Source of the DNA: Mortierella sp. BCC40632
Lineage: Eukaryota > Mortierellomycota > Mortierellomycetes > Mortierellales > Mortierellaceae
Assembly: GCA_011634665.1 (NCBI GenBank)
Contig: WAEK01000008.1
Location: 1,605,501 to 1,669,500, forward strand
Reading direction: 5' to 3'
Length of the DNA stretch: 64,000 nucleotides
The notes under the pieces were generated by a model, which was not told where the DNA came from, searched no databases, and was given only the letters and a program-made list of their open reading frames with translations. The position numbers and the translations under genes are program-made. Positions 1-64,000 of the stretch are shown here, piece by piece; the first letter of the stretch is position 1, and every line of letters begins with the position of its first letter.

Positions 1-444
1 AACCCATCACTAATCTACACAATTTACGACCGCCCCTGCGAATCTGAGGTCTAGGCTATCTCTACTAACCAAGCATCAAGCCTCTCAGTAGTAGACTATA
101 TATTACCATTGATTGTAGCTCATCTCATCGACACGCTCTTGAGAAGACCAGATCATGTCGGATCCTCATGGCATCACTATTCCTGGCCAACAGCAGCTTG
201 CCAAATACCAAGAACAAAGTCTTCGTTTTTTTTTTTTTTTTTCTAGCCTTCACTCGTACACCATCCCATATTTTACTCTGTTCACTCTGTTGCTGTCGAT
301 CATAGTCACCTTTGGGGTCAAATGCTTTCCATGTGGGGGTTGAGGGAGAGAGAGAGGGAGAGAGATCATTGGATTGAGTAATAAAAGGATAGCGGACAAA
401 ACTCCTCTAGTTAAATCTATATTAACTTCTTATTCAGCAGGTGG
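1..444. other. Left-edge intergenic sequence
   Basis: No gene is supported here. The stretch holds a T homopolymer (about 228-242) and a short GA-rich patch (about 345-365). It is the 3' flank of the minus-strand orphan-family gene that ends at 445. Confidence 0.5.
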
Positions 445-3400
445 TCATGGCGTCCATTTGATTCGAACTTTTTTGCGCCTGAAACATGTCACAAGGTCTG
501 CTGTTCCCACCAAGTCGATGTTCCTCATGTTGGTGATGTATAGATCGAGCTCTGCGTCAACAAGAACCGTCTTGAGAACTGTTAACAGTTCTTCAGTGAA
601 TACACAGTCTACCAGTCTAAATTCATAGAGCGATTGAAAATCAATCGCGTTCAGAAAGCGATCCCACGAACCGATTTCCATGTTCACGTTTTTCAACTCG
701 ACGGACATCTTTTGTGGGCGGCTCTTCTGGGAAATCTTGAGGGGAAGCATTCCAAGTATCCAATCGATCAATTCCTCAATGCTCTCTAGAGGTAAAAGTG
801 AATGGGAATGGACGTCGTAACCCAGAGAGAAGCAGTACGCAAAGGACGAGAGATTAGGATAAAGCCCAATTTTCATTTTATCCTCTGTTTGGCGGGTCCA
901 GTTTATGTCGTTGCTCATGAGAACAAGTCTGTTCAGTGATTCTTTCGATAGATCCAAAAGCTGAAATAAACCGGGAATGGAATCAGGGTTACTAAGGTCA
1001 TCGCATTCGATTTCTTGTATCAGCAGCTTTGGGAATGTGCTGATCAATACTGGCAAGATGCCTGCGACATCATAGTACATAAAATCGAGATCACTGAGCC
1101 CCCAAACGAGAATTTGTTTTTCAATCCTGACATTGAGTACGCCGGTGTAGTTGCGATCAAGTTCGATAGTCTTGAATTGAGGCATCTGTAGTGTTCCAGA
1201 TAGGATACGACCCTGGACATACACTATTGAGATCGTCGACTCGGTTATCTCGCATTTCAAAGTTAACAACCTCAGTTGGTGGCGGGCTTTTTGAAGGGCT
1301 CGAGTGAAATTTTCTAAAAATTCCGGCTCTCTGCGATAGAGAACGGTGTTTACTGTCAGAGTCTCCAGCTGTTGATTCCTTGAAAGAAAACAGTCCAATC
1401 CGTGTTTTGAAAGCGTCCATGCGTCCGTCTCAAAGTGAACGACATTCATTCTGAACCAACCGTCGAAGTTGCGTTCCCAATAGGCATTTTCAATGTTCTT
1501 GACCGACAGATGGTTTAGGAGGACTGTGCCATCTGTGTAATCTAGTGGACCCACAGTCCTAGAGAGAATGGCGCTCACGCCCTCGTCTACTACTTTGATG
1601 CGCTTGACTCTTGGTAGTGCCTTGAAAAGATTAAGAGCATCATCGGTGTTGCGAAGGTCACAAAAAGATAGCTCCAGGTTCTGGAGAGAAGACATGCTGT
1701 CACTTTGGGGAAATCGGCTGATCTTCATGAAAAAGTCTGGACACCTCTTAAGCTCAAATGAACGGATACGTCCATTAGTCATTATATCGATAAGCGGATC
1801 AAATCGTCGATTCCGGTTGAGCACGTCACTTGCAGGGCCGTAAAAAGCAGACGCTTCAAGTCTAAGGATGGAGATGTTGGAAACCTTGACTGCCGTCTCC
1901 AGCTGTCGTAAGTCATCAAGGGTAACATCCCAATCCAGACAAATATTCAATTCAAGGATCCTTCGAGCCCTCTGTAGGGCATCATAGAACTGTCGTGCTG
2001 CCAATCTGGATAAAATTGAGATGCTGACAACGCCTCTGCTTTCATCGAGCTCGCCGCCGCTACTTTCGATTATCTCTTGAAGCTGCTTCCTATCCACTTC
2101 CTTGTAGTTCTCGCGGTAGTGGTCCAAGCAGACCCACTTCACATGACCTTCTTTGGTCACCATCCGGTAGAGATTACCGAGAGTTCGAGCCGAGTCCTTA
2201 TTCGCAAGATACGAATCCAGCTGTCTCAGATCTGCCCCCTCGAGTGCCTCAGTCCTACAGAACTCAGACTGGCCATCTGTTCCATCTGTTGGACTTGTCG
2301 ACTCCATTGTCAATTGGAGGATCGATATCGCATAGTCTACAAGGTCTTTGATGTTCTCCTTGATGTGTCTGATGCTCTCCGAGGCAAGATTCGCTTGCTC
2401 TGATATATCGGCCATTACGATACCTGGAGCTACAGTTGCTGCAAGGGCCGTGCCATATTTGATCATCTGGAGAACAGCCAGGATATAGGAGCCATATTTT
2501 TCGAGGAACTCTGATTGTTGGTCAACATCGTATCCTTCGTGCTTGGCTATATGGATCTTGTGAGGAGTCGATGTCGACTCACCCATGGTATGCGAGCCAC
2601 ATTCACAGAGAAAGTAAAGCTTGAAGGGGACGACAAATGGATTGAAGTGATCTCTGAAGCGAGGCTCTCGTGGGAGGATAATGAATAGCCGGGGAATAGG
2701 GTATTCGAGAAGTTCGTAGTTCTGAGTAAAGACAGCCTGGAGTTGACCTTGGATGGCTACTAATCGGTCAAGGGCCTGTTGATTCATATCCTTCACTTCA
2801 TTCTGTAACTCAAGGATGCGATCCTGTTTTATATTTACTTCTTCCTGTAACTCGATGATGTGATCCTGCTTCTCATTCAGTTCGTATTGTAAGGCATTCC
2901 CCTTGGCAATGGCCGCCGAGAGATCTGCATGGTGGTTGGCCATTCTATCGATAATCATTTTGGTTTGGCTTTTCTGAGTTTTGACAAAAAGTTGTAGACC
3001 TGAACTCGTAGTGTGCTGCACTGCATCGATAACCATTTGAGTGTTGTCTGGGGATGAACAGGTCCCGGTCGCTTCGAATGACTCTGATCCTTGGCCATGA
3101 TGGTCTACTTTGACAATCGCGAGATGGTTGACCTGGCTGGTGAGATCATCTTCAGTATATGCTTGGGTCGAACACAGGATGGAGCCTTGGTGTGTGGTTG
3201 CTACACAATTGGCGGCGCTTTGGTTCTGAGAGTTGTTGCTGGCTTCCTGGTCGGCCACAATCACTTCGAGTATCTCGTCAGGATAAGCAGCAATCCTCCT
3301 TGGAACAAGTCTAGTCAAAACCAAAGATAGAGCACAGAGACACTGGTTGTTATTCACCATTGCCATATCGAAATCTACAGTTGATTCCTGCTTGTCCAGT

Positions 3401-3645
3401 CTTCAAGGGATCTCCGTTCCTCAGTGTTTCAACAGGATTGTTACTTACTCTTCCATGTCACCGTCGCATTCAAACTCGACCATCCTGCCATTCCTGAGAA
3501 TATAAATGACTCCAGGGAATGCCCGAGCGACACTCTCCCATCGGATCACATTTTTTTGACTCTTCTGATCGAATCTTGCTTCGATGATGGCTTCAGTTCG
3601 AGGCACTCCTTGACTCAGACATCGGAACTGTTGCTCGCAGGCCAT
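445..3645 (-). CDS. Orphan family protein, copy A (small N-terminal domain, coiled coil, LRR-like tail)
   Basis: Two-exon gene: 3449-3645 and 445-3310, intron 3311-3448, phase 2, giving about 1020 residues. The first ~65 residues form a small conserved domain. A low-complexity linker and a coiled coil follow (about residues 150-230). Next is a highly conserved block with the motifs YPIPRLFIILP, LYFLCECG, HKIHIAKHEGYDV and a hydrophobic segment after IKYG. Another conserved block contains GHVKWVCLDHYREN. The C-terminal half alternates hydrophobic residues in a leucine-rich/F-box-like pattern. I recognise this as a repeated Mortierellaceae family from memory but know no established function. 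An ATG inside the intron opens the same frame (3366), so a shorter isoform is possible. I chose the spliced start because copy D has the same exon boundary. A role in recognition or immunity would be inference only. Confidence 0.8.
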
Positions 3646-4439
3646 AAGCTGTAAGTGTATGTTGGGAGCGCAGAAAGTCGGAAATGGCGAAGGACTCCCA
3701 GTTGCGGAAGCTGGGAAGTGACTCGGAGGATTCGAAATGAGAGAGACAGGTGATGACAAGAATGATGAGGAGACAGGTTGACAAAAGGATTGTCCCAAGC
3801 CATGCACATGGTCTTGCTAAGTGCCTCGCATTTGCACACGTGCATGTGGAATTAATGGATGTCCTTGGGAAAAAAAAAAAAAAAAAATACATCCTCTTTG
3901 CCAAGACACACTTGCCTCCTTACAAAGGCCATTTGAGTGAACGTTGGGCCTGCGCCGTTATGCGCATAAAACTGAGATTTCCCTTGCGACCCTGCATCGG
4001 CCGATTCATTAGCTTGGGCGAAGCTCAGTCCATTCATCATTCCAAAAAAAAAAAAAAAAAAAAAAAAGCCACATCTTGGTAGCCTCCTCTCTCTCCTCGC
4101 TTTTGTAACACTTTGCTCTGCGAGCATTGCCACATTGTCATGCGTCGAACGGCAATTGTCTCTTGCCAATGTCAATGGATTTATTCCTTTCATCACCACT
4201 TCTAATCACATCGTCCTATTATCCTCCCTTCTTTGGCTATTTCCAAGAGGCCTCCCATCTGGCTACATTCTGTACAATGTCCGTTTTTCACACTTTACTG
4301 GCCTGAAGTATACAAGGGCGTTGTCATATCTATGTAGGTCTCAATAGTGTAACTCTAGACTTTGCAGAGTTGAGCAGTTAGCTCCTCGAGCAAGTTTGAC
4401 GATACTTTTAAGAAAGCCTTGGTATTACCAATGTTCAAA
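3646..4439. other. Intergenic, A-homopolymer rich
   Basis: Putative 5' flank of copy A. It contains two A runs (about 3870-3887 and 4044-4067). No coding sequence is supported. Confidence 0.5.
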
Positions 4440-5130
4440 TGACGGGGTAAATTCATAGGCCATCTTGTCGATAAGCGGATCAAATCCATCGTTCTTGGAT
4501 GAACATGTCGCTTGCAGGACTGCCTAACAGCAGATGAATCAGGCCTGAGTAGCAAGACGCTCCAAGTCATCAGGAATAGCATCCCAGGATAAAGAAATAC
4601 CCATATTATAGATCCTACAAGCCTTCTGTAACGCATCATAGAACTGTCGAGTCCCAATTCGTAATCGAAGCATGAATACGATATTGCCTTCATTCTCATT
4701 GGACCCGCCTCCGTTGCTTTCTATAGTCTTTTGTAGATGCTTCCTTTGGGTCTCCTTGGAGTTCTCGCAGTAGTAATCTAGACATACCCACTTCACGTAG
4801 CCCTCGTTGGCCATAGTCCGGTAGAGATTGCCAAGAGTCCGAGCCGAGTTCATAACAGCCAGGATGTATGAGCCAATTCTGAGGAGCCCTATTTGCTGGT
4901 CAACACCATAGCCCTCGTGATTGGCTATGTGGATCTTGTAAAGAGTCGGTGTCGACTCGCCCATGGCATGGGAGTCGCATCCACAGAGAAAATAGAGCTT
5001 GAAGGGGGTAGTGAATGGACCGAGGTAGTTTCAAACGCGAGGCTCTCGGGGAGAGGGGGGGGGAGGGATGATGAAGATGATGAATAGGCGGGAGATAGGG
5101 TACTCAGAGGGATGGAAATTTTGGACAGCA
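4440..5130 (-). pseudogene. Degenerate fragment of the orphan family (copy B)
   Basis: The minus strand keeps recognisable blocks in family order: LYFLCGCDSHAMGES, KIHIANHEGYGVDQQ, then ARTLGNLYR and YVKWVCLDYY, and LSWDAIPDDL. Between the YGSYILAV-equivalent (IGSYILAV, about 4855-4870) and the SARTLGNLYR block about 90-100 residues present in copies A, C and D are missing, which is an internal deletion. After about 4550 the frame is interrupted, although a trace of the FDPLIDIM motif remains near 4475. There is no N-terminal exon and no C-terminal LRR-like half. The piece lies between the divergently oriented copies A and C, which suggests it is debris from earlier duplication in the same locus. 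Confidence 0.8.
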
Positions 5131-6106
5131 GGAAAGCTATTGACCATTTTGTCATCGGCAAGGCTGCTTTGCCCTTGTACAACATATCAAACCAGTGATC
5201 TAACTTGTTCAGGAAAGAGGAGGGGGCGGAGCATAAAAAACCTTTGGGCAATTGAGAATAAAGAGAAATGGTCTGTCTGGGCGGCAGTGCTCCCTCAATT
5301 GTTGGCTGCGGCTGAGGTTAGTAGAACCGCGCCGTTCATTATTGAGCAAAGTGCATGATCCATATTTCTAGGGTCTATTGGTCATAACCTGTCGGATAGT
5401 GATCTGAATCCTTCCTTTAGTATTGACTTGTGAACATCAGCCATCCCTGTTGGTTAATGTTTAGGACTCGAGTACACACTTTTCCTATGCTTGCCTCGGA
5501 GGAGCACCTGGATGACAAGCAAAATTGGCTTCAAACCCTTTGTAGTCGACAGAAATATTTTGGCGTCATTTTGAAATAGCGTCGACTCCCTGGGGGAATG
5601 TATGCCCACTGGTCATGGTTTTATGAGACAATCAATTTTCTCAAATTAGTTTTATTTGACCACTTCTCTATTGAGATTGGTCAGTTATCGAGAGAACTTT
5701 CGGCGGATCTGTCAGAGTCCATCTCTACAACTTGTGTTCATACCGTCCCTACCGTAATTCTCTCTTCCTCTCTCATTTCAAGTGTATGCATATTCTACTC
5801 CCAAACCACACACCGCCCCTGTGGCCATTCGTTTCGTTCTAAGTATCAGCCTATGACGCTTGTCGAAGCATTTAAAGAGATTGAGAATGTTACACAAAGG
5901 CAGAGCTTTGTTGATATTTTTTTTCGCCACTCTAGTTCTTGCTTCCTTGTTCTCTCACCCTTATGTCTCAACCATTTGACCACTCTCGCCCTTCTCTTAA
6001 AGCGCTCTTTTTTCTCTTAATCGTTGCTTTTTCATATTTCTTTCCTTTATTTTTCTCACTTTGGCACCATTTCTTTAAGATATTCCACACTCTTAGATCC
6101 CCCAAA
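5131..6106. other. Intergenic upstream of copy C
   Basis: About 1 kb without a supportable gene. It is T-rich towards the copy C start (6000-6060), resembling a pyrimidine-rich fungal promoter. No motif was assigned. Confidence 0.45.
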
Positions 6107-9100
6107 ATGCAACTGCAGTTCACACCTCTTTGCCAAAAGTTCATATGTCTGAGTCAAGGAGTGCCTCGAACTGAAGCCATCATCGAAGCAAGATTCGATC
6201 AGAAGAGTCAAAAAAATGTGATCCGATGGGAGAGTGTCGCTCGAGCATTCCCTGGAGTCATTTATGTTCTCAGGAATGGCAGGATGGTCGAGTTTGAATG
6301 CGACGGTGACATGGAAGAGTAAGTAACAATCCTGTTGAAACACTGAGGAACGGAGATCCCTTGAAGACTGGACAAGCAGGAATCAACTGTAGATTTCGAT
6401 ATGGCAATGGTGAATAACAACCAGTGTCTCTGTGCTCTATCTTTGGTTTTGACTAGACTTGTTCCAAGGAGGATTGCTGCTTATCCTGACGAGATACTCG
6501 AAGTGATTGTGGCCGACCAGGAAGCCAGCAACAACCCTCAGAACCAAAGCGCCGCCAATTGTGTAGCAACCACACACCAAGGCTCCATCCTGTGTTCGAC
6601 CCAAGCATATACTGAAGATGATCTCACCAGCCAGGTCAACCATCTCGCGATTGTCAAAGTAGACCATCATGGCCAAGGATCAGAGTCATTCGAAGCGACC
6701 GGGACCTGTTCATCCCCAGACAACACTCAAATGGTTATCGATGCAGTGCAGCACACTACGAGTTCAGGTCTACAACTTTTTGTCAAAACTCAGAAAAGCC
6801 AAACCAAAATGATTATCGATAAAATAGCCGACCACCAGGCAGATCTCTCGATTGCAGTTTCCAGTAGGGACGTGCTGCAGGAAGGGTCAGCTCAACCCAA
6901 ACCGGATCAGAAAGAATATCGCATCGTCGAGCTGCAGAATGAAATGAAGGAAATGCAAAAAGAGATAAACGATTTGCAACAGCAAACTCTCGACCGACTA
7001 GCCGTCCTTCAGGGTCGACTCCGGACTATACTCTCTCAAAATTACGAACTTCTCGAATACCCTATTCCCCGGCTATTCATTATCCTCCCACGAGAGCCTC
7101 GCTTCAGAGATCACTTCAATCCATTTGTCGTCCCCTTCAAGCTTTACTTTCTCTGTGAATGCGGCTCACATACCATGGGTGAGTCGACATCGACTCCTCA
7201 CAAGATCCATATAGCCAAGCACGAAGGATACGATGTTGACCAACAATCAGAGTTCCTCGAAAAATATGGCTCCTATATCCTGGCTGTTCTCCAGATGATC
7301 AAATATGGTTCAACCACGGCGACAGCGGTGGTTCCAACTCTCGCAATGGCGAGCATTTCAGAACAAATCAAATTTGCCCCAGATAGCATCAAATATATGA
7401 ACGAGAATCTCGAAGACCATGTTGATGATGCTATTCGGAGCCTTCAATCCAAAATAGTGTCAGCCGATTTCTCTACTGGAGCCGATGACCAATCCGAGTA
7501 CGGCAGGACCAAGGAACTTGAAGTAGCAGATCTGAAGCAACTGGTGTCGTTTCTTGTGAAAAAGGACTCGGTTCAGGCTTTTGGCAACCTCTACCGGGTT
7601 GTGACCAACGAAGGCCATGTGAAGTGGGTATGTCTAGATCACTACCGCGAAAACTGCAAGGAGGCACCAAGAAAGTATCTACAAGAGATTGTTGAAAGCA
7701 ACGGAGGCGAGTTCAATGAAAACGAAGGCAAGATCGTAATCAGGCTCCTATCACGAATTGCGACCCAACCGTTCTATGATGCGTTACAAAAGACTCGTGG
7801 GATCCATGATCTGGACATTTCTTTATCATGGGATGCTACACTCGGTGATCTTCGACAACTGGAGACAACAGTCAGGGCATCCCACATATCGACTCTCAGC
7901 CTTGATGCATCGGTATTTGAAGGCCCTGATAGTGATGTGTTTAACGAGGGTCGAGGATTTGATCCGCTTATCGACATTATGACCAATGGGCGAATCCGCT
8001 CATTTGGACTTTTTCAGTGCCGAGACCCCGTCATAACTATCAGTCGACTCCTTTATGGATTCAGCGACTCTGTTCTTCAGGATTTACAAATGTCCTCTTG
8101 CAATACATCTCAATCAATTCATGTCTTCAGTCTCTCTGATGCACTACCGAGAACCAGACTTGTCCGATCGACTGGGAGCTCTGGAGGACTCCTTCTTTCC
8201 AGGATTAAGAGCTCGTCAGAGACTACGAGTAGCAAGAGCCCAAGATATCATTTGTTTCTCAGTAATCTCTTCGAAGAAAAATGGAAGGCTATCTTGGGTA
8301 AATTTTTTAGTAGAACCATTGTTCAGTTGGAACTTTATACAAGTTCTACATCATTAGATGGTCTCGAGCCTATTCTAGCAAGCAGCCAACATCTGGAGGC
8401 TCTGACGATCCACACCTACGATAACCATAGCCTGCTTACCTTCTTTGTCGAGACAACACATCTACTTCGCCGACTCTCACACTCGCTCAAGTCACTCAAG
8501 TTGGAGGGCAACACTCTTACCCATGCGATAACAATCAACTACAGCAATGGTCATATTCTGGAGGGGAGATCAAGGACATTGAATACTGGTCCACCAATTC
8601 TTCACAGTGTATGGGACAGAGAAGTGCTTACCGTTATCATCTTTGAAGGAAAGGTATCTTGGACCTGCAATAGAACTCAACCCAAAATTCTGGAGGACGT
8701 TGGCATACTGTTGGACTACATTCGTCTCTTTCCAAACCTGCTGTGGCTAGAAATCAGTTGCGATGATCTCGAAAACCCTAATAGCTCCACCCTTTTTCAG
8801 GAACTTGTGACTGTTTCTGGGAACGCACTTGCCAAACTTTGTCTTTCGAGCACCGATTTTGGTTGGGTTCGTCGTTTACAAGGTGAAATGCGGATTGATT
8901 TCTTTCCGAATATGTCCCGTCTTGACTATAGCTGTTGCGGTCCGCTGTCGAAGGACTTGACTCTATTGCCTCAAGACGAAGAGGGGCCGTTAGTTGATTG
9001 GCTCATCAGGATGGTTCCTATAGATGCCTTCCAACAAACTCGCTTGCACAAGCTAACTGTTAACCTATGCAATGTCCGACTATCGCCTACCGGGTGGAAT

Positions 9101-9313
9101 TGCCTTCTAAGTTCGATCGATTACAAGTCCCTAAGAATCATCAAGATACTTAATTGCAATGTCTCTGAAGGAACACTTGGAGTGCTGAAGAGAGTTCTTC
9201 TTGGTGCGAGTCTTGATATACACCTAAGCGATAGCTTTAGTCGTGAGCAAAGATTGGCCTTTGTTGATTTTTTTAGGGCTTCTAAAGTCCGAGTCATTTG
9301 GAAAAAGCAATGA
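6107..9313 (+). CDS. Orphan family protein, copy C
   Basis: Two exons: 6107-6318 and 6457-9313, phase 2, about 1022 residues. It has the same architecture as copy A: small N-terminal domain, acidic/Ser-rich linker, coiled coil (about residues 160-215), the YPIPRLFIILP/LYFLCECG/HEGYDV block, the GHVKWVCLDHYREN block and a long LRR-like C-terminal half. Large tracts are almost identical in DNA to copy A (6146-6821 and 7043-7308), including the whole intron, while the coiled-coil interval and everything after 7308 are clearly diverged. The N-terminal ~13 residues also differ, so the first start codon is from a different upstream sequence than in copy A. The reading frame is intact and looks functional. 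Transcription was not assessed. Confidence 0.8.
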
Positions 9314-10296
9314 TGGAGCCATGCTTGCTTTTCTGAGCAGAGTTGGCCGAACGATACCGAAGAAAGCTTAGCGTTTTTTTTTTTTTTTTTTTTCCTTCGA
9401 AGTTACTTATGAGAGGCCAACTTTTCGACTCCGATCCAAGCTTGCGATTTCTCCAGAGAATTTAGTTACCTCTTTCAAGTGCTAGAGAACTTGATGCTTT
9501 CATTGAATAAAACAACTTCTCTACAATGTCTGGGCGGTATTATGTGTGTGTTGAGGGCCACTATTTGGGGCGTCAACAAAGTCCCCAAAAGGGAAAAGGG
9601 TAATTTGGAAATATAAGATTGTGGTGGCCGCATTTTTAGGATCTTAAAAAAAAAAAAAAAAAAAAAAGGTGTTCAACGCCTTATTGATGTTGACACACCT
9701 ACGATTAGATATCGGCGTGTTTTACGCCATTTTTTAAGCCTTTTACGTGTTTTAGAAGTGCGGAATGCCAACAACATACAATAAATATGTATACTAAAAC
9801 CCCCCTCCCTTTCTTCTAGGCAGTTTTTTTTTTTTTTTTTTGGGGGGACTAGATTAGAACACCCCAGGAAGCGAGACGGATCTGGTGGAAAATGCGGAAC
9901 AAAATGCTGGATCTCGTTGGTAATCTAAGGGGTCAGAGGTACCTTTCCCAGTAAAGGCACTTAAAATAAGTACGTACCACATCCCCTCTCTCTTTCAATT
10001 GTTTTCACCGGCTATCTAGCGCCGTTTCAAACTGACGAGCAATCAATCTAGCGTCAAACTTGCATGGCACATTCCTTGGACATCTCTACGATCCTTTACT
10101 AAAAGCTCCTTTCAATTTTCAAAGTCAAAAAGTACCACTCATGCCTCACGGCACCATTGGGATTCCTGCTGTATTTTTAGTCATAAGAACCTTGCATAGC
10201 CAGTATGCAGAGGTCATTTCATAGCTTTTTATAATCTCTAATGTTCGTACCAATATTCGTTAAAGGGCAGAACAAGGTGGGCACAAATAAACTGAT
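9314..10296. other. Convergent intergenic region between copy C and subtilisin 1
   Basis: No gene is supported. It holds three homopolymers: T at about 9374-9393, A at about 9646-9667 and T at about 9824-9841. Both flanking genes end here, so it should contain two 3' ends. Confidence 0.5.
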
Positions 10297-12472
10297 CTAC
10301 TTGCTGAGGCCATCAATAATGACTGTTCCAAGATCAAACACCTCAAAGTCGCGAGGATAGACTCCCTTGCTCAGTTTACGCTGGGATGCAACCACAACTC
10401 TGTAGGTGCCTGCAGAAAGTCGATCTGGCATCAAGGTGGGATCACGCTTCTTCAATACCTTGCCTCCCCAGATCCACACGTCAAAAACAAGGTTACCGTT
10501 TATGTCCTTGTCTTTTTGTCGACCAGCCCATCCAAATCCTGGACCCATGTTCTCCGAGAACATGTATCCAACAAAGTTGGCTTCATCGTCAGGTTTTTTA
10601 GTCTTGGTCTGAATGGGGTTAACCTTGTAGATTCTAAAAGTCAAGTCAGGTGTATGCGATCCTAGGCGATCCATGACTGCTGGGAATTCTTTGGTCAAGT
10701 CGAAGATATGGTCCTTGGAAGGGAGTTCCTTGAGGTTACCCTCGTTGTCCACGAGAACCAAGCCTGGGAAATCAATATCCTTGTCCATGATGGGTACCTT
10801 GGCAATGTCGCCCTTGACTCCTGTGTAAGGAACATGCACTGCAATACCACCTCTTGAAAGCGGTGTGGCTACTACAAAGCCTGAGTAAATAGGGAACTGA
10901 CTTGACTTTCCTTTCTTGGGCTCGGTAAAGTACAATGTCACCTTGGTAGATTGTCCTGGGCGAACCTTGATTTTGTTATGCGAGAACGAGACAGAGGCAT
11001 AATCCTTCTCAATCAAGGGGTCTCCGAGTGGGAAAGAGTTGCCCTTTGGGTAAGCGTTCAGAGCATCTGCAGGGGTATGGGAGAGGCGATAGGTTTCAGT
11101 GTGCTTTCCAGAGTTCTTGATGGTGATCTGAACCTTGCGGCGCAAATGCTTCGAGTCTAGGAGGTCAATGTGATCGGGCGAAATAGAGGTTGTTGCTTCA
11201 ATTGCACTAAGCACGTTGATTAAGCCGGCGCCCTGTTTCGCAACCGAAGCTTTTGTCTTTGACAACAAATTGGATGAAATGGTTGCCGTATTCTTGAAGG
11301 CCTGACGAACCAAATCTCCGCGCATCTTCTTCTTCTTGGCCTGCATGTAAATCGCATGCGCTCCTGCAACATAAGGTGAGGCCATCGAAGTTCCTGATTG
11401 AAGCAGGTATCCACCCATTGACAACGGGACTGTCGAGAGAATGTTGCCACCTGGAGCACTCAAGTCTGGCTTTGAGCGGAGTTCACCATCGAGTCCATAC
11501 GAAGAAAAGTCTGAGGGAGCGCCACCAGCTTCGACCCGGAAATTGGACTCATTGCTGTTCCATTTGAATTGAGACTTGGAGTTCTTTTTAAAGGTCTTGA
11601 TGAGTTCGTCACCAGCCCAGTTCTCAATGGATGCCATTGGGAACTCGGGAACTCCCATTAGGAATTCCATGCCAATAGGAGTTGTTTGAACGACCATCGC
11701 CACTGCACCGGCACTGATAGCGATACCTCCGCGTTCCTCAGCAGAACAACGAGAGTAGTCACCAAAAACAAGCACGACCTTTTTCGCAACGCCCTTGTAC
11801 CGAGAGGGGTCGCAACCGTCCGAGAGTGAGCCATCTTTCTCAAAGATAGGAACAAGCGTGGCGGATGAAGGGAGGTTGAGAGGTTGGTAACCATAGCTCT
11901 CTGCTGGCATGTAAGGGTAAGATTTTTGGCCACCGTAGGAGAAAGAAAAGTAGAGGCCGTATGTGTTGTCGAAGGAGGCGACGGAAGAGGTCTTGTCGCT
12001 AAGACCAATGTCTAGAACCATCCAGGGACCATCGCCGCCATCGTTGCCGCCCGCAGCAACGACAGCCATGCCATGGGCGATAAGTTTCTCGGCCAGGACG
12101 GCCTGCGGGTTGAATCGGTAGGACGAACCGCCTCCGAGGGAGATGTTGATCACCTAGAGAGCAAGAGAGAGAAAGGGCGGGAAAAAAAAATAGAGAGAGA
12201 TAGAGAGAGAGTGAGAAAAAAAGAGGCGATGTCAATGTGTGAGCAGTTCTGGAATGGATGCACGTTTATGCTCCAAGAGTCTGCACTGTGCTGCGTGTGT
12301 GTGTCTAGTGGCTGCCTGCGTTTCTCTATCCCCCCCAAATCGCCGATGTCAAAGCCCCAAGACCGTTGTCAGAGGAGAGAAAATCTCTTGAGAGCCACGG
12401 CGAAATAAACAAGAGCCGAACCAAGGCTGCGTGCCGGAGACTTTTTTTTTTTTGTCCTAGGGCCTAGACATC

Positions 12473-12505
<33 letters not shown>

Positions 12506-13350
12506 AAACGCCCAGAGGAATGACAAGAGTCAGTACTTACATCCATGCCGTCGTTAAAAGCCATCTCCATCGCTGCCATGACTACATCCGTTCCAGAGTC
12601 GCCCTTGCAGCCAAAGACTCGGTAAGCACCAATTGTCACTTCTGGTGCCACTCCCACAAACGGCTCTGGCGGCTTGTACTTGCCCTTGATATCAAGGGCA
12701 TCCGCACCAATGATTCCTGCGATGTGTGTACCGTGTCCGCGACAGTCCATTGGGTCAGCGTCAGGGATAGGTGCGTTGTAACCGTCGTAGTTATCACCAA
12801 CAAAGTCCCATCCGTATTTGACGCGACAGTTCTTGCCATTGCGGGCAAAACAACCCTCGGACGAGCCTTTCGCTGCGAACGCAGGGTGTTTGTAGTCAAT
12901 GCCAGAGTCGATGACACCAATCTTGACGCCCTTTCCAGTCAGCTTGTACCGTTTGCGAACAACGTCCATGCCAGTCATCTGGTGGAGCGAGGCTGCCAGC
13001 ACATCTTTTCCCTTCTTGCCCTTGACAGAAGTGGCAATTTGTGGGATCTTATTGACTGTAACGCGCCAGACGTTCTTCACACCCGGGATGTTGGCAAGGG
13101 CATCGCCCTCGTGGCCGGACTTGACCGTCAGCGCGGCGCCATGAAAAATGTCAAACTCCTTTCGGACATTGTACTGGACACGGTGAGCGCGAAAGTTGTT
13201 GTGGGCCGCAGCCCGACTAGTTGACTGCTCGTATTCGACAATGTAAGCATTGGGCACAAAGCTGATCTTGCCCGGTGGCACATGGAACTTGCCAGCCGAA
13301 ACCAGAGGCGCGACTGCAGCGAGAGCAGCAAAAATTGAGGTGAGTTTCAT
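10297..13350 (-). CDS. Secreted subtilisin-like serine protease (S8), paralog 1
   Basis: Exons 12541-13350 and 10297-12153 with a 387-bp phase-0 intron (GTAAGT...CTAG), 888 residues. A signal peptide (about residues 1-19, MKLTSIFAALAAVAPLVSAG) precedes an inhibitor-type propeptide. The catalytic triad is visible: Asp148 in GVIDSGID, His206 in RGHGTHIAG and Ser526 in SGTSMASP. Asn307 in AAGGND fits the oxyanion position. A protease-associated-type insert sits between His and Ser, and an Fn3-like C-terminal region follows, the large-subtilase layout of cuticle/wall-degrading fungal S8A enzymes. It probably degrades extracellular protein. Start: the upstream frame is open to 13437, but this ATG sits directly before a good signal peptide. 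The intron position matches the second paralog exactly. A TATA box lies about 385 bp upstream. Confidence 0.93.
12154..12540 (-). other. Intron of subtilisin 1 with GA and CA microsatellites
   Basis: This intron is unusually long for the window. It contains a (CA)n tract at about 12472-12500 and a GA/A-rich tract at about 12155-12225. Its splice sites are consensus. Confidence 0.85.
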
Positions 13351-13740
13351 GATGAGGAGTGAAAGTTGAACGAGAAGAGGAGAGTGTTGTAGTTGCCGTG
13401 GAGGCGACAGGGGAAGTCGAGAGAGAGAGAGAGACAAAGGGAGAGTCGATAAAGGACGTGACTGAGGAATGACGAAAGGTCGATCGGGTAACCGGAGACG
13501 TGCAAAGAGCTAAAGAGAGAGAAAAGAGACGGAGAGATGAAGGGGAGGAAGGAGAGGAAGGGATAAAGGAAGGGTGGTGAGGAGGATGAGGGGTGGGAGT
13601 GGAAGAGAAGTTGGCCCCGAGGCGTGCGGGGAGGAAGGGTGTGGGAGGAGGAGGAGGAAGAGGAGTGGGTCCTGAAGGAAAAGGGCAACGAAGACAAGAG
13701 AGCAAGAGCAAAGAGTGGAGTAGTGCATCCTTTTATACTC
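13351..13740 (-). promoter_or_regulatory. CT-rich leader and TATA box of subtilisin 1
   Basis: On the minus strand a TATAAAA sequence lies at 13731-13737, followed by about 350 bases that are strongly pyrimidine-rich (CT/TC repeats) up to the start codon. This is a typical fungal core-promoter arrangement. The predicted transcription start is about 30 bases downstream of the TATA box. Confidence 0.6.
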
Positions 13741-15441
13741 GAGTTTCTAAGCTAATAAAAAAAAAAGAAAGGTATTTGCTGGATTGGTATGCCCATCTGA
13801 CAAGACAAAGTGAGCCGTTCGATGGAGCATGCAGAGCAAGGGCAATCATGCAGGAGGGGGTCAACGGGCCACGGGTGAGACTTAAGAGTGAACTAGCGAG
13901 TCTGTCTGGGGTCCCATCGCCCCATGCAAGGGGGCGCATTCATCCCAAAGGAGTCGAGGCCAAAATCCAGCCATGCACCCATGCCCAATCAAGCTCATCA
14001 GCCAGCAATGACAATCTGCATCCAAAATGCTTCCTGTCCTGCCTCATCATCATTGTTCCATCCATCGACATTTCCTCACCCTCGAACGCCCCTCTCTCTC
14101 TTTCTCTCTCTTGACTTGCTGTAATTTGGCAAAGGGGTCTATGCGGCCCGCGCAAAGCTCTCAAGCCAACGTCCATACAATATGAGCATCTTTGACAGAG
14201 GCTCCACAAAACAACAGATTGCACAGAGTGTGTGGGCAGAGCGCTACCGCCTCCAGTTGGCTATTGTTGTGGACAGGGACAAACTAATTAATGCTCCGAA
14301 GAGATGTTGCCCTCGATCCATGGTATGTTTAGGGTATTGTCAGGGCATTTGGCTTACTTCTGTCTTGAGCGAGCTTAACCGCCGAGGTGCATGGAACAAA
14401 GCTGAGCATAGGTACAGAACTGGTACCCGTTTGGCTGGCCATTGCAAACGTCCCTCTTTTTTCTCCGCTGCTCTCGCAGCGCCATTGTTGCATTCTTTTT
14501 TCTCGCCGTGACGCCACGAGCATCTGTTGTATTGGAGAGGAGTATAGGAGGATGTTGGCCTGCTCCACGTCCGACGGCTAAACAAGATGTTGTGATGGAT
14601 TGGGCAGCTTCACGGCCAAGCTTCTGCCACTGATATAGTCATATTGGTGAAGAAAATAGTTTGTTGAAACATTTATCTGACTCTCTGGCATGTCGCGTCT
14701 CGGTTCTAGATAGATAGCATCTCCAAGGATATGAGAATTGGACAAACTGCATGCTGACGAATACCTAAGATGCCTCCATTATCCCCCTTTTTACAGAGTC
14801 CTTAAGCTGCATGGTCCTGTGGGGTGGCCACTACTTCATGTCAATAAAGAGCTCTTCTTGCCACTAACTCATTTTATTTCATGTCTCAGTAAATAGCAAG
14901 CTCTGACCAATCCAGGACCTGGAATGTATCTTGAACAGCAGCAATGTGCTTGACCATAAAGCAAGACGGCCTTTGATGCAATGACTGTTCCGCATAGAAG
15001 ATTTCCCACTTTAATGCATCGGCTGTGCTAGTTAGAGCGTCTTGCTTTACTATGAAGCCAATGGTGAAAAAAGAATGATTGTAGAGTGAGAATGCTCATT
15101 TGGTGCAGGAAAACGCGTCATTAATTTGCTGCTATTCAGGTCACACTAAGGGCATTCTTTAGCCTGCTCCGCCCTGAAGAAAAGGGTTGCTGGTATGATC
15201 GGCAGTTGCCCTTTGGCCATTAGAACCAACCGACTCAGCCTCGGAATCCTCATCGATCATTATCTTTTTTTCCACTCTCGGTTCTTTTCTTCTCTCTCTC
15301 TCTCTCTTTTCTTCTCTCTCTCTCTCTCTCTCTTTTCTTTCTCTCTCTCTCTCTCTCTCTTTTCTTCTCTCTTCTCTCTTCTCTCCCTCATACCCACAAT
15401 CTCTTTTTACACTATTTCACACCTCCTGCCCATTTGTCACT
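13741..15441. other. Intergenic between subtilisin 1 and Kre9-like gene 1
   Basis: No gene is supported in these 1.7 kb. Short open frames occur but show no family resemblance and no coding bias. The right end is a CT-rich leader of the next gene. Confidence 0.45.
15288..15384. repeat. CT microsatellite
   Basis: Imperfect (CT)n/(TCTT)n tract directly upstream of the Kre9-like gene that starts at 15442. It probably forms part of its 5' leader or promoter. Confidence 0.9.
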
Positions 15442-16396
15442 ATGAGGCTAACAAACCTGATTTTGGTATTCATCCATCTCGCGATCTCCACCGCCCAGAC
15501 TCTGAGCTTCTCGTAATGGCCCGACACATCCCCCTTTAGCATCTTTGAGTACGTTATTCCTTTCCTCCAAAATCACTAACGCTCCTTCACCATTCTTTTG
15601 CTTCAGAACCCCTTCAATAATATCCTCTTGGTATAGCGGTAGATCATACACTGCCAGCTGGAGTGGCAGCTGTGCCAATATGAGGGATGTTTCCCGATCA
15701 ATGGATATCATGCTTGTTGACTTCCTTGATAGATTGGTTGCTTCATTAGGCGCCATTGACTGTTCTGGCAACAGTGGAAAGGTCGGAATAACCATCCCCG
15801 GTTCCGTTAGTTATGGAGTCTACCTTCTACGAGTCGAAACCGTCCCCTCCTTCTCATACTCGAGTGTCTTTATTATCTCATCTTCACAAATTCCTCAGTT
15901 TCCTCCACCTTTCTCAATTGAAATCCCTCAGTTTCCTCCGCCTTTCACAACCCCTCAACCCACAAAGCCTACACTACCCCTGCCCGTCACTTCCTCACCC
16001 AGAACTTCTACCCTTCCTGATGCCTCATCAACCATCTCCGTATCTGTATCGCCCTCCCGCTCGACTCTTACAGCCTCTCCTCCCATCATCCCTGCCGTCT
16101 CTCCTGGATCTGGATATCAGGCACACGCTACAGACATGTCTCCAGGATTAGTTGGAGGTGTATTAGCAGGGTGCATTGTTCTATGTGGGGTCGCAATCGC
16201 CGCCCTCATTGGAGCCTACTTTATGGTAAGGCGAAGAAACAACAATAGGAGGACAGCCGTCGATATCGAGCTGGGAACCACTGAAAGTTGTCCCACTCAC
16301 GGCAGTCCGCGTGAACAGGAGCTACCGACAATACCTTCCCCCCTTGGTCCCCTGGAGGAGCCTCGATCTTCCAATAAGCATCTCCCACCCCTTTAA
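15442..16396 (+). CDS. Kre9/KNH-like domain cell-surface membrane protein 1
   Basis: Exons 15442-15512 and 15607-16396, phase 2, 286 residues. A signal peptide ending near STAQ is followed by a domain with the Kre9/Knh1 N-terminal Ig-like pattern: SW-x-SGRSYTASWSGSC, an aliphatic strand, CSGNSGK, IPGSVSYGVYLLRV and a YSSVFII strand. A Ser/Thr/Pro-rich stalk, one transmembrane helix (GLVGGVLAGCIVLCGVAIAA region) and a basic-start cytoplasmic tail follow. The family is linked to cell-wall glucan assembly or extracellular binding; this member's function is unknown. The donor GTAATG is non-ideal. A 9-nt microexon (CATCTTTGA, 15540-15548, between TTTAG and GTACG) would also keep frame but requires a 27-nt intron, so I favour skipping it. 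The gene at 25460 has the same intron position and phase. Confidence 0.75.
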
Positions 16397-17113
16397 GGAT
16401 GTCTGTGCAGTTTCCTAGCAAATAGATCAAGGAGAGAGAGTTCGCTCCAGAGGCTAATCCCACTATGTAGTCAGCATTTTCGCACAATCATAACCTGGAA
16501 ATGTCGTCAAAGACTTTGTTTGATGCAGTGAATTACACTGAATAAAAACGGTACAACCGGGCGGTACAAAACCTCATCCTGGTAAAATTCACTGGTACAT
16601 CTATTCGGTACATTTACCGGTAACAGAATGAACATTGTACCACAGGTAAACATTTTGGCTTCAGTAGTATACCGTTTACTGAGTACTGTTGATACTGCGG
16701 TATACTGAATACCAGTGTAACTCACTACTTTTTGCCTTTTCAGTTGCGAAACATAATTTTCTAAGCGTCAATTGTCAAGGTCTTGATATGTGTCCAGCGT
16801 CTAATCGGCTTGTTTAGACCCACCGTCTTTTTCCTTGTCCTGTTTTTAATGATGCCTGTTAATTCCTCGCCTGAAGTGGAAGCAAAAGGTCGAGACGAGA
16901 AGAACGACACATTGTATAAAACATTTGTTACACGTTTTACACTTCTGTTTGCCAGTCAGTCTCATCAAGCCGAACACAAGATTATTATCTTGTAAGCGGT
17001 TTCGTTTTCTTTTTTCTTTCTTTCTTTTTTTTTTTTTTCTCAAGTGGACATCAAGGCTATATTTCAAAAATGTTACCTTTCCGCTCTGCCAGGAAATCTA
17101 ATCACGCAATGCT
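16397..17113. other. Intergenic with MITE-like element
   Basis: No coding sequence is supported. It contains the inverted-repeat element listed separately and a pyrimidine tract (about 17006-17040) near the 3' end of the decayed Crinkler gene. Confidence 0.5.
16525..16728. mobile_element. Putative MITE, about 204 bp
   Basis: Terminal inverted repeats of about 16 bp: the left end at 16525-16540 (GCAGTGAATTACACTG) pairs with the right end at 16713-16728 with two mismatches. The interior is rich in GGTAC/GTACC-type palindromic motifs that can fold back. There is no coding capacity. No clear target-site duplication is seen, so the exact ends are uncertain. Non-autonomous DNA transposon remnant is the best guess; a simple hairpin-rich repeat is the alternative. 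Confidence 0.45.
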
Positions 17114-19550
17114 CTACTTGTCCTTCGATAGCACATAATTGATTAGTCTTTTCAAACGGACAATATCGCGCTTGTGTTTCTCGATACCTTCATAAAAGAA
17201 GTCATCCATGTTCGACAGGTCGATATAAACCATTACATCCTCGATGCCTGTAGAGGGGTCCCTCTTGACCTTAGTTGTTGGCTTTGGGCCCTGAACCCTT
17301 GGGAACTCGAGGTGAATGCGAAGAATGCCTTTAATCTCCTTGGGTGCACCAGAAGCAACAAAACTGTCTCTGATCTTTTTTAGGGATGGGTTTTCCTTGG
17401 CTCCGTCCTTTGCCAAGAAGCTGCAGCGAATATCGCTGGACGATTCGTTTTCTTTGTGGTCGGCTTGCGGTATAGCGTTGCCATAGAACTTGATAGCAAG
17501 GGACCCAGCAAAATGTTTGTCAAAGAACCATGCCCCATCCCGACGGGTACCAGATTGTTCAACTAGCATCTTGTTCGACGGACGGTCAATGAGAAACTGG
17601 AGATCGGCCTCAGCGTCGTGGTCCCCATAATCAAATCCACGCGCCGTATTGATTTCGTCGATCTGAAGCTTGAGTCCAATGCACCATGAGGGTAATGTAA
17701 TACCCTTGAGGAATGGAAGATCCTCAAGACGAAAGTTGCAGAAGCGTCGCAGGGATTGTCGCACGAGTGGTTCCAGAGCATTCCCTTTGGCTGATGACTT
17801 GACACCGAGATTCTCAATGATTCCGTCAAGCTGACGGAGATGCTCCGAAAAGAAGGGATCTGCGTTCGACCGTTTCAGTTCTTCCTCTACCACTTCGACC
17901 ACAAGCGGCTCGTCCATGAGCCAATGCACCCCATCGCTATGTATTCGCAGACTGCACAGGGCCTTATCCATAAAATCAGCTTGACTGTCACTTGTAAACC
18001 AGATCTTGCCCCCCTGGAGATTGTATGCTAATACCATGCGGCCGAGTAGATGTGCGATATCCCCGGTCCTGTCTGTGTCTAGAAGGTTTCGCACCTTATC
18101 GCGCAGTTCAGTCTTTGCTTGTTCAATCGCTGAATCGAGTGCCATGTCCAGCTTGGTTTGTTTGCTCCGAGGTTAGATGTGATGATATTCGAAAAGCTCA
18201 CGGGCAACGCTGACAGACAATCGTGCTCTCCCTGTGAGCATCCGACATTTGGCATCTGGAAGGGTACGGCCGGAGATATCAACCAGCTCTGATACTATGG
18301 TATCCACGTCTTGATCGTCAAACGAAGGATACTGCAGGATTCTGTGAATTTGGTGCGTTTGCCGACTGCCGAGTACACGCGCCCTGCATCTTGTAAAGAG
18401 AGCGATGTTCCAAGTACCACCACTGTTGCCCGCACACCTCCTAGTGTCGCACAGAGAGGTGTGAGAAACCCGCGGCTATATCTCTCCTTGATCCGCCCTT
18501 TGCTGTCGAAGATTTCGTCGGGTTTATTTGTCGCACTTGGCGAAATAAATTCCCTTGGCAAAATGAGGTTTCTTGCGATCTGGGCTTCGTCAAGAGCAAC
18601 CACCAGCCCCAGATCTTGCTGACGAAGATGGACTGCTAGTCTATTCTGCGTAAAATCCAGCATGCTTCTGATCGTCTCGGCTTCGAACACACGCAGCATG
18701 TTGACCAAAACCCCAATCGTCACGCCGCTCCCATTCGTCTGCTCACGGAAGAACTGTTCCGGTGTGAGTAGACCATTGCTGTTGAAAAGAAGCTGTAGAA
18801 ATAACAGTCGCGCTAAGATCTCAAGCTCCACACGATCTCCTGCAACATCTTTCAGGCGTCTGTCGCTAGCGATCCGTTGATCCCGCGACATTGGTGAAGG
18901 AAGCGCTAAACACATCTTTTCAACATCCTTTGCAAGGTTAGAGAAGTTTTGATCCCGAAACTCTGGTTGACTGGTGCTGCGTGGATTCGAACACACGCAG
19001 TATACAGCAAAGTGCTTCTTTGCCTGATCGATCACCGTCGCAGTTTTGCCAGAGCCTGATCGACCAACCATGGCCACCACGCTATGGCCAGTAGTCTTCG
19101 TGATGTCGCTGTCGACTATCTGGCGAAGGGTCTTTTTATCTTCTAACATTGGTTGTCTGTCCAGTACCGCTCCAAGCATTGTGAGATTCATGCTCTCCGC
19201 CGAGACACCATAAGGCAGCGGTTTTTTGTAGAAGGGCCCCAGTTTATCCTTTTGAGCGGTCTCGACATCCGCTGCATCAACAGTATGCCAGGAGTGGTGT
19301 GGTTTTGCACCCTCAATGATTTAAGTCAGTCAGTTCATTCTCGATGTTGTCATAGGGAACGACTCTCTTTGTAAGTGCCGCTAAGGTTTAAAACGAGAAA
19401 AAAGAATTGATTAGCGATGTGAAAGACGAACAGGCAGCGATATCACTGTACTCACCACCCTTCGAATTACCAGGACGAGGTTTATTCGAAAGATAGCCAG
19501 GGAGAGGACTTGGGACGCGGGCAGGGACTGTGCGGCGTGGTTGAATGACG
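17114..19550 (-). pseudogene. Decayed Crinkler-type P-loop NTPase with REase-fold C-terminus
   Basis: The minus strand keeps, in order: a Pro-rich linker typical of fungal Crinkler-type proteins (19456 to about 19550, motif PSPLPGYLS), an intron (19381-19455), a lead-in segment (motif KLGPFYKK), a P-loop (GRSGSGKT, about 19044-19065), a DEAQ Walker-B-like motif and a C-terminal restriction-endonuclease-fold candidate (ALEPLV, RRDGAW and LAIK motifs). Three breaks are visible: a frame change near 19312-19325, a one-base loss near 18340-18350 and an in-frame TAA at 18173-18175. The ubiquitin-like header expected at the N-terminus was not found upstream. In the known family the NTPase-nuclease combination acts as an effector or intragenomic-conflict protein. 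This copy looks dead. The two long open segments, 18295-19191 and 17114-18145, are remnants. Confidence 0.8.
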
Positions 19551-20319
19551 GGGTCAAAAAAAAAGAGGGGATGGAAAGGCGTGAGAATGGTGGCAAAGAC
19601 GATGAAAGTGTGGAAATGGTGGTAAAAAAGAAGGCTATGAGAAACAAACGAAAATGTAAGAACGAAGGAGGGCGTGGGAGCAATGGAGGAAGGTGACATG
19701 GCAAATGACCGTAGAGGACAGAGAAAGCAATAGGAGAACTGCGGCCCTGACACGCGGATGTCTCAGTACTCCCTTCAGCCACATCCCTTCCTTTCTCCAT
19801 CCCTCTCTCCTCTCCACCATCATCCTGCTCTTTTCCATTACCCTTCATCGCTCACCCACGTTCTCCTCCATCACCCTCTTGATTGCTCTTTTCTCGTCCA
19901 TCAATTGCTTCCTTTCACAACAACTTTTCCACTTCCTTTGCCTTTATCATCACTCCCTTCCGCTTCTCATCATCGCTCTATTAAAGCATCAGAGTTCTGC
20001 CTCCTGTCTGTAAGCATGGCTGACACCGCATATTGAACTATCTGAGCGCTACTGACTCCGCATCAGGACGTAATACTTGCCATGTACATCCATCCGTCGA
20101 TCTCTACAAATCTCTCCTTGACTGGTTGTTTTTTTGTCACCTCTCGATTGACTCACATCACTAACTAATTCCCTTGTTTTGCCCTCCCACCATTACATTC
20201 ACTTCAGCCAACTCGACCAACGTTATCCATTCCTGATTTGCATTGTTCAGCCGCTCGCTAAACTACCGTTGTTTGTAGTGTTCAAAGGTAATTTTTTTTA
20301 TGTCTCACCCTGAGTAGAA
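19551..20319. other. Intergenic, low-complexity
   Basis: Sequence upstream of the Crinkler relic, pyrimidine-rich on the plus strand at 19760-20000. Neither a ubiquitin-like header exon nor any other gene was found. Confidence 0.4.
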
Positions 20320-20755
20320 CAACGCGGTGGAAATTGGCCCATCTTCTTTTGTTCCAGCAAATACACTTTAGACCAGTCCAGGTGGTCTTTGGGCTTTGCC
20401 GAGCTGGGAAGTGGCTGTTACGCGTTTCAGTGATATTCAGGGTTACAGACGTCATACTGTTAATTGCCTTCAACGCGGTGGAAATTGGCCCATCTTCTTT
20501 TGTTCCAGCAAATACACTTTAGACCAGTCCAGGTGGTCTTTGGGCTTTGCCGAGCTGGGAAGTGGCTGTTACGCGTTTCAGTGATGTGATGGCAAACGTC
20601 GTACTGTTAATTGTATGACAAGTCCATCTTCTTTTTTCCAGCAGATATACCGCTTGATACTGCTTCGCATATCTTTTGGACTCTACCGAGCTAGGGAATG
20701 GCTTTCGCAACGGCAGTCTTCTTCCTACTTTATGTTCATGAAGTGATTGATATTT
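20320..20755 (+). repeat. Tandem duplication, about 151-bp period, with a third diverged copy
   Basis: The unit starting with AACGCGGTGGAAATTGGCCC occurs at about 20321 and again at 20472, with near-identity over the first ~117 bases and divergence near the unit end. A third, much more diverged copy runs from about 20622 to 20755 (shared CCATCTTCTTTT, TTTGGACTC/TTTGGGCTT, CCGAGCT-GG-A-TGGCT words). It lies just upstream of the open frame at 20847. Confidence 0.8.
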
Positions 20756-20846
20756 CGGGTTACGTATACTCGGTTGTGATTTTAATACGTCTTATAGCCA
20801 CCAACTTCTCACCTCTTGTCGAATATTATATCGTAGGTCCGAAGTC

Positions 20847-21242
20847 ATGTCTGTAAGACGAGAATACTTGAATTGGGCGTTGGACAGGAAGGAGCATGGA
20901 GAGCACGTCGGTCTTCCGGAATTTGTTCTCCACTTCGACCTTAGCAACAAGGAGGACTCAACAGAGGCATTTCGACAGCTTATTCAGTCAGCAGAATTAC
21001 GAGAAAGCAGGAGAAAAAGACTCATGGATGCATTTGATATTTTTCAAGCTCAGCATGAAGAACGATTTTGGGCACAACGCCTACTGGAAATTAGTTCTGA
21101 GGTTCAATCGAAGCGTGCTAGTCTTGCTGCCCAAAGTGCCGCAGTGGCTCAGTCGGATTCTGGGTTTAGACTGGCCGTGTCATCAAGTTGTCACTTGGGA
21201 GGTACGATTTGGCGCACATGTGATGATAATCAACATGTTTGA
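20847..21242 (+). CDS. Hypothetical protein, probably an N-terminal fragment
   Basis: An ATG-initiated frame of 131 codons, rich in charged residues and helix-forming stretches (about residues 1-100, with REYLNWALDRKEHG near the start). From about residue 105 the sequence loses that character and ends soon after, so the gene is probably truncated or spliced onward. I do not recognise the family with confidence. Its position between a tandem repeat and a decayed mobile-type nuclease gene suggests mobile-element debris, but this is inference. Confidence 0.4.
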   Translation: MSVRREYLNWALDRKEHGEHVGLPEFVLHFDLSNKEDSTEAFRQLIQSAELRESRRKRLMDAFDIFQAQHEERFWAQRLLEISSEVQSKRASLAAQSAAVAQSDSGFRLAVSSSCHLGGTIWRTCDDNQHV

Positions 21243-21453
21243 TCGACATGCTTATCCCTTAAACCGTAAGGTTTAATAGGCAAATTTGCCAGTCAAAAAA
21301 TGGGAGTGAAAGAGTGAAAGAGAGGGTTAGCATCCACTACTGGTTATGTTTGAGTTGGCCTGGCTTGCATCTCCGTGAATTGCCCATGAATTGCTTACCA
21401 ATACGGGATAATTATTGTCGAGCTCCACGCTCGACTTGGGGAGCAGAGCGCTC
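21243..21453 (-). other. 3' flank of the Fanzor-like pseudogene
   Basis: Non-coding sequence immediately downstream of the Fanzor-like stop. In TnpB/Fanzor systems a guide (omega) RNA is commonly encoded over or just after the 3' end of the nuclease gene, so this is where one would look. I see no decisive structure by eye. Confidence 0.25.
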
Positions 21454-24400
21454 CTAGTTGGTTATCCGGCGCAAGAACCATGGCCATTCCATCTTGGACA
21501 ACCAGTGGTGTACCGCCATTGCCATGTTGTGAGCCCCATTGATATCACGATCACGGCCTGCATCATGCTGGACCCCTCCTCCTGCCTTGCATACAAGATT
21601 TCTTTTCATCTCCTCTGTTTTCAAACCACAGAGGCAGCATTGTCGCGATGTCTTGAACTCGTCAACCAGGCAGACTATGATTCCCATCCCTTGTGCCTGT
21701 CATCCACAAATAAAACGATTAAATCGTTAGCTACTCTCCTCACTTTGGTCTACACAATTGCTCATATTAATGTTCATTACCATCTGGCACAGCCTCTCCA
21801 ACACAACGTATGTCCCACTCGTTCCACCGTTCAATGGTTTGAATACTCCATCCCAATCGCGAGGATAACCTGTCGCTTCGATGGTAAACTGGGCTTAGGC
21901 AGAGGCTCTTTCATATCTTCTGCAGGTTCGAGATTGGCAATGCTGACTGTTGTCCGCAAAATATGCGAGAGTCGCTGGTCGATCTCTGCAGCATGTTCTT
22001 GTTGTTTTCGAAACTTGAGCGTCTTGTACGCCATCGATCCATAGAAAGATCCAAGTGATCTGTCCGCATTGAGCTTCGACAGGACATGGTCTTCCGTGCT
22101 CTTGGAGAGCTGTTTCAGTCGAGTCTCCTCAGCAGCCTCACCTCCAGGATCGCCAATCGTTACTGGGGCTATCGTTTGCTCTACTGCATTGATCCCGTCT
22201 GTCTCCTTGGCGAGTTGCATTAGGTGTCTCATCCCCTGTGTGTGCCAGTTGTATGTCCCTCTGGAAAGGTGGTGGTTGGAAGCTTGGTTGGGCCGTGCAC
22301 TGTCAACGATCACTGCTGTGACAAGCTCCGCTATCCCTGGGTCAACCCCAATCACTACGTAGCTATCGCCAACAAGCTGTAAAACAGTCTCTTTGTTCGC
22401 AAAGAGCTCTGTCGCATACCGGATAGTGGTTCGGCCTACGTTCAGAGGATGAGCACTTGCGTTGGCTGCCTCGACTTTGATCTTGGCCTTTGAAACTTTT
22501 CAGTCTTTGGATCTAGAGGACGGTACGCAAGCAGCCGCAACTGATATCCGTCCGTTACCATCGTCCCTCGCAAGCAGTATTTCTGCTGTGGAGAAATCGC
22601 TGCTGGCATGCTTTCTTTCTCGATCTGGCAACTTTTGGTTTTCTTCAGAATTGCAATCCTCTCCTTTGTCATCTCGACAAATTGAGTCTTTAGTTGACCA
22701 TATCGTCTCTTGGCTTCACTCTCGTCGCCCTGAGCTACTGCCGTCGAGCTTTCTGCTCTTTTTCGCCCTGGCAATCTCTGGGCTGCCTCCCTCGAGCTCC
22801 TCTTCCGCCATTGCAAAAGAGTCGAAAAGACTTGGAACTTGAGACGATGAGGGGCCTCCCAACACAGGTAGTCTTGTCGTAATGCTGCTTTTTGTCTCCC
22901 ACCGACAAAGAGCCTGTAGTAGATCTCGCCTGGATGATTGGATGCCTTCGAAGATCCCTCTCTCTGGGAGCTGACTCCTAACAGGTCCTTGATTATTCCT
23001 TGTTCCACTTTGTGCTCCAAATCTTGTCGAAAAATAGCGCGGACAAAATACTGTTCAGAAATGGTGAGAAATGACGTTGACTCTTTTTTGCAGTAGGAGC
23101 TAGTTCTAGTCGGTCCTTGATGGGCAGCTGGAAGTTGAGGACTGTGAAGACCTCGGCCTGGCTAAACGCCTCTGATATTCCTTTTTCCTCTACTGCTGCC
23201 AGCATGGCTGCTCCCTCTGTTGATTGTGCCCATCCTGGGTTCAGCCGACACACCTAGAATATTAGTTTTAGTTAACAACTAAAAAAAAAAAAAAAGAGCA
23301 TGAACCACTTACTCGTTTGATCAACTCGGGGACAAACTCGACAAACGTTTTGCACAACATACTGTACAGATTCCGGCCAGAACTCTCAAAAAAACACTGT
23401 GGTACTTGTCCTTGTAGGTGCGACTGGAGCCGATCTCGTTGTTGTTTGAAATTGGGGCCTGCACTCTTTGCAAAGTCGTCTACTACCTCCCTGGCTAGAC
23501 TCATGCCAACAGTCCCTCGCTTTGTTCTGTTTTCATAGTATAGCAGCATTAAGAGCTGGCGGCAAAAATCCTCCGTATCTAGGATCTGTAACTTTTTTCT
23601 GCCATCCTCTTGACTCCCCATTCACAGAGTACATGGCTGCAACAGTCTTGGCAACAAACCACCGTACGATGGCCAGTCCAATTTTTGTCGCCTCCGAGTG
23701 GCATTTGGCGAGTGCTAGCACCGTGTCGGCAATATACTTGGCAGCTCCACTGCGCTCCTCTTTGGTTTTTGAAGGCAACCTCTCCTCCAAAACTGACGCT
23801 ACTCGCCACAGAATCGGCTCGCGCTTCTGGGTAATACAGTCAGAAGTTGAGTCCAATGCTTGGTCAATTAGATTGCCAGGCGATACTCTGTTGGATGATC
23901 CTGTTCCCATTACGCTTCCTGTTCCTAGAGCCGTTTGAACTGCAAGCCTTGATGCCTTTGCTCTCGCCAACTTTTTGCATTGTCGTTTCGGTGGAGGATC
24001 TGGTGGTGCGTTTGCCTTTTTTGCTTCACTTGCTGATGCTCCTCTCTTGATACCTTGCCTACATTTGGATCAATCGAAAAAAATGTCAGTTCTCGCATCC
24101 TTTATTTTTTTAATTACATCAATCCAACCTGCAAAGTCGCATACACCTTGCCTTTTGAGAATCTGCTTGTCAGAGTCGAGTCGTTCGCCCACAGGGCACT
24201 CTTGTTGTTGTATTTTCAACCCCTTGGCCTTGTCTTTTGTGTGTTCGATGTTCCCTTGAGCCGTCTCGCCAGCAACACTTGGGTCGGAGACCTCCTCATC
24301 CTCTTCCTCATCGTGAGATCTTGGAAAATTTTCGATTAACCCCATGCCTCGAGGTTGGACAAGCTTAAAACTCGGCTTTGTTTGTCCCCTGACCGGTCGT

Positions 24401-24489
24401 TTCGTAGATCTAGGTCCACGCCATGTCGGCCCAGCGTCTTCATTTCGCTGTTCATCAACAAGCAAAAATGAAAAGGGCGCTCTAGGCAA
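21454..24489 (-). pseudogene. Degenerate Fanzor/TnpB-like RuvC nuclease gene
   Basis: Read on the minus strand, segments in different frames give a collinear Fanzor-like protein: an acidic linker, a basic putative nuclear-localisation region (about 23965-24055), a helical N-terminal part, a TDGYQL strand motif, RuvC-I as VIGVDPG (Asp codon 22341-22343), a candidate RuvC-II segment (IGMEYSN, about 21845), the VDEFKTS lead-in, a zinc-ribbon with CCLC and a single later Cys, and RuvC-III as RDINGAHN (Asp codon 21544-21546). One intron (about 23255-23311, GTAAGT...TTCTAG) splices cleanly. At least four one-base frame changes interrupt the frame: near 23608-23616 (A run), 23028-23034 (T run), 22495-22500 (A run) and 21838-21845. 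Either the gene is decayed or the assembly has homopolymer errors. It is probably continuous with the XPG-like segment upstream. Confidence 0.72.
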
Positions 24490-24511
24490 TGGTTCTAAAC
24501 CTAGATGACAT

Positions 24512-24545
<34 letters not shown>

Positions 24546-24630
24546 AGTGGACAAGTACCATTAGATATGAATCCCTGCAGCGTCGTAGGACTAAGGAGTC
24601 AAGTATCGAAAAAAAAAAAAATACTCAGTC
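24490..24630 (-). other. Intron-like A-rich spacer in the XPG-Fanzor composite
   Basis: It contains a 26-base A run (24519-24544) next to eight Ts, and a second A run near 24609-24621. A short segment between (about 24563-24595) reads as an exon-like piece, but I could not assign all splice sites in frame. Confidence 0.4.
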
Positions 24631-25352
24631 TTACTTACTTCGTGCTTTAGACTTTTCTTGCCTAATCTGAAAGTTGAGTCTGGAAAGCTCCTCGGGGAAT
24701 CTCTTTGTGGCAGCCAAGACTAGGTCCAACAGGCTGCTCGTCTCGGAAGACGTGGCTGGGAGCTTGAGAGGCGTCTCTTCCGCGTCGAGAAAGATCTTGG
24801 CCGCGGCATCAAAGTTATGCGGATCTGCATCGTGGAACTTCGTGTATCTTGCCAACAGCGCACGTGCAGTCCTTTGGCCTGCTGGTGAACGGTTCCACAG
24901 CTTCACAAGAATATTCTGGTTCTTGGTGATACCAAATCCTTTGAGGTTGTCGCAATAATCATTACCTGAAGTAATGGCAATCGTCTGCCATACCCCAAAG
25001 TCAGGAACCCCTAGTTTCTCTAGGGCTTGGTTGTCGACTGTAAAAAGATAGAATGTGGACCTGTTGCTGTAGTCTTGCCTGAGTACATGGACGTTAGGGA
25101 TGAACAGCATGTCACTATCAGTGGTCGCGACATAGATCCGTTGGCTGCTCTCCATTGCTTCATGTCTAATACAGTTGTCGGCCTCGCCAGAGCAGAGGTC
25201 GATCTCTAAAATTCCTCACGGCGCAAGGAGAGCAATTCCCGCACACCCAACTCCGAGTCAACAACCCATAATGGCACAACCCTGAGAGCCTTGGTGAAAG
25301 GCTGATTCGTCTGATTCATCGTCTTCTCATCTGAACCGCGCCCATCTAATTC
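24631..25352 (-). pseudogene. XPG/FEN-like nuclease domain at the 5' end of the Fanzor-like gene
   Basis: The minus strand shows the XPG-I signature: a GEAD motif at about 25175-25190, then TTDSDMLF at about 25108-25130. Downstream is a helix-hairpin-like region with SGNDYCDNLKGFGI, the usual XPG/FEN order of acidic catalytic residues followed by the H3TH DNA-binding part. An upstream piece (about 25215-25350, WVVDSELG) is in another frame and is joined either by an intron or by a one-base loss near 25207-25212. The frame continues towards the Fanzor-like part on the same strand with short intron-like spacers, so I read both as one composite gene. The extreme N-terminal XPG-N part is not seen; the next gene starts divergently at 25460. 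Confidence 0.7.
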
Positions 25353-25354
25353 GT

Positions 25355-25432
25355 TCTCTTTCTCATCTTCCTTTCTCTTTCGCATTTTCCCCTCTCTTTC
25401 TCATCTTCCTTTCTCTTTCGCATTTTCCCCTC
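25355..25432. repeat. Two tandem copies of a 38-bp pyrimidine-rich unit
   Basis: The unit containing TCTCATCTTCCTTTCTCTTT begins at about 25361 and repeats at 25399. It lies in the CT-rich leader of the Kre9-like gene at 25460. Confidence 0.9.
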
Positions 25433-25459
25433 TCTGTCTCAAATTCAAACTAGACCTAC

Positions 25460-26404
25460 ATGAGACTTATTCCCTTTATTTTTACGGCCTCGCTTGCCGC
25501 GGTTTCCAATGCTCAGTTATTTTTTTTGTAAGTTTTGTCCTCTTTAGTGCACTATCCTTCATCACCGACTTTGAACTAACACTTGTTGCCTTATTCATGT
25601 ATCTGTAGTGAGCCAATAAGTCGAACTGTTTGGACTAGTGGGATGCCACAGATCATTAGTTGGTCTAGTAACTGCACTAGCATGGGAGCAGCTGGTCGCT
25701 CTCTCAGCATTGAACTTTACAGGGGACCTGTCACTGCTCTCCAGCTTGTAACAATCCTGGGGACTCTAGACTGCACTGGGAATATCTCCAGCATGAGTGT
25801 CGCCATCCCAAGCAGCATTTCTCCAGGAAACGACTACGCTATTAGAGTTGCGACAACACCAAGTCACTCTTACTCGGCTCAATTCAGTATCAGAGGCCCT
25901 ACAGGTCCGAACACGACTACGACTGCAACTACGACAAGCACCCCAGTCTCGTCTGCACCGGATTCTAGACCCTCAACATCTCGTGATCCTAAACCCACAG
26001 GACCTAGTGCTATTAGTCCGCCTACACCCACTGAAACTAAGGAACCCACAGAATCTGGTTCTTCTGCTGGGCTAATTGGCGGCGTGGCTGGAGGGGTGGC
26101 TGTGATAATTGTAGTTGTTGTCGTTTTCATATTAAAGAGGAGGAGACGCAGAGCTTCAAAGCCAACTGAAGAGGTGGAAGAAGCGAGTATTGGAAACGCT
26201 TCGACTCAGGACAGTATTCAGGTGGAAGTCAAGTCGTCGGATTACACAACAATCGGAGAGGAGCCAGCCTTCTCTCAGCCATCAAGTCCTCTTTATCCAT
26301 CTCGTCCTTCGGCTCCTCAATACATACCTCGCTCTCCTCAAACTCTATCAAATCCAAGAAATCCTCATGCAGTGCCCCGACCCTCTAACCCTCAGGAATA
26401 CTAA
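25460..26404 (+). CDS. Kre9/KNH-like domain cell-surface membrane protein 2
   Basis: Exons 25460-25527 and 25609-26404, phase 2, 287 residues. A signal peptide (MRLIPFIFTASLAAVSNAQ) precedes a Kre9/Knh1-type Ig-like domain: EPISRTVWTSGMPQIISWSS, CTSM, SLSIELYRG, CTGN, IPSSISPGNDYAIRV and YSAQFSI. A Thr/Ser/Pro-rich stalk (about residues 130-200), one transmembrane helix (GGVAGGVAVIIVVVVVFIL region), a run of Arg/Lys stop-transfer residues and a Pro-rich cytoplasmic tail of about 85 residues follow. It is probably a wall-associated or sensor-type surface protein; the ligand is unknown. AATAAA lies at 26450-26455, about 46 bases past the stop. It is a paralog of the gene at 15442. Confidence 0.85.
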
Positions 26405-27474
26405 TCGTCAGTCATGTGCGTCAATCCAAAATCTATCAAAAATAGAATCAATAAAGGCTCCTTCTCGATGATTTACAGGCGACCATTCCATCCACCTGAC
26501 ACGCTGATTGGACAATTGGCCGTGTTACACATCCATTCAGCGAGGATTGCTGGAAGCTTAGAGCTCCATGTCTCTTCTCGTTAAACTTTGGTGCAGCACC
26601 GCGTAAGAATAGACCGTTGGTCATCAACTGGAGACGCATTTAGTAAATTGTCAATAGCGAGCTTCAATTTTTTGACAGCGGAGCATTAGTATTTTGGGCT
26701 TGGTTTGGCTTATCATGGCCGCCTCAAAAAAATGTACCAGCTCGAGGGCAGGATTAACTAACTAGGGGGGAAAGTGTTGCAACATGGGGATGTTTGTTAT
26801 GCCCTGCAGCCTTAAACGAATCAAAGATGACCTAGAGCCTAGAAAAGGGGTACAGAAGTCACGGTTTCTACAGAATATTAGTATCTTTCACGGACCTAGT
26901 AGGAACCTCCACTCCGAATTGCTGGACAATCCGTATTGAAATAGGCTCAACCATCCAGATACTTATCGCTTGAGGAGGAAGGGATAGGGGGGGGGGCTCC
27001 GTGACATCCAAGAGAAAATCACAAGTTGGATTAGGACGGTGGCTTCAAGCATCACGCCGGAGGAGGCCAAAGTCCTCCCTCGCTTGAGCTTACACTAATT
27101 AGAATGAAAGACTAGAACGAGCATGTCCCGTCCGACCGATTGAATACCAGACTATAGACTGGTATTTTTTTTTTTTTTTTTTTTTAGCTTAAATTCGCCA
27201 GGATAGTGAACCGTGGTGGAAACATGATGACTGGATTTCTGAAGACAATAGTATCCCTTTGTTCAATTGAATTCGACTGCTGTACATTGGAGTTCGGCTA
27301 TAGAAATCTAATCATTTATTCTGCCTACTTTCTGTGGCATCCAGCGGGATGGTTATCACAAGTTCCTCCATATTCCAACAATCGCAAACACTATACTCTG
27401 CCTGCTTCAAGTTGAAAGATATCCTTTGCCTGTGTAACAACACCAAACGCATATGTACCCAGTGTTCATTTCAA
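26405..27474. other. Intergenic, no gene seen
   Basis: About 1 kb without coding support. It contains a short inverted repeat with 7-bp arms followed by a 21-base T run (27145-27185). Confidence 0.45.
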
Positions 27475-27966
27475 TTACTCTGTAATTCCCGTTCCGCAGA
27501 TGAATGATTTTGTCTTGAAAGTACCAAGGTTGCTTATTCCCGCCTTTGTCACCTCTTTAGAGACTCCTCCATACTCTATCGAATCAAACAGTCTGAAAAA
27601 CTCTCCATTCTCAGCTGTGTATTTCGCAGAAGAAACTCCAGTGGTGATTTCAGTTTCATCGAGGGCAATACAAACATCCGACGCCTCAATAATGTGATGC
27701 TTGCAGATCCCTTCTTTGAAATCGGGCCCCGACCAAAGAGTCAGCATATTATCTTCTGGTGGAGGTTGATCCTGAGGCATGCTAACAGCGGTGATTGATG
27801 AAAATAGCAAAGTACATAATAGTATGTTGGTCAAAACGCCTACCCTGCGAGTGGTTTTGTATGGGTTATTGTAAGACTTCACTAGAGTCGGGGATGTTCT
27901 GATTCGTGTGTAGTTCCGGCGTGAAAGCCTTGAGAGTCGATGTAGTCGCAAGATGGGTAAGTTCAC
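27475..27966 (-). CDS. Small secreted protein, possible beta/gamma-crystallin-like fold
   Basis: An open frame whose C-terminal ~105 residues look like a mature secreted domain after a hydrophobic segment (ILLCTLLFSSITAV, about 27785-27825). The mature part has Cys residues in GICKHH, DVCIAL and SFICG, and a strand-rich pattern (LTLWSGPDFKEG, GVSSAKYTAEN, FFRLFDSIEYGG) reminiscent of beta/gamma-crystallin-like small secreted proteins. That assignment is tentative. No ATG precedes the hydrophobic segment in this frame, so the real start is probably in an upstream exon beyond a poly-T tract (minus strand). The stop is at 27475. Confidence 0.5.
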   Translation of the reverse strand: MNLPILRLHRLSRLSRRNYTRIRTSPTLVKSYNNPYKTTRRVGVLTNILLCTLLFSSITAVSMPQDQPPPEDNMLTLWSGPDFKEGICKHHIIEASDVCIALDETEITTGVSSAKYTAENGEFFRLFDSIEYGGVSKEVTKAGISNLGTFKTKSFICGTGITE

Positions 27967-27993
27967 CTTTCTTTAATAGTTGATGAGGGTTGG

Positions 27994-28027
<34 letters not shown>

Positions 28028-29046
28028 AAGAAAGAAAGAAAGAAAGAAAGACAAGTTGTCATTGGATATATAGAGAGAAGAGACACCCGACGCGCTGTTC
28101 AATTTTGGGTTTTTAAAATGAGAGAGGAGAGAGAATAAGAAAGAGAAAGAGAAAGAGAGAGATTAGAAGACGGTGAGGAGGGGTACCTTTGGGACAGGGG
28201 GTGGGGGCGCATTGAGGACTATGTTAATGATGGAGTGCATGCAAATATCCAGACTAGGGAAGGATGTTGACCAATAGTCTACAGCGATTCTGGTTGGTGG
28301 AAACAGGTGTTCATAGCGACGTTGTTTTTGATCCCTCAATGCCAGCCTTTTCTCTCTTTGGAAAAGGCACGCTTGGATAGTTTATTCCTGTTCACCATAC
28401 TTCAATTTATGCAGTGCTGCTGGTCACAATTAGAGGGAGCAATGAAGAAAAGGATAGGTGACGGGATTGACTCAGGAAAAGACATGGGTTAGAGGAAAGA
28501 GAAGGGATGAGAATAGATTGACAAGGGAGGATGGGTTGGTTTGGATCTAGTTGCTAGTGTGAGGAGCAGAGTAAGCATTTGTCAGGCGTGAGCTGCTACA
28601 GTCTGATGAAGTTCAGAAGGTTGGATAGAAGAGTGGAGAGTGGAGACAATTAAAAAAAAATGGGAGAGAGAGGAGGGACAGAGGGAAAGAGAGGGATCAT
28701 AGGATCACGTGAAGAATGGAGAATGTCAAGAATTCATCAGTGTTGTTGTTAGCAGAGACATTCGAGGGTTTGTAAATAGCGATAACTAGATTGTGGCAAC
28801 CAAGCGTGCATTGCGATTTTGCTTTTTGATCTTTTGATGTCGGTTCATTCTCTCCCTGTATCGACTGAAGGCTCATTGAAAAGTTGGACTTTTGGGAATA
28901 TCTGTGTCCCCAATACCATTTCTTGCGATGACACTTCTATCCCCATTACCTTGGCTCCAATACATCGCATTCAGGCCCTACCCCAGGATCCATTGACTGT
29001 CACTGTCGCATAAGTTGAATGAATTTTAAGTATCACTTTTCTCAAG
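27967..29046. other. Intergenic with homopolymer and GAAA microsatellite
   Basis: Apart from the A-run/GAAA tract and GA-rich stretches (28110-28165, 28660-28700) nothing gene-like is supported. Confidence 0.45.
27994..28050. repeat. A32 homopolymer followed by (GAAA)n
   Basis: Thirty-two As (27994-28025) run into about six GAAA units. The structure resembles the tail of a retro-inserted sequence, but no element body is recognisable next to it. Confidence 0.9.
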
Positions 29047-29280
29047 GGGTTTTCTCTAGAGGCTGATCAACATCGTAGCCTTCATGCATAAAAAAATGGG
29101 TCTTGTGAGGGGGGCTGTCGTAGATTTGCGTAGAGTGGGAACCACATTTGCAGAGGCGGAGTCTGAACAAGATGGTGGATGGATTGATTTGATCTCTGAA
29201 AAGTGGCTCTCGTGAAGGAGAGGGGAGGGAGAATGAAGAACAGACGATATTTCTCGAGTCGAATCTGGATAATTGCGGAT
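29047..29280 (-). pseudogene. Short relic of the orphan family
   Basis: The minus strand retains EPLFRDQINPSTILFRLRLC, CGSHS and HEGYDVDQPLEKT in the order of the conserved block of copies A, C and D (EPRFRDHFNPF, LYFLCECGSHT, HEGYDVDQ). DNA similarity extends upstream to about 29280, where the YPIPRLFIILP-equivalent is shifted out of frame. Nothing of the N-terminal exon or the C-terminal half remains. It lies about 740 bases from the 3' end of subtilisin 2. Confidence 0.75.
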
Positions 29281-30019
29281 CGATCGAGAGCCTATTGCCA
29301 TTTATTTCTTTCTGTTTGTCCAAACTGCAATTCAATACTTTTGAACTCTAGACTAGAGACAGGGGACAAAAAAAAAAGAAAAGAAAAGAAAAGAAAAGGG
29401 TCCTTTGAATACCTCTTTACCTTGAAAAAGTATTACACTGACCAGCATTCCCTTGAGGTTGTCTTAATTCACGTATTTCGGCCACTATCTCATCCAAGAG
29501 AATCAGCTAACCAATGGATATCAGGTATACAGGTATCATATGGAGATAAAGAATAGAGAGGGGTGGTATTGTGGCCAAGAAAAATGTAGAGGAAGCAGAG
29601 GATCATCTAAGACGGTCTCCTTTCCTTTCATTCCTCAGAGACTGATACCTAATAGGCACCGAGAATTACACTTCCTCATACGCTCAGACCACCAAATAGC
29701 TTTTTTTAAGTATCCAAGCATCCAACAACCTGCCAACCCTTAACCCCTATAGAACATCCCGGGCATTTTCAAGACAAAGCCAAAACTATGACACTGCGCC
29801 GGGGGCCCTCTCCCCACATTTCACTATTCAACCCCTAAAAGTTTGCCATTGGTAGAATGATGGTATACAAATTGTATTAAAAGTGCGGTTGCGGAAGTAA
29901 GAGGATAGTCGTTGAGCAATGGAGGAGGAAGGGAAGGGGGGCTTCTGCTATAGTCATTTAAAGCCTATATCATAATCCGGGAAATGTCATGAAAAAAAAG
30001 GTATAGGTACCAGCCCCAT
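29281..30019. other. Intergenic 3' of subtilisin 2
   Basis: No gene is supported. It includes an (AAAAG)n tract near 29371-29398. Confidence 0.45.
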
Positions 30020-32764
30020 TTAGATCTGGACCTTGCCGAGGTTGAAGACCTCGTAGTCAGCAGGGTATTCACCCTTGGTGAACTTCTTCTGCGAAGCAAC
30101 AACCAAGGAGTAAGAGCCCTTGGGGAGAGTGGTGGCAGCAGAGGCCTTGGGGTCGGTCTTGACCTGACCAGTCCAGACCCATGGGACAAAGTCAATCTTG
30201 CCCTCATCGTCAACGTTGAGCTGACGGCCGCGCGCACCGAAGGCAGTGCCAGAGTTGGAGGTGTGAAGGTATCCGACAAAGGCGTTCTTGGAGTCAAAGA
30301 CACGGATGGTCTGGTTAGGGGTGTGGGAGCCGAGACGAGTGACAATCAAGGGGCGGTACTGCTTCAAGTCAAAGGTGAAGTCGCCCTTGGGGACCTCAAC
30401 AATATCACCACCCTTGACAGCCAAGAGAGCGGGGAAACCCTCGCTAGCATCCTGCATGGGAACCTTGGAGATGTCACCCTTGATGCCGATGTATGGAACG
30501 TTGACAGCGATGTTGCCCTTCTGGGGGGTAGCAACAATGTAGCCAGAGTACATGGGGAAATGAGCAGCGTTACCGGTCTTGGGCTCCTTGAAGCTGATGG
30601 TAACCTTGGCAGACTTGCCAGCAGCAATCTTAACCGACTTGGAAGAGAAGGAGACCGAGGCATAGTGCTTCTCAATGATAGGGGTTGTCTCGGGGAAGGT
30701 GTGGTTGGTGGGGTACGAGTTCAAAGCGTCAGCAGCAACGTGCGAGAGGTCATAAGTCTCGGACTTCTTGCCAGTGTTCTTAATTGTGATCTGGACCTTC
30801 TTCTGGAGGTGGTTGGTGTCCAAAAGATCGATGTGGTCGGGGTAGATCGAGGTGGTGGTCAAGATAGCGTTGAGGACGTTGACAAGACCGGCACCCTGCT
30901 TAGCGGCCGAGGCCTTGGTCTTCGAGCCAGCGTTGCTAGAGATAGTAGCAGTGTTCTTAAGAACCTGGCGGATGACATCACCACGGAACTTCTTGTTCTT
31001 GGCCTGCATGTAGATGGCGTGGGCACCAGCAATGTAGGGAGTGGCCATAGAAGTACCGGAGAGGACGGCATAGCCATTCTTGGCAAGAGGGTAGGTCGAC
31101 AAGATGTTACCACCGGGAGCCGAGACATCAGGCTTGGAACGGAGATCGCCATCGATACCGAAGGACGAGAAGTCCGAAGGAGCACCACCACCCTCAACGC
31201 GGAAGTTAGAGGCGGTCTTGCTCCAGGAGACGGTCTGCTTGGGGTTCTTCTTGTAGGCAGCAAGGATGTCCTCACCAGCCTGGTTCTCGATCGAAGCCAT
31301 GGGGAAGCCGGGGTTGCCTCCAAGAGCGGCAATACCGATGGGAGTGGTCTGGACAAGCATACCAGCAGCGCCAGCCTCCAAAGCAACAGCGCCACGTCCA
31401 CCAGACTTGCAGCGGGTCACATCACCGAGGACGAGGACGACCTTGCCCTTGACATCAAGACCGTTGTAAACAGCCTTGTCACAGCCATCGGAGAGCTGGC
31501 CGTTCTTCTCAAAGATGGGGAGAACAACCGAGGCAGCAAGATCGATGGGCTTGCCATAGTTCTGCGAAGACGAGTAAGGGCGGTTGACAGTGCCGTAAGT
31601 GAACGAGTGGTAGAATCCATAGGCGTTGTCGAACGAGGCGACGGAGCTGGAGAGTTCACCAAGACCAGTGTCAGAGACCATCCAGACACCCTGAGAACCA
31701 TCGTTACCGGCAGCACCGGCCAAAGCCATGCCGCGGGCGATGAGCTTATCTCCGAGGACAGCGGTGGGGTTGTACTTGTAGGACGATCCACCTCCGAGGG
31801 ACATGTTGATGACCTGCAAAGAAATAAATTATTAACAGTAGACTGTCAGTCGTTGCTTCTTGCATCTCGCGTAATCGCATCAAAATGCACCCCTGAGCTG
31901 GTCCAGAATTATGCAGATTACTCAATTCATGGATAGAAAAAAAAAAATAAAACTTACATCCATGCCGTCGTTGAAGGCCAGCTCCATGGCAGCAAGAATA
32001 ACATCATCACCAGCAGAGCCCTTGCATCCGAAGACACGGTAGGCACCGAGGGTGACCTCGGGGGCAACACCGACGAAAGGCTGAGGGGGCTTGACGCCAG
32101 ACTTGATGTTGCGAGCGTCAGCACCAATGATACCAGCGACGTGCGAACCGTGACCCTGGCAATCCATGGGGTCCGAGTCGGCGATGGGGGCGTTGCTGCC
32201 GGTGTAGGCATCACCGACAAAGTCCCAACCGTACTTAACACGGCAGTTCTTGCCATAGCGAGCGAAGCAGCCCTCAGTGGCACCCTTGGCAGCAAAGCCA
32301 GGGTGCTTGTAGTCAATACCAGTGTCAATGACACCGATCTTGATGCCCTTTCCAGTGAGCTTGTACTTCTTGTGGATGACATCGACTCCGGTCATGTGGT
32401 GGAGCGTAGCAGTCTCGGGATCTGTGGGCTTGGCCTTCGAGACCTGGGGCTTTGGCACAGAGTAGAGGGTGATGGGCCAGACATTCTTGACACCGGGGAG
32501 CGAAGCAATGTCCTTGCCGTTGTGGTTGGAGCGGACAGTGATGGCAGCGCCGTTGAAGATGTTGTACTCGTTGCGGACCTTGTAGTCGACCTTGCGCGAG
32601 TTCAAGGCGTTGCGGGCGTCATTGTGGGTAACGTTATCCTGGTACTCGATGATGAAGCCTCCAGAGACGACCTTGTCCTGATCCTTGAGCGAGAGCTCGT
32701 GGAATTTACCGGCAGAGACCAAAGTAGCGGCGGCGAGGGCCGAGAGGATGGTAGCGATTTTCAT
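30020..32764 (-). CDS. Secreted subtilisin-like serine protease (S8), paralog 2
   Basis: Exons 31958-32764 and 30020-31813, phase-0 intron of 144 bp, 866 residues. Signal peptide MKIATILSALAAATLVSAG, then propeptide. Triad: Asp147 (GVIDTGID), His205 (QGHGSHVAG), Ser524 (SGTSMATP). Asn306 (GAAGND) occupies the oxyanion position. There is a protease-associated-type insert and an Fn3-like C-terminal region. The intron falls between the same two codons as in paralog 1. Third codon positions are strongly C-biased (GAC, AAC, GTC, ATC), much more than in paralog 1 or in neighbours, which suggests selection for high expression; this bias also creates a long open antisense frame. It is probably a major extracellular protease. 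A TATA-like TTTAAATAC (minus strand) lies at about 32980-32988. Confidence 0.95.
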
Positions 32765-32990
32765 GGTTGGATGAAGAAGGTGTTAGGATTGGGATGGGTG
32801 AGACTGAGGGGTTGACTATAGAGAGATGGCAGAAGCTGTAATGTCTGTGGAAGACTGGAGGGGGGTTCCGTAGAGGAAGGAATGGGGCGGGGAGGGGAAG
32901 CGGGTGAGGGGGTGAGGAGGTAGAGAAGGGATAATGGAGTCTATCAAGGCTACAGGACAAAGGAGGTGGGCATGGCAAGTATTTAAATGA
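32765..32990 (-). promoter_or_regulatory. Promoter/leader of subtilisin 2
   Basis: CT-rich leader on the minus strand with a TATA-like TTTAAATA element at about 32980-32988, roughly 215 bases upstream of the start codon. Confidence 0.5.
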
Positions 32991-34040
32991 AAATGGGAGT
33001 GAGCAAAGGTAAGAGAAAAGGGAGAGGGTCACATCGCTGCAGCAGTGAAGTAAGGGACGATGCTTACCATCGGATGTGTTCCGAGATTCTCAGGGCCGCC
33101 AATGGCCGTTGTGCAGGGACTGAGGCCGATTGTGCCTCATGTGGGTTTGCCCTATGCAGTGGATATCAGTTCAGACGCCCACTGTTTCCCATGAGAGGAG
33201 AGCAAACGAAGGGTTCTCAGGACAGGCTCGTCCACCGTAGAGGTGCCCATGGAGCAATTGATCGAATAACGATAGAATAGAGAATTGTTTGTACAGTGAA
33301 GACAAAGTTGAGCGCCAACTTTCGCAGCAAGCATCAAGGTTTTCTCTCTCTCGCTCCTCAACTGTGAGTTACCCAATGCAAAAATGAGCACTCTGTCAAG
33401 TGTATTGATGTAAGCTGAGGCTCTCCCACTTGTCTAGCGACTTATGGTGTTGTTGTGCACAAGGGTCTGTAGAAGTGAGGGAAAATGGAAGACAGGGCTC
33501 AATGAGCCAGTCCAGGCAGAGTCTGTCACGGCCAGTAGGAAAATCCTTCATCTCTTCTCCAAGCAAAGAAGGTTCACGCCCTTGCATATCATGCCTCGCT
33601 CTCATAGTGCGTCGGCCCGGAGACGGGATAGTGTGAAAGGGAAAAGGCTCTTGCCAGCCAGTGGGAGAAGAGGAGTGAATAGAACCTCACGGCGGTTAGC
33701 CGAGGAAGGATGACTTTTGATGACGGTCAGGGTCTGAGGCAATTCAAGAACGTTGCGAGCCATTCATATAGCCCGACAATGATCCGCACATCGAAGCCCG
33801 CGAAAGTGACCAGGGAACATGGTCTACCGTTGGAGGAGACCGTTGTTGTGAACCGTCGCACCTAGCCTGTATTCGTTCCTCCCTCCCCTACTACTTCATT
33901 CCTCAGTTCGTTGGGCATATTTGTGTCCTTTTCTCCTGTCTGCCTGGGATGATGAGAGTGAGTTGATGTACTACATCGTCTGTACTGAGAGTCTAGTCAA
34001 AGATACAGGACAAAGTCAAACGCACAAACAGACAAAAAGA

Positions 34041-34078
<38 letters not shown>

Positions 34079-37076
34079 CAGGAAGTCGACCACTGTTAAC
34101 ACACAAACGAAGGAGTAACAGAAGTGAGCCTACCCTGTTGCTTAGTGTAGTGGGCTCTCTAGCCCATTCGTTGTATTGGCGTGACACAGGGTGAGGGGAC
34201 ACACGCTCGATTTCCGTCTCTGGCCCAATCAGAGCCACCTCCTCTGGGAACAGGCACCGTCTGCTAAAAATGGAATCCCCCTCCCCCCCTTCCCTTCCAT
34301 ATTGACAAAGCGCGATTGTCGAAGAGGCTGTTGACACAATCAAGATGAGGATGTTGCTTCTCACGAACGATCCAGGTGAACAATACATGTTGTGCACACA
34401 AACATATGCTCATGCTTTACCCTTCATTTCTTGCACGTCTTTGTTTGTTGTGCCCGCATGGGAGTGAGATCTAGGCCTGCCTGGTTCAGGCCATTAATAC
34501 ATCCAAAGGATCGCGTCCACGAATCATTCAACTTCATTCTTCTTCCTCTCTCTTTATTCTTCCATATTGACCGCTGCACTGCCAAGGTGGACAAATTAAG
34601 AGACAAATGCACGGGAATGGATGTTCCCATCAGCACAAAAAGGTTTAGCCAGTTGACCGTGGGGTAGGATTTTCTGTACAGTACTACGTGTATACCTTGC
34701 CTCAACCAACACCATCTCTCCTCACTCATTGCCCCCTTCCCAACAAGGCAATGTTTTGTTTATGTACTGTTCCTGGCAAGTATGGTTAATAGATGCTCGT
34801 TCTATCGCCGTCTAAGTTCATTAATAGAGGGGAGACAATTCCTAGCTTTGCCCTACCTTGCCCCAACAGGTGCAACGTTGCTCACTCGACGAAGAAGAAA
34901 AAATACTCTTGATTACTCGCCCAGTCATTATCCTTGCAGGTCATATTTGTCAAGCATAGAAACCAAATCTCAGTCCCTGAATCAACAAGACACTGTTCCT
35001 CCATAGTCTACTCCTTTCTCTCAACCCCTTCACCTCTGGACTAGTCAAACTTGGTTACAGCTCTCTTTACATTTTCTTTGCTTAGTTCAGTGAGAGGGTC
35101 TCCTCTCCGCTCGTCCCCATCCTGTTTCGCGTGCAGACATGCAGGGAGTGAGAAGGGGGGGGGATGCGACTGCCAGTGAGGAATGGGTAATGCACAATAA
35201 CCGAAAGTTTCATCGGCTAGAACAGCACAGATGCAGGCATGAGGGTCGTACGAAAAGACGTGAAAGTCGTCCCAGGTTCCAGAGTCATGTGTACTTACTC
35301 GGTCGGGTTTTGAGCAGAACCACTGGAGCCGATTCCGAGATTCTGGGTATCTCTCCTCCCATATCCTGACAGATTTGAATCAGCGACTGACAGCTAACAT
35401 TGCACTGCGGCAAAAAGATATCTTTTCCCATACGATCGGAATCTTTATTCCCTCAATCGGTCGCGCTGCCGTAAACGACATGGCGCAATTGCAGTGGGAG
35501 CAATCCGCTGAGGCTGGATCCCACATGGAGCCCCTCCATGCGAGAGCCGGAACAGGGATGAGCGGTCATCCCCCTACCCCTCCATGGAGGGGAGAAATCA
35601 AAGCGGAGTTGACCCTTATCCCTTGCATTTCTGACATCCCTGCTCCTATTTTGACCTGTCTATCACTCGTCATTTCGGCGGTGGATGATCATTGTAATCC
35701 CAACGTACTTCCTGCGGGGAGATAGTGAGTAATCCGACTCGACACCTCATTTGCTCCGGTTCCGCAGATCGGACTTGCTTCGAAGAGATCAGCATAAATA
35801 AATTCGTTCACCTTGCTTGCCTAAGTACAGCTGTGGTCTATGGTCCCCAAAGCAGTACGATAGGGAGAGGAGAGAGAAAGAGAAAGAGGAAAGGACATCC
35901 AGCTCATTTCCATATCCAGACATGAACCAGGCTAGATCATTTGTCACACCCAATCACGCAAATGCTCACGATTTTCTTGAGAAAGCTGACTTTTTTCTAT
36001 TTCTCGTGGGACCGTGTACAAGTGTAGAGTGTCCTCGCTACAAAAGCCTGGACACCCGTGTGAATTTGTTCTCTCATAAGAAAAGGTTTGGCAAATAGAA
36101 TCTTCGTGGGTTGGGTGTGTTGGGTAAGAAAAAAGAATCTTCAGGAAATCTTCAGAACAGGCAGCAGGAGAACACATAGTGGCACCGTATCCAGTTGACG
36201 TGGTTGAGCATGCACGCCCATGCGCTGCAAGTATCCTGTAGTAGTATCCGTCACATAGCTCCATCCATACCTGGTGTGTATTCCGCATTGCTCAAGATGC
36301 CGTCTGGCCTCTATGGAAAGGGAACCTTTGGACCTTGTCTCCGTGGTAGCCTTGGATAAAGAGTAACATGAGTCGAGCTTCGGATCATCGGAGCAACAAT
36401 GACCACTATCGGAACCTCATTCTTTTGAAAGCCTTTGTGGCAAACCCCAATTCTGAGCATTGCTAATAGGTCAGCACGAAGCGTGAAGTGTGTCCCTCCT
36501 CCTCCTCCCTTCAGGAATAGTTGAGTCATGCATGCATATTTGTCCCTGAAAGGGCCACACTGTCAATTGCTCTCATCGATAACCATCGCCATCATTTCGT
36601 TAGCAGAGATGAGAACGCTTCCGCCTCAGCTGTAAAGGCGACACTGTTTCCCATGAAGGATGCCAGTGACTGATCAATACACGCATTATGAAAAATACTG
36701 TTCATGGGCATGTCGCAGGGTTCCCATGTCCAAGGAAGCTTGTGAGAAAATCAAGGCTCTGTGGCGCTACGTCCTATTGCCAAGGCCCATGAAAGTTTGA
36801 GAGGGGACTGAGCATTCGTGAGAGCATGGGCGCATTCCCTAGCACTCTGAGATATGTAATGTGAGCAGAATAACAGCAGCCTCATTCCCAGGACAGACTA
36901 AATTGTTTATACAAAATAAAATAGTTTCCCGATGTGGAAAGCGGGCTGACGGTTCAGTGATCTGTCCTATAGCTCAATGCTCTGGGAGTTACCAGTCCAA
37001 AGCTTGTCTATTGGTTTTCCGCCCCATCCCTACAGCGACCCTATCCAAAAAGCTCGTTTTATTGTTCAAAAGAGAC
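32991..37076. other. Gene-poor interval of about 4 kb
   Basis: No frame here shows a recognisable domain, coding bias or convincing splice structure on either strand. It contains a GA microsatellite (about 34041-34078) and CT/GA-rich patches. It may hold a divergent, lineage-specific or non-coding gene that cannot be seen by eye. Confidence 0.4.
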
Positions 37077-39308
37077 TCATATGTCTTTGTCGTACGAGTC
37101 CAGTTGTACATCCTTGTTGTTAAGCCATTCTCGAAGGTTGCCTGCCCTTGCCACTTTGGCGAGGGCATAGAGTGCAGTTCGCGACATCAATCCAAGCGCC
37201 CTCTTACTAACATTCTCAAGCGTATCACAGCTAAGTAAAAAAAAAAAAAAAAAAAAAAAGAGAGAGAGAGAGTATTCATGAGTGGGAGAGAAACATAAGA
37301 GTTGACTACATTGAATCCTGGTCATTTGGAGGCCTTACCTCTGATGATAACAAGGGTCATGAGGGGCGTTCGCAAATCCTCCAAAACGCGTCCTCTGCTC
37401 CATGGTCTTGCGCCCTCCCGCTCCGGTCAGCAAACCACCGGAAGGAATTCCTTCGAGCAAGAATGGCAAAAAATCGGATCCAGCAACCATAGCCGTGTAC
37501 TGGTAATCTTCTTTCACCTTCTTAAAGTGCTCGATCAACAGGTGGTCAATCTTTGACGAGGGACCGACCAGCTCTTTTGGAGCCGTCTTTCCATCATGAA
37601 TCTAGCGGGGAAAAGAAATTTGAGGTTAGTCGGTAGCTCACCATGTACATTTCAACACTGAAGAAAGACGATGTGTATTCCTTACAAAGGGGACATAGTT
37701 CGGGCTAGCCAACATATCAAAGTTCATGTTCATGGCAATTTGTTTCTTCTTGTCGCCGTCCTTGCTGATCTGACGGACATAGTGCCTTGATCCCAGGAGA
37801 CCAATCTCCTCGGCCCCCCACCAAGCAAAAACGACTTTGTTCTGAATCTTGAAGTGGTTCCGAGCAAGAACTAGTGCAATCTCAAGTAGTGATGTTGCCC
37901 CAGATCCGTTGTCGACCATTCCTGGACCTTCTGGAACAGAATCCAGATGTGCTCCCACGACAATTGTATTGTCCTTATTCCCGTCTTTGGTAGTGCAAAG
38001 AACGTTGATGGTTGACTCAACTGTCATCTTGTTTACAGTCTTGATATTAAGACGAACAGACTCTTTGTTGTAAAGGAAAGTCGAGCCTAGGGAATGAGTA
38101 ATTGCGATAACAGGGATCCTAATCAATGGATCGCCTTCCTTCCATTCTGCCTTGCGGGCACGAGCGTTAGGGAGCTCTTTGCGTCTGGAGTCGCTGTAAA
38201 CCAAAATGCCTGTAGCCCCTGCCTGAGAGTGGTTGAAACAAACAGAGAAAGGTTAAGCGAAAAGACAAGAGAAATGAGTTATCCTCTTCAACAAGCACGT
38301 AGCAGCGTAAAGCAGGGGAAGGAAAAGAGGTGGACGAGATGTTACCGTTTCTGCATTAAGTGATCGAGTCCATAGATCGCATGCAGGGTTCTCTTGGACA
38401 AGCACTATCTTTCCCTCAGCGCCATTATGATCCCTGAGTTGACACCCAGAATCGTGGACAACATGAATGTGCTGATTCTTCAGAGTGGCCGCTGTGCCAC
38501 CATACCTAAAGTCTATTTTGGTTAGACAGCCACGATTGTTAGCATCTTCTCTCCCCAATTGTTCGCGTGATTTGAGAGGGGGATGACGCATGGCTCTCCC
38601 AGCATCTTACTTCGAAAGTCAACCATGTTTATGTAGTCGACTTGACTGCCCTCATAACCAATTCCTGTGCTGCTCAGCACTGGCTCTTGCAACTCGGACC
38701 AGACGGGAACTTTGAACTCTTGCGTCGACACGTCGCAAAAGTCTCCCGCGACTGATCGGAGCTGGGACTGAACATACTCTGCCGAGGCCATGTAGCCATT
38801 GGTCACCGAGCGAGAGTTGTTATGCTCCAATGCAATTGCATAGAGCTCCTCCAAGTGCCCAAAGATACCATCTGTTGTCAGCAGTTCGGAGATAGGCTTC
38901 TGGTCTTGAGACGTTGCTAAATTGGCAAATGATAGGAGAGGGATAGGAGAGGGGGGTGGGGAGAGGAATGGTATCAGAAGAATGGACTTGGGCAAGTTGA
39001 GAGACAGAGAGGATCCCGTCAATTACGTACTGCCAATAATGTAGAGAATGCCCAAGACAGCAAGGCATCCCATGAAGATAGCAATCCAAATGGGAGACGA
39101 GTGTTTCTTGTTGGGGCTTGCGTTTAACGCATTCTGCTCCTCTAGGATGGTAAGCATGAGTAGGGGTTAGACATCTTTCATTCTCAGCGGGTCGGGCATT
39201 GTCACAAGTTTTAAGTTGTTTGAAAATGAAATGCGCATGATGCATGCGTGCGACGAGTATACCTCCGCGTTCAACGGGAAGCAGGGGATCTGTTTCGTGG
39301 GAAGCCAT
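37077..39308 (-). CDS. M28-family zinc aminopeptidase with PA domain and N-terminal membrane anchor
   Basis: Seven exons: 39263-39308, 39031-39141, 38611-38916, 38346-38512, 37686-38222, 37339-37601, 37077-37230; 527 residues, all junctions in frame. The N-terminus has an ETDPLLPVE acidic-dileucine-type motif and a single transmembrane helix (about residues 30-52), suggesting a type II vacuolar/lysosomal protein. A protease-associated domain occupies about residues 120-265. The M28 site is complete: His302 and Asp314 (AHLDSVPEGPGMVDN), Glu348/Glu349 (WWGAEEIGL), Asp379 (NMNFDM) and His475 (DPCYHQ). It resembles aminopeptidase Y (yeast Ape3), which removes N-terminal residues from peptides. 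The last intron carries a 23-base A run. Exact substrate preference cannot be read. Confidence 0.9.
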
Positions 39309-40187
39309 TGGAATGGAGAGTGAGAAACAAGCTCATTCGAATGGCAGGATGGTCAGCATGGAAAGAGATTCAGCTGAGGCTTAGAAGACTGACCTGTTGG
39401 CTCGAAACTCAGGAACCGGGCATATCGGACCCAAGGGTTTTCTGTCGAGGAGCAAAAAGGGGCGTGAGAACGAGGATCGAACACAAGAAGAGAGAGAGAA
39501 ACTGGGTCAAAGCGATAGTGCATGTGCTGAGATGGACTAGAGTATGATATGGGGAGGAGGAAATCAAATCTCTCTAAAAGAGGGGTCTAAACGAAAAAGG
39601 AATACCTGTGTCCAACGGACTGACCGGCTCTAAAAAGAAAACTGAGCATTTTGCATCCCGACATCAAGGACGTCCCAGTGGAAGCCTAATGGGCACAATG
39701 GTATTTGTCAAGGGACCATCCAGGTCCAAGGGAGTGCTCCGATGCTGTATCTTGTAGCGTAAGCTACCCCAAGGGCGATCTAGATAGTATCATTTCGATG
39801 TCTCATGTAATGTGATGACTGATACAATCATGCTTTACAGCTCTGCGGCTGCACCCTGGCCAACAAAGCATGATATGCCTGATACGACTCGTTATTGGGC
39901 AATCTCATCCCAGGGATAATTCTCCGTGAATGTGATGCAGAGGGTTCCATGTGGTCCTTCTTTCTTTTTTCGCTCATCTCATCTCCTTTTTTTCCTTTTT
40001 TTTTTTTTTTTTTTTCTTTTCTCTTTCTTTGGCCCTATCCATTCATCTGTCTCTGTCAGCCCATTCCTCGCCATCCATCTCGCTCTTTATTCCTCTCAGC
40101 CTCCATCAGTCTCCTTGCCCGTCCCATCACTCATTTTAATCTCTCGAGGGCGGTAACACACATTCGGGCTGAAATTGCAAGTACATC
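39309..40187. promoter_or_regulatory. Divergent intergenic region between M28 peptidase and AP-2 mu
   Basis: About 880 bases with both start codons facing outward, so it should contain two promoters. The AP-2 side is T/CT-rich (39960-40110). No specific site was assigned. Confidence 0.4.
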
Positions 40188-42239
40188 ATGATCAGTGCAT
40201 TCTTCATTTATAACCAGAAGGGCGAGGTTCTCATCTCAAGACTCTACCGACAAGACCTAAAGTAAGCTGCGTTGGTTGCATTGCTGACCCTGAGAGGATG
40301 ACACCTTTTCTTTATATATTTTATATTTCATTTGGAACTTGTGTCCATTTGCAGTCAAGGCTTTCGAGTCACACTAGACTCCGACGGAGAATCGCCCAAG
40401 TGCTCCACAGCCATGTTCTCATCGAAACGGTCATCTCTCGACTTTTTTCTCTTTTTTTTTTTTTTTTATGATCCCATCCAGACGGTCCATTGCAGAGATT
40501 TTTCGCATTCAGGTCATCTCAAACACAGATGTCAAGGCACCCATCATCACCCTCGGCTCGACCTCTTTCTTTCATGTTCGTCACGAAAACCTCTACATCG
40601 TAGCGCTCACGAAATGGAACGCCAATGCAGCACTCGTCTTTGAATTCTGCTATCGAGTTATCAATATTGGCCGCTCATACTTTGGCAAGCTGGACGAAGA
40701 AGCTGTCAAGGCTAACTTTGTTCTCATCTATGAACTTTTGGATGGTAAGGGGAGGAAACAACAAATTGGAGCAACGGCTGGGCTCGAAGAGCCAAGACCA
40801 TGCCCGAGGAATGCGAGCCTAAACTTAAATTAGCTCTGCCACTGGAGATGAAACACTCACTCGCTCGTATTTATTGTTTAGAGGTCCTTGACTTTGGATA
40901 CCCACAGAACAGCGAAGCCGACACCCTGAAGATGTACATCACGACAGAAAGCGTCAAGTCTGAGAAGGCTATCAAGGAAGACTCTGCCAAAATCACCATC
41001 CAGGCAACAGGCGCCATCTCTTGGAGGAGGAGCGATGTCAAATACAGGAAGAATGAGGCATTCATCGACGTCATCGAGTCTGTAAACCTATTACTATCGA
41101 CCCAGGGTAGTGCTCTCCGTTCGGATGTAGCGGGTCAAATCATGATGAGGGCATACCTTTCAGGAACTCCTGAATGCAAATTTGGGCTAAATGATCGTGT
41201 TCTACTCGACAAGGACCCAACAAACCGAAAGTAAGTCCAAGAAAAATGAGCAAAATCAACACTCATGGTTGAACTTTACAAAGGATCGGCTATTCACTGC
41301 AAAATGCGCTTTGGCTCCTATCTCTAGGCGATCAGGAGGCACAGTCGAGATTGACGATTGCCAGTTCCACCAGTGCGTTAAGCTTGGAAAGTTTGACAGC
41401 GATCGTAATATCAGCTTTATACCACCAGATGGAGAGTTTGAGCTTATGAGGTAAAGCAAATGTCGAATCACTAGAGATCTGGATCTTGGATATTGTGTCT
41501 ACCACGACTCAACATTGAAAATTGTCCATACTTCTTCACTAGATATCGTACCTCGGATAATGTTAGTCTTCCGTTTAAAGTATACCCAGTTGTGACAGAA
41601 ATCGGCAAGTCCAAAGTGGACTATAAGATCGTAGTCAAGGCCAATTTTTCGTCCAAGCTTTATGCCAACGATGTTGTAATATCTATCCCGACACCACTCA
41701 ACACTACAGGAGTGACATGCTCTGTTTCCGCCGGGAAAGCCAAATATGTTCCAGCAGAGAATGCTATGGTTTGGAAGTAGGTCTACAATTCAGCCTGACT
41801 AGTCTTCATGATTGCAGAACGCAAGAATCTATCCTTTTCAACCAGCTGTCATCATAGGAGACCCTTGATATTGACGCCATTTTTGTGTTCTTACGCGCCA
41901 AAATTAGAATAACAAAATTCCAAGGAGAGTCAGAGTGGACATTTACGGGAGAGGCGACCTTGACGGCAATGACGCACAAAAAAGCATGGTCGCGGCCACC
42001 CATTTCTATGGACTTTCAGGTGCTTATGTTTACGTCTTCGGGACTGCTGGTCCGTTTCCTAAAGGTTTTTGAAAAGTCGAACTATAAATCAGTGAAATGG
42101 GTTCGATACATGACCAAAGCAGGAAACTACCAAATCAGGGTAAGCCATTATCTATTTTCACTTCCTAATTTCAACGACTACGGAAAGGAAACGCCAAAGA
42201 AACCTAATGACTTTATGCTTGTTGGGCTGCTAGTTCTAG
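40188..42239 (+). CDS. AP-2 clathrin adaptor complex subunit mu
   Basis: Seven exons: 40188-40261, 40482-40744, 40882-41230, 41328-41450, 41543-41776, 41908-42139, 42234-42239; about 425 residues. The longin domain spans exons 1-3 ([35 protein letters not shown]) and is followed by the mu-homology domain that binds YxxPhi sorting signals ([42 protein letters not shown]). It functions in clathrin-mediated endocytosis at the plasma membrane. The final exon contributes only Phe plus stop, matching the usual QIRF-type end of fungal mu2 proteins. The alternative is reading on through GTAAGC into a non-conserved 55-residue tail. Intron 1 contains a long T run. Confidence 0.92.
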
Positions 42240-42664
42240 TCCGTAATACCGAGATTTCGCTCCTCTACCCCACAGGACTCACAGAGTCAATTGCGCAGTG
42301 TTTTTTTTTTTGCCGGGAGAGGCAAAAAAGTCCATTTTCAGAATAAAAAAAAAAAAACTGTAAACTAGATACTACATTGGCGGTAGAGTTCCGAAAAGAT
42401 GAACCATGGACGAATTGGACTTTATGGAGTCGACCCCAAAAATCCGCAGCAAGTCCCTATGACTGCGACTTTTGGGAGCATACAGCGGCGTGGATTTAGT
42501 GCCGTCTCTTTCTCCAACGAGGCACCAAGAGTCACGAACTGGCGAGAATAAATACTTGCCTCTGCAAAACCATGACCCACCATTCCTCTTTTACCTAAAA
42601 AATCTCTAAGAGTCGACTACAAGATACTCCCCCCTCCAGCCCTCAAACAAATAACAGGATTTCG
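42240..42664. other. Intergenic between AP-2 mu and GST-like gene
   Basis: Short spacer with two T/A runs (about 42300-42311 and 42345-42357). Both flanking genes are on the plus strand. No further coding exon is supported. Confidence 0.45.
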
Positions 42665-43769
42665 ATGACTGTAACAGTGACTAAACTCACGGACGAAAAG
42701 ATTTCGTCAACCAAGATTTCCAAGTCTCTGGACGACAAGTCCACTAGTGCGCCAAGCTACAGATTTGAATATTTTGATGTCTCCGGAGTAGGAAGCGTCT
42801 CTCGAGATCTCCTGGCCTATGGAGGTGTGGAATGGGAGGATGTTTCTGTCAAGGTAAACATTGTCTGGGCAATGGTTATTCTTGAGCCACACGTAGTAAA
42901 GATGAGAGGAGCCATCGCGTGGGTAAATTAATTCTTCCAATCGCCCCAATTATCCTACTGTAGAATTTTCCCAACGAGGTCACCTCTCCTTTCTCGGTCT
43001 TCCCAGTCTTGCACGTTCGAACAGGGGATGGAGTGGAGGTTCGGTTAGCAGAGACGGTAGTGATTGAGCATTATCTTGCAAAGCAGTTTGGACTTTTGGG
43101 AGACAACGAATGGGAGGAGCTTCAGATCAAGATGTTCCATTCAAACACCTTCTTCTTTCGCGAACGACTCTTTATGCGCGTAATCTGGTAAGATACTGTT
43201 GGGTCAATAGGACAGAGAGGGGAGTGAGGATGGCTGTTATCGAAGTGAGGCAAGGTGGAGAGTTGAGATATTTACGCCAGTTCTTTACCTTCTTTATCTC
43301 TTACCCATGACAGGAATTTTAAGGATAAAATGGAGCAGGCACTGAACAACTTTTTGACCCAGTCTTTGCCTCAATGGATCAATGCACACACGATCCACCT
43401 ACGCAACAATGGCTCAAATGGACACTATGTTGGAAACAAAGTAAAGTACCCATCGCTCATTTTTCCTCCCTTTGGCAATCAATGTTAGTCATCTGGTCAC
43501 TAATCTTATAGCAAAATCAATTTCGTCGACGATTTGTTTTTTTTCTTTAGCTCTCGCTGGCAGACATTTTGACAGCAGACACCATTGAATTCATCAAGTG
43601 TCTGTATGGTGCTGACCAAGTACTGGCACTGATTGAAAAATCTCCAGAGATCATGAAGGTGAAGGAAAAGGTTGATCAGGAACCAAGACTCCAAGCTTGG
43701 CGACAATCAGAGGGATACAGAAAGCATATCGAGATCTCTTTTCAACTTTATGCCAACACTGGCATTTAG
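42665..43769 (+). CDS. Glutathione S-transferase-like protein
   Basis: Four exons: 42665-42853, 42964-43187, 43314-43440, 43551-43769; 252 residues, all junctions in frame. The N-terminal part has a thioredoxin-fold GST pattern (YRFEYFDVSGVGSVSRDLLAYGGVEWED, then VFPVLHVRTGDG and ETVVIEHYLAKQFGLLG, the Glu/Thr-Ser-like GSH-site region). A helical GST C-terminal domain (LSLADILTAD) follows. It resembles the sigma/Mortierella-type soluble GSTs used in detoxification. The catalytic Tyr/Ser cannot be fixed by eye, and activity on glutathione is inferred. AATAAA is at 43798-43803, about 29 bases past the stop. Confidence 0.85.
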
Positions 43770-45264
43770 TAGACATGGGCTAGCAACTATAATTTCAAAT
43801 AAATAGTCTCTTTTTTTTTTTTTTTTTTTTTTTTATTATTATTATTATTTTTTTTTTTTTATCTGGGTACCTTTAAACCAAGTGTCTCTTATTTTCGGAC
43901 ATAATGCCAAGAGAGTTAACAAGATATTCAATTATGGCATTTGTCGCTTTCTCAACTACCTGAACTGTGGCCGCTGGGCAGCTTCCACCTAGGCTGATGG
44001 AGGCCGCCGATTTTCTTAGCTGAGGTAAAACTGCATGGGACTCGATTCACCAGTTCGATAGACCAGTGATGAATCCCACCTTCCAAGTAAAGGTAATCCA
44101 CCTCGAGCGTCCATGGCAATGGATCCTTAAGACGTCTCTTTTGTTCCCCATGTATGGAACCCTAAGGTCAGGTCAAATTCCTACTTTCTGTCAATTAAAT
44201 AGAAAGAAAAGGTTGAATGATACCCGTTTGCCTTCTTCTTGAGAGGTCCTGGGTTTACTCTTCAAACAGTACAAGAGCTTGGATCCACAAAAATAGAATG
44301 GGGTCATGGACCAAAAGTGTTCTCTTAAAGATGCACTTTCGTCTGGCGCGACGAAAGCATTGGAGTGAGTTTAAGAGAGCGAGTGAGCAGAAGGAACGTC
44401 GTATTTGATGCAGTAGAGAATAACCACTGTTTTAATCGACTAGGAGCGAGTATATTGAACCATCTTCAACCGTTCAGAACCACATCGCTTGATGACTGAC
44501 GCAAGCCTTGCTTGAAGCAGCTTTCAGCGTCAATTGATGATACTCATGAGGACAGGAATACTTCGCGCTTCTTGAAATGTCCTGAATCATGGACTACAGT
44601 AACTTTTGAACTTTCCATTTATTGCCTCAACTAAGAATAATGCGCTGATAGAGGCAGATGTGTGCTAATGTGAAAAAGCGCTTTGATGTTGTCACAGGGT
44701 CATGTTTGTGGACTTATTGGAAGACTCAAGACAAAGTCGACGCCAAACAGAAGGACGGGAGTCCGTTAACAAAAAAAAAAGAGACAAGCGACTCTACTTC
44801 ACCATCTAAAATTTTTTATTGCTAAGCTCGGTCTACATACCGGTATTAGGATGGGTTCATATCTATCTGTTCGTTCGAGCACTTGCTGTGGGGTGTTCAG
44901 AGAAAGCCTGTCTGTCGGATTCGACTTTTTGGAATAGTGGGCGATTGGGGAAGGGAAATTTTCTTTAGCCTTGGTGTGACAATGTTGGATATTGCTTGCC
45001 GTCGTGCCAAGAGTGGGGGTCCGAGAGCTGAATGACGATGAAGGTCTCCTACAACAGCTCCACCATTGAGAAAATTCACCTCGTAGAGCGAAAGAGGTCA
45101 AGTCTATTTCAACCTACAAGTCGGAGACGCGTTGTTGAAGTTGACCAGCCATATTAAGGGGATCGGGACAGAGTGACAGTGAGAGAGGACGCGTCTTGAG
45201 TTTGACTTGATCAGGTTCGTCCCCAGCATTCTTCATTTCTCAGCTTACTTTCCCACCCTTCATC
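43770..45264. other. Intergenic between GST-like and peroxiredoxin genes
   Basis: About 1.5 kb. It begins with T24, (ATT)n and T14 (43811-43860). No gene is supported in the rest. Confidence 0.45.
43811..43860. repeat. T24-(ATT)n-T14 tract
   Basis: Compound homopolymer/microsatellite immediately after the polyadenylation signal of the GST-like gene. Confidence 0.95.
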
Positions 45265-46429
45265 ATGCTTAGAGCTACACGTGTCCTCTTTGTAATGAAA
45301 TCGTGCTTTTCTTTCAGTTCCATCACTCGCTCAGATTTATGGATGAATCTCATCTAGGCCAAGTTGCAAATTGATGCTGATTCTTTTTCGTCTTTTCTGG
45401 AATGTAGTCCTCTGGAAACTTGGTGTCCAAGAACCTGAACGCTTCGGCCGTCTTGCACCGTTCTAGCCCTTCAGATACTGTTAATCCAGCTGAACTCTTT
45501 GGAACTGCTAAGAAGGCCGTCTTGATTGGAGTCCCTGGTGCCTTCACTCCAGGTATTGTACCTTTTTGTTGCTACTTGCTTGCTGGAAAAGGAGAATTCC
45601 AATCTGACTTTCTTGAGCCTATTTATGGCTTTATGTTGTACTCGTAGGTTGTTCCAAGGTACAGGGACGTTTGAGATAGAACATGTATCTTGATCCTGAG
45701 TTCATCTGATTTAACTTGTTGTTGATCTAATATTCTAGAGTCATGTCCCTGGATATCTGAAGCACTATGATGACCTCAAGAACAAGGGTGTTGACCTAAT
45801 TGGCTGTGTCTCTGTAAACGATGCATTTGTTATGGATGCATGGGGCAAGGATCTCAAGGTCGAGAACAAGATTACCATGTTGGCTGATCCCCAGGGCAAC
45901 TTTGTCAAGGACCTTGGATTGGACTTTGACGCCTCTGGTAAGTCTCAATGCGTTTCACAATTATTATTATTATTATTATTATTATTTTTTTCATTGCCGT
46001 TTGGATACATGGTAGATTGCTCTTGTGTCCTTTTCGCTGACACTACCCACAACTTGGACACTACCTTAACAGCTGCTCTGGGTGGCCTCCGATCCAAGCG
46101 CTTTGCCCTTGTGCTTGAGGTAAGACTTCAAAATCATGTCCCTCTAAGTTGCATGCCACTCCAAGTTCACTGTACTAACGTTGCCTTCTTTCTACCTTGG
46201 CTTATGGCTCAATTTATAGAATGGAAAGATTACAAAAGCATTTGTCGAGGTAAGATACTCACTGCCACGCCTGGAGTTTTGGACACTGTGCATGATTTGA
46301 AAACGCTCAAAGAAGATGAAGAATAGAGAAACTCATATCGCCTTGCCTACATTCTTGTTATACCATGCTTAGCCCAACAACACTGGTCTTTCCGTCTCTC
46401 TTGCGGAGAACGTTCTGAAAGAGCTTTAA
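45265..46429 (+). CDS. Atypical 2-Cys (Prx5-type) peroxiredoxin, probably mitochondrial
   Basis: Seven exons: 45265-45291, 45408-45552, 45648-45658, 45739-45937, 46073-46119, 46220-46249, 46373-46429; 171 residues, all in frame. The first ~30 residues are Arg/Ser/Leu-rich without acidic residues (MLRATRVLF...), consistent with a mitochondrial presequence. The PGAFTPGCSKSHVPGYL motif carries the peroxidatic Cys (about Cys59). That residue is encoded by the 11-nt third exon. VNDAFVMDAWGKDL and the C-terminal SLAENVLKEL are typical Prx5 signatures. The enzyme reduces hydrogen peroxide and alkyl hydroperoxides with thioredoxin or glutathione. An ATT microsatellite sits in intron 4. Missing the microexon would remove the active site. 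Confidence 0.92.
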
Positions 46430-46658
46430 AGGCCTCAGAGACCTTCTTCGCTGAAGGCGCAGAGGCGAGTCGGAAAAAAAAAAAAAAAAACCTCAAAATA
46501 GAGGAGTCAGCCCCTGTGCAATTATGCGGGTACTGTCCCTCTTCACCAATAAAAATGCCGCATCCACTCCTTTTTTCCCTCTTTTCTTTCAACCAACAAA
46601 AAAAAAGCTCCATCACCCATCCTCCCAGAATCCTCAGCAATCTCATCACACATCATCA

Positions 46659-47264
46659 TGACCCGTAGGTGCTTCTACTCATGCCTCATTACCTTTGCTT
46701 CTTCTCATTCCCTCTTACCGAGATGCAGACTTTTCTCTTCCTCCCCTCTCCACTCCTTCTCTGGACCAAGGATCAGCATTGCAAACTGTTGTGTGATTTT
46801 TTTTTTTTTTTCTTTATGTTTGTATTACCTTTGTTCCAACCATGATTAGGCGGCAATCAACGTGACATGGATCGTGCCAAGGCACAGAAGAAGCTTCAGC
46901 AGGCAGCCAAGGGCAAGAAGGAGTCTGGAGTCTCTCACGCAAAGCGAAAGGAGAGGTACGAAACAAACAAGGAAGAAAATGAATCGACCTTTTTTGTGAT
47001 TACAGCTTAAAAAAAGAAAGAAGAAAAAAGAAGAAAAAAAAAAAAAAAAAAAAAAACTACTTCGCCACCATCCGCATCTGTGTCTTAAGTGGCCATTCAT
47101 CCATGCATCCAATTGTGATCCTCATTCGGATTAGTTTAAACTGACAGGGTGATCTCTTTATCATGACCTCCTTTAGTGATGCCGAGATCATGAGAGCGAA
47201 GCAGGCCGCCAAGGAGGCTGCCAAGGCTGCCGGCGGCGCAGGTGCGTCCAGCTCATCAAAGTAG
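46659..47264 (+). CDS. SERF/4F5-like small basic protein
   Basis: Three exons: 46659-46665 (only 7 coding bases), 46850-46955, 47177-47264; 66 residues. The N-terminus MTRGNQRDMDRAKAQKK is the 4F5/SERF signature. The remainder is Lys/Ala-rich, helical and ends in a Ser/Lys tail. Relatives are small disordered proteins that modify amyloid assembly (SERF) or occur near SMN loci. A role in proteostasis is inferred from the family. It is 230 bases downstream of the peroxiredoxin on the same strand and has its own CT-rich leader. Intron 2 carries an A-rich run (about 47021-47056). Confidence 0.88.
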
Positions 47265-47815
47265 TATCCAGCTCATCCCTTTGGTGAAAGCCCTTTCCAG
47301 TTGTTTGTAACAAGAATGCCATCTTTCGTCGAGGGAAGTTGTGGGTTCACCTCTTGCTAGTCTGGCAAGAGTGAAACGGGAAAGAAAAAGAAGTCAGAAA
47401 AAAAAAAAAAAGAAAAAAAAAGAAAAGACTCAGGAGAGAGGGTGTGGATGCAAAGGACTAGGCCAACAGCAATCTGCCCGTGCTCCTTGATTTCATCATA
47501 CTCTTTCAGCCTCGCGAGAGTGTAGTCTAGAATCACACCCAATTGTGATAAAGAGTGGGAGATACTTAATATTCCCCGGCCCTTGCCCTGGACTCAGGTA
47601 TTAGCATGGCCCCAGTATAATAGACCCTCGAATGTGCTTTTTTTTTTTTTTTTTTTTTTTCTTCTCAAACTGTGTTCAATTGACCTTTGCCAACTCTTTG
47701 AGTTCCCCTGGTGGCACAGCTCATTCTTCGATCTTCAGACAACCAATCCGATCAAAAGAAAACTGTATTTATTTGGAGGCCATATACGATATACTGGTGG
47801 TTAGCTCAAATGCTT
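47265..47815. other. Convergent 3' region between SERF-like and AIF-like genes
   Basis: No gene is supported. It includes A-rich (47397-47426) and T23 (47638-47660) runs. Confidence 0.5.
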
Positions 47816-50382
47816 TTAATCCTCATGAATTCCAAAGGGCTTGACCAAAGCTTCAACCTTCTCCGTATCGTAAACCTGTCCAAGGATCTTGCGGGCATCG
47901 TCGACCTTGCCAAAGTTGTTCCACATCAAAAGTCCGACAATCTTCTTATCCTTCAAGTACAAGACTAAGCCCTTGGAGTACTTTTCCTTGTCTTCTACCT
48001 TGATGGCCTCAGCAGGCAATGGTGTGGCAGTTGCACGCTCACGCTTACCCTCTTCCTTCTCAGCAGCAGCAGCAGGAGTCTCCTCGGGTGTAGGCTTCTT
48101 GGTCCAAATCGACACAGTTGACAACTTCGAATCCAAGATACCAACAGCCTCATAACCAATGTGAGGTCCCAAATCCGACCAGAACATCGATTGGTGCTTG
48201 TAGGGCTTGTGCAACTTGTCTGCTGCCATGTTCTGACCTGCAACACGACCTCCCAAAATGGCATTATCGTAATGCTCAACACGTCGGCGTCCCAAAGTGA
48301 CATCGTGGAATGAAGTCATGTCACCAGCGCAGTAGACATTCTGGCGCGCCTGCAACTCTGCATTAACGACAACTCCTCCGCGGATTTCATCCAACTCCAA
48401 ACCAGCCTTCTTGGCCAACTCAACATTGGGCTCAATACCGACGGCAACAACAATGTGATCTGCAACAATCTTCTCACCAGACTCGAGAGTCAATTCAACC
48501 TGATCTCCCTCAGGCTTCGTGGAAGCCACACGAGAGTGGGCCTTGACAACGACGCCCTCCTGCTCAACCTGAGAAGTTGTCCACTTGGAAAGGTAGCGGG
48601 GGAAGACAAGACCCATGTTACCATCCTCGGGGAACACTTGGGTGACCTTCACGTCCTTGCCCTTGCCTAAATAACACCATAGCCTGTTGTTAGTGATCCA
48701 ATCTGAATAAGTAGCATTACATTTGACCCGATGAAAGACCTAGTTCTGCGGCTTACCATAATGAGAGATAGCCACAGCAAGCTCACTGCCCAAGAAACCG
48801 CCTCCGACAATTACAATCTTCTTGTTCGAGGACTTGATAAGAGCGTGCAACTTCTTAAAGTCCTCGACGGAGCGGTAGGTGGTGACCTTGTCAGCACCAG
48901 CGCCCTGGAGAACGGGAAGGGTCTTGGGGACACCGCCGGTCGCCAAGAGAACCTTTCCATATTTGAGAACCTTGCCATTGTTCAGGGTCACGGTCTGATC
49001 AGTGACACTAAGGTCAGTGACCTCGACACCCTTCAATTGCTTGACTCCACTCTCGGCCGACTCGATCTTCTCTAATGCTTCCTGATCGATAGTCTCGATC
49101 TTCTCCTTACCCTGGAGCACAACGCTAGATTAACGCCGTAAATATTGATGAAAAGCAGCGGTTTTGGTTAGATAAATCAAAGACTTTGAAAACTATCGAG
49201 TGCGTCCTGTGATTTCCCTTTCTTTCGTGAGAAAGTATTTGATTTTCTTACTTGCGCTCCTTGCCCTGCCAATCCTTGAATGAGAGCTTCTCGGTAGACT
49301 CTTCATCCTTATTAAACCACATCTCCTTGGAGAGGGGAGGACGCATGTAGGGTCCAATCTCTTCGTTACCAATGATGAGGATCTATCGGGTATAGGAGTC
49401 GGTCATTGACAAGGCTATTAATATCTCTCTTCCGATCAAAAAGCTTTTGGTCCACTCCAAACAAGAAAGCAGTCCTGTTCTTGCGTGCTTCAACAAGTCA
49501 GTGGGGCCATACAGCAGCATTAGGGTCCTTCTCACGGATTGCTTCCATGGCAGCAAACGAAGCGGTTCCAGCGCCTATAGATCGTGGGATAAGATATGGG
49601 AAAGATCATACCCCGAAGCATCGTGTTAGCTCGTTGATAGTCCTGAGCTGGTCAGGCCTTGAAGCAACATGGCATCCTGACAGAGTAAATTACCGATAAG
49701 GATGTATGGGTAGTAGTCTTTCTCGTGCTTAGGTGCTGAGAGAGTAGCAACCTCAGGCTCCTCTGCGATCACCTCCTCGACCTCAGGCTCCTCTGCAGCC
49801 TCGTGGGCAGAGACACTGCCATGGCCATGTTGACCGGCCTCACCAGCCTTCTTCTTTGGTGGAGGGGCAGTCAACTTGTAGATCTATTGAGCGACCATAA
49901 CCAAGTACATTCCAATTAGAATTATAGATACGTGTAATAAGGGAAATACTATGAGAGAGCATCGATGTCAAGAACAAATATCCAAAGAAGACTGAGGATC
50001 TTTGTGCTTGAGTTCAAGCAGGAAACCATATTTTGAGTCTTACCAAAGGTCCAAAGAACAAGAGTGATCCGATCTATGCAATAAGAGTGAAGGTACAAGC
50101 ATCAAGAAAAAAAAATATCCAGATTAATAGGTTGCGCTTGTTGCTGGTAGCCTAGTATTTTTTTCTTGGTCCTTCAGGAATGTAACATACGACCCAGGGG
50201 GCTTCAGATCCCGAGTGATGGGCGGCATGGGCAGGGGCTGCTGTGGAGGTCGATGCATAGGTGCGGGCCGATTGTCTCAGCGAGAGAAGAGCCTGGGGGC
50301 GAGCAGGCGTAGCAAGGGCGGCGCGCTGGGTGTGAAGACGGGCTGTTGCCCTGAAGGCAGCCCTGAATGCGTGGGAGTTCAT
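47816..50382 (-). CDS. AIF1: AIF-family mitochondrial FAD/NAD(P)H oxidoreductase
   Basis: Seven exons: 50191-50382, 50044-50073, 49694-49883, 49513-49574, 49252-49382, 48757-49124, 47816-48666; 607 residues, every junction in frame. The N-terminus is an Arg/Ala/Ser-rich presequence (residues about 1-45), followed by a short hydrophobic segment split over the 30-base exon 2 (IGSLLFFGPL, a likely inner-membrane anchor) and a Glu/Val/Pro-rich linker. The FAD site (ILIGAGTASFAAMEAI), IGNEEIGPYMRPPLSKEMWF, KVLLATGG, the NADH site (IVIVGGGFLGSELA), the second FAD motif (NVYCAGD) and the AIF C-terminal domain (FWSDLGPHIGYEAVG) all appear in order. AIF proteins sit in the intermembrane space and support respiratory-complex biogenesis; they can promote cell death when released. 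Divergent partner: the SPF45-like gene. Confidence 0.94.
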
Positions 50383-50760
50383 TGTGGTGGCGACGAGGGA
50401 GAGGAGGGAGGATGATGGATGGAGGAGAGGAGAAAAAAAAAAGAGAAATGAGAAAGGTGAGAGAAGGCCAAAGAATAAAATGATCAATCCGATTCTTGTT
50501 ACGACTGTGGCGTCGGAACAAGGGGTGGGGGGTGGGATTGGGCGAATCGCGACCCGATCGGCCGCCGCTCTCTTCTCTTCTCGTTTGCGGCGCCCGTGTC
50601 AAACTCATATCGCGACTCGATCCCCCGCAGTGCTCTGGGAATATGTGCTTGACAGGGGCTGCAATCCTGTAGGGCCGCACAAGCCACATCGCTTTCCCTC
50701 GACATTGGTGCATCGACACCATCGACCACATACACACATCCACTCACACGGATTACTACA
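50383..50760. promoter_or_regulatory. Bidirectional promoter region, AIF-like / SPF45-like
   Basis: Only 378 bases separate the two outward-facing start codons. The AIF side is CT-rich on its own strand (50395-50470). No TATA box is evident. Both genes must start transcription here. Confidence 0.55.
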
Positions 50761-52787
50761 ATGTCATTGTACGGCGACCTGCCCCCACCAACCGCCTCAG
50801 CCGAAGGCGAGAGCTCTAGCCCCAGCAAAAAAACCAACCCAGACCAGAAGGATGGCTCCTCAGCCAATGCTGCGAACAGTGCCAAGGCGGCTCTCCCGGG
50901 TAACTAGCCATCCGTCATCCCATGGCGACATCGTAGCTGGCCGCGGACGATCCCAGCGCTCGCACACACACAGCGTACACAGTGATCCCTGGTCTGGGGT
51001 CACCATAGATAGCCACTCTCTATGAAGGACATACCTGACAAGCACATCTATACTGACCTTCCGTTCCTCCTCGGTCTGCAGCTGCGTGGTCGGCGTCCAT
51101 TACCCGGTTCAAGCCTATGCTGAACAGGAAGCTGGCTCCGCCAAAGCCCAAGCCTACTCAGCGAGCCATTCCTGCTGGGTTTGTCGCTCAAACAGCGGAG
51201 ACCACTACAACAACAGGGAGTGCCCCAACACCGGCGACCACTTCTCCAGTTGCAGCAGCTAGTGTTTCAACCACCACAGCCATCTCTACCACCAAAGTAA
51301 CATACTCGGCCCTGCCCACTGTTGTAGCTCAACCTCCACCAAAGGCTCCAGAGGCAGTGACTGTCGATGAAAACAGCTGGCTCAAAGCAAGGACGGCTCA
51401 AGTGCAGCGTCAAGAAAATGACTCTCTGGTAGGCAATGATCCTTGTTCTCAGTCTGAAGCGTTAGATTGGGGCACTAACCGCTGTAGAACACTTATTTTA
51501 TTTTATTTTATTTCCCTATTAGGGGATGGCAAAAAGGCAGACGAAAAAAGCCCCGCCAAAGGGACAGCAACCACGAGGTCCACTCTCTCTAGATGACGAC
51601 TATGACATTTCTCGTCCCAACGACTACGACGAATTCAAAGGGCTGTTTGATCAGGAGTGGGCATTTCAACAAGAAGAAAAGAGGCGCATGCGTGATCAAG
51701 AGAAGGCAGCATCAACAAGGCGGGGGCCGCGTCGGTACTCTCACTCTCGTTCTCGTTCACGCTCCAACTCGAGATCTCGCTCCAGATCAAGGTCCTTCAG
51801 TCCGTCACGAACGAGAGGCAGGTCCCGCTCTCGATCTAGGCATTGTTCGCACCCCAACAAGCATTCACGCTCACCCAGCCCATCTTCCCTATCGACCAAC
51901 AATGGTACTGGCCGACCACAATATCGCGCATTTGCGCCACCACCGGAGCTTGCTGCTCCCTCTACCGCTTCTCACCCTCCAAACTCACGTCGATCAAGGA
52001 GCAGGAGTCGCAACAGGAGCAGGAGTAGAGGAAGGAGTAGAAGTCCCTATTCTCATAGACAACGCCAGTCACGCTCCCGATCCCGATCTCGGTCCTATTC
52101 CAGGAGATCACAAAGCCCACCTCGACACTCTCAATACAAGGCTTTTGCTCCGCCTGCAAGCGTAGCAGCTCCAACGAGCTCTGGCGCCGGAACTACGCAG
52201 TCGAGTGCCCAAACATACCAAAGTCGTCCCGTAGTGATGAATGATGCCTCAGGAGAGGATGCATACTTAAGACGAGCACAACTTAGTCAACAGCGTGTTT
52301 CAACGGCCCCTCCAAGCTCCGTGCCGACACCCCCAGTCCCCTCGAAGCAAGACAACTTGAAGGGTAAATGTTGTTTTGTTTCTCTTTTTTGGTGCATGGT
52401 GAAGTCTCTTTGTTGACTTTTTTTTTTTATCACTTCTAACCATGGATTTCCAATTCATCACTCCAACATCTTGACGAAATAGGTACGCCCTCGACTGTGA
52501 TTCTCCTGACTAATATGGTGGGACCAGGCGAGGTGGATGACCTTCTTCAAGAAGAGACGGCTGCAGAATGTGAAAAGTTCGGAACTGTAGTCCGATGTTT
52601 AATCTTTGAAGTTCAAAACGGGAGAGTGACGCCAGAAGAGGCTGTCAGGATCTTTGTAAAATTTGCGACGGTGTCCTCGGCGGAGCGTGCACTTCGAGAA
52701 TTGGATGGAAGATTCTTTGGAGGACGCCAGGTCCGAGGTCAATTCTTTGATGAGAAGCGATTTGATACTTTGCAACTTGCTCCGTAA
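50761..52787 (+). CDS. SPF45/RBM17-like splicing factor with RS domain and C-terminal UHM
   Basis: Four exons: 50761-50899, 51082-51428, 51523-52363, 52483-52787; 543 residues. The N-terminus MSLYGDLPPP and WSASITRFKPMLNRK match the SPF45 start. The middle contains NDYDEFKGLFDQEW and a long Arg/Ser-dipeptide region (about residues 225-330). The C-terminus is an RRM of the U2AF-homology type (VILLTNMVGPGEVDD, CEKFG, EAVRIFVKFATVSSAERAL, LDGRFFGGRQVRGQFFDE). UHM domains bind ULM tryptophan motifs of U2AF/SF3b in 3' splice-site recognition. I do not see the G-patch present in human SPF45; the RS region stands roughly where it would be. Fungal relatives with an EDAYLRR motif support the assignment. 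Confidence 0.88.
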
Positions 52788-52973
52788 AATAGTCTTTGAC
52801 AAGGCTAATACGTGAAGAAATGAAATCTTTTTTTGTTTGCTTGTTTGCTAACTTGGGTGCCCTGTTAGTTCCAAGAAGAATAGTAGTAGCATTAAAAAAA
52901 GGGTCTCATAATTCAGAAGAGGCGTATTGCTAATATTTTCGAGATCTCTCAAGGGCAGGTGTCCTTGAATGGT

Positions 52974-54671
<1,698 letters not shown>

Positions 54672-57567
54672 ATGGCTCCCAGGTAAAAATACCCTACCAT
54701 CTCCTCCCCCATTATCTACTCATCACCATTATTCCACCATCTCTCCTCATTGTCTTCGCCTTCGCCATTCCACCCACCTCAGTGAATCAATCTTCTAGTT
54801 CGCAACACTTTTCAGAGCAGATCCTACGGTGGGAACGATCGACATGCAGGCCAGCGTCTGAAGGTAGCTGGCAGATATGCAGCTTGGCTGACATGGCCGC
54901 GGTGTCAGGAGAGGACGCTTCCTATCCTGAATAGTGCCTATGGAGATGGAACCGGAGCCACGGAGACACCACAGCGACTGAAAGAGCAGCGCCATGGTCA
55001 TCGTCCCGCCTCTTCCTCTATTACTACTGTTACTCCCCCCTCCGACTACTCTCAACCCTACTGCACCAACGCTCCCGTATCTTCCTTGATTGCAGTGAAA
55101 CGCAGCGAGCCATAAAACGACCTGAGCAGTGAGCGCATTCGCCTTGGAGCAGAGGATTGCTTTCCTCCTTTCATATCCCACTTGTCTCTGCCAGATGACA
55201 TCTCCTGCCCATCTGTCCGAACGCCGCTATCGTCTCGGAATAATCGTGCTCGTGCCGCAAACAATGGAGCGCCCTTCCTGCGGCGTCTTCATCTGTTGTT
55301 GCTTCTGCTATTGTTGGGGATGAAGCGAGCGGGAGAGCGCCCGGCTGTCGGTGGAGCCACCTGCGTTGTCAGACCCTTGGCAACCCGCCGACATGGAGAC
55401 CGTCTCCTTTTCAGATGGCTCCGTCTCTAAGAAGAGCTGTTACTCTCTAGTCTTTCGGATTGGGCAGGACATGGTGACTGGAAGGGAGACGAGGGGCAAG
55501 AGAAAAACAGAGTGAGAGAAAGAGAGAGAGAGAGAAAAAGAGATAGAAACAGACAGAAAGAGAGGCGCTCTTTGATCATCCTTCTTTCTGGAGCATGGCG
55601 TAGGCGCTATTCTCATCGCTTGGAGTCCCTCCCTGTGATAATGGGTGGGGACGTTGTCATTCTCCATCCTGGTCCCGCATTCCCAACTGTTCCGTCACCT
55701 CCGAGCCTCTGAGAAGACACATGAATCCTCTAATGCCTTAGCCGCCAGACTAGGAATGGCTCAGTCTTCGCGTGGGTCGCCTCCAAAAACTTTAATACTC
55801 TTACTCATGTCCATCCTACCATCTTGTTCCCTCTCCCCCGATCTAGCTTCGCCAGCGCGGCCGAGGAGCTTGAGTATTACAAGCGACATTCCAAGGAGCT
55901 CGAAGAAGCTCTTTCAGAGACAAAGTACACTCTGGATGAGTTCCAACAGTCATCCAAGGAATTGGAGGAAGAACTGGAAAAGGAGATCGATTCGACGGAG
56001 CGGCGATACAACGAGATTAAGATCCGAAATGAGGCAATGAGACAGGAAGTCGAGGACTGGAAGGTATGCTTCTAAGGTGGCTCCTACAAGTCCTGGTGTT
56101 GTTACAGGAGCAGATGATTAGGGTGCTGGTTGATTTATCCTGGATTGCAGGCGACAAGCCGCGACTCGATACGCCTAGGCCATCTCATGACAATCTCATC
56201 TCTCAAGTTATCTGGAGGCGGGCTCCAAAGGGTTCTTTCTTTTGTTGCTCTAGCAGATAATTAATCAAAATCCCATTGCGACATACCTTCTAGGACAAAT
56301 ACAGTCTTGCGGTCAAAGAATCAAACGTCAACATCGGTCAGCTTACACGACAACTGGAGGTATTGAAGCAGCAGACAGATATGTTTATCAAGAAGGGGCG
56401 AGAGCTTGAACAGGACAATGACGATCTTGAGAGGACAGAGAGGTAGCATTTTCAGAGTGAACTGAATTTTTTAAAAATATTACTGTAGGAATAGAAGCAC
56501 CGTACAGCCGAACTAACATTCTCGCATCTTAACAATGACTACTGAAACGCAGGGCTGCAAAATGGTCCTTGCAAGAACTGGAAATCAAGTACAACGCGGC
56601 GGTTGAAAAAACAGCCATACTTGAGAGTGAGGTAGCCTCTAAGGCCTCTCTCACGGAGGAGCTGCAGAGAGTCAAGGACGAACTAAGAGGTAACAACGAC
56701 CATTAGTTTTACTTTAAGGAGCACTGCAGTGATGAAACCCAATGGACTAACCCCCAGTGCTCCTCAATAGATGTGAATGTCGAACTAGCAGTTATAAGAT
56801 CCAACCAGTCCTTGCCTAACAATGACTCTTCGGCTACACTCAGCTCAATGAGCGAGAGTTCAATCTCATTGGCAGGAGGGCACGAAGGAAAGTCACTAGT
56901 GCCTGGGGGCAGCTATGAAGCCATGCCATCTCTTCGCGCAAGACTAGCGCGGAGTGCAGCACTTCAACAACGGTCGGCGCCAGGTGCAACTGCCGAAGAT
57001 CCGGTCAGAGGACGAATGAGAAACCGAACAAGCATGGCAGGAGCAAAGAATAGTGGAGAGTCAGCACCAAATGGTAGCGCTGGTGCTGCAGACACTGAGT
57101 CTGTCGGTGCACCTATTCAAAATCCCGTTAGGATGGTTCAAGAAATGGTGGGCCGTGTCAAGGTTAGTATTTGATCAGTAGCTTTTTCCGTATAGGTGTC
57201 ATCCAGATGAGATCAGAGCCTGTACACTAACCATGTGATATACTTGCTATTATTAACATAGTCATTGGAGGCACGTCTTGTGTCATGCCGATCACTGGTG
57301 ACCCCTCTGCTGCAACCACCGCCATCCTATTCAACATCGAACCGTGCATCTATTCCTGGGAGCAACGGTAGTTATTCAAGCCTGACATCCTCTGGGACTA
57401 CATCTCCCCGTCCTGGTTCACCAGGCGGTTACTCGTCCCCCACTAGCCCAAGAGTTGTTCGTCGGACTTCTGCACTCTTGCAACAGCATTTACAACAGCA
57501 CAAGCTACAAAAGGCCCAGCAGCAAATGCAAATGCAACTGCAACAACAGCAGGAGAAACTCCAATAA
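54672..57567 (+). CDS. NudE/NDE1 family dynein regulator
   Basis: Six exons: 54672-54682, 55847-56063, 56294-56442, 56553-56689, 56771-57162, 57262-57567; 403 residues, all in frame. The first exon encodes only about MAPS and is joined over a 1164-base intron. It is supported by correct phase and a CT-rich leader, but is the least certain part. Residues about 5-170 form a long coiled coil with the NudE signature AEELEYYKRHSKELEEALSE and EMRQEVEDWKDKYSLAV-like segments. The rest is Ser/Pro-rich and ends in a Gln-rich helix. NudE binds Lis1/NudF and dynein and supports nuclear migration and vesicle transport along microtubules. In human NDE1 the coiled coil is the Lis1- and dynein-binding part; the same role here is inferred from conservation. 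Confidence 0.88.
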
Positions 57568-58543
57568 CACCCAAGGATTAGACCTATCCCTCCACATTTC
57601 ACTTTGTCGCAGAGTTGTCTCTTAACATCCCGCCGGTTTGGATGTGGAACTTCACGACCTTCTAAAGTGCGGAGGAAACTCGATGCCATTATGTGTTTCA
57701 TGGCTGCTTGCAGCGACTCTTTCTTTATCTTTGACTTGTACCACATTGTATCAACATCTCAAATGAATCGGCAGGAGTAAGCGCAAGAACACTACCCCAC
57801 AGCTGGATCTGTCGACTATACTCAATACCCGATCAATGAAAAACAACAACCTACACCCTATCCCCCTATCAGTATTCAGCAAAAGTATGACCCCTCACGC
57901 GAAAATGAAAATGAAAAAAAAAAAAAAAAAAAAAATGAAAAAAAAAATCTTTTGCAACATTTCCAATGTTTGAATGAGAACAATAAACCACGAGTATCTT
58001 GTGGAGGAACAGCTTCGGAGATTGTAGGATGTGAGGACGCGTATGTGCTGGTGCAGGGCGAAGCGCTGAATGGAGGGTTGCAGGTATGCATAAGGGGCTA
58101 TTGTCTGCATACGTTCTATGCATGTGGTGCAACCTCCTCGCGTCAATCGCAAAATGCCCCGCCTAGCTCGACGACAGAGAGTTGACCTCTAGGGGCCTGA
58201 GTGAAGTTGTCCCACGAGATGAGCTTGTCCTAGCGTCCAGCCAGGGCAAGGGGTGGATGTGGGCCAATCAGATTGGTCCGAGTTGACTGACAGAGAGAAA
58301 TAAAAACCTTCTTGAGCCGAGTGATACAAAATGAGCCACGCCTCACTCTCCTCTCTTTCTTTCTCTCTCTTTCTCTCTCTTTCTCTTTCTCTTTCCCCCC
58401 TCACCCCAAGTTCATCTCATCCACACCGACATCCACACCAACATCCACACCGAGTAGACTCACGCCATCCTTTTTCGACTGAATCTTTTATTATTATTTT
58501 TTTTCTCCATCTTCAACCACAGGATATCTCAAGTACACACGTC
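57568..58543. other. Intergenic between NudE and the acidic membrane protein
   Basis: No gene is supported. It holds an A22 run (57914-57935) and a CT-rich leader (58335-58400) for the next gene. Confidence 0.45.
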
Positions 58544-59266
58544 ATGCCAGGAATCGCTGCTTCCTATCGTGCCAAGGTCATGAACTGGCTCGCGACTATT
58601 GCCTCACCATCATCGACTCATGCTTCATCGATGCTCATCCTCCTTGGCCTCTTCGCCACCGCCACTGCTGCCGCTGCAGATGCTGCTGAGCAGGCTACCA
58701 AGGAGCCTATTCGTGTCCACCATCCCAAGATCTCATCCACATCAACCGCCGGCGCTGCTGACTCTGGGAAACAATTAGGCGAAGATGGTCAGGAGGTCAA
58801 ACAGCTCAACAACCAAGAAATGCTCTACTATCTTGCAATGGGCATGCTTTGCTCACAAGGTCTAATCCGACTCTTCACTTATATCTCAGCCAGACGCGAA
58901 GCCGCTGCCTTGGCAGCCCGCAAAAAGGATGACGACCTTGCTCAAGGATCAGGATCATCAGCAACAAAGAAACGGAATGGTGGACTCACCCTAAATGCAC
59001 TTGAAGAACTGGATCTGGAGCAAGAAGAGATTTTGATGCGGCAACGTCGTGAACACTTGGCAGCTTTAGGCGAAAATGCAGAGTTACTCGGTTCAGATAG
59101 TGATGATGGCGATTATGAGGCGGGAGAGGACGAGAGCAGCAGTGACGAGGAAATGGAGAGCGAGGTTGAAGAAAGTATGGAGAACATCGAGGCATCAGAG
59201 AGCGAGAGCGATATTGAGCGTCGACGCCGAATCTTGGTAGCAGGCGACGCTGAAATCGAGGAGTAA
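58544..59266 (+). CDS. Hypothetical membrane protein with acidic C-terminal tail
   Basis: Single exon, 240 residues. Two hydrophobic segments are visible: about residues 29-47 (MLILLGLFATATAAAA) and about residues 96-115 (YYLAMGMLCSQGLIRLFTYI). A basic patch (RREAAALAARKK) follows the second. The C-terminal ~90 residues are very acidic (Asp/Glu/Ser runs), then a short RRRRILV segment. The frame is open further upstream to 58331, but that part is a CT-repeat translation, so I chose the ATG at 58544. I do not recognise the family. An organelle or ER membrane protein with a cytosolic acidic tail is plausible. Confidence 0.65.
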   Translation: MPGIAASYRAKVMNWLATIASPSSTHASSMLILLGLFATATAAAADAAEQATKEPIRVHHPKISSTSTAGAADSGKQLGEDGQEVKQLNNQEMLYYLAMGMLCSQGLIRLFTYISARREAAALAARKKDDDLAQGSGSSATKKRNGGLTLNALEELDLEQEEILMRQRREHLAALGENAELLGSDSDDGDYEAGEDESSSDEEMESEVEESMENIEASESESDIERRRRILVAGDAEIEE

Positions 59267-60347
59267 AGGAGACAAAGAGTCTTCCTCCCCCTCATAAATC
59301 TCGGTTACGCACAACAACCTCTTTCTGTACACTTTGTTTTACCATTTTTATCCAGCTTCCGTTGGGAGCAAGCTTTTGCTGGACAACTCTACAATCATAC
59401 ACACCTCCCCCCCCCAAAAAAAAACAAACAAACTCCGCCTCAGAAACAGACCAATATTCGGCACTCTTTGAGCAAGCATCAGTCTGGTGCCATGAACATA
59501 TTCAAGATCCACTCATTTAACTCTATATATTTAAAAAAAAAAAAAAAAAAAAAAAAATCCGGACTAGCATAAAGTTTTTTACATCTTGCCCTGATCCTCC
59601 ACTCCAGGACCAAATTCGTAGACATTTTTTTTTCAACATTTGGATACATACATATATAAGGCAAAGGTCATAGCAGTTGCTCTATCCAATATCTAACAGA
59701 GCAACTCTTTTCGCTAGCACAAAATATCTGATTTTGCATAATAAAGTCCTGTCAAGCCATGGTCGTGAATGCCTCAACTATGTCTAATGATAGTTTTGAG
59801 GGCTGGAAGTGGTTTTATCCATTCTTACTCAAATGCATACTGGAATATATGTTGAAAAATATGATGGCCACACTAACAGGCATCCCTCGAAGACCGAATC
59901 TTCTGCGCAATAGCAACAGTACTCGACTACTCTATGCCTTGGAATAAACTAGTCGTGACCTTGGGCGAGCAAGCACTCACCCCCTGTGCATTCTAGAGAT
60001 TCCTGCTCATCAACAATTATCATTTGTCACATACATCAGAAAGTGCTAGCAAGTTAAAGACTGAGATTGCTCACTCAACTCTGTCTCTTGTTTAGCCCTT
60101 ACCACATGTCCCCACGAAGACCATTTTGGCGTTTCCCACAGGTAGAGGAAGTTGCTAGGCTATCTTGGAGACTCGAATAGATCGTTGCTTCAGCAAAAGC
60201 CCCAATCATTTCAAGAATAGGAAAAGTTAATAAAAGACAATCTCCATAACTTATGAGGTGCGGATGAAATAATTTGCCCAAGTATATACTAATAGAGAAA
60301 GAGATAATTGATGATTTCCTTCCTCCTTTCTCTCTGGAATCAAAAGT
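59267..60347. other. Intergenic between the acidic membrane protein and copy D
   Basis: No gene is supported. It contains C/A runs (59408-59425) and an A25 run (59533-59557). It includes the 3' ends of both flanking genes. Confidence 0.45.
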
Positions 60348-63300
60348 TTATTGAGCTATGACTTTAAATCGGACACGAGAGCTGTTAAAGATTTTTTCTA
60401 GTTCTTCGACATACTCAAAGGTCAATTGTTTTGGTCGGACCTCCAACTGAACTTCTAGATTTTCATTCGATTGTAAATGATCTGCCAACAGATCCAGTTC
60501 AGGGTCGAAAATGTTCACATGGACAAGGCGCAATAATGTAAAATCCTTGGAATCCATAGACTCAAAGAAACGCCTCCATCCTGAAGTCGATAACTGGATT
60601 AATTCTAGGTCAAAGGTCACTGGTTTATGATGCTCTTGAGAGTCCTTGGAGGAAGTCAATCCTGTTAGCCAGTCGATCAGCGAGTCTTCAATATCATCTT
60701 GTGCATCCCATCTCTCCGGAGAGGCAAACTTGATAGTAGATAATCTTGGGAAAACACCTCTCCGGATGGGAGCTTCTTTTACATCCAACAGCCACTCTTT
60801 TATCCCTTTCCCTGCAAGGTCGAGGTGAACTAGCTCGCCGGCATAGTAGGTTACTGCTTGGATCATGTGGTCCCGACTTTGAGGATTTTCAAGGTCGCTA
60901 CAGCAAATAGAGAGGGTAGGCGGTCCAGGAAATGTCTGTAAAAATTCTTGCATCAAGTAATCCTGCATCAAGACCTTCCATGGTAAATCCTTTTGATAGA
61001 CATTCATTGAGAACGATCCTTCGGAGATGTTGATTTGAATTGAAAATTCGTCGACAGGGTTCCATTCTATTGACTTTTTGCTGTTGGTTTTGTGGACAAT
61101 GACTTGCTTTGTCTTTCCAAAGTCATATTTGACCTCTAGTGTTACTAGGTGCCCCTTCCATGTGAGCATGAGTGACTCGAGTGGAAGAGTATGCCGTACG
61201 AGACGAGTGACAATATAGAACATATCAAATGCGCCACTACTACTGTCAATCTCGACAGTCAACCCACTCAAATGCGAATTGCTTTCCAAAAGATCCGCAA
61301 GAACTTTAACAGTACAAAGTCTTTCGGGGAGTACTAGTTGGACTAGATTCCGACAAAAGAGGTTTCGAACCTTTTCTAGAGAGAATGGTCGAATGGGATC
61401 ATCATGGTCAAGGGAAAGGTTGAACTTCATGATCTTGTCATCAATCATGTCGGAATAGAATGCTGCCTTGACGATGGTTGCCTTCACTTCCTCGTAAATA
61501 AGCTGCAACCGCCCTGTTCTTGAAAGAGACCCAAGTAGTCTAATGACTTGCTCCTGACCAATAGGATCGCAGTAGATAAAGCTAAGGGAATGGAGACTTG
61601 ATCCCAAAGGATTCTTGGGGAGATGACTGATTCGCTTAAAAAAGTCGGTACATAGCACGAGTTCAAAAGATTGAATGCGACCGTTCAGCATCATGTCCAC
61701 CAACGGATCGAATCGTCGCCCACGATTGAACATATCGTTAACAGGACCTGCAAACCGAATTGCATGGACTCGCAGGGTAGTGATATTGGCCACCTTGACA
61801 GATGACTCGAGTCTTCTCAAGTCGTCCAGGGTCGCGTCCCATGAAAGTTCAATGTCAAGATCATTGATACCTCTTGCCTTTTGAAGAGTGTCATAGAACT
61901 GTCTTGCAATCAGTCTTGATGGAAACTTGATAGTGATTCCACCATCATTCTCATTAAAACGACCCTTGTTGCTCTCGACAATGTCTTGAAGTTGTCTCCG
62001 GGCTGACTCCTTGTAATTCTCTCGGTAATGATCCAGACAAACCCATTTGACATGTCCCTCGTCAGTCACTATACGATAGAGATTTCCAAGAGTTCGACCA
62101 GTGTCTCGGTTTGAAAGATATGACTCTAGTTGCCTCAGGTCGGCACCCTCCAGTGCCTCAATATTACTGTACTTGGGATCATCCTCGGTTTCATTTTCCA
62201 GGCCTGTCGCTTCCATTCTAGATTGTAGAATCGAGATAGCATCATCTACAAGACTACCAAAGATGTCTTGTATTTCCTTGATCGCGTCCGATGCAAGCTC
62301 TACCTGCTCTGATACATTGGCCATCGCGAGAGCTGGGACAACGGTGGCGGCCGCAGCGACGCCATACTTGATCATCTGGAGAATGGTTAGGATATAGGGA
62401 CCGTATTTTTCGAGGAATTCTGTCGGTTGGTCCACATCGTATCCTTCGTGTTTGGCAAGATGGATCTTATGGAGCTTTTTCGAAGACTCGTTCATCGTGT
62501 GAGCACCGCACTCGCAGAGAAAGTAAAGACGGAACGGAATCGTGAATGGATTGAACCTATCTCTGAGACGAACTTCTCTTGGTAGGATGATAAATAGTCG
62601 CGGGATTGGATACTCGAGTAGCTCATAGGTCTGCGTGAGAACTGACTGAAGTCGCCCCTGGATGATGGCTAGTCGGTCGAGTGCCTGTTGTTGCATGTCC
62701 CTTAACTCTAACTGCATGTCACTGATCTGGTCCTGCTTCTTACTTAACTCATTCTGTAAAGTAGACATGTGGCTCTGTTGATCGAGAAGTTGGCCGTGAA
62801 GAGTAACGACTTCGGTGTGATGACCAGACATCACGTTGATTATTTTATTTGCTTGCCGCGACTGCCCCGTCATGATAGCCTGCAGACCAGAGTCAACAGT
62901 TCGTTCGTAGACTTTAATAAGAGACTGGGTTTCGTCAGAGATGTTATGTGTTCTCGAGACAATCTCCAGGTTCGCTGACCGGTTGTTTAGTTGTTTGGTG
63001 TCGATAATGGCTAGATGACCGACTTTCTGGTCAAGATTGGTCTGGTGACAGTGTTCGTCTGGCCAATGGACTCCGTCGGGGGAAGGAAGGCATATCACCT
63101 TGGCAGCTTCAATGGGCCGCTGGGGAATGTTCTCAAGGTTTGGTTCCGGAAATGCGACCACAACTTCAAAGACCGTGTTTGGGGAGGCGGCTATTCTCAA
63201 TGGCTCAAATCTAACATAAAAAAAAAAATTGTCAGAATAGTAGGCTCCTTGCGCGAGCTTAGCATAAGCGATCCAAAGGTGCTTACTCCCTCATCTTGGC

Positions 63301-63483
63301 GTCACACTCGAAATCAACCATCTCGTCATCCTTGAGGACATAGAGGACCCCTGGGTAGGCTCGGACAATATTATCCCACCGGACAACATCTTTTCTTGTC
63401 TCTTCGTCAAATCGTATCGGGATGATGACGCTTTTTCGAGGCACGATGTCTGCCGAGCAATAGAACTGCTGGCCCTTTGTCAT
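60348..63483 (-). CDS. Orphan family protein, copy D
   Basis: Exons 63287-63483 and 60348-63210, phase 2, 1019 residues, short intron of 76 bases. It has the same architecture as copies A and C but is diverged along its whole length. Residues 1-65 are the small N-terminal domain (IIPIRFDEETRKDVVRWDNI). A coiled coil lies at about residues 140-200 (repeated Leu/Gln/Glu), followed by YPIPRLFIILP, LYFLCECGAHT, HLAKHEGYDVDQPTEFLEKY, a hydrophobic Ala/Val segment, GHVKWVCLDHYRENYKE and the LRR-like C-terminal half. The frame is intact. This copy fixes the exon boundary used for A and C. Function is unknown. Confidence 0.85.
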
Positions 63484-63881
63484 ATTGGAACCTCTGACGG
63501 TTGGTTTGTAAAAAGGAGATCCTACAGGTAGTGGAAAGGGCGAGACCACGCAATGAGAAGAAGTGATGGGTTTAATGTAAGGATGAGGATGAGGATGAGG
63601 AAGGTTGATTTGTGTAGCTCATTCGGATGGCGCTCATCCATGCAAGCTAACGGAAAACACGGAATGGGAAATGATTGGAGCGTCCAACTGCGCATTCTCT
63701 CCATTCTTGGCAAAGGGTCCAACCCCGACTCTCCGATTAAGGCAGAGCCAATGGTACAAAGATTCCTCTTAGTAGGATCTCCTGCTATGGTGACCCATAG
63801 TTTGGAAAAATAGGGCTGTTGATGAGTATGCACCGCTGTGTATTTTAAACACTTCCTTTTTTTTTCTGGTTCCTACTTCAC
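63484..63881. other. Spacer between subtilisin 3 and copy D
   Basis: About 400 bases holding the 3' end of subtilisin 3 and the promoter of copy D, both on the minus strand. It includes a (GGATGA)n-like short repeat at about 63580-63602. Confidence 0.5.
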
Positions 63882-64000
63882 TTATGCTAGTACTACTGTC
63901 CCGAGGTTAAAAACCTCAAAGTCATTAGGGTATCTGCCTTTGGTTAATTGCCTCTGTGATGCTACTACAATATTGTAGATTCCAGGAGGCACCTGTACAG
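63882..64000 (-). CDS. Subtilisin-like protease paralog 3, C-terminal end (cut by window edge)
   Basis: The minus strand from the right edge reads in one frame to a TAA at 63882-63884 and matches the last ~38 residues of the other two subtilisins: a VVASQRQLTKG motif, then YPNDFEVFNLGTV (compare VVASQRKLSKG and FEVFDLGTV in paralog 1). The catalytic part lies outside the window. Copy D of the orphan family starts 399 bases further downstream on the same strand. Confidence 0.9.
   Translation of the reverse strand, partial: VQVPPGIYNIVVASQRQLTKGRYPNDFEVFNLGTVVLA

What the first reader, a model, noticed from the sequence alone, without database searches (positions are those of the whole stretch)
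21454..25352. Composite XPG/FEN-like plus Fanzor/TnpB-like nuclease gene
One strand carries, in collinear order with only short intron-like gaps, an XPG-I signature (GEAD, then TTDSDMLF, then SGNDYCDNLKGFGI) and a Fanzor-like RuvC nuclease (GVDPG, VDEFKTS, CCLC zinc ribbon, RDINGAHN) separated by an acidic linker and a basic nuclear-localisation-like stretch. Fanzors are known eukaryotic RNA-guided relatives of TnpB. I know of no described system in which a flap-type structure-specific nuclease precedes a Fanzor in one polypeptide. If intact homologs exist, RNA-guided cleavage coupled to flap processing during transposition would be a new arrangement. This copy is broken.
Basis: partly seen in the sequence, partly recalled or inferred. 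Interest (0 to 1): 0.88.

Follow-up and report, generated by a model that had tools for sequence, protein, structure and literature searches.

The report
Flap-nuclease–Fanzor fused transposon protein
This stretch is a broken copy of a fungal jumping gene whose intact relatives encode one predicted protein joining a flap-cutting type of DNA nuclease to a Fanzor, a relative of the CRISPR cutter Cas12; full-length versions are on record in two other fungi, and the pair is predicted to be RNA-guided and would likely cut a chosen site and then trim the ends so that the jumping gene is copied in.

Summary
The window holds a 5'-truncated, decayed copy (21253-25199, minus strand) of a TIR/TA-flanked transposon. 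Its one recognisable gene joins an XPG/Rad2 (FEN1/EXO1-type) nuclease to a Fanzor RuvC nuclease. In this genome 30 of 48 zinc-ribbon hits have an XPG locus upstream on the same strand, 26 of these 2.6-3.3 kb away. One copy reads openly for 1302 aa through five exons. Predicted full-length proteins with both halves are on record in Actinomortierella ambigua (1418 aa) and the aphelid Amoeboaphelidium protococcarum (1119 aa). One family profile matches solved flap nucleases with its N-terminal part and solved Fanzor/TnpB with its C-terminal part. Seven XPG carboxylates and the Fanzor DPG/alternative-glutamate fingerprint are kept in the main alignment, and both halves evolved under purifying selection. 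My literature searches found no description of this fusion. Likely mechanism (inferred): guided cutting, then 5'-end or flap resection in cis, favouring copying of the element by recombination. RNA guidance, nuclease activity and the role of the XPG half are untested; the guide-RNA signal is inconclusive.

The parts
21253..21284 (-). 3' terminal inverted repeat incl. TA border (TATCCCTTAAACCGTAAGGTTTAATAGGCAAA on + strand)
   Evidence: exact match at 6 other loci and 1-3 mismatches at 9 more; boundary seen by comparing copies
21285..21453 (-). 3' untranslated region; candidate guide-RNA region (unproven)
   Evidence: A (L031) versus B (L041, L045) mismatch 0.30 incl. TIR, about 0.37 without it (50 of 135 aligned bases, plus gaps), against 0.42-0.54 in introns; fold z -2.96 for 21253-21520 but not an outlier in tiled windows
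21454..21696 (-). exon 5: RuvC-II alternative glutamate (VDEFKTS), zinc ribbon, RuvC-III (RDINGAHN), stop TAG
   Evidence: PF07282 E 1.2e-7; exon mapped from open copy L031
21697..21780 (-). intron 4 (GT-AG, 84 nt in L031)
21781..23253 (-). exon 4: Fanzor half up to RuvC-I (VDPG at 22335-22346); frame disturbed in this copy
23254..23312 (-). intron 3 (68 nt in L031; position corresponds to intron 3 of subfamily C)
23313..24053 (-). exon 3: basic linker (PPPKRQCKKLARAKA) and region with predicted helices; frame disturbed in this copy
24054..24146 (-). intron 2 (92 nt in L031)
24147..24500 (-). exon 2: acidic linker (DEEEDEEVSD)
24501..24638 (-). intron 1 (125 nt in L031)
24639..25199 (-). exon 1 remnant: XPG I-region (GEAD, TTDSD) and helix-hairpin-like region (SGNDYCDNLKGFGI); XPG N-region, start codon and 5' TIR missing
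   Evidence: 5' break by comparison with the other A copies; mapping

Best explanation
The window holds a truncated copy of a TIR/TA-flanked transposon whose intact relatives encode one predicted protein made of an XPG/Rad2 flap-type nuclease fused to a Fanzor RuvC nuclease, which is predicted to be RNA-guided and would likely act as a cut-and-resect nuclease that helps the element copy itself. Shown: the fused reading frame and architecture, its catalytic residues, the transposon ends, copies in one genome and predicted full-length single proteins in two other fungi. Inferred: a guide RNA from the element's 3' end directs the Fanzor half to the empty site or homologous allele; its staggered cut leaves 5' ends; the tethered XPG half removes the 5' strand or flap; the exposed 3' ends then favour homologous repair from an element-bearing copy over plain rejoining. 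Movement itself is presumably by a Tc1/mariner-type transposase supplied in trans.
For: XPG and RuvC hits recur together: 30 of 48 PF07282 hits have an XPG locus within 6 kb upstream on the same strand, 3 downstream, 0 on the opposite strand; the 30 use 28 of 58 XPG loci. With the family-independent model PF00867, 10 of 18 hits are followed by a zinc ribbon. Single reading frame: L031 is open for 1302 aa through 5 exons; subfamily C reads on across 4 introns, all phase 0, introns 3 and 4 corresponding to those of A; the exon 2 indel is 12 nt while intron lengths vary freely; predicted proteins P0001 and P0004. P0004 versus profile A1: probability 99, E 8.9e-18, 897 columns. Family profile versus PDB: 1a76 FEN1 1.6e-7, human FEN1 about 3e-6, Rad2 1.9e-4, EXO1 7e-4; TnpB-like L79 1.4e-9, SpuFz1 6.9e-7, TnpB 1.6e-5. 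P0004 alone: fen_arch 1.9e-5 and guided_TnpB 2.7e-6, both below curated cut-offs. XPG model pTM 0.62; best solved folds EXO1 (1.5e-7), FEN1, XPG, Rad2. Seven XPG acids and D-E-D invariant in the three sequences of A1. dN/dS A versus three B copies: XPG 0.15-0.20, linker 0.31-0.34, Fanzor 0.13-0.16. The halves diverge together, r 0.99 over 15 pairs, driven mainly by two close pairs. TIRs with TA borders. SpuFz1 leaves 5' overhangs (PMC10432273, passage); TnpB drives insertion sequences (PMC11870625, abstract).
Against: No transcript, protein or activity data. Pfam XPG models stay below their cut-offs on family members (XPG_I_2 E 6.4e-4 in a C copy; XPG_I 0.0038 in L051; none in P0001 or P0004). 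The structure model of the Fanzor half failed (pLDDT 38). The guide-RNA signal is not an outlier for subfamily A in tiled folds, and Rfam gives nothing above gathering score. P0004 has DIG, not DPG, at RuvC-I and apparently E instead of D at the second XPG acid. The window subfamily lacks the aligned fourth zinc cysteine. Cut ends differ among Fanzors: GtFz1 can leave blunt ends, NlovFz2 blunt, MmeFz2 3' overhangs (PMC10432273, passage), so 5' ends are not certain here. No copy in this genome is proven functional: the four C copies have private frame breaks, six aligned B copies show 5-6 stops in A's frame, and open L031 differs in local frame from the window copy near the end of exon 3. No listed DDE_3 hit lies inside the elements; the trans candidate is only a lead.
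Confidence: 0.6

Rival explanations
1. Two neighbouring transposon genes (an XPG nuclease and a Fanzor) that gene finders merged into one; they are made as separate proteins.
For: Only gene predictions and genomic reading frames support the join; no transcript was available. Bao and Jurka describe Mariner elements with a separate endonuclease gene beside Fanzor1 (PMC3627910, passage).
Against: The frame runs on across introns in subfamilies A and C; introns 3 and 4 correspond; the linker is under purifying selection (dN/dS 0.31-0.34); the exon 2 indel is a multiple of three; P0001 and P0004, from two phyla, are both single predicted proteins.
Confidence: 0.06
2. The composite is real, but the XPG half serves another step: it trims the guide RNA, or processes flaps and gaps left by transposition or replication, rather than resecting the Fanzor cut.
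For: FEN/XPG enzymes cut branched substrates of several kinds (general knowledge). The element has cut-and-paste type ends, whose insertion leaves gaps. Some Fanzors leave blunt or 3'-overhanging ends (PMC10432273).
Against: Tethering to a guided cutter is hard to explain if the substrate is elsewhere; the characterised Fanzor1 matched here, SpuFz1, leaves 5' overhangs (PMC10432273), a natural substrate for a 5' nuclease. Neither point is a test.
Confidence: 0.24
3. The Fanzor half has lost RNA guidance and the protein is a structure-specific or sequence-specific nuclease or regulator of transposition.
For: Guide-RNA evidence is inconclusive; library matches of the Fanzor half are confined to its C-terminal part; fold model failed.
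Against: DPG, alternative glutamate and RD are conserved between sequences 28% identical; Fanzor exons under purifying selection; SpuFz1 matches over about 310 profile positions.
Confidence: 0.1

Closest known systems
Fanzor1 (e.g. SpuFz1), known from Tc1/mariner-type elements among others (PMC3627910, PMC10432273; passages)
   Same: RuvC split by a zinc ribbon, DPG and alternative glutamate, carried by a TIR/TA element without its own transposase; profile match to SpuFz1
   Different: carries an XPG/Rad2 nuclease domain at the N-terminus in the same predicted polypeptide; about 1120-1420 aa
XPG/Rad2 family (FEN1, EXO1, XPG, Rad2)
   Same: N- and I-regions, seven carboxylates, fold match
   Different: host enzymes are free-standing repair proteins (general knowledge); here the domain is part of a mobile element and fused to a Fanzor
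TnpB of IS200/IS605 as gene drive (PMC11870625, abstract)
   Same: inferred role: guided cutting of the element-free site favours the element
   Different: TnpB has no fused end-processing nuclease (general knowledge)
Engineered Cas9TX, Cas9 fused to TREX2 (PMC8904484, abstract)
   Same: RNA-guided cutter tethered to an end-processing nuclease
   Different: man-made, a TREX2 exonuclease and Cas9; here natural, 5'/flap-type nuclease and Fanzor
Mariner PGv-1 with GIY-YIG nuclease plus Fanzor1 (PMC3627910, passage)
   Same: second nuclease in the same element as Fanzor1
   Different: there separate genes and another nuclease family

Membership tests
Fanzor | RuvC-I DPG motif (PMC10711439, section read) | tested here: met
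   A, C, P0001 by alignment; P0002, P0003; exception P0004 with DIG
Fanzor | alternative glutamate six residues before the zinc-finger Cys (PMC10711439) | tested here: met
   E1321 and C1328 of P0001 invariant in the three sequences of A1
Fanzor | C4 zinc finger and RD (PMC3627910, passage) | tested here: inconclusive
   PF07282 over cut-off in the window and P0001; RD conserved; window subfamily lacks the aligned fourth Cys
Fanzor | sequence kinship with characterised Fanzors | tested here: met
   family profile versus 8gkh E 6.9e-7 and 9b0l E 1.4e-9; a profile of three close sequences gave only a weak Cas12f match
Fanzor | omega-RNA from the element end and RNA-guided DNA cleavage | tested here: inconclusive
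   folding and conservation of the 3' end only; activity not testable here
XPG/Rad2 nuclease | N-region and I-region with seven catalytic carboxylates (assignment recalled from FEN1/EXO1) | tested here: met
   P0001 D31, D91, E195, D197, D221, D223, D294 invariant in A1; the window copy lacks the first two by truncation; P0004 apparently has E at the second
XPG/Rad2 nuclease | XPG/FEN fold | tested here: met
   AF2 pTM 0.62, mean pLDDT 68; Foldseek EXO1 1.5e-7, FEN1 1.2e-6, 38 matches with E up to 0.001
XPG/Rad2 nuclease | match to curated XPG models over their cut-offs | tested here: not met
   XPG_I_2 19.7 bits against 24.2; XPG_I 18 against 24.9 in L051; fen_arch 23.9 against 352 in P0004; in the genome scan a few composite loci reach the XPG_I cut-off
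XPG/Rad2 nuclease | 5' nuclease or flap activity | not testable with these tools
   needs protein
Tc1/mariner-type transposon | TIRs and TA target duplication | tested here: met
   TA at both borders of A and C copies that keep both ends; TIRs
Tc1/mariner-type transposon | DDE transposase in the element | tested here: not met

The most novel reading that the evidence does not exclude
A natural, old and widespread family of RNA-guided exo-endonucleases: transposons of Mortierellomycota and Aphelidiomycota evolved a Fanzor with its own FEN/EXO1-type nuclease, which cuts at a guided site and resects the ends in cis to force recombination-based copying of the element.
Probability: 0.45. Interest if true: 0.93.

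Novelty: new variant of a known kind. Interest (0 to 1): 0.86.

Why it matters
The Fanzors described in the papers I looked into are guided cutters without a second nuclease. A natural fusion to a 5'/flap-type nuclease would be, to my knowledge, the first RNA-guided nuclease of this kind with a built-in end-processing enzyme, a design that genome engineers made by hand with Cas9 and TREX2 (PMC8904484). It makes the open question of what eukaryotic Fanzors do for their transposons directly testable, since the two active sites can be knocked out separately in one protein.

Tried and rejected
Guide RNA: the 3' end folds well as one piece (z -2.96), but tiled windows do not single it out in subfamily A (-1.17 among 44; it is the lowest of 41 in C, where palindromes in the TIR may contribute), and synonymous sites at the gene end are not clearly quiet (4 of 14 changed against 369 of 799 overall); left as inconclusive. 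Fanzor half structure: model too poor for a fold search. Giant viruses: no viral contig matched the P0004 patterns. Wider spread: three protein searches scored only about 8,000 candidates each and gave P0001 twice and then P0002-P0004; of these four proteins two show both halves, and P0002 and P0003 are entries marked partial without the XPG part. A PDB search with three close sequences gave only a weak Cas12f match; the wider profile A5 worked. Literature: Fanzor with XPG gave 0 papers, Fanzor with Mortierella 0; three looser searches listed 30 of 1,419, 15 of 3,353 and 8 of 2,241 papers, none of the listed ones holding the word Fanzor, so they say little; term look-ups in four Fanzor papers showed no such fusion. 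Many subscription papers are not covered and supplements could not be read.

Rejected: misassembly (the architecture repeats at many loci and in other species); chance motif order; 25200-25352 as part of the gene.
Full report
Observation. The XPG part gives no XPG match in Pfam in the window itself; its identity rests on relatives.

The element. The window lies at G000:C8:1605501-1669500 of a 49.9 Mb genome. Comparing it with other loci shows that it is a copy of a transposon. Subfamily A copies match the window at 94-98% in the aligned pieces and the element is about 5.05 kb long in L031; four loci keep both ends, which carry an inverted repeat beginning TATCCCTTAAACCG, with TA at each border. 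Subfamily B shares these ends (both found at five loci) and is 7.1-7.2 kb long. Subfamily C copies are 98.3-98.6% identical to L033 over 4.7 kb, with different ends (TACAGTCCGG... and ...ACTGTA) and again TA at the borders. TA and CAGT-type ends are typical of Tc1/mariner elements (general knowledge; for Fanzor1 elements see PMC3627910, passages). The window copy keeps the 3' repeat at 21253-21284 but begins only inside the XPG I-region at 25199; the 5' repeat, the start codon and the N-region are gone, and the remaining frame is interrupted.

One gene, one protein. In subfamily C the reading frame passes from XPG to Fanzor across introns of 78, 90-117, 73-75 and 81 nt (the last measured in L034), all phase 0; the indel in exon 2 is 12 nt whereas intron lengths vary freely. 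Each of the four C copies has private frame breaks. In subfamily A, L031 reads openly for 1302 codons through five exons with introns of 125, 92, 68 and 84 nt; near the end of exon 3 its local frame differs from that of the window copy, so I do not claim that L031 is functional. Introns 3 and 4 lie at corresponding places in A and C although A shares only 28% identity with the C-type protein P0001. The database search with a C copy returned one protein, 1418 aa, of Actinomortierella ambigua, 56% identical over 83% of the query. A search with a fourth family (D, locus L051) returned, among three hits, a 1119-aa protein of the aphelid Amoeboaphelidium protococcarum that stands for 8 member sequences and shows both halves. 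The other two hits are entries marked partial (P0002 of Lunasporangiospora selenospora, P0003 of Mortierella sp. GBA30) in which the XPG part is not seen. Profile comparison of P0004 with alignment A1 gives probability 99 and E 8.9e-18 over 897 columns, from P0004 residue 124 to 1099.

How common it is in this genome. Of 48 PF07282 hits, 30 have an XPG locus within 6 kb upstream on the same strand, 26 of them at 2.6-3.3 kb and the others at 0.4, 2.5, 3.8 and 3.9 kb; 3 have one downstream and none on the opposite strand; the 30 use 28 of 58 XPG loci. The XPG loci came from two composite-family queries and PF00867, so the list favours composites; with PF00867 alone 10 of 18 hits are followed by a zinc ribbon. 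Eighteen zinc-ribbon hits have no XPG locus found upstream. Several unpaired XPG loci are copies of A, B or C whose ribbon is not in the list; the four strongest PF00867 hits (C2, C3, C11, C22) are unpaired and look like host repair genes (inference).

What the halves are. A profile of six sequences (A5) searched against PDB sequences matches flap nucleases with its first 300 positions (1a76 FEN1 1.6e-7, human FEN1 about 3e-6, Rad2 1.9e-4, EXO1 7e-4) and Fanzor/TnpB/Cas12 with its end (TnpB-like L79 1.4e-9, S. punctatus Fanzor1 6.9e-7 over positions 763-1076, TnpB 8bf8 and 8h1j 1.6e-5). P0004 alone gives fen_arch 1.9e-5 and guided_TnpB 2.7e-6 in NCBIfam, both far below the curated cut-offs. 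Pfam XPG models stay below their cut-offs on the proteins I scanned. The model of the XPG half of L033 (pTM 0.62, mean pLDDT 68) matches EXO1, FEN1, XPG, Rad2 and phage T5 exonuclease; 38 matches reach E 0.001. The model of the Fanzor half failed. The seven carboxylates expected of XPG nucleases (assignment recalled) are invariant in A1, as are DPG, the glutamate six residues before the zinc-finger cysteine, and RD; DPG plus that glutamate is the Fanzor fingerprint of PMC10711439 (section read). P0004 departs at two places: DIG for DPG and apparently E for D at the second XPG acid.

Selection. Between A (L031) and B copies, codon positions 1/2/3 differ at 0.21/0.20/0.50 in the XPG exon and 0.21/0.15/0.50 in exon 4, introns at 0.42-0.54 (L041 and L045). 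Estimated dN/dS for three B copies is 0.15-0.20 (XPG), 0.31-0.34 (linker) and 0.13-0.16 (Fanzor). Both nucleases and the linker were thus kept by selection. Normalised similarity of the two halves correlates over 15 pairs of six families (r 0.99, rank 0.90), largely because of the two close pairs.

Guide RNA. Characterised OMEGA systems take their guide scaffold from the transposon end (PMC10432273, passages). Here the 268 nt at the 3' end fold better than shuffles (z -2.96), but in tiled 220-nt windows the end is unremarkable for A (-1.17 among 44) and lowest of 41 for C (-2.46); no Rfam family reached its gathering score. Inconclusive.

Mechanism, inferred. SpuFz1, the characterised Fanzor1 that the profile matches, leaves 5' overhangs; GtFz1 can also leave blunt ends, NlovFz2 leaves blunt ends and MmeFz2 3' overhangs (PMC10432273, passage). 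TnpB cleavage of element-free copies spreads insertion sequences (PMC11870625, abstract). A FEN/EXO1-type nuclease tethered to such a cutter would remove the 5' strand at the cut, favouring homologous repair from an element-bearing copy. The man-made parallel is Cas9TX, Cas9 fused to TREX2 (PMC8904484, abstract). Alternatives are that the XPG half trims RNA or transposition intermediates. The transposase is presumably supplied in trans: no listed DDE_3 hit lies inside the nine A and B elements with both ends, and a DDE_3 hit lies 3.1 kb inside a similar TIR at C8:1300115, but the 1.45 kb fetched beyond it holds no 3' TIR core with fewer than 4 mismatches in 11.

Verdict. A real composite gene and a real family; known parts in a new fusion. 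Architecture: about 0.93. RNA guidance: likely by kinship. Role of the XPG half: open.

Noticed in passing
window 20320-20590: A direct repeat of roughly 115 bases with a period of about 151 (two near-identical copies beginning caacgcggtggaaattggcc), seen by eye.
   Followed up: no
window 25580-26404 (+): Neighbouring open frame with a Kre9/KNH-like domain (E 4.5e-7), a Ser/Thr-rich part and a transmembrane-like segment (by eye), next to the truncated end of the element.
   Followed up: no
L041 7476-8396 (-): The subfamily B element in L041 holds a second open frame of 306 aa upstream of the composite gene, absent from the shorter A and C elements; no Pfam match.
   Followed up: partly
L050 289-5471 (G000:C5:2901500-2911000): A DDE_3 transposase piece (E 1.2e-10) beside a Fanzor relative with no XPG part recognised and another frame that looks Fanzor-like by eye.
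   Followed up: partly
G000:C8:1300115-1303677: A TIR like that of subfamilies A and B, with a DDE_3 transposase hit 3.1 kb inside on the same strand; possible helper element.
   Followed up: partly
L036 2-1309 (-): A reverse-transcriptase-like frame (named by eye) close to one subfamily C copy.
   Followed up: no
P0004: The aphelid protein keeps the alternative glutamate but has a TnpB-like DIG at RuvC-I, which may help root the family.
   Followed up: no
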